From assembly GCA_030835125.1 (NCBI GenBank), contig JAUQWM010000013.1, positions 1-64,000 of the forward strand: a stretch of DNA of 64,000 nucleotides, given 5' to 3'. The stretch's first letter is position 1. Each line of letters starts with the position of its first letter. Source of the stretch: Gemmatimonadaceae bacterium (GTDB lineage Bacteria; Gemmatimonadota; Gemmatimonadetes; Gemmatimonadales; Gemmatimonadaceae). Below the pieces are notes generated by a model. It ran no database searches. It saw only the letters and a program-made list of their open reading frames with translations, and was not told the origin of the DNA. A program made the translations under genes and the position numbers. Below are positions 1 to 64,000 of this stretch, one piece after another.

Positions 1-566
1 TGCCGGTGCTTCCCTACACGCCGAACAACGCGAGCGCGTCCCTGCCCGGCACCATCGGGCTGACCGAGGAGATCCTTGGTGCCATCCTCGAGCGACTGGC
101 CGAGCAGGCGATTGCGACGGGGTTCCGGAACGTCGTGCTGATGGGCGACCACGGCGGGGGACAGCCAACGGTTTACGCCGAAGTGGCAGCGAAGCTCGAC
201 GCCCGGTACGCGGACCAGGGCATGCGGGTGATCTATGCGGACTCCGTGTACGCGCCGGCCCAGAACGACTTCGAGAAGCAACTGCAGGCGGAAGGGTATC
301 CGCCGAGCGGTCACGCCGCGCTGTTCGACACCTCCTACATGCTGTATACGTGCGGGGCGGCATGCGTTCGCATGGAGGTGTTGCCGAGGGCTGTCGGGGA
401 CCCGGTCCTGGCGCGCGGCCAGCGGCGCGATCCCGCGGCGCCCCGCGCCAACAACGGCATCACCGGCGACGCCCGTCGCTCGAGCAAGGAACTGGGCGAG
501 CGGTTGTTCCGGATGCGCGTCGAGTACGCGACGCGCCAGATCAACCGGATGCTGGGGACCAGGTAG
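1..566 (+). CDS. creatininase family protein (5' truncated by window edge)
   Basis: Translation ...TPNNASASLPGTIGLTEEILGAILERLAEQAIATGFRNVVLMGDHGGGQ... is typical of creatininase/creatinine amidohydrolase proteins; frame is open to the window edge. Confidence 0.8.
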   Translation, partial: PVLPYTPNNASASLPGTIGLTEEILGAILERLAEQAIATGFRNVVLMGDHGGGQPTVYAEVAAKLDARYADQGMRVIYADSVYAPAQNDFEKQLQAEGYPPSGHAALFDTSYMLYTCGAACVRMEVLPRAVGDPVLARGQRRDPAAPRANNGITGDARRSSKELGERLFRMRVEYATRQINRMLGTR

Positions 567-571
567 CCGCG

Positions 572-598
572 CGGCAATGGGGTCAGACCCCATTGCCG
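572..598. repeat. perfect 13-bp inverted repeat (CGGCAATGGGGTC-A-GACCCCATTGCCG), REP-like hairpin
   Basis: Direct reading: 27-nt palindrome with 1-nt centre, 5 bp after the creatininase stop. Confidence 0.8.
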
Positions 599-599
599 T

Positions 600-805
600 T
601 CAACGGGACGCTGTTGACGGGTCTCCTGACCGGCGGTCTATCGGTCGAGGCCGTCCGGTCAGAGGCGACAACGACGGTTGTCATGAGGCTGGGAGCGGTG
701 GCGGTCTTCGGGGCGTTCATGCTCGCCGTGTGCCTGCTGGCGTGCATCGTCCCCACACGTCGAGCCCTTTCCGTTCAGCCGACGGACGCATTGCGCATGG
801 ATTGA
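600..805 (+). pseudogene. C-terminal remnant of an ADOP/MacB-type (FtsX) permease
   Basis: Frame translates ...VMRLGAVAVFGAFMLAVCLLACIVPTRRALSVQPTDALRMD*, the typical C-terminal helix plus (I/V)PxRRAxxxxPxxALRxx tail; no upstream permease body. Confidence 0.6.
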
Positions 806-861
806 CGTCCGGCGAACGGCGCCCGATCCACCGGCAGCGATGGATGGCGACCTCATGGTCC

Positions 862-3603
862 TTACTCAGCCCTCAACGCCACGACCGGAGCAACCCTCGA
901 TGCCCGGATCGCCGGGACCAGGGCCGCCAGGAGTGCGCCAAGCGCGAGAACCGCGAGGGCGACCCCAAAGGCGACCGGGTCGGTTGGCGCGACCCCGTGA
1001 AGCTGGTTCCGGATGATCCGGCTGGCCCCGAGCGTCAACGGGACGCCGACAGTGATGCCGATGGCCACCAGGACGAGCGCGTCGCGCAACACCATCGCTA
1101 CCAGCGTCGCGCGCTGCGCGCCAAGCGCCACGCGCAGGCCGATCTCACCCGAGCGCCGCGAGACCGCGTAACTCATCACCCCGTACAACCCGATGGCCGC
1201 GAGCAGCAACGCCGTGCCGGCGAACACGATCGCGAGGTTCGCGAGCAGTCGCTCCTCGGCAATCGACTGGCGCATGAGTCGCGCGAGCGGGTCCACGCTG
1301 CGGATCGGCAGGTCCGCGTTCTCCGCCGCGATCGCGGCGCGGATCGGCTGGATGAGCAGCGCGGGGTCGCCGGAGGTGCGGATAACCAGTCGGAGGAGGC
1401 CGGCGTATCCGAGCGGGTGTTGCAGGTAGGAAACGTAGAATCGCTTCCGCGCGGATCCGGTGAGTGAATGGTCCTTCACGTCGGCGACCACGCCGACGAC
1501 TTCGGCAGAGGCGGAGTCCCCGAGTCGGATCGTCGTCCCGATGGGCGACTGGTCCTTGAAGTAGTGCCGCGCGAAGCTCTCGTTCAGGAGCACCACGGGA
1601 GACGTGCCCTCGGCATCCTGTTCGTTGAAGTCCCGGCCTCGTCGCAGGCGTGCGCCGGTCGCGGCGACGAATGCCGGACCGACCTGGTCGTAGTACGACA
1701 GCGAATCGGTCCGCTCGCGCATCTCGAAACCCGGGACGGCGAGGTTGCTGATCGATTCCGTGCCGGTGAAGATGCCGTTCTCGGTGAATGAGGCGCCGGT
1801 CACCCCCGGCATGCCCAGGAGGCGTGCGCGGAGCGACACGGCGAGCGCGGTCAGCCGGGTCTCCGTGTACCCGCGCGCGGTTGCGTCCACGTCGACGATG
1901 ACGAGCTGCTCGCGAGCCAAACCCGTGTCACCCTGCTGCAGGTGCTGCAGGCTCCGCACGAGCAGCGTGGCGCCGACGACGAGGATCAGCGACAGCGCCA
2001 CCTGGCCGGCGATGAGCAGGCGCCCCAGTGGATTGCGCTGCCCCATGCCGGAACCGGCACCGGTGAGTGCCTTGCCACTGGCGCGCATCGCGGTCGCCAC
2101 CACTACTCGTGAGGCACGTAGTGCCGGCGTCACACCGAACACCACGACGGCGGTGAGGGAGAGGACCATCGTGAACGCCAGGGCGGGAAGGCCGATCGTC
2201 GTATCGAGGGGCAGCTCCGACCCGCCACCGGCCGCCATCACGAGGAGCATCCGGCTCATCCAGCGGGACACGACCAGGCCCGCCCCGGCGCCCAGCAGGG
2301 AGAGCAGGAAGCTCTCGGTGAGCAACTGGCGGATGAGTCGTCCGCGCCCTGCCCCGATCGCCAGGCGTACGCTCATCTCGCGCGTGCGGGCGACGGCTCG
2401 CGCCAGGAGGATGTTCGCGACGTTGGCGCAGATGATCAGCAGCAGCAGTGCGACCCCCGCCATGAGGATCAGCAGCGGCGCACGGTAGGTGCTCCGCACG
2501 CGGGACAGTCCCCTGGCGCCCGCCGAGACCTCGACCGTCAGGTCCCGCACCTGTGCCGCCTGCGCGGGTGTCGCCGCCTGCGTGGTCAGCAGGCCGCGCA
2601 CCCCTTCGGCGAGGGCAGACCGCACCTGTTCCAGTGACGCTCCCGGCAGCCGTCGCCCGAGGAGCAGCAGCCAGTAGGCCTGCGTGTCATCCAGGACAGG
2701 AGTGTTCGGCCACAGGACTCCCTGCATCGCCAACGGGACCCAGAGTTCGATCTCCTGCCCCACGATCTCACCGCGGAAGCCCGGCGGCGTGACTCCAATG
2801 ATCGTGAACTTCGCGTCGTTCAGGAGCACGTCCCTGCCGATCACTGACGAGTCGCCACCGAACCGGCGCAGCCAGTATCCGTGGCTGATGGTGAGCACGG
2901 GCGCGCCCCCGACCATGTCCTCGTCACCTGGAATGAAGGTGCGACCGAGGAACGCGCCGACGCCGAGCACCTGGAAGTAGTTGGCAGAGACCATCCGGCC
3001 CCGGGGCGGCGCCTGGTCGCGGTTCACGCCGTCGATCCGCAGGTCGAGCCGTTCGGTGCGCCCGGTGGCCGCGAGCCCGGAAAGGCCCACGGCGGTGGCA
3101 TCGAGCTGGCGGTACGTCGTAAAGTTGAACAGGTCCCCTCTCGGGTTACTGTCGAACCCCATGCTCGACGTCCGCGTGGGGTCGCCGGCGATGACCAGCT
3201 CGTCAGGCGCCCTGACCGGGAGCTCCCGGAGCAGGACCGCATTGACGAGGCCGAAGATGGCGGTGTTGGCGCCAATCCCGAGGGCCAGCGTGGCAATGAC
3301 CACCCCCGAGACCATGGGCGTGCGCCGGAACACGCGCGCTGCCCACGTGAGGTCCTGGCGGAAGTCCTGCAGGAAGCTGACACGATTCATGGTCCGGATT
3401 CTCCCTTCGTCGAGGGTCATGCAGGAGTCGCGCACCTCGCCCAGGTCACCGAACCGGCGATGGGCTTCCGCGCGGGCGCGAGCGGGGTCGAGCCCGGCGT
3501 CGATCAAATGGCGGGTGCGCATGTCGAGGTGGAATGCCAGCTCGTCGTCCACGTCCGTGGCGATCGAGCGGCGGCCGAAGCGGGTGCGGATGGTCGGTCG
3601 CAT
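862..3603 (-). CDS. ADOP-family ABC transporter permease (MacB-like core and FtsX domains)
   Basis: ATG at 3603 (MRPTIRTRFGRRSIATDVDDELAFHLDMRTRHLIDAGLDPARARAEAHRRFGD), two FtsX repeats, C-terminal PAIRASRVAPVVALRAE. Confidence 0.88.
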   Translation of the reverse strand: MRPTIRTRFGRRSIATDVDDELAFHLDMRTRHLIDAGLDPARARAEAHRRFGDLGEVRDSCMTLDEGRIRTMNRVSFLQDFRQDLTWAARVFRRTPMVSGVVIATLALGIGANTAIFGLVNAVLLRELPVRAPDELVIAGDPTRTSSMGFDSNPRGDLFNFTTYRQLDATAVGLSGLAATGRTERLDLRIDGVNRDQAPPRGRMVSANYFQVLGVGAFLGRTFIPGDEDMVGGAPVLTISHGYWLRRFGGDSSVIGRDVLLNDAKFTIIGVTPPGFRGEIVGQEIELWVPLAMQGVLWPNTPVLDDTQAYWLLLLGRRLPGASLEQVRSALAEGVRGLLTTQAATPAQAAQVRDLTVEVSAGARGLSRVRSTYRAPLLILMAGVALLLLIICANVANILLARAVARTREMSVRLAIGAGRGRLIRQLLTESFLLSLLGAGAGLVVSRWMSRMLLVMAAGGGSELPLDTTIGLPALAFTMVLSLTAVVVFGVTPALRASRVVVATAMRASGKALTGAGSGMGQRNPLGRLLIAGQVALSLILVVGATLLVRSLQHLQQGDTGLAREQLVIVDVDATARGYTETRLTALAVSLRARLLGMPGVTGASFTENGIFTGTESISNLAVPGFEMRERTDSLSYYDQVGPAFVAATGARLRRGRDFNEQDAEGTSPVVLLNESFARHYFKDQSPIGTTIRLGDSASAEVVGVVADVKDHSLTGSARKRFYVSYLQHPLGYAGLLRLVIRTSGDPALLIQPIRAAIAAENADLPIRSVDPLARLMRQSIAEERLLANLAIVFAGTALLLAAIGLYGVMSYAVSRRSGEIGLRVALGAQRATLVAMVLRDALVLVAIGITVGVPLTLGASRIIRNQLHGVAPTDPVAFGVALAVLALGALLAALVPAIRASRVAPVVALRAE

Positions 3604-3608
3604 CGTCG

Positions 3609-3956
3609 TCAGGCAGGGCTGGATCGGACCGCGGCCAGCGCCTTGGTCACGGCGCCCGCATAGCGCTCCCAACCGGTGATTTCCGCCTTCAGCTGCTGGC
3701 GGCCGGAGCGGCTGAGCTGGTAGTACTTGGCCTTGCGGTTGTTGTCCGAGTAGCCCCATTCGGCCACCAGCCAGCCGCGCTTCTCGAGCCGATGGAGCGC
3801 CGTGTACAGCGGGCCCTCCTCGACGAGCAACTGCTCGTCGGTGACCGTGCGGATCCACTCGGCGACGGCATAGCCGTGCCTCGGACCCCAGGACAGGGCC
3901 TTCAGGATGAGCACATCGAGCGTGCCGCGAACGAGACCGCCTTCCGGATCGAGCAT
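3609..3956 (-). CDS. PadR family transcriptional regulator
   Basis: GTLDVLILKALSWGPRHGYAVAEWI...EEGPLYTALHRLEKRGWLVAEWG...KYYQLSRSGRQQL is a PadR winged helix; directly upstream of the ADOP gene. Confidence 0.92.
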   Translation of the reverse strand: MLDPEGGLVRGTLDVLILKALSWGPRHGYAVAEWIRTVTDEQLLVEEGPLYTALHRLEKRGWLVAEWGYSDNNRKAKYYQLSRSGRQQLKAEITGWERYAGAVTKALAAVRSSPA

Positions 3957-3965
3957 CGTGTTGGT

Positions 3966-3988
3966 GTCCCCTCTGTGTTAGAGGGGAC
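3966..3988. promoter_or_regulatory. candidate PadR operator: inverted repeat GTCCCCTC-N7-GAGGGGAC
   Basis: Perfect 8-bp arms about 10 bp upstream of the padR start codon. Confidence 0.5.
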
Positions 3989-4060
3989 GATGCCGGAAAG
4001 CGTTGCCGTGACCCGAACCCACGGCTGGAGGCTCCGCCGGACTGGAGCCGGAACTGCCGC

Positions 4061-4306
4061 TCAGTCGTTGTGGCTGCGCTCGTACTTGAGCTGTTCCTGG
4101 GTCCGCTCGGTGCCGAGTTTCTGGTCGCGCGATTTGGCGGCCTTGAGGGCCTGCGCCCTGGTGGAGTCCGACTTCACCACCGGGAGCGAAAGCAGCTTCC
4201 TCAGGTTCTCGACGCCACAGGAAGGACACTTCGGCACGTCCCCGCTCCGCACCAGGGCCTCAAACTGATGGCCGCAGCCTTCACATTCGTACTCGAAGAT
4301 CGGCAT
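4061..4306 (-). CDS. FmdB family zinc ribbon protein
   Basis: MPIFEYECEGCGHQFEALVRSGDVPKCPSCGVENLRKLLS. Confidence 0.9.
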   Translation of the reverse strand: MPIFEYECEGCGHQFEALVRSGDVPKCPSCGVENLRKLLSLPVVKSDSTRAQALKAAKSRDQKLGTERTQEQLKYERSHND

Positions 4307-4454
4307 GGCATGGAGTCTACGGCTCGTCTCTCCGCCAGCCAAGGCGGTCCGATCACGTCTCCTCGACCCGGCCGCCAGCGCTCGGACCACGCGGGCCAGT
4401 GACGCGGTTGGGTCGCGTATGGCCGGCGGCGCCGGATCCGCGTAGGTTGCGCCA

Positions 4455-7400
4455 ATGATCCCGATCCGGGCGGGAATCCTTTCGGCCATGGCGGCGCCGC
4501 TGATCGCCGCGGTGTGGTCCGGACCCCAGGGTCCTGCACAGTCCACCCGCTGCGACACACCACTGCCCGATTCGGTGGTCGTCGTACCCACCGGCGGCCG
4601 TCCGGTCGACGTGCTGACCGACCCCACCGGCTGCCTGGTGTTCGTGACCATCGCGAAGGACTCAGGGCCGTCGGGGATCCTCCTGCTTCGACGGACCATG
4701 GCGCGCTTCGACTCGGTGCGCTTCATCCCGATCGAGGGCAGTCCGTTCGGGATGCGACTGAGCCAGGACGGCACGCTGGTGTACGTGGCCGCTGGTGACA
4801 ACGTCTCCATTGTCGACGTGGTGCTGGCGACGCGGCTGGACCAGGCACCGGTGGTGGGCATCATTCGTGACGGCTCGTTTGCAGGTGCGGTGATGGTCAA
4901 CGTCACGTCCGACGGGCAGTTCATGTTCATCAGCCAGGAGCGGGCGGCGGCGGTATCCGTCGTCGACCTGCGCAGCATGCGCGGCTCGTCGCCGGTCCTG
5001 GCGGACTGCGGGTCGAGAGATCCGGGCATCATCCGCGCCTGCGGGCCGGTCCGCGCCTCGCGCCTCGAAGGCGCGAGGATCATTGGCCGGATCCCCACCG
5101 GCCGGGCACCGATCGCCGTCGAGTTGTCGGCGGACGGGAGGCGTCTCTACGTGACGTCGCAGGAGGCGCCGGCCTCGCTCGGCTGGCCGGTCGAATGCCG
5201 GCCGCAGGCCAACCGGGCCGCTCCGCCCGACCATGTCGCGGGGGCGGTGCTGGTCGTTGACGTCGAGCGAGCCACCCGGGACCCGGCGGCGGCGATCCTG
5301 GCGACCGTGAAGGCGGGGTGCAATCCGGTCCGGCTCGCCCTGGCGCCTAACGGGCAGTTCGCCTGGGTCACCGCGCGCACGGATGACCAGTTGCTGTTGT
5401 TCGACACGCGCCGGATGGAGGACGCGCCGGCCGAGGGGCCGCAGGCCCGGGTTCCCGTGGGTACGGCGCCGGTCGGGGTGGCGGTCATCGAGCACGGGGC
5501 GCGCGTGGTGGTGACCAGCTCGAACCGTTTCGGCCCGGCCAGTGACGGCCAGGACCTCCTCGTCATCCAGGCGGCGTGGGCGAACCGCCCGGAGGTGGCC
5601 GTGCGAGGTCGCATCCGCGCGGGCGCATTCCCCCGGCAACTGCACCTCGCGCCTGACGGCCGGACCCTCTACCTCACGAACTTCTCGTCAGGCACCCTCC
5701 AGGTGATGGACCTCGATCGGGTGATGCTCGAGCCGGTAGTGAAGGACTCCGTGCCGACACCTACGGAACGACCGCACGACTCGATGCGCCTCGAGGTGCA
5801 TGAGCAATGGACCCACGGCGGTCGCACGCCCTCGCTTCCTTCGTCGCCGCTGCAGGCCCGCTACGGGATCGACTCGTCGGTCGCCGCGCCGACCGGTGGG
5901 GGGCGAATCGTCCACCTGTCCCTCGCCATGCCGTTGACGCGGGACGTCCGCGGGAGCGTGACCACCACGGCCAGCGGACATCCGAGCGCATTCCACGCTC
6001 CGGACGCTCGACTTCGCCTGCCCAGCATGGACGGAATGGTCCGCGCGTTCAACCTGCCGGCCGCGGTCCTGTGGAACTCGATTCCGGGGCCGGTCCCTTC
6101 CGCGGCGCGCGCGGGGCTATCGTGGACAGAACCGGTCGCATTCGAGGCCACCTCGCTCGTCGATACACTGACCCTCAGCGGAACGCGGTCGCGGACCATC
6201 GTCGGGGACAGTAGCGCGAATGGCCGTCGCTACTGGCTTCTTCGCGATTCCGCGACCGTCCGATATCGCGAACGCTTCGAGATCGAAGACGTCAACGCCG
6301 GGGATCGCGACACGATCGTCCGTGAGGCCACCGGCACGATCACGGGCCAACTGGTTGTGCTGCACACGGACGGTTCCCTCGTGTCACGCGCGGACACGGT
6401 GCAACTGGAGGGCACGGCGTACCGTCACGCCGGTCGCCAGGTGCTCCGGACGCCGGCCCGGTACCACGCGGTGCGGTCGTGGATCCCGTTCTCCAGCGCG
6501 GCAAGGATGGATTCGATCGACCGGCTCCGACAGTGGGGCGGTACCGCAAGTGGAGTTGCCCGCTCCGCGCCGGAAGCCTCGCCGGTTTCGCGACCCGCAG
6601 CGCCGGATACGATGTCGCTGCTGGCGTCGCTGGGGCGCACCGCAAGAGGTTCACTCCGCCTTGACGTCCGGGACATGCGGCAGCTGATCGACGCGATGTC
6701 CCGGCCCGAGTGGCTCTGGTCCATGGGGATGCGGCAACCGGCCTCCTGGGAGGACATCGCGTATCGATTGACGGACCATCCTCCAGCGATCCTGGCCGAC
6801 ACCGCCTTGTGGCCATGCACCCCCGAGGCGTGCGAACTCCTGGGATCGCAGTGGCGCATGGCTCGGAACCCCACGCTGCGTCGGTGGGGGTTGATCGCGC
6901 TGGCGATGGTGCACCCGGCCGAGTGGGCTGACACCCTGCTCCGCCACCCGTCCGACGAATCGGAGGCCTACGGTCGTGCCGCGAACCTGGTCCGCGCCAG
7001 CCAGCCTGACGCCATTCCCGTCACCGGCAGCGATTGGCGCACCTGGCTCGCCTGGCTCGCTCGCACCGGGACAACGCCACCCCCGCGCGCACGTGCCTTG
7101 GGGGCTCAGGCGCTGCCGCTTGCCTCGAGCACACAGGCGGGCGTAACTCGCCGACCACCTCCCTGGATCCCTCGAGTCCTGCCTGACCATCTCCAGCAAC
7201 TGGAGTTCCATGAGGCGCGCACGGGACGCGACGTCACTGCGGAGCTGCTCGATGAGTTCCGACGCGAACGCTCGGACTCCGGCAGGCTTGTGCTCGGCAG
7301 GCTTCTCTCGGGAAGGAACCAGCTGCCGTACACACTCGATGAGTTGGCGGCCCTCATCACAGGTCCGGATTCGGTGATGTCGGCGCTCGCCATCGTGGAC

Positions 7401-7829
7401 GTCAACCAGCTGCTGAACCGCAGCCAGCGCAAGGCACCGCGGGTGCCCGCAGACTCCGCAACGACGGCCCTCGTGGTCGATCGCCTCATCGGATACCTCG
7501 TGGACGGAACCACCCCGTTTCGGTCGATCCGGCCGTGGGTCGCGTCCACCAGTTCCGGCATCTCCTTCGGTGGCCGCCGGGACAAGGTGCCGATAACCGG
7601 CGTTGCCGCGTCGTTGGCTGAACGCTGGAAAGGCCGAGTGCTTTTCCAGGGCCCGGACTCCACCACGACACGGCGGTGGCCATCGGGCGGCTACACGATT
7701 TCCCCCGTCGAGCGATTCGGTCCCTTCATCCGCGTCGCGTACAGGAGTCCAGGATCAAGCGCGACGTGGCTGCTGCTCGAGGTCAACGGCGACCTGCTGA
7801 CCGTTGCGATGGGCGAGGTCTACAGCTGA
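4455..7829 (+). CDS. YVTN-type beta-propeller protein with long uncharacterised C-terminal region
   Basis: Repeated (VA)ELSADGRRLYVTSQ / LALAPNGQFAWVTAR / LHLAPDGRTLYLTNFSSGTLQVMDLD blades; single long ORF of 1124 aa. Confidence 0.75.
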   Translation: MIPIRAGILSAMAAPLIAAVWSGPQGPAQSTRCDTPLPDSVVVVPTGGRPVDVLTDPTGCLVFVTIAKDSGPSGILLLRRTMARFDSVRFIPIEGSPFGMRLSQDGTLVYVAAGDNVSIVDVVLATRLDQAPVVGIIRDGSFAGAVMVNVTSDGQFMFISQERAAAVSVVDLRSMRGSSPVLADCGSRDPGIIRACGPVRASRLEGARIIGRIPTGRAPIAVELSADGRRLYVTSQEAPASLGWPVECRPQANRAAPPDHVAGAVLVVDVERATRDPAAAILATVKAGCNPVRLALAPNGQFAWVTARTDDQLLLFDTRRMEDAPAEGPQARVPVGTAPVGVAVIEHGARVVVTSSNRFGPASDGQDLLVIQAAWANRPEVAVRGRIRAGAFPRQLHLAPDGRTLYLTNFSSGTLQVMDLDRVMLEPVVKDSVPTPTERPHDSMRLEVHEQWTHGGRTPSLPSSPLQARYGIDSSVAAPTGGGRIVHLSLAMPLTRDVRGSVTTTASGHPSAFHAPDARLRLPSMDGMVRAFNLPAAVLWNSIPGPVPSAARAGLSWTEPVAFEATSLVDTLTLSGTRSRTIVGDSSANGRRYWLLRDSATVRYRERFEIEDVNAGDRDTIVREATGTITGQLVVLHTDGSLVSRADTVQLEGTAYRHAGRQVLRTPARYHAVRSWIPFSSAARMDSIDRLRQWGGTASGVARSAPEASPVSRPAAPDTMSLLASLGRTARGSLRLDVRDMRQLIDAMSRPEWLWSMGMRQPASWEDIAYRLTDHPPAILADTALWPCTPEACELLGSQWRMARNPTLRRWGLIALAMVHPAEWADTLLRHPSDESEAYGRAANLVRASQPDAIPVTGSDWRTWLAWLARTGTTPPPRARALGAQALPLASSTQAGVTRRPPPWIPRVLPDHLQQLEFHEARTGRDVTAELLDEFRRERSDSGRLVLGRLLSGRNQLPYTLDELAALITGPDSVMSALAIVDVNQLLNRSQRKAPRVPADSATTALVVDRLIGYLVDGTTPFRSIRPWVASTSSGISFGGRRDKVPITGVAASLAERWKGRVLFQGPDSTTTRRWPSGGYTISPVERFGPFIRVAYRSPGSSATWLLLEVNGDLLTVAMGEVYS

Positions 7830-7883
7830 CTCGGGGGCACATCGGCCCACGCACACGATCCCCGGTCCCGGCCTGCGGGCGTC

Positions 7884-10475
7884 CTAAACAGCCCTCGCAA
7901 AGTGTCCGCGCGTGAACGCGCGTCCCACGAGTTCGCGGACCGGCGTCGCCGACGCCGACTCGCCGGCGTCGAGGCGTTCCAGCATGGCGCGGTACCCGGC
8001 CACCAGGCCGGCCACGTTCTCGTCAGGCACGTTGAACACCAGGCGGTACTGGCGGATCCCGCTCGCCCACAGCCGCGGCAGGTACTCCGAGCCCTCGATC
8101 GGCCGGCTGTGCAGCAGGCGGTTGCGGCAATCGGAGTCGGTCGCCAGCGGGAAGGTGTATCCCGTCGGGTCGGACAGCGACACGACCGGATGCTTCTTCA
8201 CGCACAGGTCGCGGCACGTCGTGGGTTCCCGGTCGAACGCCGCGGAGAGCACGCAGTGCTCGATCGTCATGCCTTCCGGGCGACCGTAGACGAGCACCTG
8301 GAAACCCGCGCCTGACCACGGCCGCACCAGCGCATCGAGTTCGTCGACCGTCAACTCGACCGATGCCGTGATTCCCCGCACGCCCCGCGCGAACAGCTCG
8401 GCCGCGGTGTGCCCGTTGAAGCAGTTGACCGCGTAGTCGGCGACGACGTCGCGCCCGCCGGCGGCCAGCTCGCACGCCAGTCCCACGTGGCCCGACAGGA
8501 GCGGGAGGTCGAGGGCCAGCCACTTGTCCAGCGACGGGCGGTCCTCGGGTCGGACGATCGTCGGGGTCCTGAGCCTGAGGCCGATGCCCTCCGCGGCCAG
8601 CGCATCGCGAAGCGCCATGACACGACTGACCGGCGGCACCGGATGGCGAAGGAAGGGGTCGAGCACCACCTCGGTCGCGCCATGCGCGGCCGCCTGACGA
8701 GCGTCCTCGACGCGGTACACCTCGGCGGCAAGGGTGAAGGCGGCCGCGGCCGGGGACGGGGACGGTGTGACCGCGACCGCGTCGACCCACGAGCGCACCA
8801 GCGACTCCCGGGCACGGATACGCTCGGCCTCCACCCAGTCGCGCCGCGTCATCAACTCGTCCACCGCCTGCTGCCGAAGGCGGTTCAGCTCACTCACCGG
8901 CGCGAACAGGCTCGACGCGAGGCCGGCGCGATCCACGGTGCCCAGGACGAACGGCGTGTTGCCGAGGCGACCGAGCTGGTCGCGCAGGCGGGAGTCGTCG
9001 AGTCCGTGCGCCAGCGCAGGCGTCAGCGGCGTGCGACCCTCGACCTCGACGTCCTGTCCCTCGGCCGAGAAGGTCGCCTGCACGGGCTGGCCCGGGGATC
9101 CTCGCAACCGGACGTCGAGCCGGACCCGGCGCCCCTCGGGCACCGTGACGCGCCCGAACGTGGCACGGGCCCGGTCGAGCAGCGCCGCCTGGGAGCTGCG
9201 CACCACGCGCCAGCCGACCGGCACCCGTGTGCGAGCCCGGACTGCCTGACGAGTCATCCCCATGCGCGTCCCTAGGGTGCGGACGCTCTCGACCGCGAAG
9301 CCGATGGTTGCCGCGTTCGAGCCCGGGGGCGGCTCGAAGCCGAGGCCATCGCCGGGCTGCACGGCCTCCCGGACCTCGACCAGCACCTCGCCCTTCTCCC
9401 AGCCCGTCACCACGCCGAGTTCCGTGCCGCCGTTATCGGGCTGGAGCCGGGTCACGTACTCCCGCCCGCTGCGCCCGGTGTACATGCCGGTCGTGAAGCC
9501 GCGGCTGTAGATCTGCACGAGCGGCTGGACGTCCGCGCTCGCGGGACGGTCACGGTCACCGTGCTCCACCTTGTCGAGGAACCCGCGATAGGCGTCGACG
9601 GCGATCGCCACGTATTCCGGCTTCTTCTTCCGTCCCTCGATCTTGACGCAGCCGATCCCGATGTCGGCGAGGTCCGGGAGCACGTCGTGGGCGGCCAGGT
9701 CCTTCGCCGAGATGAGGAAGCCGCGATCCAGCGTGTCGCCTGACGAGTCGTCGGTCAGCAGGTAGTCCTTGCGGCAGGCCTGGGCGCACGATCCGCGGTT
9801 GGCGGACCGCTCGGAGATCATGCCGGACATGAGGCACTGGCCGGAATAGGAGATGCACAGGGCCCCGTGGACGAACGTCTCGAGCCCGACGTCCGGGACG
9901 GCGGCGCGCACGGCGCGCAGGTCGTCGAGCGTGTTCTCCCGGGCCATCACGACCCGCTCGACCCCCATCTCACGGGCGAGGCGCGCACCGGAGGCATCGT
10001 GCACCGTCATCTGCGTCGAGCCGTGGACCTCGAAGCCGGGGTACACGCGCTGGACGAGCCGGATGAAGCCGAGGTCCTGGGCGATCACCGCGCTCACGCC
10101 GCGGTCGATGGCCTCGCCCAGGTGGCTCAGGGCATCGGCGAGCTCGGACGGCTTGAGGAGCACGTTGAGGGTGAGGTAGACGCGCACGCCCCGCGCCCGT
10201 GCCATCGCGCAGGCCTGGTCCAGCTCGTCGAACGTGAGTTGCGCCCCCTCGTCGCGGGCATTGAAGCGCTCCACCCCCATGTAGACGGCGTTCGCGCCAT
10301 TGGCGATGGCGGCGCGAACGGCATCGAGGGATCCGGCGGGGGCAAGAAGCTCTGGTATCTTCACGGCGGCGGGCTGGTTGCTGAATGCTGGTTGCTGAAT
10401 GCTGATTGCTGCGTGCTGCTGCACTTGCAGCGAGCTGGCGCTGGATGCTGGGGCTGGGGCTGGAAACCTACTCAC
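7884..10475 (-). CDS. U32 family peptidase / tRNA-rRNA hydroxylation-type protein
   Basis: IPELLAPAGSLDAVRAAIANGANAVYMGVERFNARDEG..., HGALCISYSGQCLMSG...NRGSCAQACRKDY; N-terminal about 35 aa (heptad-derived) may not be native, possible GTG start near VKIPELLAPAG. Confidence 0.88.
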   Translation of the reverse strand: MSRFPAPAPASSASSLQVQQHAAISIQQPAFSNQPAAVKIPELLAPAGSLDAVRAAIANGANAVYMGVERFNARDEGAQLTFDELDQACAMARARGVRVYLTLNVLLKPSELADALSHLGEAIDRGVSAVIAQDLGFIRLVQRVYPGFEVHGSTQMTVHDASGARLAREMGVERVVMARENTLDDLRAVRAAVPDVGLETFVHGALCISYSGQCLMSGMISERSANRGSCAQACRKDYLLTDDSSGDTLDRGFLISAKDLAAHDVLPDLADIGIGCVKIEGRKKKPEYVAIAVDAYRGFLDKVEHGDRDRPASADVQPLVQIYSRGFTTGMYTGRSGREYVTRLQPDNGGTELGVVTGWEKGEVLVEVREAVQPGDGLGFEPPPGSNAATIGFAVESVRTLGTRMGMTRQAVRARTRVPVGWRVVRSSQAALLDRARATFGRVTVPEGRRVRLDVRLRGSPGQPVQATFSAEGQDVEVEGRTPLTPALAHGLDDSRLRDQLGRLGNTPFVLGTVDRAGLASSLFAPVSELNRLRQQAVDELMTRRDWVEAERIRARESLVRSWVDAVAVTPSPSPAAAAFTLAAEVYRVEDARQAAAHGATEVVLDPFLRHPVPPVSRVMALRDALAAEGIGLRLRTPTIVRPEDRPSLDKWLALDLPLLSGHVGLACELAAGGRDVVADYAVNCFNGHTAAELFARGVRGITASVELTVDELDALVRPWSGAGFQVLVYGRPEGMTIEHCVLSAAFDREPTTCRDLCVKKHPVVSLSDPTGYTFPLATDSDCRNRLLHSRPIEGSEYLPRLWASGIRQYRLVFNVPDENVAGLVAGYRAMLERLDAGESASATPVRELVGRAFTRGHFARAV
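10373..10455. repeat. heptad array: GCTGGTT/GCTGAAT/GCTGGTT/GCTGAAT/GCTGATT/GCTGCGT then decaying GCTGG units
   Basis: Six consecutive in-phase GCTGNNT heptamers from 10373 to 10414, then irregular 6-7 bp GCTGG units. Confidence 0.85.
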
Positions 10476-10650
10476 TTCCCCGCGTTGCCTCGCCAGCGCC
10501 GCCCGCCTTCGCGAATCGCGTCAGCCAGGCCGCCGCCACGAGACCAATCCCCGCGTACCGGAGGCTGGCATGCTCCAGCCGGACCCCGGCGCCGAACAGC
10601 CCCAGTCCCAGGAGCGCGAGCACGATCTTGACCCGCGTCAGCACGCTCAT
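10468..10650 (-). CDS. small membrane protein, unknown function
   Basis: 60 aa with two hydrophobic stretches (IVLALLGLGLFGAGV, YAGIGLVAAAWL), overlapping start/stop with neighbours. Confidence 0.5.
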   Translation of the reverse strand: MSVLTRVKIVLALLGLGLFGAGVRLEHASLRYAGIGLVAAAWLTRFAKAGGAGEATRGSE

Positions 10651-12269
10651 CGGGCCGGCGGGGGCTGCGGGGGGAGCACGAATGGCCCCAGGTGCGGTCC
10701 GTCGTTATGCAGGGCTGTCCGGAGCGCCATCGCCAGCACCTCAGCCGTTTCCTCAGGGTACACGATGGCGTCCACGAATCCCCGGGCCGCCGCGTACCGC
10801 GCGTCGAGCTGGTGCTCGTAGTCCTCGCGCATGGCGTCCACCGCCCCCTGCACCTCCGCCGACGGCGCCTTCCCCTCCCGGGTCGCCCGGTCCAGCACCG
10901 GACCGTGCACCGCCTGCACGGCGGACTCACCCTCCATCACGCCCATGCGGCCCGTCGGCCAGCTGAAGATGAAATCCGGGTCGAAGCCCTGCCCCGCCAT
11001 GGCGTAGTAACCCGCGCCTGATGCGTGGTTCACCGTCAGCACGATCTTCGGCACGCGGGCGCAGGCCATCGCTTCCACCCACCGTGCGCCGGACCGGATG
11101 ATTCCTTCCTGTTCGGCCTCGGGGCCGACCATGAACCCGGACACATCCTGCACGAACAGCAGCGGGATTCCCTCGCGGTCGCATCGGTCGATGAAGAACG
11201 CCACCTTCTCGGCGCTCTCGGCATAGACGATCCCGCCGAATCGCGGCTTTTCCCCCGGGCGCCCCTTCACCAGCCCTCGCTGGTTGGCGATCACGCCCAC
11301 GGGGATGCCGCCAATGCGTGCATCCCCGCAGATCATCTCGCGCGCCAGGTTGCCCTGGAACTCATCGAGCTGGCCGTCGTCCACGATCGCCCGGAGGACG
11401 ACATGCATGTCGTACGACATGCGGTGATCGCCGGGGAGCAGGTCGTACAGGTCGGGAATCGGGAACCGGGAAGCGGGAAGCGGCGATCCCCCGCGTGACG
11501 GCCGGGCCGTTGCCGGCGGCAGGCGCTCCACCAGTTCCCGCAGCTTTGCCAGGCAGGCCGGATCGTCGTCGACGGCGTAGTGCGCCACGGCGCTCACCTC
11601 GGTGTGCATGGTGGCGCCACCTAACGACTCGCTGTCCACCGCCTGGCCGGTGGCACCCTTCACCAGGTTCGGGCCCCCCAGTCCCATGAACGACGTGCCC
11701 TTCACCATCACGATCACGTCCGAGAGCGCCGGCAGGTACGCCCCGCCGGCCACGCACTGCCCCATCACCGCCGCGAGCTGCGGGACGCGCAGGTACCGGC
11801 GCATGATCGAGTTGTAGTAGAAGATCCGCGCGGCGCCATACTGTCCTGGAAAGACGCCCTCCTGGTAGGGCAGGTTCACCCCCGCCGAGTCGACGAGGTA
11901 GACGATCGGCACGCGGCACCGCATGGCGATCTCCTGGGCCCGCAGGATCTTCGCGATCGTCTCGGGCCACCACGACCCCGCCTTCACCGTGGCATCGTTG
12001 GCGACGATCACGACCTCGCGTCCCTGCACCATCCCGACGCCGGTCACCACGCCGGCCGAGGGGGCGTCGCCCTCATAGCGGTCGTGGGCGACGAGCAGGC
12101 CCACCTCGAGGAACCGGCTGCCGGCGTCGCATAACGCGGCGACGCGTTCCCGCGCCGTCAGCTTCCCCTGCTTGTGCTGTTTCGCCGTGCGCTCCGGACC
12201 GCCACCGGCCTTGACGCGAGCCTCCAGCGCCCGGACCTGGTCGCTGGACTCCCTGAGCCGGGACGTCAC
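10647..12269 (-). CDS. acyl-CoA carboxylase carboxyltransferase (beta) subunit
   Basis: [22 protein letters not shown]..., [53 protein letters not shown] start at 12269 overlaps upstream TGA. Confidence 0.9.
11454..11488. repeat. heptad array GGGAATC/GGGAACC/GGGAAGC/GGGAAGC/GGCGATC inside the carboxylase gene
   Basis: Direct reading, exact 7-bp phase. Confidence 0.8.
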
Positions 12270-12679
12270 GCCCGCTGCTGCTGCCGGCTTTCGAACCACT
12301 GGCGGATGTAGTCGATCAACGCCGAGGTGGAGGTGCCGGGTCCGAAGAGTTCGCCGATGCCCAGTTGGCGAAGGGCGTCCATGTCTTCCTTCGGGATGAT
12401 CCCGCCGCCCGTAATCAGGACGTCGTCGCGTCCGGCCTCCAGCAGCAGCGTCCGGACCCGCGGGAACAGGGTCATGTGGGCCCCGCTCAGGATCGACAGC
12501 CCGATGACATCGACGTCTTCCTGCACCGCCGCGGTCGCGATCATCTCCGGCGTCTGGTGCAGGCCCGTGTAGATCACTTCCATGCCGGCATCCCGGAGGG
12601 CGGCAGCGACGACCTTGGCGCCGCGGTCATGGCCGTCGAGGCCAGGCTTGGCGATGAGGACGCGGATTGGTCGGGACAT
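12266..12679 (-). CDS. cobalamin B12-binding domain protein, methylmalonyl-CoA mutase small/C-terminal subunit
   Basis: [70 protein letters not shown]; DxHxxG motif. Confidence 0.95.
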
Positions 12680-12776
12680 GGTCTGGATGCGGGTGACGTT
12701 TTGCCCTCGGGAAGTCTATGCGGACTGCAGAAGTCGGGGCAACGCCAGTGTTCCTCGCGGGCCTCCTAGGCCCGGC

Positions 12777-13907
12777 CTACAGGTATCGCATCCAGCGGCT
12801 CGGGTTCGATGCCTTGCGCGCCTCATACCAGCGGCAGACCGGATAGAGCGCCAGGAGACACGCCGCCCACACCACGTACAGCAGCCACAACGGCCACCGG
12901 GCGTCACCCGGGACCTGTGCATATGGCGCCGTCAGGTACCAGCCGTTCCGGTACCCTCCCGTGCGGACACCCATCGTGACGAGCGCCGCGACGTGGATGA
13001 CGAGCAGGTGCATGAGGTAGTACCACATGGGCACGCGACCGAACATCTCGAGCGCGCGTCCCGACCAGCCGCGCCACCGCTCCGCGTAAGGCAGGAGGGC
13101 GATGGCGGGGCCGAGGGTCATGAGCAGGAAGAGCTGCGACGCCGGGTATTTCTGCTGGTTCAGGATCCGCATCCAGGCCGGTCCGTCGCCATCGCCGCCC
13201 GCCACCAGGGCGGTCACCGTGGCGGCGACCACGAACGCCGCCGTCATGCCCAATCCAAGCCTGACGAACACACGATCGCGGGACGTCGCGTCGCGTTCCC
13301 ACAGGAGTCCGAAACCGAAGCCCGCCATCATCACGCCCACCCAGGGCACGATCACGTACAGCACGTTGATGCCCAGGGGCGCCTCGGCGCCCGAGGGATA
13401 CAGGAACGACCAGGTTGGCGCGATCGCGCCCAGTGCCCTGGGCGGCAACGCGAAGAGCTGCTGGAACCCGACGATCGCGAGGCCCATCCAGCCGATCGCC
13501 CTCGCCGACAGGCGCGTGAACAGGCCGAGCAGCACCATGCACCAGCCCAGCATCCAGATCACCCCGGCGAGCGAGAACCCCGTCAGGTCGGGATTGAAGG
13601 ACCAGAGGAACCGGATCAGCGTCAGTTCGAGGAGGACGAGCAGCAAGCCGCGGGTGACGAGGAACGTGCGCAGGGCCGCAGGGTCATTGAGCCGCTTGCC
13701 GAGGAAGTAGGCCGCGGTGCCGGCGAAGAAGCAGAAGGCCGGCGCGACGAAATGCGTCACCCAGCGGGTGAGGAAGATGCCCACGGTCGGTCCACCGGCG
13801 GGGATTCCCGAATAGACCCGCACATGGTCGATCGCCATCAGGACACAGACCAGGCCACGCACCACATCCACCGACCGGACGCGATTCAACAGGGCTGTCT
13901 CCGCCAT
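12777..13907 (-). CDS. DUF1624/heparan-alpha-glucosaminide acetyltransferase-like membrane protein
   Basis: RVRSVDVVRGLVCVLMAIDHVRVYSG...FVAPAFCFFAGTAAYFLGKR, multiple TM helices. Confidence 0.75.
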   Translation of the reverse strand: MAETALLNRVRSVDVVRGLVCVLMAIDHVRVYSGIPAGGPTVGIFLTRWVTHFVAPAFCFFAGTAAYFLGKRLNDPAALRTFLVTRGLLLVLLELTLIRFLWSFNPDLTGFSLAGVIWMLGWCMVLLGLFTRLSARAIGWMGLAIVGFQQLFALPPRALGAIAPTWSFLYPSGAEAPLGINVLYVIVPWVGVMMAGFGFGLLWERDATSRDRVFVRLGLGMTAAFVVAATVTALVAGGDGDGPAWMRILNQQKYPASQLFLLMTLGPAIALLPYAERWRGWSGRALEMFGRVPMWYYLMHLLVIHVAALVTMGVRTGGYRNGWYLTAPYAQVPGDARWPLWLLYVVWAACLLALYPVCRWYEARKASNPSRWMRYL

Positions 13908-14004
13908 CGGCACGCCACCCGTCGTCAAGGGACCAGATAGCATACGCGCCCGGATCGGCACCGCAATCCCCGCCAGCGCCTGGTGTCCCGGGGACCTTGA
14001 CGGC

Positions 14005-15699
14005 CTAGAAGAACACCGGTTCCCGGTAGGCGCCGAACACGTGCTCCATCGCGTGCCGGATCTCGTACAGCGTGGCGCGGGCCCGCGCACAGTCGAGGAT
14101 ATACGGGATCAGGTTGGCGTCCGTCGCCGCCGCGGAGCGCAGGGCGTCGATCCGCTGCCTGACGAGTTGCTGGTCCCGTGACGTCCTGAGCGCGGCCAGC
14201 CGCTCCCGCTGCGCGTGGTCCACCTCCGCGCCCACCCGCAGGACGGGAATGGTCAGCTCCGGTTCGTCGGTCACGAACTCGTTCACGCCGACGACCAGCC
14301 GCCGCCGCTGCTCGATCTCCCACTGCTGGCGCGCGGCCGACTGCGCGATCCGGCGCTGGAACCACCCCTGCTCGATCCCGCGGACCACCCCGCCCTGCGC
14401 CTCGATCTCGCCGAACATCGCCTCGGCCTCGCGCTCGAGCTTCGCGGTGAGGGCCTCGACGTAGTACGACCCCCCCAGGGGATCCATGACGTTCGGCACG
14501 CCGGTCTCGTAGGCCAGCACCTGCTGCGTGCGCAGGGCCACCTGCACCGCCTCCTCGGTCGGCAGCGCGAGCGTCTCGTCCATGGAGTTCGTGTGCAGCG
14601 ACTGCGTCCCGCCGAGCACCGCCGCCAGCGCCTGGTACGCGACGCGGACCACGTTGTTCATGGGCTGCTGCGCGGTCAGCGTCACCCCGGCCGTCTGCGA
14701 ATGGAACCGGAGCATCCACGATCGCGGATCCTTCGCCCCGTACCGCTCCTTCATGTGTCGCGCCCAGATCCGGCGCGCCGCACGCAGCTTGGCGACTTCC
14801 TCGAAGAAGTCGTTGTGGATGTCGAAGAAGAACGACAGGCGCGGCGCAAACCGGTCGACGTCCAGGCCACGCGCCATGCCGCGTTCCACGTAGGTGAACC
14901 CGTTGGCGAGCGTGAAGGCGAGTTCCTGCGCCGCGGTCGCGCCGGCCTCGCGGATGTGGTAGCCCGAGATCGACACGGTATTCCACTGGGGCGCATGCTC
15001 GGCGCCCCACTCGAACAGGTCGATGATCAGGCGCAGCGCGGGCTCGATGGGATAGCACCACGCGTGCTGCGCCATGTACTCCTTGAGGATGTCGTTCTGA
15101 ACGGTCCCGCGCAGGGCCGTCGACGGAACGCCCTGCCGCTCGGCGGCGGCCACGTAGAAGCAGAACAGGATGACCGCCGGCCCGTTGATCGTCATCGACG
15201 TCGACACCCGGTCGAGCGGGATGCCGGCGAACAGGGTCTCCATGTCGTCGAGGCTGGAGATCGCGACCCCGGTCTTCCCCACTTCACCCTCGGATCGCGG
15301 GTGGTCCGAGTCATAGCCCATCAGCGTGGGGAAGTCGAACGCGGTCGACAGGCCCGTCTGGCCATGCTCGAGGAGGAACTTGAAGCGGCGGTTCGTGTCG
15401 GCGGCGCTGCCGAACCCGGCGAACTGCCGCATGGTCCAGAGACGCCCCCGGTACCCCGTGGGATGGATCCCGCGCGTGTACGGATACTCGCCAGGCATCG
15501 GCAGGGCCGACGTGTCCGGGGACTCGGCGTCGAGCGCCGAGTACACCGGCTCGACTTCCCCTTCCGAATTCACGAAGGCGAGGTCGCGCTTTTCGCCGGC
15601 GATGTACCGCGCGCGCCAGTGCGCCACCTCGGCGCGCAGCCGCTCGAGTTCATCCTCGCGGTCGCGCTGCTGGTCGTTGATCGTTCCCAATGTGGTCAT
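14005..15699 (-). CDS. methylmalonyl-CoA mutase large subunit (no fused B12 domain)
   Basis: [62 protein letters not shown]. Confidence 0.95.
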
Positions 15700-16784
15700 G
15701 ACGATGTCCTGGCTATGGCCGGTGCTCCGGTCCTCAACAACTCGTCCGCGATGCCGTACGGTGACACCTCGCCGCGCTCGAGGCGCGGGAGCACCGCGTC
15801 CACGAAGGCGATGACCTGCGGGTCATTCCACAGGCGACGATGCAGCCTCGTCTCGGCCACGTCCATCACCTGTTCGCGGAGCCGGCGCCGACGGCGATCC
15901 TGGAGCGCGCCGCTGGCCTCAAGATACTGCCAATGGCGGTTGAGCGACGCCACCAGTTCCGGAAGGCCCTCGCCCTTGTGGGCCACGGTGAGCATCACCG
16001 GCGGCGTCCACCCGGTTGCGTCGTCGCGCCGGGCGGCCGCGCGTGCGGCCTTCCCCGGGTTGGCGAGGGCCTTGAGGTCCACGCCGTGGTGGGCCGGGGC
16101 TTCCAGGGCCATCCCCCCGCGCATCCCCAGCATCAACTCGATGTCGTTCCGCACCCGCTCCGCCCCGGGACGATCGGCCTTGTTCACCACGAACAGGTCC
16201 GCGATTTCCATCAGTCCCGCCTTGAGCGCCTGGATCGAATCACCGCTCTCGGGCACGAGCACCACGATCGTGGTGTCGGCGGCGCGGGCAATGTCGAGCT
16301 CACTCTGTCCCACGCCGACCGTCTCCATGATGATCCGGTCGAAGCCGAACGCATCGAGGACATCGGCGACGGCGCGTGTGGCGGAGGAAATGCCGCCTAG
16401 CGAGCCGCGCGTGGCGAGCGAGCGGATGAAGACGCCGGGATCGAGCGCGATCGCCTCCATGCGCACCCGGTCACCCAGCAATGCCCCGCCCGTGAACGGC
16501 GAGGTCGGATCCACGGCGATCACGCCGACCCGGAGCCCCGCCGCGCGGTAGTCGTTCACCAACCGGGTCGTGAGAGTGCTCTTCCCCGCACCCGGCGGTC
16601 CGGTGACGCCGATGCGGCGCGCGCGACCGACCCGAGGGTGGAGTGCGACCAGCAACTGCTCGAACCCGTCCCGCTGGTTCTCGACGATGGACACGGCACG
16701 GGCGAGCGCCGCGGGCTTCCCGGCGTCGAACGCGGACAGCAGCTGGACGACCGGGTCGTCGGCGCGCGCCGCGGTCGCCGTCAC
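15696..16784 (-). CDS. meaB: methylmalonyl-CoA mutase-associated GTPase MeaB/ArgK
   Basis: [52 protein letters not shown] overlap with mutase. Confidence 0.95.
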
Positions 16785-17776
16785 GAGGCGTGCGCCGGCG
16801 TGCCGGGTCCCGGCGCCGCACCCGGGGCGGGCTCGTCGTGCTCGTCGCGAATATCGCCCACCAGTTCCTCGAGCAGGTCCTCGAGGGTCACGATACCGAT
16901 CGTCGCGCCCGCATCGTCACGGACGATCGCGAGGTGCCGCCGCTCGCGCAGCATCCCGGAGAGCAGCTCCTTGCAGGAGGTGCTTGCCCTGGCAAAGGCG
17001 ACGGGCCGCAGGGTTGGCATCGACATGCCCGAGTTCTTGATCAGGTCGAACGCGTGCACCATGCCAATGACCTGGTCGAGCGTCTCACGGTAGACGGGCA
17101 CCCGGGTGTAGCCGGCGGTCGCGACGCGGCGCGCCAGTTCTCCGGGCGAAACGTCCATCGGAACGGCGAAGACGTCGGGGCGCGGGGTCATGACGTCGCG
17201 CACCCGCTTCTCCCCGAACTGCATCACTCCACTGATGATCGCGATCTCCCCGGCCTCGCCGACGCCTTCCAGTTCGCCCTCGCGGAGCAGCTCCTCCAGG
17301 GCCTCCTCATCCGTGGGCGGCGGTTCCGGCGCCGTCCCGTTCGCGCGGCCGGCGATGCGCCTGACGAGTCGCAGCGATGGTCCCAGGACCATTTCCAGGG
17401 CCTGCAGGGGAGGAAGCAGGATGGGGATCAGCTGGGGCGCCCAGCGCCGCCCGATCGCCCGCGGGAGCAACTGTCCCGCGACCAGGAGGACCAGGGCATA
17501 CACGAGCGCCTCGCCCAGCAGCGCCGGAACCGAGTCGCCCGCATCACTGGCAATGATGACGCCCGCCGAGAAAACGGTAAGCGCGACCCCGGTGCCGGCG
17601 GACAGTAACAGGCCATGCGGCTTCTCGAGGTACAGCGCGGCGGCCCCCGAACCGCTCAGTTGCTGCTCCACCCAGTGGCGAAGCCAGATCCGGCTGACCG
17701 ATCGCACGGCGGTGGCGCCCGCCGTGAGCCACGCCACGACCGCGATCGTCAGGAGGAGCAGGGTCGTGGTGGTCAC
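16781..17776 (-). CDS. CNNM/CorC-type (DUF21 + CBS) transporter, first paralogue
   Basis: GVMQFGEKRVRDVMTPRPDVFAVPMD, CBS pair; IVRDDAGATIGIVTLEDLLEELVGDIRDE. Confidence 0.85.
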   Translation of the reverse strand: MTTTTLLLLTIAVVAWLTAGATAVRSVSRIWLRHWVEQQLSGSGAAALYLEKPHGLLLSAGTGVALTVFSAGVIIASDAGDSVPALLGEALVYALVLLVAGQLLPRAIGRRWAPQLIPILLPPLQALEMVLGPSLRLVRRIAGRANGTAPEPPPTDEEALEELLREGELEGVGEAGEIAIISGVMQFGEKRVRDVMTPRPDVFAVPMDVSPGELARRVATAGYTRVPVYRETLDQVIGMVHAFDLIKNSGMSMPTLRPVAFARASTSCKELLSGMLRERRHLAIVRDDAGATIGIVTLEDLLEELVGDIRDEHDEPAPGAAPGPGTPAHAS

Positions 17777-19011
17777 GCGGCGTGACCCTCCCGGGAGCCG
17801 AGGCGCTCGAACACCACGCGCTGGACGCGCCGCCGCTCCACCCGCTCGACCGTGACCCGATAGCCGGCCAGCTGGAACGACTCACCCTGGCGCGGCGCAC
17901 GGCCGAACTGTTCATACACCAGGCCACCCACGGTAGCCACGTCGTCGCGCTCGAAGTCCGCGTGCAGCAGTTCACTCACCTCCGTGAGCGTCAGGCGCGC
18001 GGAAACGCGGGTCCGGTTCGCGTCCACGTGCTCGATGGGCGACTCCTCGACGTCGTACTCATCCCGGATGTCTCCCACGATCTCCTCGAGGACATCCTCG
18101 ATGGTGATGATGCCGGCCGTGCCGCCGTACTCGTCGACCACGACCGCGAAATGCGTCCGCGTCGACTGGAAGTCACGGAGTTGCCGGTCGGCGGGTTTCG
18201 ACTGCGGGATGAACACCGCGGGCCTGACCAACGTCGCCCAGCCGCCTGCAGGTTCCCGTCCGTCCAGGATCGGCTGCAGCAGGTCGCGTGCGTAGAGGAC
18301 GCCCACGACGTTGTCGACGCTCTCGGCGTAGACCGGCACCCGGGAGTGTTCCAGCGCGCGAACCCGGTCGACGACCTCGGTCCAGGTGGCGGTGGAGTCG
18401 ATGGCGACCAGGTCGATGCGCGGGACCATGATCTCGTGCACCTCGGTCTGCGCGAGCCGGAACACGCCGTTCAACAGCACCTGCTCGTCGGCCGTGACCT
18501 CCGCCTCGGCTGCGACCACGGCCTTGAATTGCTCGGTGATCGTCTCCCGATCCTCGTCGTCCTGGGCGGGTGGGGGCAGGAGCGAGTTCAGCCAGCCGTC
18601 AATGGACTCGCCGAGCATCACCACGGGCGACAGCAGGCGCTCGAGCGTGACGACCACGGGCGCCAGCCGGGTCGCGACGGCCGCGCCGCGGGCGTCGCCG
18701 ACGCTCCTCGCAATGCTCTCGGAGGCGCCGACCAGCAGGAACGCCGAAAGGAGAATGGCGGCCACTCCCACCCATCCGCTTACGGGCGCGCGAAAGACGA
18801 GCAACGCGATGCCCACCCCGGTCAGCAGCTGGCCCATCACCCGCGCGAAGGCGAGGGCACGATGGATGCGCTCCCGCCTGGCCCGCAGTTCGGCCAGCGC
18901 CGGTGCCAGGCGCTCGTCCGGGTCGAGCGAAAGGATCGCGCCGTCGGCCGTGGCGCACACCGCCGCGAGAAGTGATCCCGCCGTGATGACGAGGAGCGAC
19001 GCGACGATCAC
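17773..19011 (-). CDS. CNNM/CorC-type (DUF21 + CBS + CorC_HlyC) transporter, second paralogue
   Basis: VHEIMVPRIDLVAIDS..., VVVDEYGGTAGIITIEDVLEEIVGDIRDEYD; GTG at 19011 overlaps ybeY stop. Confidence 0.88.
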   Translation of the reverse strand: MIVASLLVITAGSLLAAVCATADGAILSLDPDERLAPALAELRARRERIHRALAFARVMGQLLTGVGIALLVFRAPVSGWVGVAAILLSAFLLVGASESIARSVGDARGAAVATRLAPVVVTLERLLSPVVMLGESIDGWLNSLLPPPAQDDEDRETITEQFKAVVAAEAEVTADEQVLLNGVFRLAQTEVHEIMVPRIDLVAIDSTATWTEVVDRVRALEHSRVPVYAESVDNVVGVLYARDLLQPILDGREPAGGWATLVRPAVFIPQSKPADRQLRDFQSTRTHFAVVVDEYGGTAGIITIEDVLEEIVGDIRDEYDVEESPIEHVDANRTRVSARLTLTEVSELLHADFERDDVATVGGLVYEQFGRAPRQGESFQLAGYRVTVERVERRRVQRVVFERLGSREGHAA

Positions 19012-19475
19012 CAGACGCCCTCCGTCCGGGCCGCGGCGAGCCAGCGTTCCTGGCGCTTCCACATCGGCGATGCCTCGCGCGACGCCCCCTCCGGGTGCTC
19101 GTACCCGATCGCGTGGAGTACGCCATGGACGACGACCCGGGCCAGTTCCTCCCGGGAGGGCACTCGCCAGCGGCGGGCCTGTGCGCGCACGATGTCGGGC
19201 GCGACGTAGATGTCGCCGACCAGCGGCGCCGAGGGCGTCGATCGGCCCAGCGAGAACGTGATCACGTCCGTGGCACCGCGATGCCCCAGGTGCTCGCGGT
19301 TCAGCGTGGCCATCGTCCGGCGGGAAATGAAGGCGATGGAGAGCAGTGCCGTCGGCACCTTCTCGCGCCGGAGGACGAACCCGGCCAGCGCGCGCACCGT
19401 CGCCGCCGGCAGCGCGAGCCGCCGGCGTCCTGCATCCACGTCGATCCCGCGGTCAGGCCTCGTCGTCCGCAGCAT
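19008..19475 (-). CDS. ybeY: rRNA maturation RNase YbeY
   Basis: [35 protein letters not shown] metal-binding motif. Confidence 0.95.
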
Positions 19476-20400
19476 ACGCCTTGATGATGTCGCGCACCAG
19501 TCGGTGCCTGACGACGTCCACGTCGGTCAGGTAGTGGAACGCGATGCCGTCGATCCCCGTCAGGATGCGCTCGATCTGGATGAGCCCCGACTCCTCGCGT
19601 GACGGCAGGTCCACCTGCGTCTTGTCGCCCGTGATCACCGTTCGCGAGTTCACGCCCAGCCGGGTGAGGAACATCTTCATCTGGGCGTTGGTGGCGTTCT
19701 GCGCCTCATCGAGGATGACGAAGGCGTCGCTCAGCGTCCGCCCGCGCATGTAGGCGAGCGGTGCGATCTCGATGACCCGCGTCTCCAGCGCGCGCTGCAT
19801 CCGCTCGGCCGGCATCATGTCTTCAAGCGCGTCGTACAGCGGGCGCAGGTACGGGTCGACCTTGGCCTGCATGTCGCCTGGCAGGAACCCCAGGCTCTCG
19901 CCCGCCTCCACCGCCGGCCGGGCGAGGATGATCCGGCGGACGCGCTTTCGCATCAGGGCATCGACCGCCGCGGCCACGGCAAGGTATGTCTTTCCCGTGC
20001 CGGCCGGCCCGATGCCGACGACGATGTCGTTGTCGACGATGAGGCGCAGGTACTCGGCCTGCCCCGGCGTCTTGGGCTGGATGACCCGCCGCACGCCAGG
20101 GAGAACGATCCGCTCGCCGCCCTCGCTGCCGTCACGCGACACCTCGAGCGTCATGCGCAGCACGTCGTCGGCCTCGAGCGGCATGCGTTGCCGCGCGGCA
20201 TCGATCATGCGCTGCGCGATCGCGGCGGCGCGTTCCACGGCCTCGGCGGAGCCGGACATGGTCAGGGTGTCGCCGCGCAGCGCGATGCGCGCGCCGGTCT
20301 GGCGCGCCAGTTCGCTGAGGTTGGCGTCGTTGACGCCCGAGAGCGTGAGCGGGTCCGCCCCCTCGACGCTCAATCGCTGGATGACCGCTTCGTCAGGCAT
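19453..20400 (-). CDS. phoH: PhoH family ATPase (YbeZ)
   Basis: [47 protein letters not shown]...[23 protein letters not shown]. Confidence 0.95.
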
Positions 20401-20407
20401 GGGCGGC

Positions 20408-22186
<1,779 letters not shown>

Positions 22187-22491
22187 TCGGATCCTCCGTG
22201 GGAATGGTCAATCGGCGTCGCCCGCGCGGTGCGGCGACAGGGGCGCGCAACGTGTGCGATTATCGCGGTCCTCGAATGTCTCGGCGACCAGTCAGCACGG
22301 CGTCACGTGAGGGCAATCGATCGCGCGAACAGGCACGTGCACGCCCGGGGCTTCGTGGGCATTCGCGCCCGCCGGAACCCTCAACGAGGAATCGCGCCAA
22401 TCAACCGGGCGCGCGCACGCTGGACAGGTGAAGGCATGTTGGCGAGGAATCTAGGGATCGAGGGACCCATCTGGTAGCGGTCCGAGTTGAC

Positions 22492-23664
22492 GTGTCTTCT
22501 GAACAGGACTACGTTAAGTATATGCCACACAACGGGTTTGATGACGAGTCCGCGACATTGTCGGAAGGACCACCAGATGGGCGCGTCCACGACGAATCGC
22601 GCACCATCGGTCCCCGCACGAACCTGCTGAACCTCACGCCATCACAGGCGCTCGAGACCGTCGCCGGCTTTCTCGCCGAATGTGGTGAACCCGCCTATCG
22701 GGCGCGCCAGGTGCTGAGGCACCTGTGGACGAAGCCGGCGGGGTCGTTCGACGACATGACCGACATCCCCCGCGAGGTGCGACAGCGCCTGGCCGGGCAG
22801 TTCTCGATCCCCCGACTCGCCGTGGACATGGACGTGCAATCGTCCGACGGCACGCGGAAGTTCCTGTTCCGGCTCGCCGACGGCCAGGCGATCGAGACAG
22901 TGGCGATTCCCGACGGGAAGCGCCTGACGCTGTGCATTTCGTCGCAGGCCGGGTGCGCCCTGCAGTGCGCGTTCTGCGCCACGGGGGCGATGGGGTTCGC
23001 GCGGAACCTCGAGGCCTTCGAGATCGCCGGACAGGTGCGCGAGCTGGCACTGCTCGATCCCCCGCTCCAGCCGACGAACATCGTGTTCATGGGCATGGGT
23101 GAGCCGCTGATGAACTGGAAGGCGGTGGACCCCACACTCACGATCCTGAATCACCCCGACGGGTTCGGGATCGGTGCGAGGCACATCACGGTATCCACTG
23201 TCGGCGTGCTCCCGGGGATCCTCGCCCTGTCGAAGCGTCCGGAGCAGTTCCGCCTCGCCATCTCGATCCACGCGCCGACGGACGATCTCCGGCGCACGCT
23301 GATGCCGGTGAACGTGAAGTACCCGCTGGCCGACGTGATCGAGGCAGCACGCCGATTCGATCGCCGCGTCACGTTCGAATACGTGCTGCTTGGCGGGGTG
23401 AACGACGCGGTCGAGCACGCGATGGCCCTGGGGCGCCTCGCGCGCGGCTGTGGCGCCTTCGTCAACCTGATTCCGCTGCATCCAGGGGGCACGGGGAACT
23501 TCAAGCCCTCCGTGCCGGCTTCCGTGCGTAGCTTCACGACGGAGTTGAGGCGCGCCGGCGTGGAGGTGGCCGTCCGGAAGAGCCGCGGGCTGGACATCGC
23601 GGCCGCGTGCGGGCAGTTACGGGTGGAACGGCTTCGACGGCGGCCGCCAGTCGGTGCCAACTAA
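22492..23664 (+). CDS. rlmN: 23S rRNA (adenine2503-C2)-methyltransferase; ATG at 22522 is an alternative start
   Basis: QAGCALQCAFCATGAMGFARNL (CxxxCxxC), NIVFMGMGEPLMNW. Confidence 0.93.
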   Translation: MSSEQDYVKYMPHNGFDDESATLSEGPPDGRVHDESRTIGPRTNLLNLTPSQALETVAGFLAECGEPAYRARQVLRHLWTKPAGSFDDMTDIPREVRQRLAGQFSIPRLAVDMDVQSSDGTRKFLFRLADGQAIETVAIPDGKRLTLCISSQAGCALQCAFCATGAMGFARNLEAFEIAGQVRELALLDPPLQPTNIVFMGMGEPLMNWKAVDPTLTILNHPDGFGIGARHITVSTVGVLPGILALSKRPEQFRLAISIHAPTDDLRRTLMPVNVKYPLADVIEAARRFDRRVTFEYVLLGGVNDAVEHAMALGRLARGCGAFVNLIPLHPGGTGNFKPSVPASVRSFTTELRRAGVEVAVRKSRGLDIAAACGQLRVERLRRRPPVGAN

Positions 23665-24042
23665 CACCGTGATGTCGAGGTAACGCGCCGAGTCGGGGCG
23701 CGACTCCACGCGCGCCCCGCCCAGCGCCCTGGCGACGTCCTCGGCCCAGTCCAGGCGACCGGAACGGGCGAGCACCAGCGTGCTGTCGCGGCGGGCGGTG
23801 TCGTTGGCAAAGCGGACCACGTCGAACCCGGCATCGCGAAGCGCAAAGGTCGCGCGCCGGGCAAGCCCGCGCTGGCCTGAGGCGTTCAGCACCTCGACCT
23901 TGATCCGTACGCCGTCGGGCACCATGACCCCTATCCGATCGGGCGGATTGAGCCCCCCGCCGCGCCAGAGGACGGCGGCGGCGATGAGGGCGATGCTGGC
24001 GGCCGCCAGGACCGCGACCCGCCTCAGAGCACCTGGTTCCAC
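23617..24042 (-). CDS. LytR C-terminal domain protein with N-terminal TM helix
   Basis: VRIKVEVLNASGQRGLARRATFALRDAGFDVVRFAN...DITVLVGTDW. Confidence 0.8.
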   Translation of the reverse strand: MEPGALRRVAVLAAASIALIAAAVLWRGGGLNPPDRIGVMVPDGVRIKVEVLNASGQRGLARRATFALRDAGFDVVRFANDTARRDSTLVLARSGRLDWAEDVARALGGARVESRPDSARYLDITVLVGTDWRPPSKPFHP

Positions 24043-24578
24043 AATGCCGCCGTCTCGGGAAACACAGCCTTTCCTTCTCGAAGGGTCCACTCGAGCCTGA
24101 GCTGGAGGACCTGCCGGAAGACGCCGTCGAAGTCACTGGGGAGCGTGCGCGCGAGGAAGGCGCGCTCGGTCCGCGAGAACGGGCGACCGGGCTCCAGGAA
24201 GTCCGCCATGTAGAGCGCCCGTCCCGTCCGGCCCCACGCCGGGCTGCCTAACGTATGCCAGCGGATGGCCTCGAGCACCTCGGTCCGGGTCTCTCCTTCG
24301 GCGGCGAGCCGGGCCGCGACCGCCGGTCCGTGGAGCACCGAGAGCGGCCAGGGCGCGCCGGTCGCCCACTGCCGCAGCTCCGGCTCGTCGGCGTCACGCA
24401 ACGCGTCGTGCCAGGCGCCCACGTCATGCCATGCCGTCGCTTCCGCCGAGGACAGCCCCAGTTCGGCCGCCCAGCGGTCGAGGAGCGTGGTGACGCGCAC
24501 GATATGCTCCCGCCGGCGCTCCGTGACGCGAGCCCAGGAAGGGAGGACCACAGGTGACGCGCCGCCAGCAGTGTCCAT
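24024..24578 (-). CDS. HD domain protein (YqeK-like)
   Basis: RRREHIVRVTTLLDRWAAELGLSSAEATAWHDVGAWHDAL...IRWHTLGSPAWGRTGRALYMADFLEPGR. Confidence 0.75.
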   Translation of the reverse strand: MDTAGGASPVVLPSWARVTERRREHIVRVTTLLDRWAAELGLSSAEATAWHDVGAWHDALRDADEPELRQWATGAPWPLSVLHGPAVAARLAAEGETRTEVLEAIRWHTLGSPAWGRTGRALYMADFLEPGRPFSRTERAFLARTLPSDFDGVFRQVLQLRLEWTLREGKAVFPETAALWNQVL

Positions 24579-24610
24579 CAGGAGAACTTATCGCCCCGGA
24601 GATCCATCTC

Positions 24611-24659
24611 CATCTCCCCGCTCCCGTCTCGCATCCCCGGGCTCACGTCTCGATCCTCG
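24611..24659. repeat. degenerate heptad array (minus strand: GAGACGT GAGCCCG GGGATGC GAGACGG GAGCGGG GAGATGG)
   Basis: GAG recurring every 7 bp in the gap between the MCP stop and the HD gene; overlaps the MCP C-terminus. Confidence 0.6.
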
Positions 24660-26733
24660 TCAGCTTCCGCGTCAGGTCCCCCAGGTGCGACGCCAGCTCG
24701 CGCAGTTCCAGGGTCGCCGACTCCAGTTCGTGCAGCGCGCCGGCCTGCTCCGCGGCGGATTTCGTCACCTGGTCAGACCCCTCCTGGTTTCGCCGCGAGA
24801 TCTCGTCGATGCGACCCGCCCGGTCCCGGGCGACCGCGACGAACCGTTCCTGTTCATGCGACACCTGGGCGATCCGGCGTGACCACGACGCCGCAGCGTC
24901 GCTGGCGGAGAGGATGGCAGCGAGGGCCTTCATCGCCGACGCGGAGAGCGCCTCCACGTCGCCAACCATTTCCCGGCCACGGTTCATCTGCCGGGTGGCG
25001 CGGTCCATCTGGGCCGCGAAGCCCGTCAGGATCGTGTTCGCGTCCTCGGAGGCCCGCGCGCTCTGGGCGGCCAGCTTCCGGATCTCCCCGGCGACCACCG
25101 CGAATCCCTTCCCCTCCTCACCGGCCCGGGCGGCCTCGATCCCCGCGTTGAGCGCCAGCAGGTTGGTCTGGTCCGCCAGTTCCCGGATCACGCGAATGAA
25201 CTCGGTCATCCGCACCGCCCCCTGCTGCAGTTCCCCGACCATCTGCGAGGACTCGGCCACCACGCCCTTGGCGCTGATCAACCGCTCCACCGCGGTGCCG
25301 ACCGTGGCCTGGTGCTCGGAAGCCAGCACGGCCGAACGTTCGCTGGCGGCGGCCGCCTCGCCGGCATCGCGGGCGATGGCCGATGTCGACTGGTACAGTT
25401 CGTCGGCGGCGGTGCGGCTCGCCGTCGCCTCGCCCGCCTCTTCGGCAATCCCGCGGTTGATGTCGGCGACCAGCCGGACGACCGCGTCGGCGCCGCCCCG
25501 CAACAGGCGGGTGGAATCCCCGAGCCGGTCGAGCTGGCCCTCCAGCCTGCCTAACGCCTCGGCGAGCGGCCGGCGGAGTTCCTGGATCTGGATGGTGGTG
25601 GAGAGCTGGGCGGCGAATCGCTCGACGACCACGAGCTGCTTGGGACCGTAGGCCTGCCGCTTGTGGTGCTCGATCTCGAGCAGGCCGAGGAGCCGGTCGC
25701 CGAAGCGGAGGGGGGCAACGACGAGGCTGCGGGCCTCGAGGCGGCCGCCGGCCGTGCGCTCGTCGCGTTGCGTGTCGTTCACCACGACCGCCTGGCGGCG
25801 CTCGATCACGTTGCGGTAGAGGCGCTCGAGGCCGCTGTCCGCGGGCCGCGGCACGGCCAGCAGCCCTTCGCGGACGCTGAAGACCACGCGGAGCGGGGCG
25901 CCGTCGTCCACGCGCAGCACGCGGAAGTCCCGCCAGTTCACCAGCCGGTTGGCGAAGGAGGCGATGCGGCGGAACGACTCCTCGAGACTGGCGTCGGCGG
26001 CGACGACCATGTCCATGGCGTGGATGCGGTTCAGTTCCTCGGCCGACACCGCCTCCTCGAGGATGTGCTTGAGGAGCATCCCGGCGAACAGGATCACCAC
26101 GCCGATGATCCACCACCCGAGGCGCCCGATCATGGTCATCGCCACCAGGATGCCGACCGACACGATCATCGACGCGAAGAACACGATCACTTCGTAGCGC
26201 AGGATCAGCGCCCGCTCGTCCGGCAGGAGCTTGCCGCGGACGAGCAGCGTCGCATACTGCGCGGACCGGTTGAGCACGAAGTGGGTGACGAAGAACGCTG
26301 CCACCGCCGGCGCGGCCTCCGCGGAGAGCGCGCCGGCCCCCGCCGGGAGGCGGACGGCCAGCGCGGCGTACACGCCAAAGGCGGCGTAGAGGGTCAGCAC
26401 CTCGCGCGAGGCATTGATCCAGGCGGCGGTGAACGGCTTCCGGTGGGCGGCCAGGTCCGCGACCAGGATACCCGCGTACATCGCGATCCCGGTCGGGGAG
26501 AGGCCGACCGCGAGCGGCCCGGCCATCGCGACCACCTGCACCACGGTCAGGGTCGAAAACTTCGTGATCGACACGGATCGCGTGCGAAACAACGCGGTCG
26601 CGGCCGCCATCACGAGGAGGGCCCAAGGGTGGTCCACCCAGCGCGGGTCCCCGGCGGCCCCCGCGATGAGGACGAGGGTCCCGAGAATCGCCGCCAGGCG
26701 TGCCCCGAGACCCGCCGGCGACCGGGGGGTCAT
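24643..26733 (-). CDS. membrane methyl-accepting chemotaxis protein with GAF domain
   Basis: N-terminal multi-TM region, GAF-like [31 protein letters not shown] hairpin [43 protein letters not shown]. Confidence 0.92.
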
Positions 26734-27530
26734 CCGGCGTCCAGGGCCCGCCGCAGTTCCGAGGCCAGCCGGGCCGCGACGGGAATCCCCTCCCCCGCCG
26801 CGCGGACGATCGCGCTCCCGACGACGATCCCGTCGGCCAGCGCGCCGATCCGGCGCGCCTGGTCCGCGTTCGAGATGCCGAACCCCACGCAGATCGGCAG
26901 CGAGGTCGCACGCCGCAACCGTCCGAGCGTCGACGGCAACTCGTCAGGCACGTCGTCCCTTGCTCCGGTTACGCCGAGCCGGCTGATCAGGTACACGAAG
27001 CCGCTGCCATGCGACCCGATCTCGCGCATGCGCTCGTCAGGCGTGGTCGGCGCTACCAGCCGCACGAAGGCCAGTGGGCCGCTGCCGAGCCAGTGTTCCC
27101 GCTCCGGGTCGACCCCGACCGGGAGGTCGGTCACCAGGATGCCGTGGCACCCGGCGGCGGCGGCCCGCTCGAGCGCGCCCGGCCCGGCCGCGATCACCGG
27201 GTTGAGGTAGCTGAACAGCACCACCGGCACGCCCAGTCTCGCCTCGTGCACCAGGTCGAGCGTCCGGGCGAAGGTCATCCCCTGCGCCAGGGCGGACTGC
27301 GAGCTGGCCTGGATCACCGGGCCGTCGGCCATCGGGTCCGAGAACGGGACGCCCACCTCCACCACGTCGGCACCAGCCTCCTCGAGCGCGCGGAGGAGGG
27401 TGATGGACAGCACCGGTGACGGGTGGCCGGCGGTGATGTAGGGGACGAGCGCCTTCCGCCCCTGCCGGGCAAGGGCGGCGAACCGCTCCCGCAGCGCGTC
27501 AGACGAAGTAGTCGCCGACGTTGATGCCAT
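26730..27530 (-). CDS. trpA: tryptophan synthase alpha subunit
   Basis: [64 protein letters not shown]. Confidence 0.96.
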
Positions 27531-28986
27531 AGCGCTCGGGATTCTCGGTCTTGATGATGGTGCGCCGGAAGACGTTCGGCGCGGACTGTTCGGTGAGGTC
27601 GGCCAGTTCGCCGGGGTACAGGACGTTGCCGCGATCGTCACTCACGATGCGCACCACCGGGCGCGAGATCGCCGCCGGGTTCGGGCTCACCGAGTGCACG
27701 ATGGCCAGCTCGAACGTGTCGAGCACGACCAGCGTCCCGACCGGGTAGATGCCGACGAGGTTGATGAACCCCTTCACGATGACCGGGTCGAAGCCGCGGC
27801 GCGGGTTGTCGCGCATGCCGGCGAGCACCGCCGCCGGCGAGAGGGGCACGGTCTGGTACGCCCGACGCGTGGTGGCTGCGTCGAAGCCGTCCGCCACCGC
27901 CACGACCTTGCTGAAGATGCTCTGGGTCCGCGGCCGCACGCTTCGCGGGTACCCGGAGAGGTCGGTCTTCATGTGGTGCTCGTAGGCTACCACCATGGCC
28001 CGGTAGGGCATGTCCTGCAGCGCCCGGATCTGGAACAGCGCCAGCACGCCCAGCCACGGGTGCGCGGCAAGCCAGCGCCAGTCGTCGTCGTTCAGCCCCT
28101 CGATCTTGTTCAGGACGCCGAGCGGCACGCGCGACTTCCCGATGTCGTGGAAGAGCGCGGCGAGCCCGAGGTCATACAGTTGCAGCTTGGTCAGCCCGAG
28201 CCGGCGGCCCAGCGCCACCGAGAAAATGCAGACGTTGACCGAGTGCGTGAACGTGTACTCGTCGTAGTCGCGGATGGTCGTGAGCCCGATCAGCGACGTT
28301 TCCTCGTTGAGGATCTGGTCGACGATGGTCTGCACCACGCGCTTGATCTTCTTGATGTTCGGCGCCTGCCCCATGCGCACCGAGGCCATGACCTCGCGCG
28401 TGACGGCCACCGAGTGCGAGTAGGTCCGCTTGGCGGCTTCCTTGGCGCGCCGCATGAAGTCGGAGTCGTCGTCCGTGACCGGCGGTTGTCCCAGCGTGAA
28501 CGTCGTCACGCCGGCCGCGTCCAGCTTCTCGGCGACGTCGTGGACCGTGACGTCCTCGCCCGACTGGCTGAGGGCCAGCAGCTGCGACAGCAGCACCAGC
28601 CAGTCGCGCGCGGTCGCGCCCTCGGCGATGTCGACCGTCCCCACGCCGCACTTCCGCAGCACGGACAGCAGGTGACTGAAGCTGGCGTAGTTGTCGAGGT
28701 CGAGCCGGAGGCGGGTCGAGTTGACGAAGATGAATTCACCGGACGTGCGGAGTTCCAGCTCCCGATCGTGCTCGATCAGGGTCCTGGCGGCGGCGACCAG
28801 GTCATTCAGCGCGTTGCGAACGGCCTCGTTCTCCGGCGGGTACAGGCGGATCACGCGCATCGCACCGTAGACCGACACGATCAGCACGCGCCCGGCCCGC
28901 CGGACGAATGACTCGGAGGCGACGTCCGCGACGGCGTCGCCGGATGCCGGCGGCGGGGCGGCGGCGCCTGCCCTGGCGTCGGTCAT
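27499..28986 (-). CDS. HD-GYP-type domain protein (variant GYP motif)
   Basis: LGLAALFHDIGKSRVPLGVLNK, VAYEHHMKTDLSGYP, FSKVVAVADGFDAATTRRAYQ. Confidence 0.88.
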   Translation of the reverse strand: MTDARAGAAAPPPASGDAVADVASESFVRRAGRVLIVSVYGAMRVIRLYPPENEAVRNALNDLVAAARTLIEHDRELELRTSGEFIFVNSTRLRLDLDNYASFSHLLSVLRKCGVGTVDIAEGATARDWLVLLSQLLALSQSGEDVTVHDVAEKLDAAGVTTFTLGQPPVTDDDSDFMRRAKEAAKRTYSHSVAVTREVMASVRMGQAPNIKKIKRVVQTIVDQILNEETSLIGLTTIRDYDEYTFTHSVNVCIFSVALGRRLGLTKLQLYDLGLAALFHDIGKSRVPLGVLNKIEGLNDDDWRWLAAHPWLGVLALFQIRALQDMPYRAMVVAYEHHMKTDLSGYPRSVRPRTQSIFSKVVAVADGFDAATTRRAYQTVPLSPAAVLAGMRDNPRRGFDPVIVKGFINLVGIYPVGTLVVLDTFELAIVHSVSPNPAAISRPVVRIVSDDRGNVLYPGELADLTEQSAPNVFRRTIIKTENPERYGINVGDYFV

Positions 28987-30677
28987 GGCGTTCCCCGCAG
29001 CGCCTTGCTCACCGCATTGCGCACCAGGATGTCCTTGTCGGCCCCGCTCCGGCGCAGGCTGGCCAGGGCGGCGTCCGTGCCGATGCGCCCCAGCGCCATG
29101 GCGGCGCACGCGCGCACCTCGGCATCCTCCTTCCGGCTGAACAGGCCCTTCCGGTTGAGCAGTCCGTCGAGCATGCCGACGCCGCTCTCGCCGCAGAGGG
29201 CCCCGAAAGTCTCGAAGTACGCCATCTTCTCGGTGAGGTCCGCCGCCTGCAGCCGCTTGCCGGTGATGGCGGCCTCGATCTTCTGGACCGAGGCGCGGTG
29301 GTTCCGCGCGCCGAGCGACCGGACGGCGGCGATCCGCACCTCGCGGTCCTCGTCGTCGACCCCGCGATCGAGGTGCTGCATCGCGCCCGGCGTCCCGATC
29401 TCGGCCAGCGCGGTGACCGCGGCGAGGCGGACGGAGGCCTCCCCCTGCTGCAGCAGCCGCGCGAGCGCCGGGACGGCGGCCGCCGCCTTGAGCGCGCCCG
29501 CGCGGCGGATTGCCTCGAGCGCCACGTCGCGCTCCGCCGACCCCAGGAGCCGGACCAGCTCGGAGGTGTTCGCCGCGGCCAGGCGGTCGGCGGCGGATTC
29601 CAGCAGCGCCCGGACGCCGGGCGTGCCCATGCGGCCGATCCACTCGAAGATCGTGCCTAACGCCCCGACCCGGAGCTGCTCGAACAACTCGTTCAGCTCG
29701 GCCTGGGACGGCAGGTCGGTGCGCTCGTCCAGGGACTGCAGCAGCTGCGAGACCGCGGCCGGTTCACTCATCCGGTTGGGCAGCGACAGCAGCAGCTCGC
29801 GCTGCGCCGGCGTGATGTCCCGGGCCCGGTTCGCCGCAACGTTCGCCTCGCGCAGCAGGATCGCGACGGCGCGGAGCTGGCCCGTCGTGAGGAGGTTCAC
29901 CAGCATCCCGTCGAGGATGCCGCAGACCTCGTCGCGGATGGCCGGGTCCGTCTGCTGCTCGAAGACGTCGAGCAGGATCGACACCACGTTCTGCCGGAGC
30001 TCGGTCGCGTAGTGCTCGCGGATCTCGCGCTGGAGGTACTGCACCTCGTTCTCGTCGAGGAAGTAGAGCGTGGAGTCGAAGTCGTCCATGCTCACCACCC
30101 CGGCGGGCGCGATGTCCTCCTGCGCCGGCTCGCGGAGGGCGCGGGGATCCACCAGCCGCACCTGGTCGTCGTCGGTGCGATCGATCGGTCCGGCGGAATC
30201 GAAGCCGACGTCCACGTACCGGTAGCGGATGAACGCGAACTCGTGCTCCCAGAGGAGCGTCAGCAGGTCGTCTTCGCTCCCGCCCTTCCGGACCCGCGCG
30301 ATCGCCTGCACGAGCGCGAGGACCTCCTGGTCCTCGACCCCCTTCGACAGCTTCAACTCGCGGATCCCGTCCTTGTAGAGGATCCACGGCAGCGCATCGC
30401 TCGTCTTCTCCGTCTCGGTGACCGCCGCGTGCCCGTCCACCAGGATCTGCGTGTCCGTCACCTGGAACGTCACCTCGTCGGTGTGCGCCCAGACCGCCGC
30501 GAAGGAACCGCGCAGCGTCTCGAGGGCCTTGAGGTAGGTGGGGTTGTTCTGCAGGTACAACAGGTGGGCACGCACCGCGCGCGACACGAGCCGCAACATC
30601 TCCTCGACCGGGGTGATGTTGAACGGGGGCTCGGATCGCTCCGTGTCGCGCTGTCCTGGTGTCGCCGGTGAGGTCAC
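28983..30677 (-). CDS. HEAT-repeat protein, unknown function
   Basis: C-terminal [31 protein letters not shown]...[14 protein letters not shown]...[24 protein letters not shown] repeats; ATGA overlaps on both sides. Confidence 0.85.
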
Positions 30678-31849
30678 GCTGGCAAAATACCCGATTCGCT
30701 GAGTTGTGCCACGTCCTTGTCTCCGCGACCGCTGACGCAGACGACCACGTTCTCGTCAGGCGTCCAGCGGCCGCGCGAGGCATCCATCCAGGCGATCGCA
30801 TGCGCCGTCTCGAGCGCCGGGATGATGCCTTCCAGCCGGCTGAGGAGCCCGAGCCCCGCGATCGCTTCGTCATCGGTGACCGCGACGTAGGTGCCGCGGC
30901 CACTGTCCTTCCACCAGGCATGCTCCGGTCCCACGCCCGGGTAATCGAGTCCCGCCGAAATGCTGTGCGCCGGATGCACCTGCCCGTGCTCGTCCTGCAG
31001 CAGGTAGCTGAGCGACCCATGGAGCACACCGGGCCGGCCGCTGGTCAGTGACGCCGAGTGGTGTCCGCTCTCGAGTCCCCGGCCCGCCGCTTCTACTCCG
31101 ACGAGTTCGACGCCCTGGTCGTCAACGAATCCCGCGAAGATCCCGGCGGCGTTCGAGCCACCCCCGACACACGCCACCACGGTGCGCGGCAGCGCTCCCG
31201 CCTGCGCCAGGACCTGGGCCCGCGCCTCGCGCCCGATCACCGACTGGAATTCCCGCACCATCCGCGGGTAGGGCGCCGGCCCCACCACCGACCCGATGAT
31301 GTAGTGGCTGTCCCTGACGTTCGTGACCCAGTCGCGAATCGCCTCGGTCGTCGCATCCTTCAGCGTCCGCGTGCCGGAGGTGACGGGCACCACCTTCGCC
31401 CCGAGCAGGTGCATGCGGTACACGTTGAGGGCCTGCCGGCGCATGTCCTCCTCGCCCATGTAGACCACGCAGGCGAGCCCGAAGCGCGCACAGATCGTGG
31501 CCGTTGCCACGCCATGCTGCCCGGCGCCGGTTTCGGCGATGATCCGGCGCTTGCCCATGCGCACGGCGAGCAGCGCCTGCCCCACCGTGTTGTTGATCTT
31601 GTGCGCGCCGGTGTGGTTCAGGTCCTCGCGCTTGAGCCAGACCCTGGCGCCGATGCGCTCGCCGAAGCGCGGCGCCGACGTAAGGGGCGTCGGCCGGCCG
31701 ACATACTCGGCCAGCAGGTGGTCGAGCTCCGCGGTGAATGCGGGGTCGGCCTGCGCCGCCGCGAGCGCGACCTCGAGCTCTTCCAATGCGGGCATGAGCG
31801 TCTCGGGGACGTATTGCCCGCCGTATGCGCCGAAGCGCGTTGCAGTCAT
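30674..31849 (-). CDS. trpB: tryptophan synthase beta chain
   Basis: [51 protein letters not shown]. Confidence 0.98.
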
Positions 31850-32508
31850 CGATCGGGAACGAGAGTCGGTGGTCGGACGGCGCGCAGGAACGCCCCCATC
31901 CGCGCATGGTCCTTCACGCCGGGAGAAATCTCGACGCCTGACGACACATCCACCACGTCGGGTGACAACTGGTCGATGGCGTCGCGAACGTTCCCGGCGT
32001 GGAGCCCGCCCGCGAGGATCAGGCGCCGGCCCGCGCGCCGCGCGGCGACGTCGGCAGCCACCCGGGACCAGTCGAAGGCCTCACCCGTTCCGCCGAGGGA
32101 CGCGGAGGACATCGTGTCGAGGAGGATACCATCGGAACCGGTGAATGCCGCGCGATCCGCGTCGGTGAGGCCCGTCGGACCGACGCGCACCACCCGCCAG
32201 CACTCCGCGCCGGACAGGCCCCGCAGCGCCTCGAACGTGCCGGCAACGTCACCGCGCCCATGGAGCTGGATGACGTCCAGCGACGCGAGCGTGGCGGCTC
32301 GGGCAATGTCATCCGCCGGCTCATCGCCGAAGACACCGACGCGCCGGACGCTCGTCCCGTCGAGCACCTCGAACAGCTGCGCGGCGCGCGACGGCGTGAC
32401 CTGGCGCGGGCTGCTGGTCAGGATGACGCCGATGTACGACGCGCCAAGCCGCGCGGCTTCGAGCACGTCCTCTTCCCGGGTCATTCCGCAGAACTTGACC
32501 TCAGCCAT
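31846..32508 (-). CDS. trpF: phosphoribosylanthranilate isomerase
   Basis: [28 protein letters not shown]...[12 protein letters not shown]...[15 protein letters not shown]. Confidence 0.95.
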
Positions 32509-33322
32509 GCCGGGCGTTCCTGGGGACCCCGGTCAGGTCCCGGACCATCGACGATGCCTCGGCGACGACCGAGAGCGACGAACCCACCAGGACCGCATCG
32601 CCGCCCAGTGCCGCAACCGCTTCCACGTCCTGGCGCGTGGCAATTCCGCTCTCCGCAATGGCGAGGCACGACGGTGGGATTGCGGGGATGAGCCGGTCGA
32701 TGACTTCCGGCTCCATTACCAGGGTCTCGAGGTTGCGGCGATTCACGCCGATGACCGTCGCGCCGGCGTCGATCGCCCAGGCGAGTTCGGCCTCGTCGCG
32801 GACCTCGAACAGGGCCTCGATGCCCGCAGCACGCGCGGCGTCGGCCATGATCGCGGTGTCATCGGGGCCAAGCGCCCGCATGATGAGCAACGCAGCCGTC
32901 GCGCCAAGGGTGCGTGCCTCGAACAACTGGACCGGATGCACGTGGAAGTCCTTCTTCAGGAGCGGTACCGGAAGGACGCCGCGCACGGCCTCGAGGTCAG
33001 CGTTCGACCCACCGAATTCCGCCGGCTCGGTGAGAATCGACAGCGCCGCGGCACCCCCGTCCACATACTGTCGCGCTCGCTGGCTTGCGTTCAGTGACCC
33101 GTCGAGCGTGCCCTTCGAAGGCGACCGGCGTTTCACCTCGGCGATGACGGCGACGGGACCGCGAGCGAGACACTCCCGGAAGCTCTCGACCAGGAGCGGC
33201 GCCTCAGCGGCGCGCGCTTGCCACTCCTGGATGCTCCCGAGCGCGTCGGCTCGTCCCCGCGCCTGGCGGGTCAGCCGACCGAGCGCCCCGTCGGGCGGCG
33301 TCCAGAGAGTCCGAGCTTGCAC
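32501..33322 (-). CDS. trpC: indole-3-glycerol phosphate synthase
   Basis: VAVIAEVKRRSPSKGTLDGSL, PLLKKDFHVHPVQLFEARTLGA, IGVNRRNLETL; GTG start at 33322. Confidence 0.95.
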   Translation of the reverse strand: MQARTLWTPPDGALGRLTRQARGRADALGSIQEWQARAAEAPLLVESFRECLARGPVAVIAEVKRRSPSKGTLDGSLNASQRARQYVDGGAAALSILTEPAEFGGSNADLEAVRGVLPVPLLKKDFHVHPVQLFEARTLGATAALLIMRALGPDDTAIMADAARAAGIEALFEVRDEAELAWAIDAGATVIGVNRRNLETLVMEPEVIDRLIPAIPPSCLAIAESGIATRQDVEAVAALGGDAVLVGSSLSVVAEASSMVRDLTGVPRNARHG

Positions 33323-33363
33323 TTCGGTACCTATTCGGCTATCGTGGTCTTCGGCTGATCTTC
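33322..33363. promoter_or_regulatory. candidate direct-repeat LexA operators (CTTC-N7-ATTC and CTTC-N7-CTTC)
   Basis: Half-sites at 33322, 33333, 33349 and 33360; both pairs have 11-bp spacing, in the trpC/lexA divergent gap. Confidence 0.4.
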
Positions 33364-33408
33364 GGGTACGACCGTCCCGGTCGGCTCCCTGGCACAGAGA
33401 GGTTCGCA

Positions 33409-34017
33409 ATGCCCCTGACCAAGCGCCAACGCGAGATCCTGAACTACCTGCAGTCGTATGCGGAGGAGCATGGCTACGCTCCGAGCTTCGACGAGATCGC
33501 CACGCAGTTCAACTATAACTCGCTGGCGACGGTCCACGAGCATCTCACGAACCTGGAGCGCAAGGGCTACATCAAGCGCACCTACAACGAGAGCCGGGCG
33601 ATCAACATCCTGCCCTCCGAGGTGTTCCAGCGAGCCGTCGAGTTGCCGCTGCACGGACGCGTGGCAGCCGGCATGCCGATCGAGGCGATCCAGGGGACGG
33701 AAACCATGGCGGTCCCCGAGGAACTCGTCCGGCGCCGGGGTGAGCACTACGTGCTCAAGGTGAAGGGCAGCTCGATGATCGACGAGCAGATCCGCGATGG
33801 CGACTTCGTGATCGTGAATGAGCGGCGGACCGCAGACAACGGCGAAATGGTGATCGCGCTGCTCAACGGGAATGCGGCGACGGTCAAGCGGTTCTATCGG
33901 GAGCGCGATGGGCGCATCCGTCTCCAGCCAGCCAACGACACGATGACCCCGATGTACGTCCACGAGGACGACATCCTGGTTCAGGGTGTCGTGGTTGGCG
34001 TCATCCGCAAGTACTGA
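33409..34017 (+). CDS. lexA: LexA repressor
   Basis: MPLTKRQREILNYLQSYAEEHGYAPSFDEIA; AG cleavage site in GRVAAGMPIEA; catalytic GSSMID and ATVKRFYR. Confidence 0.97.
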   Translation: MPLTKRQREILNYLQSYAEEHGYAPSFDEIATQFNYNSLATVHEHLTNLERKGYIKRTYNESRAINILPSEVFQRAVELPLHGRVAAGMPIEAIQGTETMAVPEELVRRRGEHYVLKVKGSSMIDEQIRDGDFVIVNERRTADNGEMVIALLNGNAATVKRFYRERDGRIRLQPANDTMTPMYVHEDDILVQGVVVGVIRKY

Positions 34018-34120
34018 CCCGCGGGAGCCCTGGGCTGGACCGCCAGTAGAGTGTGAAGGCTGGGCACGCGGACGCTCGCGACATCGACCGCGAAGCTGTC
34101 GTTCCCTGCGCGCTCCGGGT

Positions 34121-35170
34121 TCAGGGCCTGGCTGGCCCTGGCTCTCGCAGGTAGGCGGCCTTCATCGTTTCCAGCGCGCGCATCCCCGCCCCCGACGCGA
34201 GCGCGTCACGCGCCCTTTCGACCGCCGCCTCGAGCGTGGCGACATCGCCGCTGACGTAGATCGCCGCCGCGGCATTGAGCAGGACCGCGGCTTGCGCCCC
34301 CGGGAGCCCGCCGCCGCCGAGCACCTCGACGATGATCTCCGCATTCCGTGCCGGATCCCCGCCCGCCAGGTCAGCCGCCGAGCCCACCGTGAAACCAAGG
34401 ACGGCCGGGTCGATGACCCACTCCCTCACGGCGCCCTCGCGCACCTCGGCCACCGCCGTCGGTCCGATCGGGGAGATCTCGTCCATCCCCGGTTCCCCGT
34501 GCACGACCAGCGCATGGATCGAGCCTAACGCGGCCAGGGCACCCGCCAGCAACGGCATCCGGTTCCGATCCGCGACCCCGACCACCTGGCGTCCCGCCCC
34601 GGCGGGGTTGGCCAATGGACCGACGATGTTCATCACCGTCGGGATGCCGAGTTCGCGACGGACCGGGCCGACGTGGCGCATGGCGGGGTGCAGCGTCGGC
34701 GCGAACATGAACACGATGCCGGCGCGACGCAGGACGTCACTCATCATCGCCGGGGTGGCGTCGAGCGGAACGCCCATCGCCTCCAGCACGTCGGCACTGC
34801 CGCTCCTCGACGTGAACGACCGGTTGCCGTGCTTGGCGACGCGCACGCCCGCCCCGGCTGCGAGGAGGGCCGCCGCGGTCGAGATGTTGAACGTCGTCAC
34901 GGAGCCCCCACCGGTCCCGCACGTATCCACCAATCCGGCGCGATCCCCGGCGTCGATCGGGATCATCGCGGCGCGAAGGGCCTGGGCGGCGCCCGCCACC
35001 TCATCGGCGGTTTCCCCCTTCACGCGCAGGGCCATCAGGAGCGCCGCGACCTGCGCCGGCGTGGCCTCCCCGGACATGATCGCGCCGAAGGCTTCCGCGG
35101 ACTCGGCCGCCGAAAGGGAGCCGCCGTGCGCCAGGCGCCGAACGGCGGACTGGACGGCGTCAGTTGCCAT
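34121..35170 (-). CDS. trpD: anthranilate phosphoribosyltransferase
   Basis: VDTCGTGGGSVTTFNISTAAALLAAGAGVRVAKHGNRSFTSRSGSADVLEAMG. Confidence 0.97.
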   Translation of the reverse strand: MATDAVQSAVRRLAHGGSLSAAESAEAFGAIMSGEATPAQVAALLMALRVKGETADEVAGAAQALRAAMIPIDAGDRAGLVDTCGTGGGSVTTFNISTAAALLAAGAGVRVAKHGNRSFTSRSGSADVLEAMGVPLDATPAMMSDVLRRAGIVFMFAPTLHPAMRHVGPVRRELGIPTVMNIVGPLANPAGAGRQVVGVADRNRMPLLAGALAALGSIHALVVHGEPGMDEISPIGPTAVAEVREGAVREWVIDPAVLGFTVGSAADLAGGDPARNAEIIVEVLGGGGLPGAQAAVLLNAAAAIYVSGDVATLEAAVERARDALASGAGMRALETMKAAYLREPGPARP

Positions 35171-36464
35171 CGATCCCGGCCAGCAGGCGGTCGACGAGCT
35201 GGGCGCGTGTCACGATGAGCGCGATCACCAGCCCCAGGAGCCGCACCCGCTCCACGTCTTCCTCGATGAACACCCCGCGCTTCGCGCGGTTCGTGAGGTT
35301 GACGACGCCGAGCAACTCGCCCTGGTAAACCAGGGGAAAGCTGATGAACGAACCTGTCGTCAGGTATTCATCGCGCAGGAGGGGATGCGCGGCACCATCG
35401 GCGACGTCCTGGACCAGCAGCGGCTCCCGCGTCGCCGCGACGATGCCCGACACGCCCTTTCCGAACTTCGTCCGCTGGCCAAGCCGGATGTGGGGAAGCA
35501 GGCCGCGCGCCGCCGCGAGGTACAGCGTCTCGGGCTCCGGCGCGCTGAGCATGAGGGAGCACCGCTGCGCCTGCATGTCGTCTCCCACCAGGGCCAGCAA
35601 CCCCGTCACGAGCTGGTCGGGCGCACCGGTGACGTTGTCCAGCGCCAGTGCGCGCTCCAGCAGGTAGAGCGTGCGGGTCTTCTGCCGGAGGGCCTCGTGC
35701 CGGCGGTGCAACTCGATGTGCGATTGCTCCAGTTGGCCCACCGCCGCCATCAGCTGTTGCTCGAGCGACTGGGCGCGGTGCGTCGCGCGCCGCGCGCCCT
35801 CCTCGGCCGTGTGGAGCGACTGCTCCAGCTGGATGCGCGCGGTCGCGTCATGTTCCCCGGAGTGCGCGGTGTCGCGCACCTGGCTCAGCTCGCGCTCGAG
35901 TTCGGACAGCCGCATGAGGTAGTCGGCGTGGACCTTCTGCGTCACCTCCTCGAGGGTGGTGACGGCCTCGTCGCGCGCCTCACGATCGGCAAACCTCGCG
36001 AAGGCAATGTCGAACAACGCGGCCGAGGAGGCGAAGCGCTCGCTGGTGCGCGTCCCGAACATCTTGCGCTGCTCGTAGAGCGCGAGCACCGCCGCGAGGG
36101 TGCCATCGGTCGTGAGCCCGCGCAGCGAGAGGAGGCCCCCGTCGGCGAATGGCGTCAACCCGAACAACCGCGCGTACTCGGCCGAACGTTCCCCGAGGTC
36201 GACGAACTGCCCGCCCCCCGCGATGAGCGTGCGGACGTGCGGAGGGAGGTGATCGAAGGTAGTGTCGACCGATCCTGTCTCGACATGACCGCCGGCGGGA
36301 GTCAGGCGTTCGCGGAGCATCTCCTTGCGGCCGTCGTAGCGCAGGAGCGCGACGATGGCGCTCCGGTCGCTGTCCATCAGCGCCTCACCGAGCGCCACCA
36401 GGCCAGCGTTCAGGTCCGGAGCGAGCGCGAGCGCGTGGGCGAGCGACGGAAGGGCGCGGGACAT
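35160..36464 (-). CDS. GAF domain-containing protein with coiled coil
   Basis: C-terminal GAF: LVGDDMQAQRCSLMLSAPEPETLYLAAARGL...KFGKGVSGIVAATREPLLVQDVA...LVYQGELLGVVNLTNR; ATG at 36464 (MSRALPS). Confidence 0.8.
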   Translation of the reverse strand: MSRALPSLAHALALAPDLNAGLVALGEALMDSDRSAIVALLRYDGRKEMLRERLTPAGGHVETGSVDTTFDHLPPHVRTLIAGGGQFVDLGERSAEYARLFGLTPFADGGLLSLRGLTTDGTLAAVLALYEQRKMFGTRTSERFASSAALFDIAFARFADREARDEAVTTLEEVTQKVHADYLMRLSELERELSQVRDTAHSGEHDATARIQLEQSLHTAEEGARRATHRAQSLEQQLMAAVGQLEQSHIELHRRHEALRQKTRTLYLLERALALDNVTGAPDQLVTGLLALVGDDMQAQRCSLMLSAPEPETLYLAAARGLLPHIRLGQRTKFGKGVSGIVAATREPLLVQDVADGAAHPLLRDEYLTTGSFISFPLVYQGELLGVVNLTNRAKRGVFIEEDVERVRLLGLVIALIVTRAQLVDRLLAGIDGN

Positions 36465-36466
36465 TC

Positions 36467-36565
36467 GTGACGGAGGACGGGTGACGTGGGCCGGGAGAAG
36501 CACCTCGGGACGGCGGCGTCGTGCAGGCGTTCTGCGGACGCCGTCCCCCGTCTCCCGTCCCCCGA
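36467..36565. repeat. inverted heptad element: GTGACGG/AGGACGG/GTGACGT ... CCGTCCC/CCGTCTC/CCGTCCC/CCGAC flanking an inner hairpin
   Basis: Arms are largely reverse-complementary (15 of 18 aligned positions by eye); inner GGGACGGCGGCGTC...GACGCCGTCCC. Confidence 0.75.
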
Positions 36566-36667
36566 CTTGCGGTGTGAATGTGAGTCCCTAGGTCAAGCTA
36601 TGTCAATCGCTTCCGCTGGTTCACCGCTTGCTTGACTTGAAGTGGCGCCGGGCTAAGTTCCGATGCG

Positions 36668-37438
36668 ATGACGGCGCGCACTGTGCAGCTCGTGCTGCAC
36701 TATGACGGGACCGCCTTCGCCGGCTGGCAGCTCCAGCCCGAGCAACGGACCGTCCAGGGCGAAGTCGAGCGCGTGCTCGCCGGACTCTGCGGACATCGTG
36801 TGGTGGCTCAGGGAGCCGGCCGGACCGACGCGGGCGTGCACGCGCGCGGGCAGGCGGTCGGTGTACAAGTGCCGGAGAAGTGGACTGCGCCGAACCTTCG
36901 TCGCGCCCTCAACGCACTCCTCCCTGACGACGTGTGGGTCGCGGCGGCGCATGAGATGCGTCCCGAGTTCCATGCTCGTTTCAGCGCCACGTCCCGGCGT
37001 TATGCCTATCAGGTCGGTACAGACGAAGCGGCCCGCTCTCCCTTTCGGCGCAAGACCGAATGGGCGTACCGGCATCCGCTCAGGCGTGAGTGGCTGGACG
37101 AGTCGGCCGCCCTCCTGCTGGGCGAGCACCGATTCATCGGCTTCGCCGTCCGTGGCACCGCGCCCCCGACCGACTCGCATCGTTGCACGGTCCTGGAAGC
37201 GCGCTGGCTCGACCGGCCCGGCGGGCTCACCTTCATCATCGAGGCAAACCGCTTCCTCCATCACATGGTCCGGTTCCTCGTCGGAACGATGCTCGACCAG
37301 GCCAGCGGCAAGCGGGCCGCCACGGCCGTGAGCGATCTCCTCATCGCGGAGACGAACGACGAGGTCTCCCCACCGGCCCCTGCGCACGGCTTGACGCTCG
37401 AGCGCGTGACCTACCCGGCGGAGATGTACCTGCCATGA
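36668..37438 (+). CDS. truA: tRNA pseudouridine(38-40) synthase
   Basis: VLHYDGTAFAGWQLQPEQRTVQGEVE, GAGRTDAGVHARGQ. Confidence 0.96.
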   Translation: MTARTVQLVLHYDGTAFAGWQLQPEQRTVQGEVERVLAGLCGHRVVAQGAGRTDAGVHARGQAVGVQVPEKWTAPNLRRALNALLPDDVWVAAAHEMRPEFHARFSATSRRYAYQVGTDEAARSPFRRKTEWAYRHPLRREWLDESAALLLGEHRFIGFAVRGTAPPTDSHRCTVLEARWLDRPGGLTFIIEANRFLHHMVRFLVGTMLDQASGKRAATAVSDLLIAETNDEVSPPAPAHGLTLERVTYPAEMYLP

Positions 37439-38844
37439 AGCTGACCATCACCTTCCTGACCTTCGTGTTCGTCGCCTGCCAGGGCGCGTCGCCGCCGGAT
37501 TCGAGCGCCCAGACCGTGCCCTCGTCGCGGCCGGCGTCGGCGGTGAGCCAGGAGATCGACTCGTCCCGGCGCACTGCCATCACCGAGGCGACCGCGCGCA
37601 TCGCCCCCGCGGTCGTGACCATCCAGACCGAGACGGTCGAGCGCATCCCGCCCGACATCTTCAGCATGTTCTTCGGAGCCGGGGGCGCCCAGCAGCGCGT
37701 GTCCCCGGGCATCGGATCCGGCTTCATCATTCGCGACAACGGCGTCATCGTGACGAACGCCCACGTCGTCCAGAACGCGACGCGCATTTCCGTCATGATG
37801 CGCGACGGCACCACCTACCCGGCGACCAAGCTGGGCGAGGACGAGACCAACGACCTTGCCGTGCTGAAGATCGACGCCCGCAACCTGCCTGTCGCGCCCC
37901 TCGGCGACTCCGATGCGCTCATGATCGGCGAGTGGGCGATCGCCATCGGCAATCCCTTCGGGTTCGTGCTCGCCAACTCGGAGCCCAGCGTGACCGCCGG
38001 CGTGATCTCCGCGACCGGACGCAACCTGCTCGGAAGCTCCGAGGGTGCCGGCGTGTACGTCGACATGATCCAGACGGATGCGTCGATCAACCCGGGCAAC
38101 TCGGGTGGCCCGCTCGTGAACGCCAGGGGTGAGGTGATCGGCGTCAACAGCTCGATCTACACACCCTCCCAGGGATCCGTGGGGCTGGGCTTTGCCATCC
38201 CGATCAACCGGGCCCGGCGGGTTGCAGATGACCTCATCGAGCACGGCCAGGTCCGGCGGCCCTGGATCGGCGAGCTGCTGCGGACACCCGCCGGCGCTAC
38301 CAACCCGCGCGACGTCATCACCTCGGGCGCGGTGCTGCGTGCCGTCGTTCCCGGCTCACCGGCCGCCCTCGCCGGGTTGCGGCCCGACGACCAGATCACG
38401 CGCGCCGGGAATCGGACAGTCCGCAACGCCTTCGACTGGGAAGCGGCCCGGCTCTCGCTCCGCGTCGGCGACCGCGTCCCGCTCGTGATCCGGCGTGGCA
38501 ACCGGGAGGTCACCATCACGGTCACGGTCGCCGACCGGCCCGAGGTGAGCGCGCCGAAGGTCACGGTGCTCCGCGAGATCGAACTGACGACGCTGACGCC
38601 GGCGATTCGCGCCGAGCGGGGCATCCGCAGCGCGCAGGGGGCGATGGTCACCAGCATCAGCAATCGCCTGCGCGACGAGATCGGGCTGGACGTCGGCGAC
38701 GTCATCCTCCAGGTCAACCGCAACGCCGTCCGCAGCGCCGAGGACGTGCAGCGCGCCATCAGCCAGGCCGGTCCACGCACCGTCTACCGCGCGTCCTTCG
38801 AGCGACGCGGCGTCTTCTACTACACCGACTTCGTCATCCAGTGA
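37435..38844 (+). CDS. HtrA/DegQ-like trypsin-like serine protease with PDZ domains
   Basis: GSGFIIRDNGVIVTNAHVV, NDLAVLKID, QTDASINPGNSGGPLVN catalytic triad context; two PDZ-like regions. Confidence 0.93.
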   Translation: MKLTITFLTFVFVACQGASPPDSSAQTVPSSRPASAVSQEIDSSRRTAITEATARIAPAVVTIQTETVERIPPDIFSMFFGAGGAQQRVSPGIGSGFIIRDNGVIVTNAHVVQNATRISVMMRDGTTYPATKLGEDETNDLAVLKIDARNLPVAPLGDSDALMIGEWAIAIGNPFGFVLANSEPSVTAGVISATGRNLLGSSEGAGVYVDMIQTDASINPGNSGGPLVNARGEVIGVNSSIYTPSQGSVGLGFAIPINRARRVADDLIEHGQVRRPWIGELLRTPAGATNPRDVITSGAVLRAVVPGSPAALAGLRPDDQITRAGNRTVRNAFDWEAARLSLRVGDRVPLVIRRGNREVTITVTVADRPEVSAPKVTVLREIELTTLTPAIRAERGIRSAQGAMVTSISNRLRDEIGLDVGDVILQVNRNAVRSAEDVQRAISQAGPRTVYRASFERRGVFYYTDFVIQ

Positions 38845-40277
38845 GCAACCCGCGCGACACCTGGTCCTCCCCGCTCGCCGAACGGTACGCCTCGCGCGCG
38901 ATGCTGCAGCTCTGGTCGCCCGATCGCCGGTACGGGCTGTGGCGCCGGCTCTGGCTGGCCCTGGCCGAGGGCGAGCGCGCGCTGGGAGTCGCGATCCCCG
39001 AGGAAGCCCTGTCACAGATGCGGGCGCACCTCGATGACATCGACTTCGACGCGGTGGCACGCTACGAGAAGGAGTTCCGGCACGACGTCATGGCGCACGT
39101 CTACGCCTTTGCCGACGTCGCACCAGCCGCAAGAGCGTTCATTCACCTGGGTGCGACCAGCGCTTTCGTGACGGACAACGCCGACCTCGTGCTCATGCGC
39201 GAGGGGCTGCACCTGCTGCGCGCCAAGGTGATCGGGGTCGTGGCCGCGCTGGCGGCGTTCGCGAAGCAGTGGCGCGCGGAACCGACGCTCGGGTATACGC
39301 ACCTGCAGCCGGCACAACTCACCACGGTCGGCAAGCGCGCCACGCTGTGGATGCAGGACCTCGTGCTCGACCTGGCCGACCTGGACACGCGCATCGCCTC
39401 CATGCCGCTGCGCGGCGTGAAGGGAACCACCGGCACCCAGGCGTCGTTCCTGGAGATCTTCAAGGGCGAGCATGGGAAGGTGCGTGCCCTCGAGGCGCAT
39501 GTCTGCCGCGCGATGGGATTCGACCGGGCCCTGCCGGTCACCGGCCAGACCTACTCCCGCAAGCTCGACGCGCAGGTCCTGGGCGTGGTGTGCGGCATTG
39601 CCGCGTCGGCCGCGAAGTTCAGCAGCGACATCCGCATGCTGCAATCGTTCGGCGAGTTGAGCGAACCCTTCGAGAGCGGCCAGATCGGGTCTTCGGCCAT
39701 GGCCTACAAGCGAAACCCGATGCGGAGCGAGCGCATCGCCTCGCTCGCCAGGTTCACGGGATCGCTCGAGGCCAATGCCAACCAGACGCACGCGGTGCAG
39801 TATTTCGAGCGGACGCTGGACGACAGCGCCAACCGCCGGCTGGTCATTCCCGAATCCTTCCTCGCCACCGATGCCATCCTCCTGCTGATGGACAACATTG
39901 CACAGGGGCTCGAGGTGCACGGGGCACGCATCCACCAGCGGATCATGGACGAACTTCCGTTCATGGCCACCGAGCAGATCATCGTCCGCGGGGTCGAGGC
40001 CGGCGGCGACCGGCAGGCGATCCACGAAGTCATCCGTCGCCACAGCGTCGAGGCCGCGACCGCCATGAAGAACGAGGGACGGCACAACGACCTCTTCGAC
40101 CGCCTGGCCGCGGACCCGGAGTTCCCCGCCGGCGTCGACCTGCAGGCCGCCGCCGATCCGTCGCGGTTCGTGGGACGAGCCCCGGAGCAGGTCGACGAGT
40201 TCCTTGGCGAGGTGGTGGCGCCGATCCTCGCAACGGCCGGGGACATGAGCGCACACGCCGAGGCCATCCGCGTATGA
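38841..40277 (+). CDS. purB: adenylosuccinate lyase
   Basis: [44 protein letters not shown] signature. Confidence 0.96.
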
Positions 40278-41191
40278 CGGTCGCCTACACGGAACTTCCC
40301 CTGACGCTCTGGCGGCGCGGGAAGGTCCGCGACGTCTACGAGGTCGATGAAGACCGCCTGCTGATCGTTGCCACCGACCGGGTTTCGGCCTTCGACGTCG
40401 TCATGCGCGAGACCGTGCCACACAAGGGGGCGGTGCTGACGCAGATCTCCGCCTGGTGGCTCCGTCAGCTCGGCGACATCGTGCCCCATCACATGATCAG
40501 CGCCGACGTCGACGAGATCCTCCACGCCATCCCCGCGCTTGCCGGCAGCCGGGCCGTGCTCGCCCAGCGTTCGATGCTCTGCCGCCGCACCGAGGTCTTT
40601 CCGGTGGAGTGCGTCGTGCGCGGCTACCTCGCCGGGTCGGCCTGGAAGGAATACCGCTCGTCAGGCACGCTCGCCGGTGAGCCGTTGCCGGAAGGCCTGC
40701 GGGAGAGCGACCGCCTGCCCAGCCCCATCTTCAGCCCGGCGACCAAGGCCGAGACGGGACACGACGAGAACATCACCCGCGAGCGCATGGCGTCCATCGT
40801 CGGCACGGACGCGGCGGCCCGCCTCGAGGCCCTGTCGATGGAGATCTATGCGTTCGGGAACCGCCGCGCCGAGCCGCGCGGGATCATCATCGCCGACACG
40901 AAGTTCGAGTTCGGCGTCATGGACGGCCAGGTGATGCTGGTGGACGAGGTCCTGACGCCCGACAGCTCGCGCTTCTGGCCGGCGGCGGACTACCAGCCCG
41001 GCCGCTCCCAGCCGAGCTTCGACAAGCAGCCGTTGCGCGACTACCTCGATGGCGAGCGGCGCGAGGGGCGGTGGGACGGCGATCCCCCCCCGCCGCGACT
41101 GCCGCGTGAGGTGGTGGCGGCGACGAGCACCCGCTACCTCGACGCCTTCGAGCGCATCACGGGCACGCGCCTCGCCGTGGAGGCCGCATGA
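40274..41191 (+). CDS. purC: phosphoribosylaminoimidazole-succinocarboxamide synthase
   Basis: [56 protein letters not shown]. Confidence 0.96.
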
Positions 41192-41841
41192 GCTTCGCGC
41201 GCGAAGGACTGGTCTTCATCGGCATCGGCGCGGTGCTGGCCATCGGCGCGCTCGTCGCCGCCGTGCTCTGGCGGTCGTGGCCCCTGTGGCTCCTCGCGTT
41301 CGCCTTCCTGGTGCTGGCGCTCTGGACCGCCTGGTTCTTCCGCGACCCGGAACGGACCGGCCAACGGGGTGGCGAGATCGTGATCGCCCCGGCCGACGGG
41401 CGCGTGGTCATGATCACCGAGGTGGACGAGCCGGCCTTCCTGCACGGGCGCGCCCTGCGGATCTCGATCTTCATGAACGTCTTCAACGTGCACGTCAACC
41501 GGTACCCGGTGTCGGGCACCGTCCGGTTCGTGCACTACAACCCCGGCAAGTTCCTGAATGCCGCGACCGACAAGTCGAGCCTCGAGAACGAGCAGATGTC
41601 GGTCGGCATCGAGCACGACTCGACGCGCGTCCTCGTCAGGCAGATCGCGGGGCTGGTGGCCCGCCGCATCGTGACCTACAGCCGTGAGGGCGACCAGGTG
41701 GAACAGGGAGAGCGCATGGGCATCATCCGGTTCGGGTCGCGGGTGGACGTCTTCCTGCCCACGACGGCCGTGCCCTCGATCGCGGTCGGGGCAACGACGC
41801 TCGCCGGCGTGACCGTCATCGCGCGCCTGGGCGGATCATGA
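41188..41841 (+). CDS. psd: phosphatidylserine decarboxylase
   Basis: [51 protein letters not shown]. Confidence 0.93.
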
Positions 41842-42713
41842 TCGAACCCGTCCGGCGGCCCGCCCGCCGACCGATCGTCCTCCTCCCGAACGGGTTCACG
41901 CTCCTCAACCTGTTCCTCGGGGTCTTCTCGATCGTCGCCGCCAGCCGCGGCAACTACAGTGCGGCCGGCCTGTACATCGTGCTGGGCGGCGTCGCCGATG
42001 CGATCGACGGCCGCGTGGCCCGCGCGACCAAGTCCGGCACGCGCTTCGGGTCCGAGCTCGATTCCCTCGTCGACGCGATCTCGTTCGGGCTCGCGCCGGC
42101 GCTCCTGATGTACTTCGCCGTCTTCAACGAGCACCGCTGGGACTGGATCTGGTGCTACCTCTTCACGATGTGCGCGGTCATCCGGCTCGCCCGGTTCAAC
42201 GTCGAGCAGGCCGGACGTGCCAAGACGTACTTCAACGGCCTGCCCAGCCCGATGGCGGGCCTCACGCTGGCGACCTTCTACTGGTTCCGGGAATCGGACC
42301 TGTACCAGACGGAGCTGCTCGTCGACCTGCCCTGGCCCGTCATGCTGCGCTTCATCATGGTCGGGCTCTCGTTCCTCATGATCAGCCAGGTGCGGTACGC
42401 GGCAGTGCCGACGATCGGCTATCGTTCAGTGCGTGAGATCCTGGGGACGCTCCTGGTGGTCGGCACACTCGTCGGCGTCGTGTTCCTGCCCAAGACCTTC
42501 TTCTTCCCTGCCCTGATGGCGTACGTGACGTTTGGCGTGGCGCGCACGGTGTTCGTGGGCTTCCTCGACCGCCGCCCATCGTACGATGAACTCGAACGCG
42601 AGATTGGCGCCCAGGGTACCCTGATCGAGGGCGAGCATCGTCGCCGTCGGCGGCGCCGGCAGGGCCGGCCCGGGCCGCCAGAGAACACTCCTCCAGAGGG
42701 ACCACGGGCATGA
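41838..42713 (+). CDS. pssA: CDP-diacylglycerol-serine O-phosphatidyltransferase
   Basis: LPNGFTLLNLFLGVFSIVAA...GGVADAIDGRVARATKSGTRFGSELDSLVDAISFGLAP. Confidence 0.95.
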   Translation: MIEPVRRPARRPIVLLPNGFTLLNLFLGVFSIVAASRGNYSAAGLYIVLGGVADAIDGRVARATKSGTRFGSELDSLVDAISFGLAPALLMYFAVFNEHRWDWIWCYLFTMCAVIRLARFNVEQAGRAKTYFNGLPSPMAGLTLATFYWFRESDLYQTELLVDLPWPVMLRFIMVGLSFLMISQVRYAAVPTIGYRSVREILGTLLVVGTLVGVVFLPKTFFFPALMAYVTFGVARTVFVGFLDRRPSYDELEREIGAQGTLIEGEHRRRRRRRQGRPGPPENTPPEGPRA

Positions 42714-42967
42714 CCCGCTTTCGTGTCGCTGTCCACATCGTTCCCCGCAAGGGCGTCCTCGACCCGCAGGGCAAGGCGGTTTCGGATGCCCTGCACGCCC
42801 TCGGCTTCAGCGCGGTACACGAGACGCGCGTCGGTCGCCACCTCGTCCTCGACCTGGATGCGGCCGACCGGAGCGCCGCGGAGTCATCGGTGCGGGGCAT
42901 GTGCGACAAGCTCCTGGCCAACCCCGTCACCGAGGACTATGAAATTGCCGGGGTGACCACCCCGTGA
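42710..42967 (+). CDS. purS: phosphoribosylformylglycinamidine synthase subunit PurS
   Basis: RVAVHIVPRKGVLDPQGKAVSDALHALGF, CDKLLANPVTEDYEI. Confidence 0.93.
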   Translation: MTRFRVAVHIVPRKGVLDPQGKAVSDALHALGFSAVHETRVGRHLVLDLDAADRSAAESSVRGMCDKLLANPVTEDYEIAGVTTP

Positions 42968-43653
42968 AGGTCGGCATCGTGACCTTTCCCGGGTCGAATC
43001 GCGAAGTGGATGCGAGCCTCGCGGCCCAGGCCGTTGGCGCGGAGGTCGTCACGCTCTGGCACAAGGACCACGACCTCCAGGGCGCCGATGTCATCATCCT
43101 GCCCGGTGGCTTCAGCTACGGCGACTACCTGCGCGCCGGCGCGATCGCGCGCTTCAGTCCCATCATGCAGGAAGTGGTGGAGCACGCGAAGCGCGGAGGC
43201 CCGGTCCTGGGCATCTGCAACGGCTTCCAGATCCTCTGCGAGGCGCACCTGCTGCCCGGGGCGCTCCTCCGGAACGCCAGCCTGCGCTTCGCGAGCCAGT
43301 GGGTGACGTTGCGGGTCGAGAACGCGGACACACTCTTCACCAGCGCGTATGAAGCCGGCCAGTTGATCCGCGTTCCCGTGGCCCACGGTGACGGCCGGTT
43401 CACCGCCGACGCCGACACGATCACCGCCCTCGAAGAAGCCGGGCAGGTGGTGTTCCGCTATGTCGACCGCCAGGGCAATCCGCTTCCGGCCGCCAACCCG
43501 AACGGTTCGCTGAACGACATCGCCGGCATCGTGAACGATCGCGGCAACGTGCTCGGGTTGATGCCGCACCCCGAAGACGCCGTGGATCCCCTGCTCGGCT
43601 CCACCGATGGACTCGGGTTGTTCGAGTCGCTCCTCTCCCGCGTGGCAGCCTGA
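42964..43653 (+). CDS. purQ: phosphoribosylformylglycinamidine synthase subunit PurQ
   Basis: VGIVTFPGSNREVD, GGFSYGDYLRAGAIA, VLGICNGFQIL, LGLMPHPEDAVDPLLG. Confidence 0.96.
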   Translation: MKVGIVTFPGSNREVDASLAAQAVGAEVVTLWHKDHDLQGADVIILPGGFSYGDYLRAGAIARFSPIMQEVVEHAKRGGPVLGICNGFQILCEAHLLPGALLRNASLRFASQWVTLRVENADTLFTSAYEAGQLIRVPVAHGDGRFTADADTITALEEAGQVVFRYVDRQGNPLPAANPNGSLNDIAGIVNDRGNVLGLMPHPEDAVDPLLGSTDGLGLFESLLSRVAA

Positions 43654-43692
43654 CACCCCGACCCCTGACCTCCGACCCCTGCCCCCCATCCC
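43651..43692. repeat. heptad array TGACACC/CCGACCC/CTGACCT/CCGACCC/CTGCCCC/CCATCCC
   Basis: Fills the entire purQ-zinc-ribbon gap in exact 7-bp phase. Confidence 0.8.
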
Positions 43693-43696
43693 GACC

Positions 43697-44002
43697 ATGG
43701 ACGACTTCAAGCCGACCAAGGGTGAAGACGAGTACTTCGTCAAGCTCGATGCGGACCTCATCAAGGCCCAGCGTGCCAAGCTCGACGCCGACCGCGCCAG
43801 GGCCGAGCGCGACTCCCATTTCATGCGCTGCCCCAAGTGCGGCGGACAGCTCGAGGAGGTCGAGTTTCACCACATGAAGATCGACCGCTGCCAGGACTGC
43901 GGCGGGATCTGGCTCGACAAGGGCGAAATGGAGATGCTCGAGCACATCGACCAGAGCAACATCCGGAGTTTCGTGCGGACGATGTTCGGCCTCAAGAAAT
44001 GA
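43697..44002 (+). CDS. TFIIB-type zinc-ribbon protein
   Basis: [39 protein letters not shown]. Confidence 0.9.
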
Positions 44003-46323
44003 GCGCCGTCCCCCGACCCGGAGACCCTGTCATCACGCCCGCGCTCGTCGCCGAGCATGGGCTTACGTACGAGGAGTACGAGAAGCTGGTCGCGATGCTC
44101 GGCCGGACGCCCACGTTCACGGAACTGGGCGTGGTCAGCGCGCTGTGGAGCGAGCACTGCTCGTACAAGCACTCCCGTCCGCTGTTGAAGACGCTGCCGA
44201 CGAAGGGGAAGCATGTGCTGCAGGGCCCTGGGGAGAATGCCGGGGTCATCGCGGTCGGAGACGGGCTGGCGGTCGCGTTCAAGATCGAGTCGCACAACCA
44301 TCCCTCGGCCGTGGAGCCGTATCAGGGCGCCGCGACCGGCGTTGGCGGGATCCTGCGTGACGTGTTCACCATGGGCGCCCGGCCCATTGCCCTGCTGAAC
44401 TCCCTGCGATTTGGTGGGCTCGAGCATCCACGGACGCGGTGGCTGGTCGCCGGGGTCGTGAAGGGCATCGGGGACTACGGCAACTGCATGGGTGTGCCGA
44501 CGGTGGCGGGCGAAGTGGTGTTCGACGATGCGTATGCGGGGAACCCGCTCGTCAACGCGATGTGTGTCGGCGTCATGCGCGAGGAGGAGCTCATGCGCGC
44601 GGTGGCCAGCGGCATCGGCAACCCGATCATCGCCGTCGGCGCGCGCACGGGACGTGATGGCATCCACGGGGCCTCCTTCGCGTCGGAGGACCTTTCCCAC
44701 GAGAGCGACGCCAAGCGCCCGCGCGTCCAGGTCGGCGACCCGTTCACGGAGAAGCTGCTCCTCGAGGCATCCCTGGAACTGATCCGGAGCGGACACATCG
44801 TCGCCATCCAGGACATGGGCGCCGCCGGCCTGACGAGTTCCTCGGCCGAGATGGCCGCCCGCGGCGACGTGGGCGTGGAGATCGACGTGACGAAGATGCC
44901 ACTGCGCGAAGAGGGGATGACGCCGTACGAGATCCTGCTCAGCGAGTCGCAGGAGCGGATGCTGGTGGTGGCGAAGAAGGGTCGCGAGGAGCAGGTCCGC
45001 GCCATCCTGGCCCGGTGGGACCTTACCGCCGAGGTGATCGGCGAGGTGATTGCGGAGCCGGTGTACCGGGTGAAGGAGGGAGACCGCGTGGTCGCGGAGT
45101 TCCCGGGCTCGCGCCTCGTCACCGACTGCCCGGTCTATTCCCCGGAAGCACGGGAGAGCGACGCCATTCGCGCCGAACGGGAACGCGACGTCGAGGCGAT
45201 CCTGCCGCGTGCCGAGGAAGCGGACGCGATGTGGACCCTGGAGCAGTTGCTGTCGTCGCCCACGATCGCGAGCAAGACCTGGGTCGTCAGGCAGTACGAC
45301 AGTACGGTCCGGGCCAGCACGATCGTCGGCCCCGGCCCGGCGGATGCCGCGGTGGTCATGCTCCGCGGGACCCGGCGCGCGCTGGCCCTCAAGACCGACT
45401 GCAACGGGCGCTACGTGCACCTCGACCCGCGCACGGGCGGCCGGATCGCGGTGGCCGAGGCGGCGCGCAACGTCGCCTGCGCGGGCGGCCGGCCGATGGC
45501 GATCACGAACTGCCTCAATTTCGGGAACCCCCGGCGGCCGGAGGTGTTCTTCCAGTTCCGCGAGGCCGTGGCGGGCATGGGAGAGGCGTGCGAAGCGTTA
45601 GGCACGCCGGTGACCGGCGGCAACGTCTCCTTCTACAACGAGAGCCCGGCCGGCGCGGTCTACCCGACACCCACCATCGGCATGGTGGGCCTCCTCGAGG
45701 ATGTGTCGCAGGCCACGACCGCCGTGTTCCGGACCCCGGGCGACGCGATCCTCCTGCTGGGGGAGAACACCGACGAGCTCGGTGCAAGCGAGTACCTGCG
45801 CTGGGTGCACGGCGTGGTGGGTGGCAGGCCTCCCGCCTGCGACGTCGCCGCGGAACGGCGACTCGTGGATACCCTTCTCGAGGCCATCGCGGACGCCACG
45901 ATCGCGTCGGCACACGACTGCAGCGATGGCGGGCTGGCGGTGGCCATTGCCGAATGCTGTGTCATGGATGAGGACGCGCCGTTCGGGGCGACCGTGGACC
46001 TGTCGCCGTGGGCCGGGCTGACGCTCCGGGCCCTGTTGTTTGGCGAGGCCCAGGGCCGGATTGTGGTATCTTCCCCTGACCCGGCGGCGGTGCTCGGAAT
46101 CGCGGCAAGGCATGGCGTCCCGGCGACACGGATCGGAACGGTCGGCGAGCCGAACGGAAGCCTCGTCATGCAGGTCGGCAGCAACCGGTTCCAGGCCTCG
46201 GTGTCACGGCTCGCGGCGGCGTACCACGGCGCCATCCCTGCCATGATGTCGCGAGTGGCAACGGCAACGGATGAGGAAGAGGCATCAGGCATCAGGCATC
46301 AGGCATCTGGGGTGGGTGTTTGA
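43999..46323 (+). CDS. purL: phosphoribosylformylglycinamidine synthase subunit PurL with heptad-encoded C-terminal tail
   Basis: [42 protein letters not shown]; terminal [16 protein letters not shown] encoded by repeats. Confidence 0.96.
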
Positions 46324-46370
46324 TCGTCAATGCCCGATGCCTGATGCCCGATGCCCGATGCCTGATGCCT
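46281..46370. repeat. inverted heptad element: GGCATCA x3 + GGCATCT ... ATGCCCG/ATGCCTG/ATGCCCG/ATGCCCG/ATGCCTG
   Basis: Direct reading; arms reverse-complementary, purL stop codon in the loop. Confidence 0.9.
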
Positions 46371-46409
46371 TGCAGGTTTGAGGCTGTCTAGTGTCCAAGG
46401 AGTCATAGG

Positions 46410-47789
46410 ATGTGTGGGATCTTCGGGGTCTGGGGCCACTCGCGCGCGGCCGCGCTGACGCACCTCGGCCTGTATTCGCTCCAGCATCGCGGGCAGGAGT
46501 CGGCGGGGATAGTTGCCGTCGACCCTGACGGCGTGGCGCGGGCCGTCCGGAAGATGGGGCTCGTGTCCGAGGGATTCGCGGCCGCGGAGGTGGCGAAGCT
46601 CACCGGGTCCGTCGCCATCGGGCACACCCGCTACAGCACGGCCGGGTCGTCCACCCTCGACAACGCCCAGCCGGTCCTCGCGCGGTTCAGGGATGGGCAC
46701 CTCGCGCTTGCCCACAACGGCAACCTCGTGAACGCGGTCGAGGTGCGCCGCGAGCTCGAGGACCGGGGGTCCATCTTCTCGTCGTCGATGGACTCCGAGG
46801 TCATCGTGCACCTCATGGCCCGGTCGTCGGCGGTGAAGCCGGAGCATCGGCTGGCCGACGCAATGGCGAAGGTCGACGGGGCGTCGAGCCTCGTGGTGCT
46901 CGTCGGCAACACGTTGCTGGCGGCGCGCGACCCGCGGGGCTGGCGTCCGCTGGTGATGGGCCGCCTGGGAGAGGCCTGGGTGTTTGCCTCGGAGACCTGC
47001 GCGCTGGACATCGTCGGGGCGACGATCGAGCGGGAGGTCCAGCCGGGGGAGATCATCGCCATCGACCGCGACGGCTTCCGGACCCTGCAGATGCCGTCCC
47101 TGCCCCTCAAGCGCTGCGTCTTCGAGCACGTCTACTTCGCGCGCCCGGACAGCTACGTGTTCGGCGGCTCGGTCGACCGGGCGCGCCGCGCGTTAGGCCG
47201 GCAGCTGGCACGGGAGCAACCCTGCCCCGACGCCGACCTCGTGTTCTCCGTCCCGGACTCGTCGAACTCGGCGGCCGTGGGGTATGCCGAGGAATCGGGA
47301 CTCCGGCTGGAGCTGGCGCTCATCCGGAACCACTATGTCGGGCGCACGTTCATCCAGCCGTCGCAGGGTGATCGCGACGCCAAGGTGAAGGTGAAGTACA
47401 ACCCGGTGCGCGAGGTGCTGGCCGGGAAGAGCGTGGTCATGGTGGATGACTCCATCGTGCGCGGCACGACCACGCGTGGACTGGTCGCGCTGGTCCGCGC
47501 GGCCGGCGCGCGCGAGGTGCACATGCGGGTGTCGTCGCCCCCGATCACCGGGCCGTGCTACTACGGGATCGACACGCCGCGGAAGGAAGAGCTGATCGCG
47601 GCGAACTACAGCGTCCCGGAAATCGCGAAGCGGATCGGTGTGGATTCGCTGGGCTACCTGTCGCTGGAAGGAATGCTGGCCGCCGTGCCGCATGGCCCGG
47701 AAGGGTTCTGTCACGCCTGCTTCTCGGGGGACTATCCCACCGCCCCACCGCTGGTGGCCGACAAGCTGCACCTCGTCGGGGCCAGGTAG
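46410..47789 (+). CDS. purF: amidophosphoribosyltransferase
   Basis: MCGIFGVWGHSRAAALTHLGLYSLQHRGQESAGI, VVMVDDSIVRGTTTRGLV. Confidence 0.97.
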   Translation: MCGIFGVWGHSRAAALTHLGLYSLQHRGQESAGIVAVDPDGVARAVRKMGLVSEGFAAAEVAKLTGSVAIGHTRYSTAGSSTLDNAQPVLARFRDGHLALAHNGNLVNAVEVRRELEDRGSIFSSSMDSEVIVHLMARSSAVKPEHRLADAMAKVDGASSLVVLVGNTLLAARDPRGWRPLVMGRLGEAWVFASETCALDIVGATIEREVQPGEIIAIDRDGFRTLQMPSLPLKRCVFEHVYFARPDSYVFGGSVDRARRALGRQLAREQPCPDADLVFSVPDSSNSAAVGYAEESGLRLELALIRNHYVGRTFIQPSQGDRDAKVKVKYNPVREVLAGKSVVMVDDSIVRGTTTRGLVALVRAAGAREVHMRVSSPPITGPCYYGIDTPRKEELIAANYSVPEIAKRIGVDSLGYLSLEGMLAAVPHGPEGFCHACFSGDYPTAPPLVADKLHLVGAR

Positions 47790-47884
47790 GTGGCGGCGCC
47801 AGCGCGCACCCGGATCAAACGCCAGAGGCCGGTGTAGCAGCCGCGTCCGCTCCGGGAGGATGCGATGAGGGTGTTCCATACTCA

Positions 47885-47909
47885 CGACTCACTCCACGAA
47901 GGTGAGTCG
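47885..47909 (+). promoter_or_regulatory. 8-bp inverted repeat CGACTCAC-N9-GTGAGTCG occluding a putative Shine-Dalgarno
   Basis: Stem-loop ends at the base before ATG 47910; contains GAAGGTGAG. Confidence 0.4.
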
Positions 47910-49007
47910 ATGAGCTCGGTGCTTCGCAGGCTTGGACCGAACTGGCCGCGGATCGCCCTGTTCCTCCTGGCGGCGCTCCTTCCGGTGCCTGCCTTCGCAC
48001 AGGACAGCGTGGGCACAGTCCGCGGCATCGTCCGCAATGAGACCGGCCGGCCAATCGAGTACGCGCAGGTGACGCTCGATCCGGCCGGCGCCAACCGGCA
48101 GGCCCGCAGCGACCGCGACGGTCGCTTCAGCTTCGTCGGGACGCCGGTCGGCCCGCACACGGTGCGGGTGGCCTTCGTGGGCTATCGCCCCATTGACCGT
48201 CCGGTGACGGTGCCCCGGGGCGTCGTCGACATTGAGGTCACCCTCGAGCGACTGGTGACGCAGCTTGCCGGCGTCGAGGTGACGGCACGTCGGACGGGCC
48301 TGTACGGCTCGGTGATCGCGCGCGACTCGCTGTTGCCGGTGCCCGATGCGCGCATCGAGGTGCTGGGCGCGCGAACCAGCGACACCACCGAGACGGACGG
48401 GACCTTCAACTTCCCGAAGCTGAAACCCGGATCCTACCTCGTTCGCGTCCGCCACAGCCAGTTCGAGTCCCGCAACGTGTCCATCGTCGTTCCCGCCGGC
48501 GGAGGCACGCAGCTCGATCTCGTCGTCGAACGCGGACTCCTGAGCCGGGATGCCCACATGGAACAGCTCTTTCGCGAGCTGGACTCGCGCGTCCATTGGA
48601 TGGGAACCACGGCTGCGATGATCTCGCGCGAGGAACTCCACGGCGAACCGACGACCGGCCTCGACACCGCCATCCCGCAAGCGCAAGGGTTCATGAAGGC
48701 CGGTTTCTATCCGGCCCGCGATGGATGGGAGAACGCGTGCCTGTTCGTGGACGGCATCCCGCGACCCGGAGCGACGATCCGCGACTTCGCCATCGAGGAG
48801 ATCGAGGCCGTCGAGGTCTACGGCCCCCCCATGGGCCGAAGTGACCCGACCGGCACGCTGGCGTCACGGTGGCCGCCGCGCACCATCTGCGGTAACGCCT
48901 CGGGGCCGAGGGCGGCGTTCGAGAATGGCCGGGCCGACGCGTCACCGGCGCAACTCTCGCGGAATGCCGTGCGGGTGCAATTCGTGGCGATCTGGCTCAG
49001 GCGCTAG
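47910..49007 (+). CDS. carboxypeptidase-regulatory-like protein with TonB-plug-like C-terminus
   Basis: Signal peptide ALFLLAALLPVPAFAQ; VRGIVRNETGRPIEYAQVTLDPAGANRQARSDRDGRFSFVGTPVGPHTVRVAFVGYRP; LFVDGIPRPGATIRDFAIEEIEAVEVYGPPMG. Confidence 0.8.
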   Translation: MSSVLRRLGPNWPRIALFLLAALLPVPAFAQDSVGTVRGIVRNETGRPIEYAQVTLDPAGANRQARSDRDGRFSFVGTPVGPHTVRVAFVGYRPIDRPVTVPRGVVDIEVTLERLVTQLAGVEVTARRTGLYGSVIARDSLLPVPDARIEVLGARTSDTTETDGTFNFPKLKPGSYLVRVRHSQFESRNVSIVVPAGGGTQLDLVVERGLLSRDAHMEQLFRELDSRVHWMGTTAAMISREELHGEPTTGLDTAIPQAQGFMKAGFYPARDGWENACLFVDGIPRPGATIRDFAIEEIEAVEVYGPPMGRSDPTGTLASRWPPRTICGNASGPRAAFENGRADASPAQLSRNAVRVQFVAIWLRR

Positions 49008-49185
49008 GCCACGCGGGGGACGCGCGAGCCAGGCAGGTCCTGCAGACGTTGCTCGATACCTGCCGGACAGTCAGTTTGGTACACTGACGGCGGTGCCTGC
49101 TGGACGCGGCATGTCCTGCCGGGCATGAGCGGGTAGCATTCCGCACCGCCAGAGCACCAGTTCCCGCCCAGGATCTCGCTCCACT

Positions 49186-51846
49186 ATGCCTCCGCTGGTC
49201 TACTTCTTCGGTAACGGCCGCGCCGACGGCACCCGCGAGATGAAGGGCGTCCTGGGGTCCAAGGGCGCTAACCTCGCCGAGATGACGAACCTGGGCGTGC
49301 CTGTCCCGCCGGGGTTCACGATCGCCACCAGCGCCTGCATGGAGTACCTCACCTCCGGAGGCATTCCCGAGGCCCTTCGCGCCGAGGTCGCGGCCAACGT
49401 CACGCGACTCGAGGAGACCACGGGCAAGCGGCTGGGGGATGCGGGGAATCCACTCCTCGTCTCGGTGCGCAGCGGAGCCGCTGTCTCCATGCCGGGCATG
49501 ATGGAGACGATCCTGAACCTCGGCCTCAATGACGAAACCGTCGAGGGCCTGGCCAGGCTGGCCGACAACCCGCGCTTCGCGTGGGATTCGTACCGGCGCT
49601 TCATCCAGATGTACGCGGACGTGGTGCTCGGCGTCCCCGGATCACAGTTCGAGTCATTGCTCGCGGGGAAGCGCCTCTTACACAAGGTCGAGTCGGATTC
49701 CGGCCTGCCGGAGGCGACGCTGCGAACGCTGGTCACGCAGTACAAGGCGCTCGTCAGGAACGCGACCGACCGTGATTTCCCCGCCGATCCCCAGGAGCAG
49801 CTCTGGGGCGCGATCGAGGCGGTCTGGCGCTCCTGGACGCTCAAGAAGGCGGTCGATTACCGCAAGGTGAACAACATCCCTAACGACCTGGGCACGGGCG
49901 TGAACATCGTCGCCATGGTCTTCGGCAACATGGGTGAGGACTCGGGCACGGGTGTGGCATTCACGCGGGATCCCTCGACCGGCGAACGGAAGTTCTATGG
50001 CGAGTTCCTCGTCAACGCGCAGGGCGAGGACGTCGTGGCGGGAATCCGCACACCGCTCCACATCGACGAGATGGCGCAGCGCCTTCCGGCCGCGTACGGG
50101 GAGTTGATGGCGGTCCAGGAGCGCCTGGAGTCGCACTATCGCGACATGCAGGACCTCGAGTTCACGGTGGAACGCGGGACCCTGTACCTGCTGCAGACGC
50201 GAACCGGCAAACGGACTGCCGCCGCCGCGGTGCGCATCGCGCGGGACATGGTCGACGACGGCCTGATCGCCAGCGACGAGGCGTTGCAGCGTGTGAACGC
50301 GTCGCAGCTCGACCAGCTCCTCCATCCGGTGATCGACCCGGGCGCCCGGGCCACGCCGCTGGTCACCGGACTGCCGGCCTCGCCGGGAGCCGCCAGTGGC
50401 GTCGCGGTCTTCGACTCGGACGTGGCGGTGGCCCGCGCCGCGGGCGGTGAGGCGGTCATCCTCGTCCGCGAGGAGACCACGCCGGAGGATTTCCACGGCA
50501 TGGTCGCCGCGCGCGCCATCCTCACCACCCGTGGCGGCATGACCAGCCACGCCGCGGTCGTCGCACGCGGCATGGGCAAGTGCGCCGTCGTCGGCGCGCG
50601 CGACGTCACGGTCGATGGCGAAAAGCGCCAGTTCCGCGCCAACGGGACGGTCGTCAGCGAGGGCGACTGGATCACGCTCGACGGCGCCAGCGGTCGCGTC
50701 TTCGTGGGCGACCTGCCCACGGTCCCGTCGGAGGTGGTGCGCGTCACCCAGGGTTCGCTGGTCGCGTCAAGGGCCCCGGTCTACGAGGCCTACGCGCGCG
50801 TGCTCGCCTGGGCCGACGAAGCCCGCACGCTCCGGGTGCGCGCGAATGCCGACACGCCGAAGGATGCTCGTCAGGCACGCGGCTTCGGCGCCGAGGGCAT
50901 CGGGTTGTGCCGGACCGAGCACATGTTCTTCGAGGGCGACCGCATCCACGCCATGCGCGAGATGATCGTCGCGCGGGATGAAGGCGGCCGGCGACGGGCG
51001 CTGGCGAAGCTGCTGCCCATGCAGCGGGCCGACTTCGAGGCGATCTTCGAGGCGATGAACGGGTACCCCGTCAACATCCGCCTCCTGGACCCGCCGCTCC
51101 ACGAGTTCCTGCCCCACGGGGGCGAGGAATCCAAGCTGCTGGCCCGCGGGTTGCGTCTGACGCGGGCGGAACTGGCCCACATCGTCGAGGGGCTGCGCGA
51201 ATCGAACCCGATGCTCGGGCATCGTGGGTGCCGGCTGGGCATCACGTACCCCGAGATCACCGAGATGCAGGGGCGCGCGATCTTCGAGGCCGCCGTCCGG
51301 GCGCGCAAGCGCGGGATCGAGGTCCAGGTCGAGATCATGGTCCCGCTGGTGGCGGCCGTGAAGGAGTTCAGCCACCAGAAGGCGATCCTCGAGGACATCG
51401 CGCGACAGGTGCTGGGACCGCTGGGACCCGTGAACTACGAGATCGGGACGATGATCGAGCTCCCGCGTGCCGCCCTCACGGCGGCCGAGATCGCGCGGGA
51501 AGCCGCGTTCTTCTCGTTCGGGACGAACGACCTGACGCAGACCACGTTAGGCCTGAGCCGCGACGACGCCGGGCGATTCCTCCCGGGGTACGTCGAGCGT
51601 GGCATCCTCCCCGACGACCCGTTCCAGACGCTCGACATCAACGGCGTGGGCAAGCTCGTCCGGATGGCGGTGGATGATGGCCGTGCCGCCCGTCCCGGCC
51701 TCAAGACGGGCATCTGCGGTGAGCACGGCGGTGATCCGCGGTCGATCATGTTCTGCCACCAGGCGGGCCTGAACTACGTCTCGTGCTCGCCGTACCGGGT
51801 GCCCATCGCCCGCCTGGCCGCGGCCCAGGCGGCCCTGGCGCACTGA
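49186..51846 (+). CDS. ppdK: pyruvate, phosphate dikinase
   Basis: GVLGSKGANLAEMTNLGVPVPPGFTI, TRGGMTSHAAVVARGMGKCAVVGA, GTNDLTQTTLGLSRDDAGRFLPGYVE. Confidence 0.97.
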   Translation: MPPLVYFFGNGRADGTREMKGVLGSKGANLAEMTNLGVPVPPGFTIATSACMEYLTSGGIPEALRAEVAANVTRLEETTGKRLGDAGNPLLVSVRSGAAVSMPGMMETILNLGLNDETVEGLARLADNPRFAWDSYRRFIQMYADVVLGVPGSQFESLLAGKRLLHKVESDSGLPEATLRTLVTQYKALVRNATDRDFPADPQEQLWGAIEAVWRSWTLKKAVDYRKVNNIPNDLGTGVNIVAMVFGNMGEDSGTGVAFTRDPSTGERKFYGEFLVNAQGEDVVAGIRTPLHIDEMAQRLPAAYGELMAVQERLESHYRDMQDLEFTVERGTLYLLQTRTGKRTAAAAVRIARDMVDDGLIASDEALQRVNASQLDQLLHPVIDPGARATPLVTGLPASPGAASGVAVFDSDVAVARAAGGEAVILVREETTPEDFHGMVAARAILTTRGGMTSHAAVVARGMGKCAVVGARDVTVDGEKRQFRANGTVVSEGDWITLDGASGRVFVGDLPTVPSEVVRVTQGSLVASRAPVYEAYARVLAWADEARTLRVRANADTPKDARQARGFGAEGIGLCRTEHMFFEGDRIHAMREMIVARDEGGRRRALAKLLPMQRADFEAIFEAMNGYPVNIRLLDPPLHEFLPHGGEESKLLARGLRLTRAELAHIVEGLRESNPMLGHRGCRLGITYPEITEMQGRAIFEAAVRARKRGIEVQVEIMVPLVAAVKEFSHQKAILEDIARQVLGPLGPVNYEIGTMIELPRAALTAAEIAREAAFFSFGTNDLTQTTLGLSRDDAGRFLPGYVERGILPDDPFQTLDINGVGKLVRMAVDDGRAARPGLKTGICGEHGGDPRSIMFCHQAGLNYVSCSPYRVPIARLAAAQAALAH

Positions 51847-51939
51847 CCATCGGGTCAGGCGAACGCCGACCGGCGTTGTGCCCATGGCTCGTGTATTTTT
51901 CTCGCTCACACCTGGCACCAGACCACCCGAGTTCGAGCG

Positions 51940-52119
51940 ATGTGTCGACGCGTCTCCTGTGAATCCTGTGGCAAGCCTACTTTCGCCGGCTGCGGCCGCC
52001 ACGTCGAGGAAGTGCTGCACGACGTTCCCCTGAACGCCCGCTGCGCGTGCCGCTCCGGCGCGTCGCCGACGCGATCACCCGCACACGCGTCCGAGCGCCC
52101 GTGGTGGAAGCTCTGGTAG
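51940..52119 (+). CDS. small Cys-rich protein, 59 aa (MCRRVSCESCGKPTFAGCGRHVEEVLHDVPLNARCACRSG...WWKLW)
   Basis: Manual translation; below the ORF-track size cut-off; CxxCxKPTFAGCGxHVExVLxxVPxxxRCxC pattern. Confidence 0.75.
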   Translation: MCRRVSCESCGKPTFAGCGRHVEEVLHDVPLNARCACRSGASPTRSPAHASERPWWKLW

Positions 52120-52202
52120 GACCCGCACCACGGCCGTACCTGCCCGGCTGACGGGCACGGTTGAACCGTGCGACCCCGGGGTACCGCGACGACGTTGCGT
52201 CG

Positions 52203-55200
52203 TCAGCGGGCAACCCGGGCTGAGTCCGCGATGGCGGCCGCGCGTGCGGCGGCGTGCTGCCGCCTCTCCCTGAAACCTGCATCGGACGACTGCCAGCTGC
52301 GGGCCACCCACGTCCAGTGGGCGGCGGCGGAGTCTGGTGCGCCGGCCCGTTCATGTGCCTGGGCAAGCCTCTCGTGCACTTCGGTCAGCGTCAGGTGCAG
52401 GTTCGTGGTTTCGATGAACCACCCCCGGGACGCTGGACGGAGCGTGGCAATCGCGTCACCCGGTCGGTTCTCCTGCAGGTAGAGCCCGGCGAGTTCCATG
52501 TTCGCGCGCCCGAAGTCGATCGTGACGTGCTTCAGGGCGCTCCGGAACGCGTCGATCGCGGCCGTACCATTCCCTCGCATCTCCAGGAGGAGGCCCCGCA
52601 CGAAGTGATGCTGGTCCTGCGGACGGGAGAGGAGCACACGACGCCCGTCCCGCTCCACGGTGTCCGCCAGCGCGGCCAGCCGGCCGGTGTCGCCGGCAGC
52701 ATGGAGGCTTGCCGCCGACATGCTCAACGCGAGGACCCGGAAGGTTGCCTGCACCGATGGCGGTTGACCGGTCGCTGGCCAGCGGCTGATGGAATCGAAC
52801 AGCGCGCTCGCTGCACGCATGCGGCCCATGTCGAACAGGGTCTGCGCCTGCAGCATCGCCGATGGCGGCGCCGCGCCGCCCACCGCGCGATCTCCAGATG
52901 CCGTGCGCAGGTGTCGCGCGACCACCAGCGCATCCTGCAGCCGGCCCTGGTTGCGCAGCACAACGGCACGAAGGAACAGGAGCGGCGTCCCGGTGCGCCC
53001 GCGTGCGCGGCGAATCCAGGTGTCGAGGAGCGTATCGGCCACTGGAAGTTCGCCGGCGCGTATCAGGTGCTTTGCCAGCTCGATCACGGAGTCCTGCGCG
53101 GTGCCGGCCACCGGCGCGCTCCGGAGCAGCATCGCCGCTTCGCTGAACCGCCCCTGCGCGTCGAGCACCTGCACCAGGTTCCCCCGCGCACCGAGCGATG
53201 ACGGTTGCAGCTCGAGCCAGAGACGCGCATAACGCTCCGCCCGGGGCAGCGAGTCCATCAGCACGGCGGCCTCGACCAGCGAGTTGATCGCCACACATCC
53301 TGCGCAGCGATCCGCTCCCAGCCGCATGGACGCGGAGTCCATCTCGAGGACCAAGGAGTATCGGGCAATGGCGGGCTGCAGGTCGCCCTGCATCGCCTGG
53401 TTGATGCCGAGCATCAGGTGGCCGTCGATCTCCCGCGGGTACCTGACCGCCAGCGTTTCCGCCACGGCCATCGCCGCCGGAGAGAGGTGATACGTCTCGT
53501 AGTACGCACGGATCATGAGCCGTTCACGATCGCTGGCTTTCCCGGCCAGACGCTGCGCACGGGCGTAGCGGCCCTCGAATTCGGCGCGATCTGCCGTGGT
53601 GGCGCTCGCGTACCGCCACTGGTAGCCACTGCTCCGGGCGTGGTAGAGCGCCGCCATCGCGAACGTGGAGTCCTCACGCAGCGCCGCGCCGAAGGCCGTA
53701 TCCGCAGCCGCCAGCCTCCCGGCGGAGAAGTGCTGCAGTCCTTCCGTGTAGTGCCGGTACGCGGCCAGGGATCGCGTCGTCACGTCGGCGATGGAGCCGA
53801 CGGGAGCCGCCAGTCCGAGATCCGCGACCACGTGGGACGTGGCGCTATCCGCGAGGCCGTAGAGGTCGGCGCCGAGCGCGCTCTGGGCCCCGAGGATCGT
53901 CCCGCTTGCCACGTCGACCCGCTGCAGGTCCAGGCGGACCTCCCCTGAGGGCAGCGCGTGGATCGCCCCGGTCAGCAGTTGCGTCGCTCCGGCGTTGCGC
54001 GCCGCGCGGAAGGTCGCCTCCTCGGCGGCGACCTCGGACCCCACCTGCGCGACCAGGTCATACATGCGGCCGGCGCTCACCACGCTGAGTCCCTGTGCGC
54101 GGGCGAGGTTCGTCGCCAGCATGTCCACCAGCGGCGCCGCGGACTGGACGTCGGGACCGTCGCGGTAGTCCGCGATCCGGCCGATCGCGAGTACGACGCT
54201 GGCCGCCGAGTCGGCCGGCACGCGGGACGGCCAGGACCACAGCGCCAGCGCCGCGGCACCCACCAACGCGCCGACCGCGCCGGCATTCACCAGCCCCCGA
54301 TGCTGCCGGAGAACCGCCCGCAGTCGATAGGCAGGGGCCCGTCCCCGGGCGCGCACGGGCCGGCCATCCAGGTGGCGCTCGATGTCATCCGCGAGCTGAC
54401 CGGCGTCGGCATACCGCTGGGACGGGTCCTTGCGAAGCGCCGTGAGCACGATGGCATCGAGGTCACCGAGGAGCCTTCGTCTCTCGCCCGGAGCGGTGAC
54501 CACGTCGGACGGCTGTGTCGGATCGTCCTCGAGGATCGCTCGCTCGAGATCATGTGACGAGAGCGCCTGCCGCCGGAACGGTCGCTGACCGGTCAGGAGC
54601 CGGTGGAGAAGGACCCCGAGCGCATGGACGTCGCTCGCCGGCGTCACCGCCTCGCCCCGGATCTGCTCGGGGCTCGCATACTCGGGCGTGAGCAACCGCT
54701 CCCCGGTGCGGGTCAGCTCCGGCGACAGCGACGACGCCGGCTGGAGCAACTTGGCGATCCCGAAATCCAGGAGCTTGGGCTGCCCCTCGGGGGTCACGAG
54801 GATGTTGCCCGGCTTGAGGTCGCGATGGACAACCTGGTTCCGGTGGGCGTGCTGCACGGCACCACAGACGCTGACGAAGATGCGGAGGCGCGCGTCGACG
54901 GGCAGGCCCAGGTCATCGCAGTACCGGTCGATCGGCACGCCCTCCACGTACTGCATCACGAGGTAGAGTCGGCCGTCGGGCGTGACGCCGCCGTCGAGCA
55001 GCGTCGCGATGTGCGGGTGCTCGAGCCGGGCAAGGATCTGGCGTTCATCGACAAAGCGGCGTCGCAACGTCGCGTCGTCGGCGCCGCGGCGCATGACCTT
55101 GACCGCCACCCGGCGATCGAGCTGGCCGTCGTCCCGCTCGGCGAGGAAGACCGCGCCCATGCCTCCCCGCCCGAGCTCGTGCAGGATGCGGTAGGGCCCG

Positions 55201-55466
55201 ACCCGTTCCGGGGCCGGCGGCTCGCTGTCGGAGAACCTCCCGGCGCTGCCAGACAGGAGGGGAGCCGCGAAGACCGCCGCCTGGCCATCGGGGAACAACG
55301 ACGGGTTCTCACAGGCGGCGAGCCACTCCTCCGCGGCCTGCCGCAAGGTCACGTCGTCGCCGCACGCGACCCTGAGAAAGTCCGCGCGCTCGGCGGCGGG
55401 GCGGTCCAGCGCCTGGTCGACCAGCGCCTCGATTGTTGTCCAGCGATCCTGGGGAATATCGGCCAT
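52203..55466 (-). CDS. serine/threonine protein kinase with TPR-like C-terminal region
   Basis: YRILHELGRGGMGAVFLAERDDGQLDRRVAVKVMR, VVHRDLKPGNILVTPEGQPKLLDFGIAKLL. Confidence 0.95.
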   Translation of the reverse strand: MADIPQDRWTTIEALVDQALDRPAAERADFLRVACGDDVTLRQAAEEWLAACENPSLFPDGQAAVFAAPLLSGSAGRFSDSEPPAPERVGPYRILHELGRGGMGAVFLAERDDGQLDRRVAVKVMRRGADDATLRRRFVDERQILARLEHPHIATLLDGGVTPDGRLYLVMQYVEGVPIDRYCDDLGLPVDARLRIFVSVCGAVQHAHRNQVVHRDLKPGNILVTPEGQPKLLDFGIAKLLQPASSLSPELTRTGERLLTPEYASPEQIRGEAVTPASDVHALGVLLHRLLTGQRPFRRQALSSHDLERAILEDDPTQPSDVVTAPGERRRLLGDLDAIVLTALRKDPSQRYADAGQLADDIERHLDGRPVRARGRAPAYRLRAVLRQHRGLVNAGAVGALVGAAALALWSWPSRVPADSAASVVLAIGRIADYRDGPDVQSAAPLVDMLATNLARAQGLSVVSAGRMYDLVAQVGSEVAAEEATFRAARNAGATQLLTGAIHALPSGEVRLDLQRVDVASGTILGAQSALGADLYGLADSATSHVVADLGLAAPVGSIADVTTRSLAAYRHYTEGLQHFSAGRLAAADTAFGAALREDSTFAMAALYHARSSGYQWRYASATTADRAEFEGRYARAQRLAGKASDRERLMIRAYYETYHLSPAAMAVAETLAVRYPREIDGHLMLGINQAMQGDLQPAIARYSLVLEMDSASMRLGADRCAGCVAINSLVEAAVLMDSLPRAERYARLWLELQPSSLGARGNLVQVLDAQGRFSEAAMLLRSAPVAGTAQDSVIELAKHLIRAGELPVADTLLDTWIRRARGRTGTPLLFLRAVVLRNQGRLQDALVVARHLRTASGDRAVGGAAPPSAMLQAQTLFDMGRMRAASALFDSISRWPATGQPPSVQATFRVLALSMSAASLHAAGDTGRLAALADTVERDGRRVLLSRPQDQHHFVRGLLLEMRGNGTAAIDAFRSALKHVTIDFGRANMELAGLYLQENRPGDAIATLRPASRGWFIETTNLHLTLTEVHERLAQAHERAGAPDSAAAHWTWVARSWQSSDAGFRERRQHAAARAAAIADSARVAR

Positions 55467-55497
55467 CAGGTGCCTGACGAGGGAACGCGCGATGCCG

Positions 55498-56088
55498 TCA
55501 GCTGACCTGCATCTCCTGGTGCAGCCATCCGCGCGCCTTGATCCAGTCGCGTCGGACCGTCCGGTCGGTGACCAGGAGCACCTGTGCCGTCTCCTCTTCC
55601 GTCAGGCCACCGAAGAACCTCAGTTCAACGACCTTCGCCAGCCGCGGACTGAACGCGGCCAGGCGGACGAGGGCCGCGTCCAGGGACACGAGGGTATCCG
55701 CGCGCTCAGCAACGGCGATCTGCACCGCGTCCAGGTCGACCTGCTGCAGCTCCCCGCCACGACGGGCCGCCCCGTGCCGGCGCGCGTAGTCGATGAGAAT
55801 CTGCCGCATGGCGCGTGACGCGAGGGACAGGAAGTGGCTGCGGTCCTGCCACTCGACGCGCGCGGCGTCGAACAGCTTGAGGTAGGCCTCGTGTACCAGC
55901 GCCGTCGTCGAGATCGTGCGGCCTTCACCGTCGCGACCGAGGTGGGCGTGGGCGATGCGGTGCAGCCGCTCGTAGACGATGGGGAACAGGGCGTCCAGCG
56001 CCGCAGCACCGCCGTCGCGGGCGTCCAGCAGGCGCTGGGTCAGCCCGGCCTGATCGTCGGCCGAGGGAGCGATGTCCGGATCCGGCAT
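55498..56088 (-). CDS. ECF-like RNA polymerase sigma factor
   Basis: LVHEAYLKLFDAARVEWQDRSHFLSLASRAMRQILIDYARRHGAARRGG; VELRFFGGLTEEETAQVLLVTDRTVRRDW. Confidence 0.92.
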   Translation of the reverse strand: MPDPDIAPSADDQAGLTQRLLDARDGGAAALDALFPIVYERLHRIAHAHLGRDGEGRTISTTALVHEAYLKLFDAARVEWQDRSHFLSLASRAMRQILIDYARRHGAARRGGELQQVDLDAVQIAVAERADTLVSLDAALVRLAAFSPRLAKVVELRFFGGLTEEETAQVLLVTDRTVRRDWIKARGWLHQEMQVS

Positions 56089-56179
56089 CGAATCACGTTC
56101 CTGGTTGTGGAGCGGGCACCGAGGCCCGGCCAATGTAGCTCGATTCTTCGTGCCGCCACAACCAATACAGGAGCGAACC

Positions 56180-56917
56180 ATGACGCAGGCAACGCAGTAC
56201 CTCGCACCGGGGAGCGACCGCACGGGTCACCTCCGCACCGCCATCGCCGCCGCGATCGTCGGCCTGTCGCTGGCAACCACGCAGGCCGCGCAGGCGCAGT
56301 CCGTGCTGGGCGTGCCCTTCGTGGGCAGGAACCACCTCAGCATCTCCGTCACGGAACTGAGTCATGATGGCATCAGCGTGGAACGGGACGCCGTGTTCGG
56401 CGGCGTCTATGGCCGGCGGCTCAATGCCGACGCGGCGATCGTCGAGGTCAGCGTGCTCGGCCGCGCCGCGGCCCGGGCCAACAGCGGGGCCGACGACGGC
56501 ATCGTCGATGCGGGCCTCACGGTGGCCGCAACGCACCGCGTGGGCGCGATCAACGGGCTGTCGATCACCGGTGCCGCGGGCCTGGGCGCCATGGTCTGGG
56601 GTCAGGACGCGCCGGGCGCGGCAAGCGATCGCGGACGGGTGATCGCGTCGGCTCCGCTTACCGCGGGGATGTCCTATGACATTCGCCTCGGACGCGCCAC
56701 GCTCGCGCCCTTCTTCGCGGTGACCAGCGCGTACTCCAGGGAGCGGGACTACCTGGACGGTGACCGCATGGGCGGCGACAGCGGCTGGCGGGTCGGGAAC
56801 TCGGTCGGGGTCTCCCTGCGGTTTCAGGAGGCGGTGCTGTCGGTTCGCGAGATCAACCGCGAGCGCGGACTGCCGACCCGGAGCCGTGTGGCCTTCTCGG
56901 CGGGCATGTCCTGGTAA
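56180..56917 (+). CDS. secreted/outer-membrane hypothetical protein
   Basis: Signal peptide TAIAAAIVGLSLATTQAAQAQ; terminal GMSW aromatic residue as in outer-membrane barrels. Confidence 0.6.
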   Translation: MTQATQYLAPGSDRTGHLRTAIAAAIVGLSLATTQAAQAQSVLGVPFVGRNHLSISVTELSHDGISVERDAVFGGVYGRRLNADAAIVEVSVLGRAAARANSGADDGIVDAGLTVAATHRVGAINGLSITGAAGLGAMVWGQDAPGAASDRGRVIASAPLTAGMSYDIRLGRATLAPFFAVTSAYSRERDYLDGDRMGGDSGWRVGNSVGVSLRFQEAVLSVREINRERGLPTRSRVAFSAGMSW

Positions 56918-56943
56918 CCCGTGGGTTGCCTGCGGCCCTGGTG

Positions 56944-56988
56944 GGGATGCGTCGCCATTGAAGGCGGCGCATCCCTGCTTTCGTTTTC
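56944..56988 (+). terminator. Rho-independent terminator
   Basis: GGGATGCGTCGCC-ATTGAA-GGCGGCGCATCCC stem (12 Watson-Crick + 1 GU) followed by TGCTTTCGTTTTC. Confidence 0.85.
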
Positions 56989-57019
56989 AGCGTCCTCGCC
57001 CTGCGTGAATCCCCGTCGG

Positions 57020-57466
57020 TCAGGCCGCTACCGGCGTTTCAATGAGGACGCGGACCGCGGTCTCCTGCTCCAGGGTGTTGTGTGCCGGGCAACTCCGCGC
57101 GACCCGCTCGAGCATCTCGGCGTACACCGGTGGGAGCTCCTTCGGGAGGACGACCCGCACCACGAACTCTCCCACGCGATTGGGATTCCGGGCGCCGTGC
57201 TGCTCCACCTCGACCCGCATCCCCTCGTACGGCAGGCTGCGCGCGTGGCAGAACTGCTGCACATAGAGCGCGATGCACGTGCCAAGCGACACCCCCAGCA
57301 TCTCGATCGGCATCGGGGCCGAGTCCAGTCCCCCGGCACTGAGTGGCTGGTCGACCACCACCCGGTGCGATCGCACCTGGGCCGAGAACCGCAGTCCACC
57401 ATCGTGGGTCACGATGATGGGTTCGTGATGCCCCTGAGCCGACATGCCGCCATCCTCCCTTGGCAA
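57020..57466 (-). CDS. OsmC family protein
   Basis: HEPIIVTHDGGLRFSAQVRSHRVVVDQPLSAGGLDSAPMPIEMLGVSLGTCIALYVQQFCHARSL. Confidence 0.85.
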   Translation of the reverse strand: MPREDGGMSAQGHHEPIIVTHDGGLRFSAQVRSHRVVVDQPLSAGGLDSAPMPIEMLGVSLGTCIALYVQQFCHARSLPYEGMRVEVEQHGARNPNRVGEFVVRVVLPKELPPVYAEMLERVARSCPAHNTLEQETAVRVLIETPVAA

Positions 57467-57631
57467 CGGCGCTGTGACACGCCACCGCCCACGAAGCCAG
57501 TCCTGCCAACCATGCGTTGACGGAACCTGACCCCATGCAGCCGCGCCTTGAGTCGGGCGAGGACCGGGGCTGATGTCAGGGGCTCCCGGACGAAGCGACA
57601 GGAATGGACTGGCCGGTCCCCGCCGGCGCGG

Positions 57632-58045
57632 TCAGGAACTGGCTGGCGCGGGTGCGTCCTGCCCGAACCCGAGTACGTGGCCGTCCCGGTCGCGGACCGC
57701 GAACTCCAGGGTGCCATACGGCTGCCGGGTGACGGGATACACGAACACTGCTCCCCGTGACGACAATTCATCCGCGAGCCTCGTGGCATCCGACACCCAG
57801 AAGAACGCATCCCACGTTCCGCCCTGCGCCTCCATTGGCCGGATGCGAGCCGGATCCAGCACCCGACGGAGCATCAGCGCGCAGCCATCCCGGCTGACGA
57901 TGGCGAACTCGGGGGGGTGGCCCGCCATGTACTCGACCGCAAACCCTAACGTGTCACGATAGTAGACCGTCGTCGCGGCAACGTCGGCCACTGGGAAGTA
58001 CGGTGCTCCGCGGAGGAACAGGGAAGGCATCTGACGCTCCATCAC
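57632..58045 (-). CDS. glyoxalase/bleomycin-resistance superfamily protein
   Basis: APYFPVADVAATTVYYRDTLGFAVEYMAGHPPEFAIVSRDGCALML...EFAVRDRDGHVLGFGQD. Confidence 0.88.
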   Translation of the reverse strand: MMERQMPSLFLRGAPYFPVADVAATTVYYRDTLGFAVEYMAGHPPEFAIVSRDGCALMLRRVLDPARIRPMEAQGGTWDAFFWVSDATRLADELSSRGAVFVYPVTRQPYGTLEFAVRDRDGHVLGFGQDAPAPASS

Positions 58046-58204
58046 TCGTGTGCCCGCAGGTCGGTTGGAGGGGCCACCGGCGCCACCGTTCCCGGATCAA
58101 GGCCCGCGCGTTCCGTCGCGGGAGACTCCTGACGCAACGCGTGGCGCAAGTCCGACAGGCGTGACGTGCCAGGGCGGCCATGGTTGCGTTTGAGGGAGCC
58201 ATCC

Positions 58205-58870
58205 ATGTCGCTGCCGTTCACGGTCGAGCAGTTCCTCGAGACATTTCGCGCGTACCACTCCGCAATTGGCGTGGCGCCACTGGTTTTGACCCTGCTGGCG
58301 GTCACCCTGGTTGCCGTCGCTCACAAGGCCGGGTCCTGGCGACACCGCGTCATCTCCATGCTGCTGGCCGTCCTATGGCTGTGGTCCGGGATCGTCTACC
58401 TTGGCGTCTTCTTCGCCCGGATCAACCCCGTCGCGAGGGCCTTCGCGATCGCGTTCATCGCACAGGCCATGCTCCTCACGGTGGCCGGATGGCGGGGCCG
58501 GCTGCACGTCTCGCCACGAGACAGCGGCGCCAGGGTCGCTGGATGGGTCCTGATCGCGTATGCGCTTGTTGTGTACCCCCTCCTTGGCTGGATCCAGGGA
58601 CACGGCTACCCGGGTGGGCCGTCCTTCGGCGCTCCGTGTCCGATCACCATCTTCACGTTCGCCATCCTGCTGTGGTCGCCGAACCGATTTCCCCTGGTGC
58701 TGCTCGGCATTCCGGTCCTGTGGGCAGTCACCGCCACCGGCGCGACGCTGCAACTCGCTATGCGCGAGGACCTGGCCCTGCCCGTCAGTGCCTTGTTGGT
58801 GGTGTTCGTGGTGCTGCGCCGCCGATGGGCGTCGGGGAAGCGCTACCGCGCCGTCCTCGCCAGGCCGTAA
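58205..58870 (+). CDS. DUF6064-like membrane protein
   Basis: MSLPFTVEQFLETFRAYHSAIGVAPLVLTLLAVTLVAVA..., multiple TM helices. Confidence 0.7.
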   Translation: MSLPFTVEQFLETFRAYHSAIGVAPLVLTLLAVTLVAVAHKAGSWRHRVISMLLAVLWLWSGIVYLGVFFARINPVARAFAIAFIAQAMLLTVAGWRGRLHVSPRDSGARVAGWVLIAYALVVYPLLGWIQGHGYPGGPSFGAPCPITIFTFAILLWSPNRFPLVLLGIPVLWAVTATGATLQLAMREDLALPVSALLVVFVVLRRRWASGKRYRAVLARP

Positions 58871-60075
58871 AGCCTGACGTGCTCGACATCGTCGGCATCC
58901 CGCCACAGTCCCAGCACATAGTCGCGACCGATGTCCATCGGCCGGAATCGCGCCGGCATCGTGACGATGCCTAACCAGCGCCCCGACGGGTCGAACACCC
59001 GCCACGTCGTCGGCGTCGACAGCACCCGCGAGAAGCCCTGGCCCAGGAACCACTCCAGGGTGGCGTCGCTCACCCACAGGTGCCGCTCGCTGTCCACGAG
59101 CATCGACTGGTAGGCGGGCAGGCTCCGGGCGAAGGACACTTCCTCCATCATCTTCCGGCGCTGGGCGAGCAGGCGCGGGTCCACGGCCCCGCCTCCCTCC
59201 GCGCCCAGGTTGATGATGAAGTCCCGGTACCGGTCCCGGTCGGCGTCGCGCACCGGCTGCGGGGTCCAGGCGGCGCGGATGATGCGCTCGAGGCTGCCGT
59301 CGGGACGGTGGCGGCGAACCTCGTACCGGTCGGCGTACGCCACGTAGTATCCCGTGCGGTCACCGACGACAAAGCCGAACGGGGAGAACGTTACGGCCTG
59401 CGCGAAGGGAAGCGCGGGCGTCTTCGTGAACTCCATCGCCGGGTGGCGCCCAACGATCCGGCCGGCGGTGTCGTTCGGACTGATCACCACCACCGCCAGG
59501 GAATCCACCCAGCGGCCATCGGGGTGATTCGTACCCTGCGGCCACGACGTGCGAACGAACGAGCCGTCGTCGAGGAACTCGAATCCCGACATCACGAGAC
59601 CATTCCAGTGCGACGAGGCCCGGGCGCCACGCGCGAACTTGCCGTCCGCCGAGTAGAACTCGACCTCCTCGCGCGAATCGATGACGGCCAGCGTGTCGCC
59701 CGGCCGCCTGACGAGTCCCATCACCTGGCGGAACTCGCCGGGTCCCTGCCCTCGCCGGCCGATCGCCCGCACGAATCGCCCGCGTGCGTCGTACATCCGG
59801 ATGTTGCCCGTTCCCATGTTGGCGACGGCGATGCGGCCGTCGCTGAGTCGTGCGGCCCCCATGACCGTCGCCAGTTCGTAGAGCGAGTCCTCGCCGGAGC
59901 CGATGTCGATCGACGGCTGCGCCGCGAGCCTCCAGGCCTGTGCGACGCTCCATGCCGGGCGCGCGTTCTCGACGATCCGAACACCCGCGCTGTCGCGCGT
60001 GACCTGCTGCGCATTCACGCTGGGGGCCACGGTCGCGATGACGATCAGGCCCAGGATCCACCGACTCGTCGACAT
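58843..60075 (-). CDS. secreted 6-bladed beta-propeller protein
   Basis: Signal peptide; LSDGRIAVANMGTGNIRMYDARGRFVRAIGRRGQGPGEFRQVMGL. Confidence 0.85.
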   Translation of the reverse strand: MSTSRWILGLIVIATVAPSVNAQQVTRDSAGVRIVENARPAWSVAQAWRLAAQPSIDIGSGEDSLYELATVMGAARLSDGRIAVANMGTGNIRMYDARGRFVRAIGRRGQGPGEFRQVMGLVRRPGDTLAVIDSREEVEFYSADGKFARGARASSHWNGLVMSGFEFLDDGSFVRTSWPQGTNHPDGRWVDSLAVVVISPNDTAGRIVGRHPAMEFTKTPALPFAQAVTFSPFGFVVGDRTGYYVAYADRYEVRRHRPDGSLERIIRAAWTPQPVRDADRDRYRDFIINLGAEGGGAVDPRLLAQRRKMMEEVSFARSLPAYQSMLVDSERHLWVSDATLEWFLGQGFSRVLSTPTTWRVFDPSGRWLGIVTMPARFRPMDIGRDYVLGLWRDADDVEHVRLYGLARTAR

Positions 60076-60267
60076 GGCTCCCCCCGGTGCTGGTACTCCG
60101 TCGATTGAAGGGCTGGTGCGCGTCCAAGGGTACTGCTTCCGGATCAGGAGGCAAGCCTGAACGTCAAGGCTGTTTGTCCGGCTCGCCTCGCGTCTCGAGT
60201 GCCGCGACGGCTCAGCGGGTGGAGGACCCGGTCGATCGAAGCACGCCCATCCTCGGCGGGATCCGGG

Positions 60268-61242
60268 TCAGCTGCCCGGCGGCACCCACGCGACCCCCCC
60301 TATTCCCAGCTCCTTCCTTCGCAGCAACCGCGGCGCACGGTCCGGCCCGAGTACCGCGGATGCCGTCGCGAGCGCGTCCGCGAGCGCACCGTCCGTGGCG
60401 ATCACCGTGACCGAATGCCGACCCGTGACCCCCCTCCCCGTGCGCGGATCCACCACGTGCGAGTAGCGCACCCCATCGATCTCCACGAATTGCTCCGAGC
60501 TGCCCGACGTGGCCACGGCCACGTCAACAAGCGCCTGTGACAACGCCCGCGTCGCCGAATCCGCGCCCGTGATTTCCACGCTCCATCCCGCGCGGCCCGG
60601 CGGGGCTGCGCCCACCACCAGGTCTCCCCCGGCCTCGATCATCGCCGACGTCAGGCCCCGCGATCGCAGGACGGCCAGCGCCTGCGACAGGATGTAACCT
60701 TTCGCGATCCCGCCCAGGTCGAGTTGCATGCTGTCCGCCCACAACCGGACCGCCGAGCGCGTCGTGTCCACCTCGAGCAGACGCCAACCCGTCCGCGATC
60801 GCGCCCTCGACAGCGCGGCCGCGTCAGGCAGGCGACCGATCCGCCGCGAACCGCGCCATAACGTCACCAGCGGGCCGACGGTAACGTCGAATGCGCCGCC
60901 GCTCAGCCTCGAGACTTCCTGCCCCTTCGCCAGTACCTCCAGCAACTCGCGGCTCACCGGCTGCCACTCCCGCGGTCGTGCCGAAAGGCTCCGCACCTCG
61001 CTCCGCGGCCGGTAATCGCTCATCTTGTCCTCGAGCGCCGCGATGCGCGAATACGCTTCCCTGGCGGCTTCGCGAGCCTCGCCTTCACTCGAACTGTACA
61101 GGACGATCCTGACCCGAACCCCCATATGCACCGCGGTGAACTCGTGACGGTCCTGTGCGCCGGCACCGGCTGTGGCCCCGAGCACCAGCGTCAGGACAGC
61201 GAGCCCCGCACGCAGGACGCGGTGTCGTGATCCGGGCCTCAT
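60268..61242 (-). CDS. FAD:protein FMN transferase (ApbE family)
   Basis: HMGVRVRIVLYSSSEGEAREAAREAYSRIAALEDKMSDYRPRSEV, LDLGGIAKGYILSQAL, YSHVVDPRTGRGVTGRHSVTVIATDGALADALATA. Confidence 0.93.
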   Translation of the reverse strand: MRPGSRHRVLRAGLAVLTLVLGATAGAGAQDRHEFTAVHMGVRVRIVLYSSSEGEAREAAREAYSRIAALEDKMSDYRPRSEVRSLSARPREWQPVSRELLEVLAKGQEVSRLSGGAFDVTVGPLVTLWRGSRRIGRLPDAAALSRARSRTGWRLLEVDTTRSAVRLWADSMQLDLGGIAKGYILSQALAVLRSRGLTSAMIEAGGDLVVGAAPPGRAGWSVEITGADSATRALSQALVDVAVATSGSSEQFVEIDGVRYSHVVDPRTGRGVTGRHSVTVIATDGALADALATASAVLGPDRAPRLLRRKELGIGGVAWVPPGS

Positions 61243-61952
61243 TCCTGTTCCTGCTGGCGGCCTTCGCCCGTCCAGCCCGCGGCCAGGAGGCGTACACCGA
61301 TTCCGTTCCCGGCACCCTGGTTCGCTTCGAGATGGTGAAGGTCCAGGGAGTGAGCCTCTGGGTCGGCCGGACCGAGGTCACCTGGGACCTTTACGACGCG
61401 TTCGCGCTCTCGCGACCAGACTCCAGCGAGCGCCGCACCGCCGCCGATGCGGTCGCGCGGCCCACCCGTCCCTACGGGGCTCCCGACTACGGTTGGGGAC
61501 ATGCCGGCTTCCCCGTCATCAGCGTGGCGCACACGGCCGCGGAGGCCTTCTGCGAGTGGTTGTCAGCACGCACCGGAAAGAAGTATCGTCTCCCAACGGA
61601 GGCGGAATGGGAACAGGTGGCACAGGCGGCGGCCACGGGCAAGTCCCCCGCGGACCTCGCGTGGCACGCCGCGAATGCCGGTGGCACGACCCATCCCGTC
61701 GGTCGAAAGGAAGCCGACGCGGTCGGCCTCTACGACCTCTTCGGCAATGCCGCCGAGTGGGTGACGGTGGCCTCGGGCCGGCCCGTCGTGAGAGGGGGTT
61801 CGTTTCGTGATGCAGCAGCGAGCATCGGCCCGTCCGCCCGCGCCGTGAGGCAGGATGAGTGGAATGAACGCGATCCGCAGATCCCCCAGAGCAGGTGGTG
61901 GATGTCGGACGCACCGTTTGTCGGTTTCCGTATCGTGCGGGAACCAGGGTAG
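61227..61952 (+). CDS. formylglycine-generating enzyme (SUMF1/FGE) domain protein
   Basis: VGRTEVTWDLYDAF, YGWGHAGFPVISVAHTAAEAFCEWLSARTGKKYRLPTEAEWEQVAQ, NAAEWVTVASGRPVVRGGSFRDAA. Confidence 0.9.
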   Translation: MIRASFLFLLAAFARPARGQEAYTDSVPGTLVRFEMVKVQGVSLWVGRTEVTWDLYDAFALSRPDSSERRTAADAVARPTRPYGAPDYGWGHAGFPVISVAHTAAEAFCEWLSARTGKKYRLPTEAEWEQVAQAAATGKSPADLAWHAANAGGTTHPVGRKEADAVGLYDLFGNAAEWVTVASGRPVVRGGSFRDAAASIGPSARAVRQDEWNERDPQIPQSRWWMSDAPFVGFRIVREPG

Positions 61953-61960
61953 TCCTCGGG

Positions 61961-62038
61961 ATTCGTGACTCGTGAATCGTGACTCGGCATCCCGGTACTG
62001 CAGTACTCTTCTGACCTCCGACCTCTGACCTCGGACCT
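61961..62038. repeat. two heptad blocks (ATTCGTG/ACTCGTG/AATCGTG/ACTCGGC and CTGACCT/CCGACCT/CTGACCT/CGGACCT) around palindrome GTACTGCAGTAC (61995-62006)
   Basis: Direct reading in exact 7-bp phase. Confidence 0.85.
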
Positions 62039-62045
62039 CAAGCAA

Positions 62046-63350
62046 ATGCCTCATACTCCGTTCTCGCGCCGGACGTTCGTGAAGACGACCGGACTCGCCG
62101 CGGCCGGCATCGCGCTGCCGCGTGGATTGTCGGCCATGTCGGGCACCGGATCCTCCGCCGACGCGTTGCGGGTGGGCGTCATCGGCTGCGGTGGCCGCGG
62201 CAGCGGGGCGGCGCGAGACTGCATGCGGGCCGGCGGTGACGACGTGGTCCTGGTGGCAATGGGTGACCTCTTCCCCGACCGGCTCGAGCGCGCACGCGCC
62301 AACCTGGCCAAGGTGGCGAGCGAGGACGCCATGGTCGCCAAGCAGTTCAAGGTGACACCCGAGATGTGCTTCAGCGGGTTCGACGCCTTCCAGAAGGTGC
62401 TCGCGACGGATATCGACCTGGTGATCCTGGCCACACCGCCCGGATTCCGCCCGGTGCACCTGGCGGCCGCGGTCGCTGCCGGGAAGCACATCTTCATGGA
62501 GAAGCCGGTCGCGGTGGACGCGGCTGGCGTGCGGTCGGTGATCGCGTCCGCGGCCGCTGCAAAGGCGAAGAACCTGGCGATCGTCGCCGGCACGCAGAGA
62601 CGCCATGACCCCGCGTACATGGAGGTCATGAAGCGAGTACATGACGGCGCCATTGGACACATCACCAGCGGCCAGGTCTACTGGAACCAGGGCGGCCTCT
62701 GGAACGCCGCGCGCGAGGCCGGCTGGACCGACGTCGAGTGGCAGGTCCGCAACTGGCTGTACTTCGCCTGGGCTTCTGGCGACCACATCGTCGAGCAGCA
62801 CATCCACAACATCGACGTTGCCAACTGGGCGCTCCAGGCGCATCCGATACGCGCCGTGGGCGTCGGCGGACGCCAGTGGCGCACGGGGGCCGAGTACGGG
62901 CACATCTTCGACCACTTCGCGGTCGATTTCGAGTACCCGAACGGGGTTCACATCATGAGCATGTGCCGGCAGATCGATGGCACGGCGAATCACGTCGGGG
63001 AGCGCTTCATCGGAACCAGCGGCTTCACCGACCCCAGTTCGAGCATCACCGGCCAGGCCACCTACACCTGGTCGGGGCCGCGCAAGAATCCGTATGTCGA
63101 GGAGCACGTGGACCTGATCGCCAGCATCAAGGCCGGCAAGCCACTGAACGAGGGTCAACAGGTCGCGGAGAGTACCCTCAGCGCGATCATGGGACGTGAG
63201 GCGGCGTATACCGGGCAGGCGATCGCATGGGACGACTTGCTCAACGCTCCCATGGACCTCACTCCGCCATTCTCCGGATTCGGGCCACTCGCCGTACCGC
63301 CGGTGCCGATGCCGGGAAGGACGAAACTCGCCAGGGGATTTGCTGAATGA
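62046..63350 (+). CDS. Gfo/Idh/MocA family oxidoreductase with Tat signal
   Basis: SRRTFVKTTGLAAAGIALP; RVGVIGCGGRGSGAARDCMRAG..., GKHIFMEKPVAVDAAGVRSV. Confidence 0.93.
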   Translation: MPHTPFSRRTFVKTTGLAAAGIALPRGLSAMSGTGSSADALRVGVIGCGGRGSGAARDCMRAGGDDVVLVAMGDLFPDRLERARANLAKVASEDAMVAKQFKVTPEMCFSGFDAFQKVLATDIDLVILATPPGFRPVHLAAAVAAGKHIFMEKPVAVDAAGVRSVIASAAAAKAKNLAIVAGTQRRHDPAYMEVMKRVHDGAIGHITSGQVYWNQGGLWNAAREAGWTDVEWQVRNWLYFAWASGDHIVEQHIHNIDVANWALQAHPIRAVGVGGRQWRTGAEYGHIFDHFAVDFEYPNGVHIMSMCRQIDGTANHVGERFIGTSGFTDPSSSITGQATYTWSGPRKNPYVEEHVDLIASIKAGKPLNEGQQVAESTLSAIMGREAAYTGQAIAWDDLLNAPMDLTPPFSGFGPLAVPPVPMPGRTKLARGFAE

Positions 63351-64000
63351 GTTCGGAGGCCCGAGGTCCGGGGTCCGAACGCATGGAAACCGGGAACGGT
63401 GGCCCGCGGGCCGAAGCGATCGACACGAGTCGGCGGGAACTGTTCGCGGCCGCCGGAGTGGCCGCGTTGTCCGCCGCGGTGCCGGCGACGGCTTCGTCGC
63501 AGGCGACACAGGCACGGCGCCCTTTCCGGCTGCCCTATGCGCCGCATTTCGGGATGTTCCGGCAGCACGCCACCGGCGGACTTGTGGCCGAACTCGAGTT
63601 CATGGCGGCCGAGGGCTTCACGGCGCTCGAGGACAATGGCCTCAAGGATCGCTCGATCGCCGACCAGGAGCTTGTCGGCCGCACGCTGGCGCGGCTCAAC
63701 ATGCGGATGGGCGTGTTCGTCGCCCACACCATCGCCTGGAACGAGGCCAACCTCACCAACGGCGACGCGACGGCGCGGGACGCGTTCCTCCAGCAGGTCC
63801 GCGAGTCGATCGATGTTGCACGGCGGGTCAACGCGACGTGGATGACCGTCGTTCCCGGCCACCTCGACCGGCGGCTCGACCTGGACTTCCAGACCGCCAA
63901 CGTGGTCGAGGCGCTGAAGCGCGCCGCGGCGCTCCTCGAGCCACACGGACTCGTGATCGTCATCGAACCGCTGAACACCCTCCGTGACCACCCGGGGCAG
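63347..64000 (+). CDS. Tat-secreted sugar phosphate isomerase/epimerase (hydroxypyruvate isomerase-like), truncated by window end
   Basis: DTSRRELFAAAGVAALSAAVPATASS; RLPYAPHFGMFRQHATGGLVAELEFMAAEGFTALEDNGL...VIVIEPLNT. Confidence 0.85.
   Translation, partial: MSSEARGPGSERMETGNGGPRAEAIDTSRRELFAAAGVAALSAAVPATASSQATQARRPFRLPYAPHFGMFRQHATGGLVAELEFMAAEGFTALEDNGLKDRSIADQELVGRTLARLNMRMGVFVAHTIAWNEANLTNGDATARDAFLQQVRESIDVARRVNATWMTVVPGHLDRRLDLDFQTANVVEALKRAAALLEPHGLVIVIEPLNTLRDHPGQ
63351..63380. repeat. heptad array GTTCGGA/GGCCCGA/GGTCCGG/GGTCCGA
   Basis: Direct reading; reverse complement resembles the GACCTCN block at 62011-62038. Confidence 0.75.

Follow-up and report, generated by a model that had tools for sequence, protein, structure and literature searches.

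Heptad arrays anchored at gene edges and running inward in intergenic gaps of a Gemmatimonadaceae bacterium

Results

Genes and arrays of the gap

The window, that is, the whole 64,000-nucleotide stretch of DNA that was analysed, contains a gap between two genes in which two different heptanucleotide arrays face each other. The features of this gap, of its neighbourhood and of a comparison element in the same window are as follows (array units were detected with TRF and a lag-7 scan; U is the unit as read on one strand and rcU its reverse complement).

61155..61952, + strand, FGE-sulfatase-like gene with a formylglycine-generating enzyme domain (ORF; Pfam PF03781, E=2.8e-18)
61956..61986, + strand, heptad array 1, TCGTGAC/GACTCGT family, ~4.4 units, 'left' polarity U
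61987..62009, no strand, 23-bp spacer between facing arrays 1 and 2
61995..62006, no strand, perfect 12-bp palindrome GTACTGCAGTAC within the spacer, judged incidental
62010..62039, - strand, heptad array 2, GACCTCY on + and GAGGTCN on -, ~4.3 units, 'right' polarity rcU
62046..63350, + strand, GFO/IDH/MocA-type oxidoreductase gene (ORF; Pfam PF01408, PF22725)
63356..63378, + strand, weak GAGGTCC array of ~3 units, of the array 2 family, at the far end of the oxidoreductase gene
46280..46370, no strand, comparison element with facing AGGCATC and GATGCCY arrays and matched arms (RNA hairpin)

On its left the gap is bounded by the native stop codon of the FGE-like gene (61950-61952), the C-terminus of which is kept in relatives, and on its right by the start codon of the oxidoreductase gene, the product of which gave a weak match to a Tat-like signal (PF10518, below its cut-off). 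Array 1 begins 3 bp past the stop codon, and array 2 stops 6 bp short of the start codon. The letters and coordinates of both heptad runs in the first-pass annotation (ATTCGTG/ACTCGTG/AATCGTG/ACTCGGC at 61961-61988 and CTGACCT/CCGACCT/CTGACCT/CGGACCT at 62011-62038) were exact, as were the sequence and position of the palindrome. The family of array 1 recurs genome-wide (for example in L135, L147 and L148). The GAGGTC family of array 2 is found at both ends of the oxidoreductase gene; a gene-cassette model, in which one unit is common to both ends of a gene, held for 4 of 8 genes, a small number. The far array is overlapped by the start of the next gene, so that it lies within coding sequence (N-terminus), and another array was found in the middle of a gene (L122:2506-2571); at both of these places the congener G001 has another unit. 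No known RNA family was found in the window.

The palindrome had been proposed as a junction or entry site between the two arrays. GTACTGCAGTAC was present as a single copy in the 4.48-Mb genome, and perfect palindromes of 12 bp or more number 44 in the window. Enrichment of palindromes at array borders, the lack of which had been named beforehand as refuting the proposal, was absent: palindromes of at least 12 bp were present in 1.6% of 30-bp array-border segments versus 1.1% of control intergenic segments, and with at least 8 bp the borders were poorer than the controls (7.8% versus 12.8%). Of the spacers between neighbouring arrays, 23 were 10 bp or longer; a palindrome of at least 10 bp was present in only 2 of these, and the sequences were unrelated. 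The junction was rejected on the single genomic copy and the absent border enrichment, and the palindrome between arrays 1 and 2 is a bystander, not beyond chance.

Array population of the genome

Lag-7 arrays numbered 90 in 682 kb of the genome versus 2 in shuffled sequence, and all other periods gave 0-4 arrays in the same 682 kb except for multiples of 3 or 7 (14 and 21, for example, were seen). A 937-kb sample contained 137 period-7 arrays, 127 of which (93%) lay outside genes; the genome as a whole carries such arrays in the hundreds. Divergent gaps, which make up 26% of intergenic length, held 10 of the 106 classified intergenic arrays, and convergent gaps, with 9% of the length, held 18 of the 106. 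Two different units close together in one gap, as in arrays 1 and 2, were found in 14 cases in the sample versus 7.4 +/- 2.4 from random placement, a modest excess that was reached in 4 of 300 simulations. Gene edges were taken from a simple codon-usage gene-calling script made for this analysis, and the counts of placement and polarity given below refer to a sample of the genome.

The genome is a draft assembly, and its contig ends often lie within arrays. At contig starts (L112-L150 and L199-L218), 15 of 59 contigs began no more than 80 bp from a heptad array, mostly AACTCTC, with 0.01 per contig expected. The assembly thus breaks at long arrays, so that the longest arrays are under-sampled and their real lengths are hidden.

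Edge anchoring and polarity

The layout of the gaps is gene-(U)n ... (rcU)n-gene, where U is the purine-rich, GA-containing strand, whose 5' to 3' direction leads away from the edge and into the gap. Neighbouring arrays therefore face each other because each runs inward from its own gene edge. Of the 86 arms of neighbouring arrays, 80 obeyed this polarity (null mean 61, maximum 72). It was kept where the two units of a gap differ (arrays 1 and 2, with GACTCGT on the left and GACCTCT on the right, are an example), and single arrays also obeyed it according to their position in the gap (p=4e-4). The polarity sign of each unit was fitted; the rule was checked by cross-validation, which gave an accuracy of 0.77 versus 0.50 (null maximum 0.67), and by unfitted measures. 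For an unfitted purine measure the values in the congener G001 were 15/3/2/13 (p=9e-5), and G040 and G056 pointed the same way. The polarity was also obeyed without exception by GAKK pairs that face each other in other Gemmatimonadota genomes (25 of 25) and by the AGGCATC pairs of this genome (10 of 10). In G040, very long facing GAGACG/TCTCGTC arrays extend from stop to stop between convergent genes (L324:9079-9288). A general purine bias beside genes was discarded as the source of the polarity, as array-free gaps had an outward purine fraction of 0.52-0.53 versus 0.57-0.59 for arrays. In co-directional gene pairs the polarity flips mid-gap, so that transcription and fork direction are both excluded as its determinants.

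As for anchoring, 79 of 123 arrays started no more than 10 bp from the gene edge that they face, versus 20.6 (maximum 31) with uniform placement. Units without a stop codon were anchored as well as the others (35 of 45), and anchoring is thus not an artefact of ORF truncation by stop codons inside the units. Taken together, the two arrays of the gap are described with high confidence as members of a genome-wide population of edge-anchored, inward-polar arrays. It follows that arrays 1 and 2 differ in unit and sit back to back because each belongs independently to another gene edge, with no junction element.

These results bear on ordinary 7-nt replication slippage, which would act at random non-coding positions without any end-directed process, selection clearing genes and promoters. 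Slippage covers the period, its multiples 14 and 21, the mixed units and the intergenic location, and it is compatible with the intact MutS of this genome. Loops of 7 nt are expected to escape mismatch repair. The inward polarity and the edge anchoring, however, are left unexplained, as is the recurrence of one unit at many unlinked sites together with its absence from relatives (see below), and slippage by itself is considered a rather doubtful account.

Unit pool and its turnover among relatives

The consensus units in 937 kb fell into 32 of 1172 possible classes, nearly all of them containing GA, and the commonest were AACTCTC, AGGCATC, GACTCGT, GGGAATC, CAGAGTG and GACCCTC. Two independent elements had a common unit with a probability of 0.064 versus 0.0018 for random intergenic heptads (36 times), and units were shared by 30% of pairs at 1-3 kb, 7% at 3-8 kb and 12% further apart. 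AGGCATC had 159 matches in this genome and none in 19 relatives (the congener and 18 others). A GAKK signature was found in 124 of 137 arrays here; as a universal signature it was rejected, because it misfits some relatives, the units of which are GA-rich in other ways.

In G001 the gap corresponding to that of arrays 1 and 2 holds GAGTTGG x4, and the more distant relatives L032-L034, in which gene order is unchanged, have a short gap that contains no heptads. Among 31 orthologous gaps compared between this genome (G000) and G001, a small sample that was picked from array-rich stretches and involves a congener assembly only 72% complete, arrays were present in both genomes in 9, in G000 only in 5, in G001 only in 0 and in neither in 17 (p=1e-4). 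Gap length was excluded as the cause of this sharing, as array sites were also shared within gaps of 100-600 bp (p=5e-4). The unit was different at 8 of the 9 shared sites. Between species, therefore, arrays persist at the same gaps but exchange their unit for another from a limited, species-specific pool.

The first-pass annotation had argued from the two different units in one gap that the generator is specific to the period and not to the sequence. The first half of this claim stands, with a period of strictly 7 (90 versus 2 arrays) and a swapped unit at 8 of 9 congener sites; indifference to sequence does not, in view of the 32 of 1172 classes, the 36-fold excess of unit sharing, the GA in nearly all units and the absence of AGGCATC from the 19 relatives.

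A survey of 298 genomes of the phylum showed a patchy distribution of GAKK-type arrays in two families and nearly none in most of the other families. Within genus g12 (G092, G217, G192 and G244) the heptad content differs strongly by species: G092 and G217 have many GAKK arrays, G192 is poor in them, and G244 has 1 match to the GAKK pattern versus 206 to a reversed control pattern, a contrast that suggests genus-level turnover of unit dialects. A few period-7 arrays with still other units were seen in other phyla, on Armatimonadetes, Acidobacteria, Planctomycetes and Bacteroidales contigs (L039, L057, L065, L068, L073 and L105).

Folding of facing arrays

Facing arrays could be selected RNA elements that act, as REP elements do, as intercistronic or 3'-end hairpins in bidirectional termination or in protection of mRNA 3' ends. 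Matched facing pairs gave highly stable folds (z -7.8 to -9.1; the element at 46280..46370 folded into an RNA hairpin of -65.7 kcal/mol, z -7.8), units matched across the gap in 53% of pairs versus 11% at random, and arrays lie directly past stop codons and are enriched in convergent and depleted in divergent gaps. In Xanthomonas, moreover, transcript starts or ends are more frequent at G4-forming repeats than they are at controls (PMC4692102). About half of the pairs are mismatched, however, and the three mismatched pairs that were folded did not surpass shuffled sequence (z +0.3 and +1.0 for the pair in this gap; -0.05 and +1.8 elsewhere), yet they keep the polarity, so that a hairpin function alone cannot account for it. 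Many arrays are also single, and arrays adjoin start codons as well (23 of 55 within 10 bp). Selection for RNA structure is accordingly regarded as an unlikely origin of the population.

Discussion

The placement rule described here is already known. Rehm et al. 2015 (PMC4692102) reported GGGAATC and GGGGA(C/T)T heptameric G-rich, G4-forming repeats of Xanthomonas and Nostoc that lie on the sense strand past stop codons and on the antisense strand before start codons, form facing pairs and are few between divergent ORFs. The arrays of this genome resemble them in their tandem 7-bp period with heterogeneous units, in their intergenic location (~90% there, 127 of 137 here) and rarity between divergent ORFs (10 of 106 versus 26%), in the sense orientation after stops and antisense orientation before starts, and in the convergent pairs; GGGAATC itself is also one of the units here. 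New here are the multiple units, which are largely non-G4, the mixed arms and the swap of units. Rehm et al. 2015 described one G4 family and explained it through quadruplexes, whereas at least 25 unit classes are present here, mostly without the needed G-tracts; arrays 1 and 2, like most families of this genome, lack a G3 tract in each unit, which the quadruplex-forming GGGNATC type has. Unlike in that system, the two facing arms of a gap can belong to different families, and congeners swap units at conserved sites.

Direct repeats of the heptamer TAACTGA in Beggiatoaceae, Cyanobacteria and Bacteroidetes (MacGregor 2015, PMC4679880) are likewise intergenic, patchy in taxonomy and, in Microcystis, mixed with other heptads. 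In the best-studied genome they consist of a single invariant unit just upstream of start codons, in contrast to the 32 unit classes here, none of which is TAACTGA; related heptamers are rarely or never repeated, and inward polarity at both gene edges is not among the features described in the available part of that account. Long simple repeats of 5-11 nt, among which heptanucleotides are the most abundant, occur in prokaryotes and were ascribed by Mrazek et al. 2007 (as summarised in PMC4679880 and PMC4692102) to polymerase slippage, a 7-nt polymerase contact favouring heptads. The preference for period 7 whatever the sequence is common to those repeats and to the present arrays, and gene-edge polarity and unit replacement do not figure in the two summaries.

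Inverted facing arrays look like terminal inverted repeats, and together with the occurrence of one unit at many sites this could indicate a small mobile element with heptad arrays as its ends, spread by a transposase. In G056 (L311:9892-10040), and also in L004, facing GACTAGA arrays surround an inverted repeat, TGTCATCCTGAGC...CTCAGAATGACA, that looks REP-like, and such bracketing of a TGTCATCCTGAGC-type repeat would accord with such an element. Single arrays are common, however, the spacers are unrelated, and no flanking DNA common to arrays was found beyond paralogous coding stretches; a mobile element carrying the arrays was rejected on these grounds as extremely unlikely. The arrays also differ from REP/BIME-type palindromic elements and MITEs in that they have no conserved core or ends, the palindrome being unique and the spacers and flanks unrelated.

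A two-ended DNA process running from the gene edges into the gap would fit the sequences best. As a whole, the observations are explained best, and with moderate confidence, by edge-capping arrays with unit swap and end-directed copying. It is tentatively proposed that a DNA-level, two-ended copying with a 7-nt step makes and rewrites the arrays. Slippage-type synthesis at 3' ends may set out from the conserved sequence of a gene edge and continue into spacer DNA that is free of constraint, in the setting of repair or replication, and selection would keep the copying process in non-coding DNA and off divergent promoters. Ku-dependent end joining was dismissed as the setting, since Ku was present in 17 of 26 array-rich and 14 of 24 array-poor genomes and is thus without link to array richness. 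Loss of mismatch repair was likewise eliminated, as MutS is intact and over the cut-off in this genome and present in array-rich as well as array-poor genomes.

One unit at many loci of a species needs dispersal or a species-specific preference, and simple slippage gives neither. It is conceivable, if very unlikely, that 7-nt units are added to 3' DNA ends running out of genes, as telomere repeats cap chromosomes. With as little likelihood, the template or preference of such a capping activity might change between species, which would give a genome-wide switch of 'dialect' at the same sites (AGGCATC, 159 versus 0).

Heptad repeats in bacterial genomes have been known but unexplained since 2007, and one detailed study tied them to G-quadruplexes. 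Here the same edge rule was found in another phylum, with units mostly unable to form quadruplexes and with facing arms free to mismatch, so that the likely cause shifts from sequence or structure to a process that writes a 7-nt period outward from gene edges. The swap of units at conserved sites is a direct way into how the arrays get rewritten.
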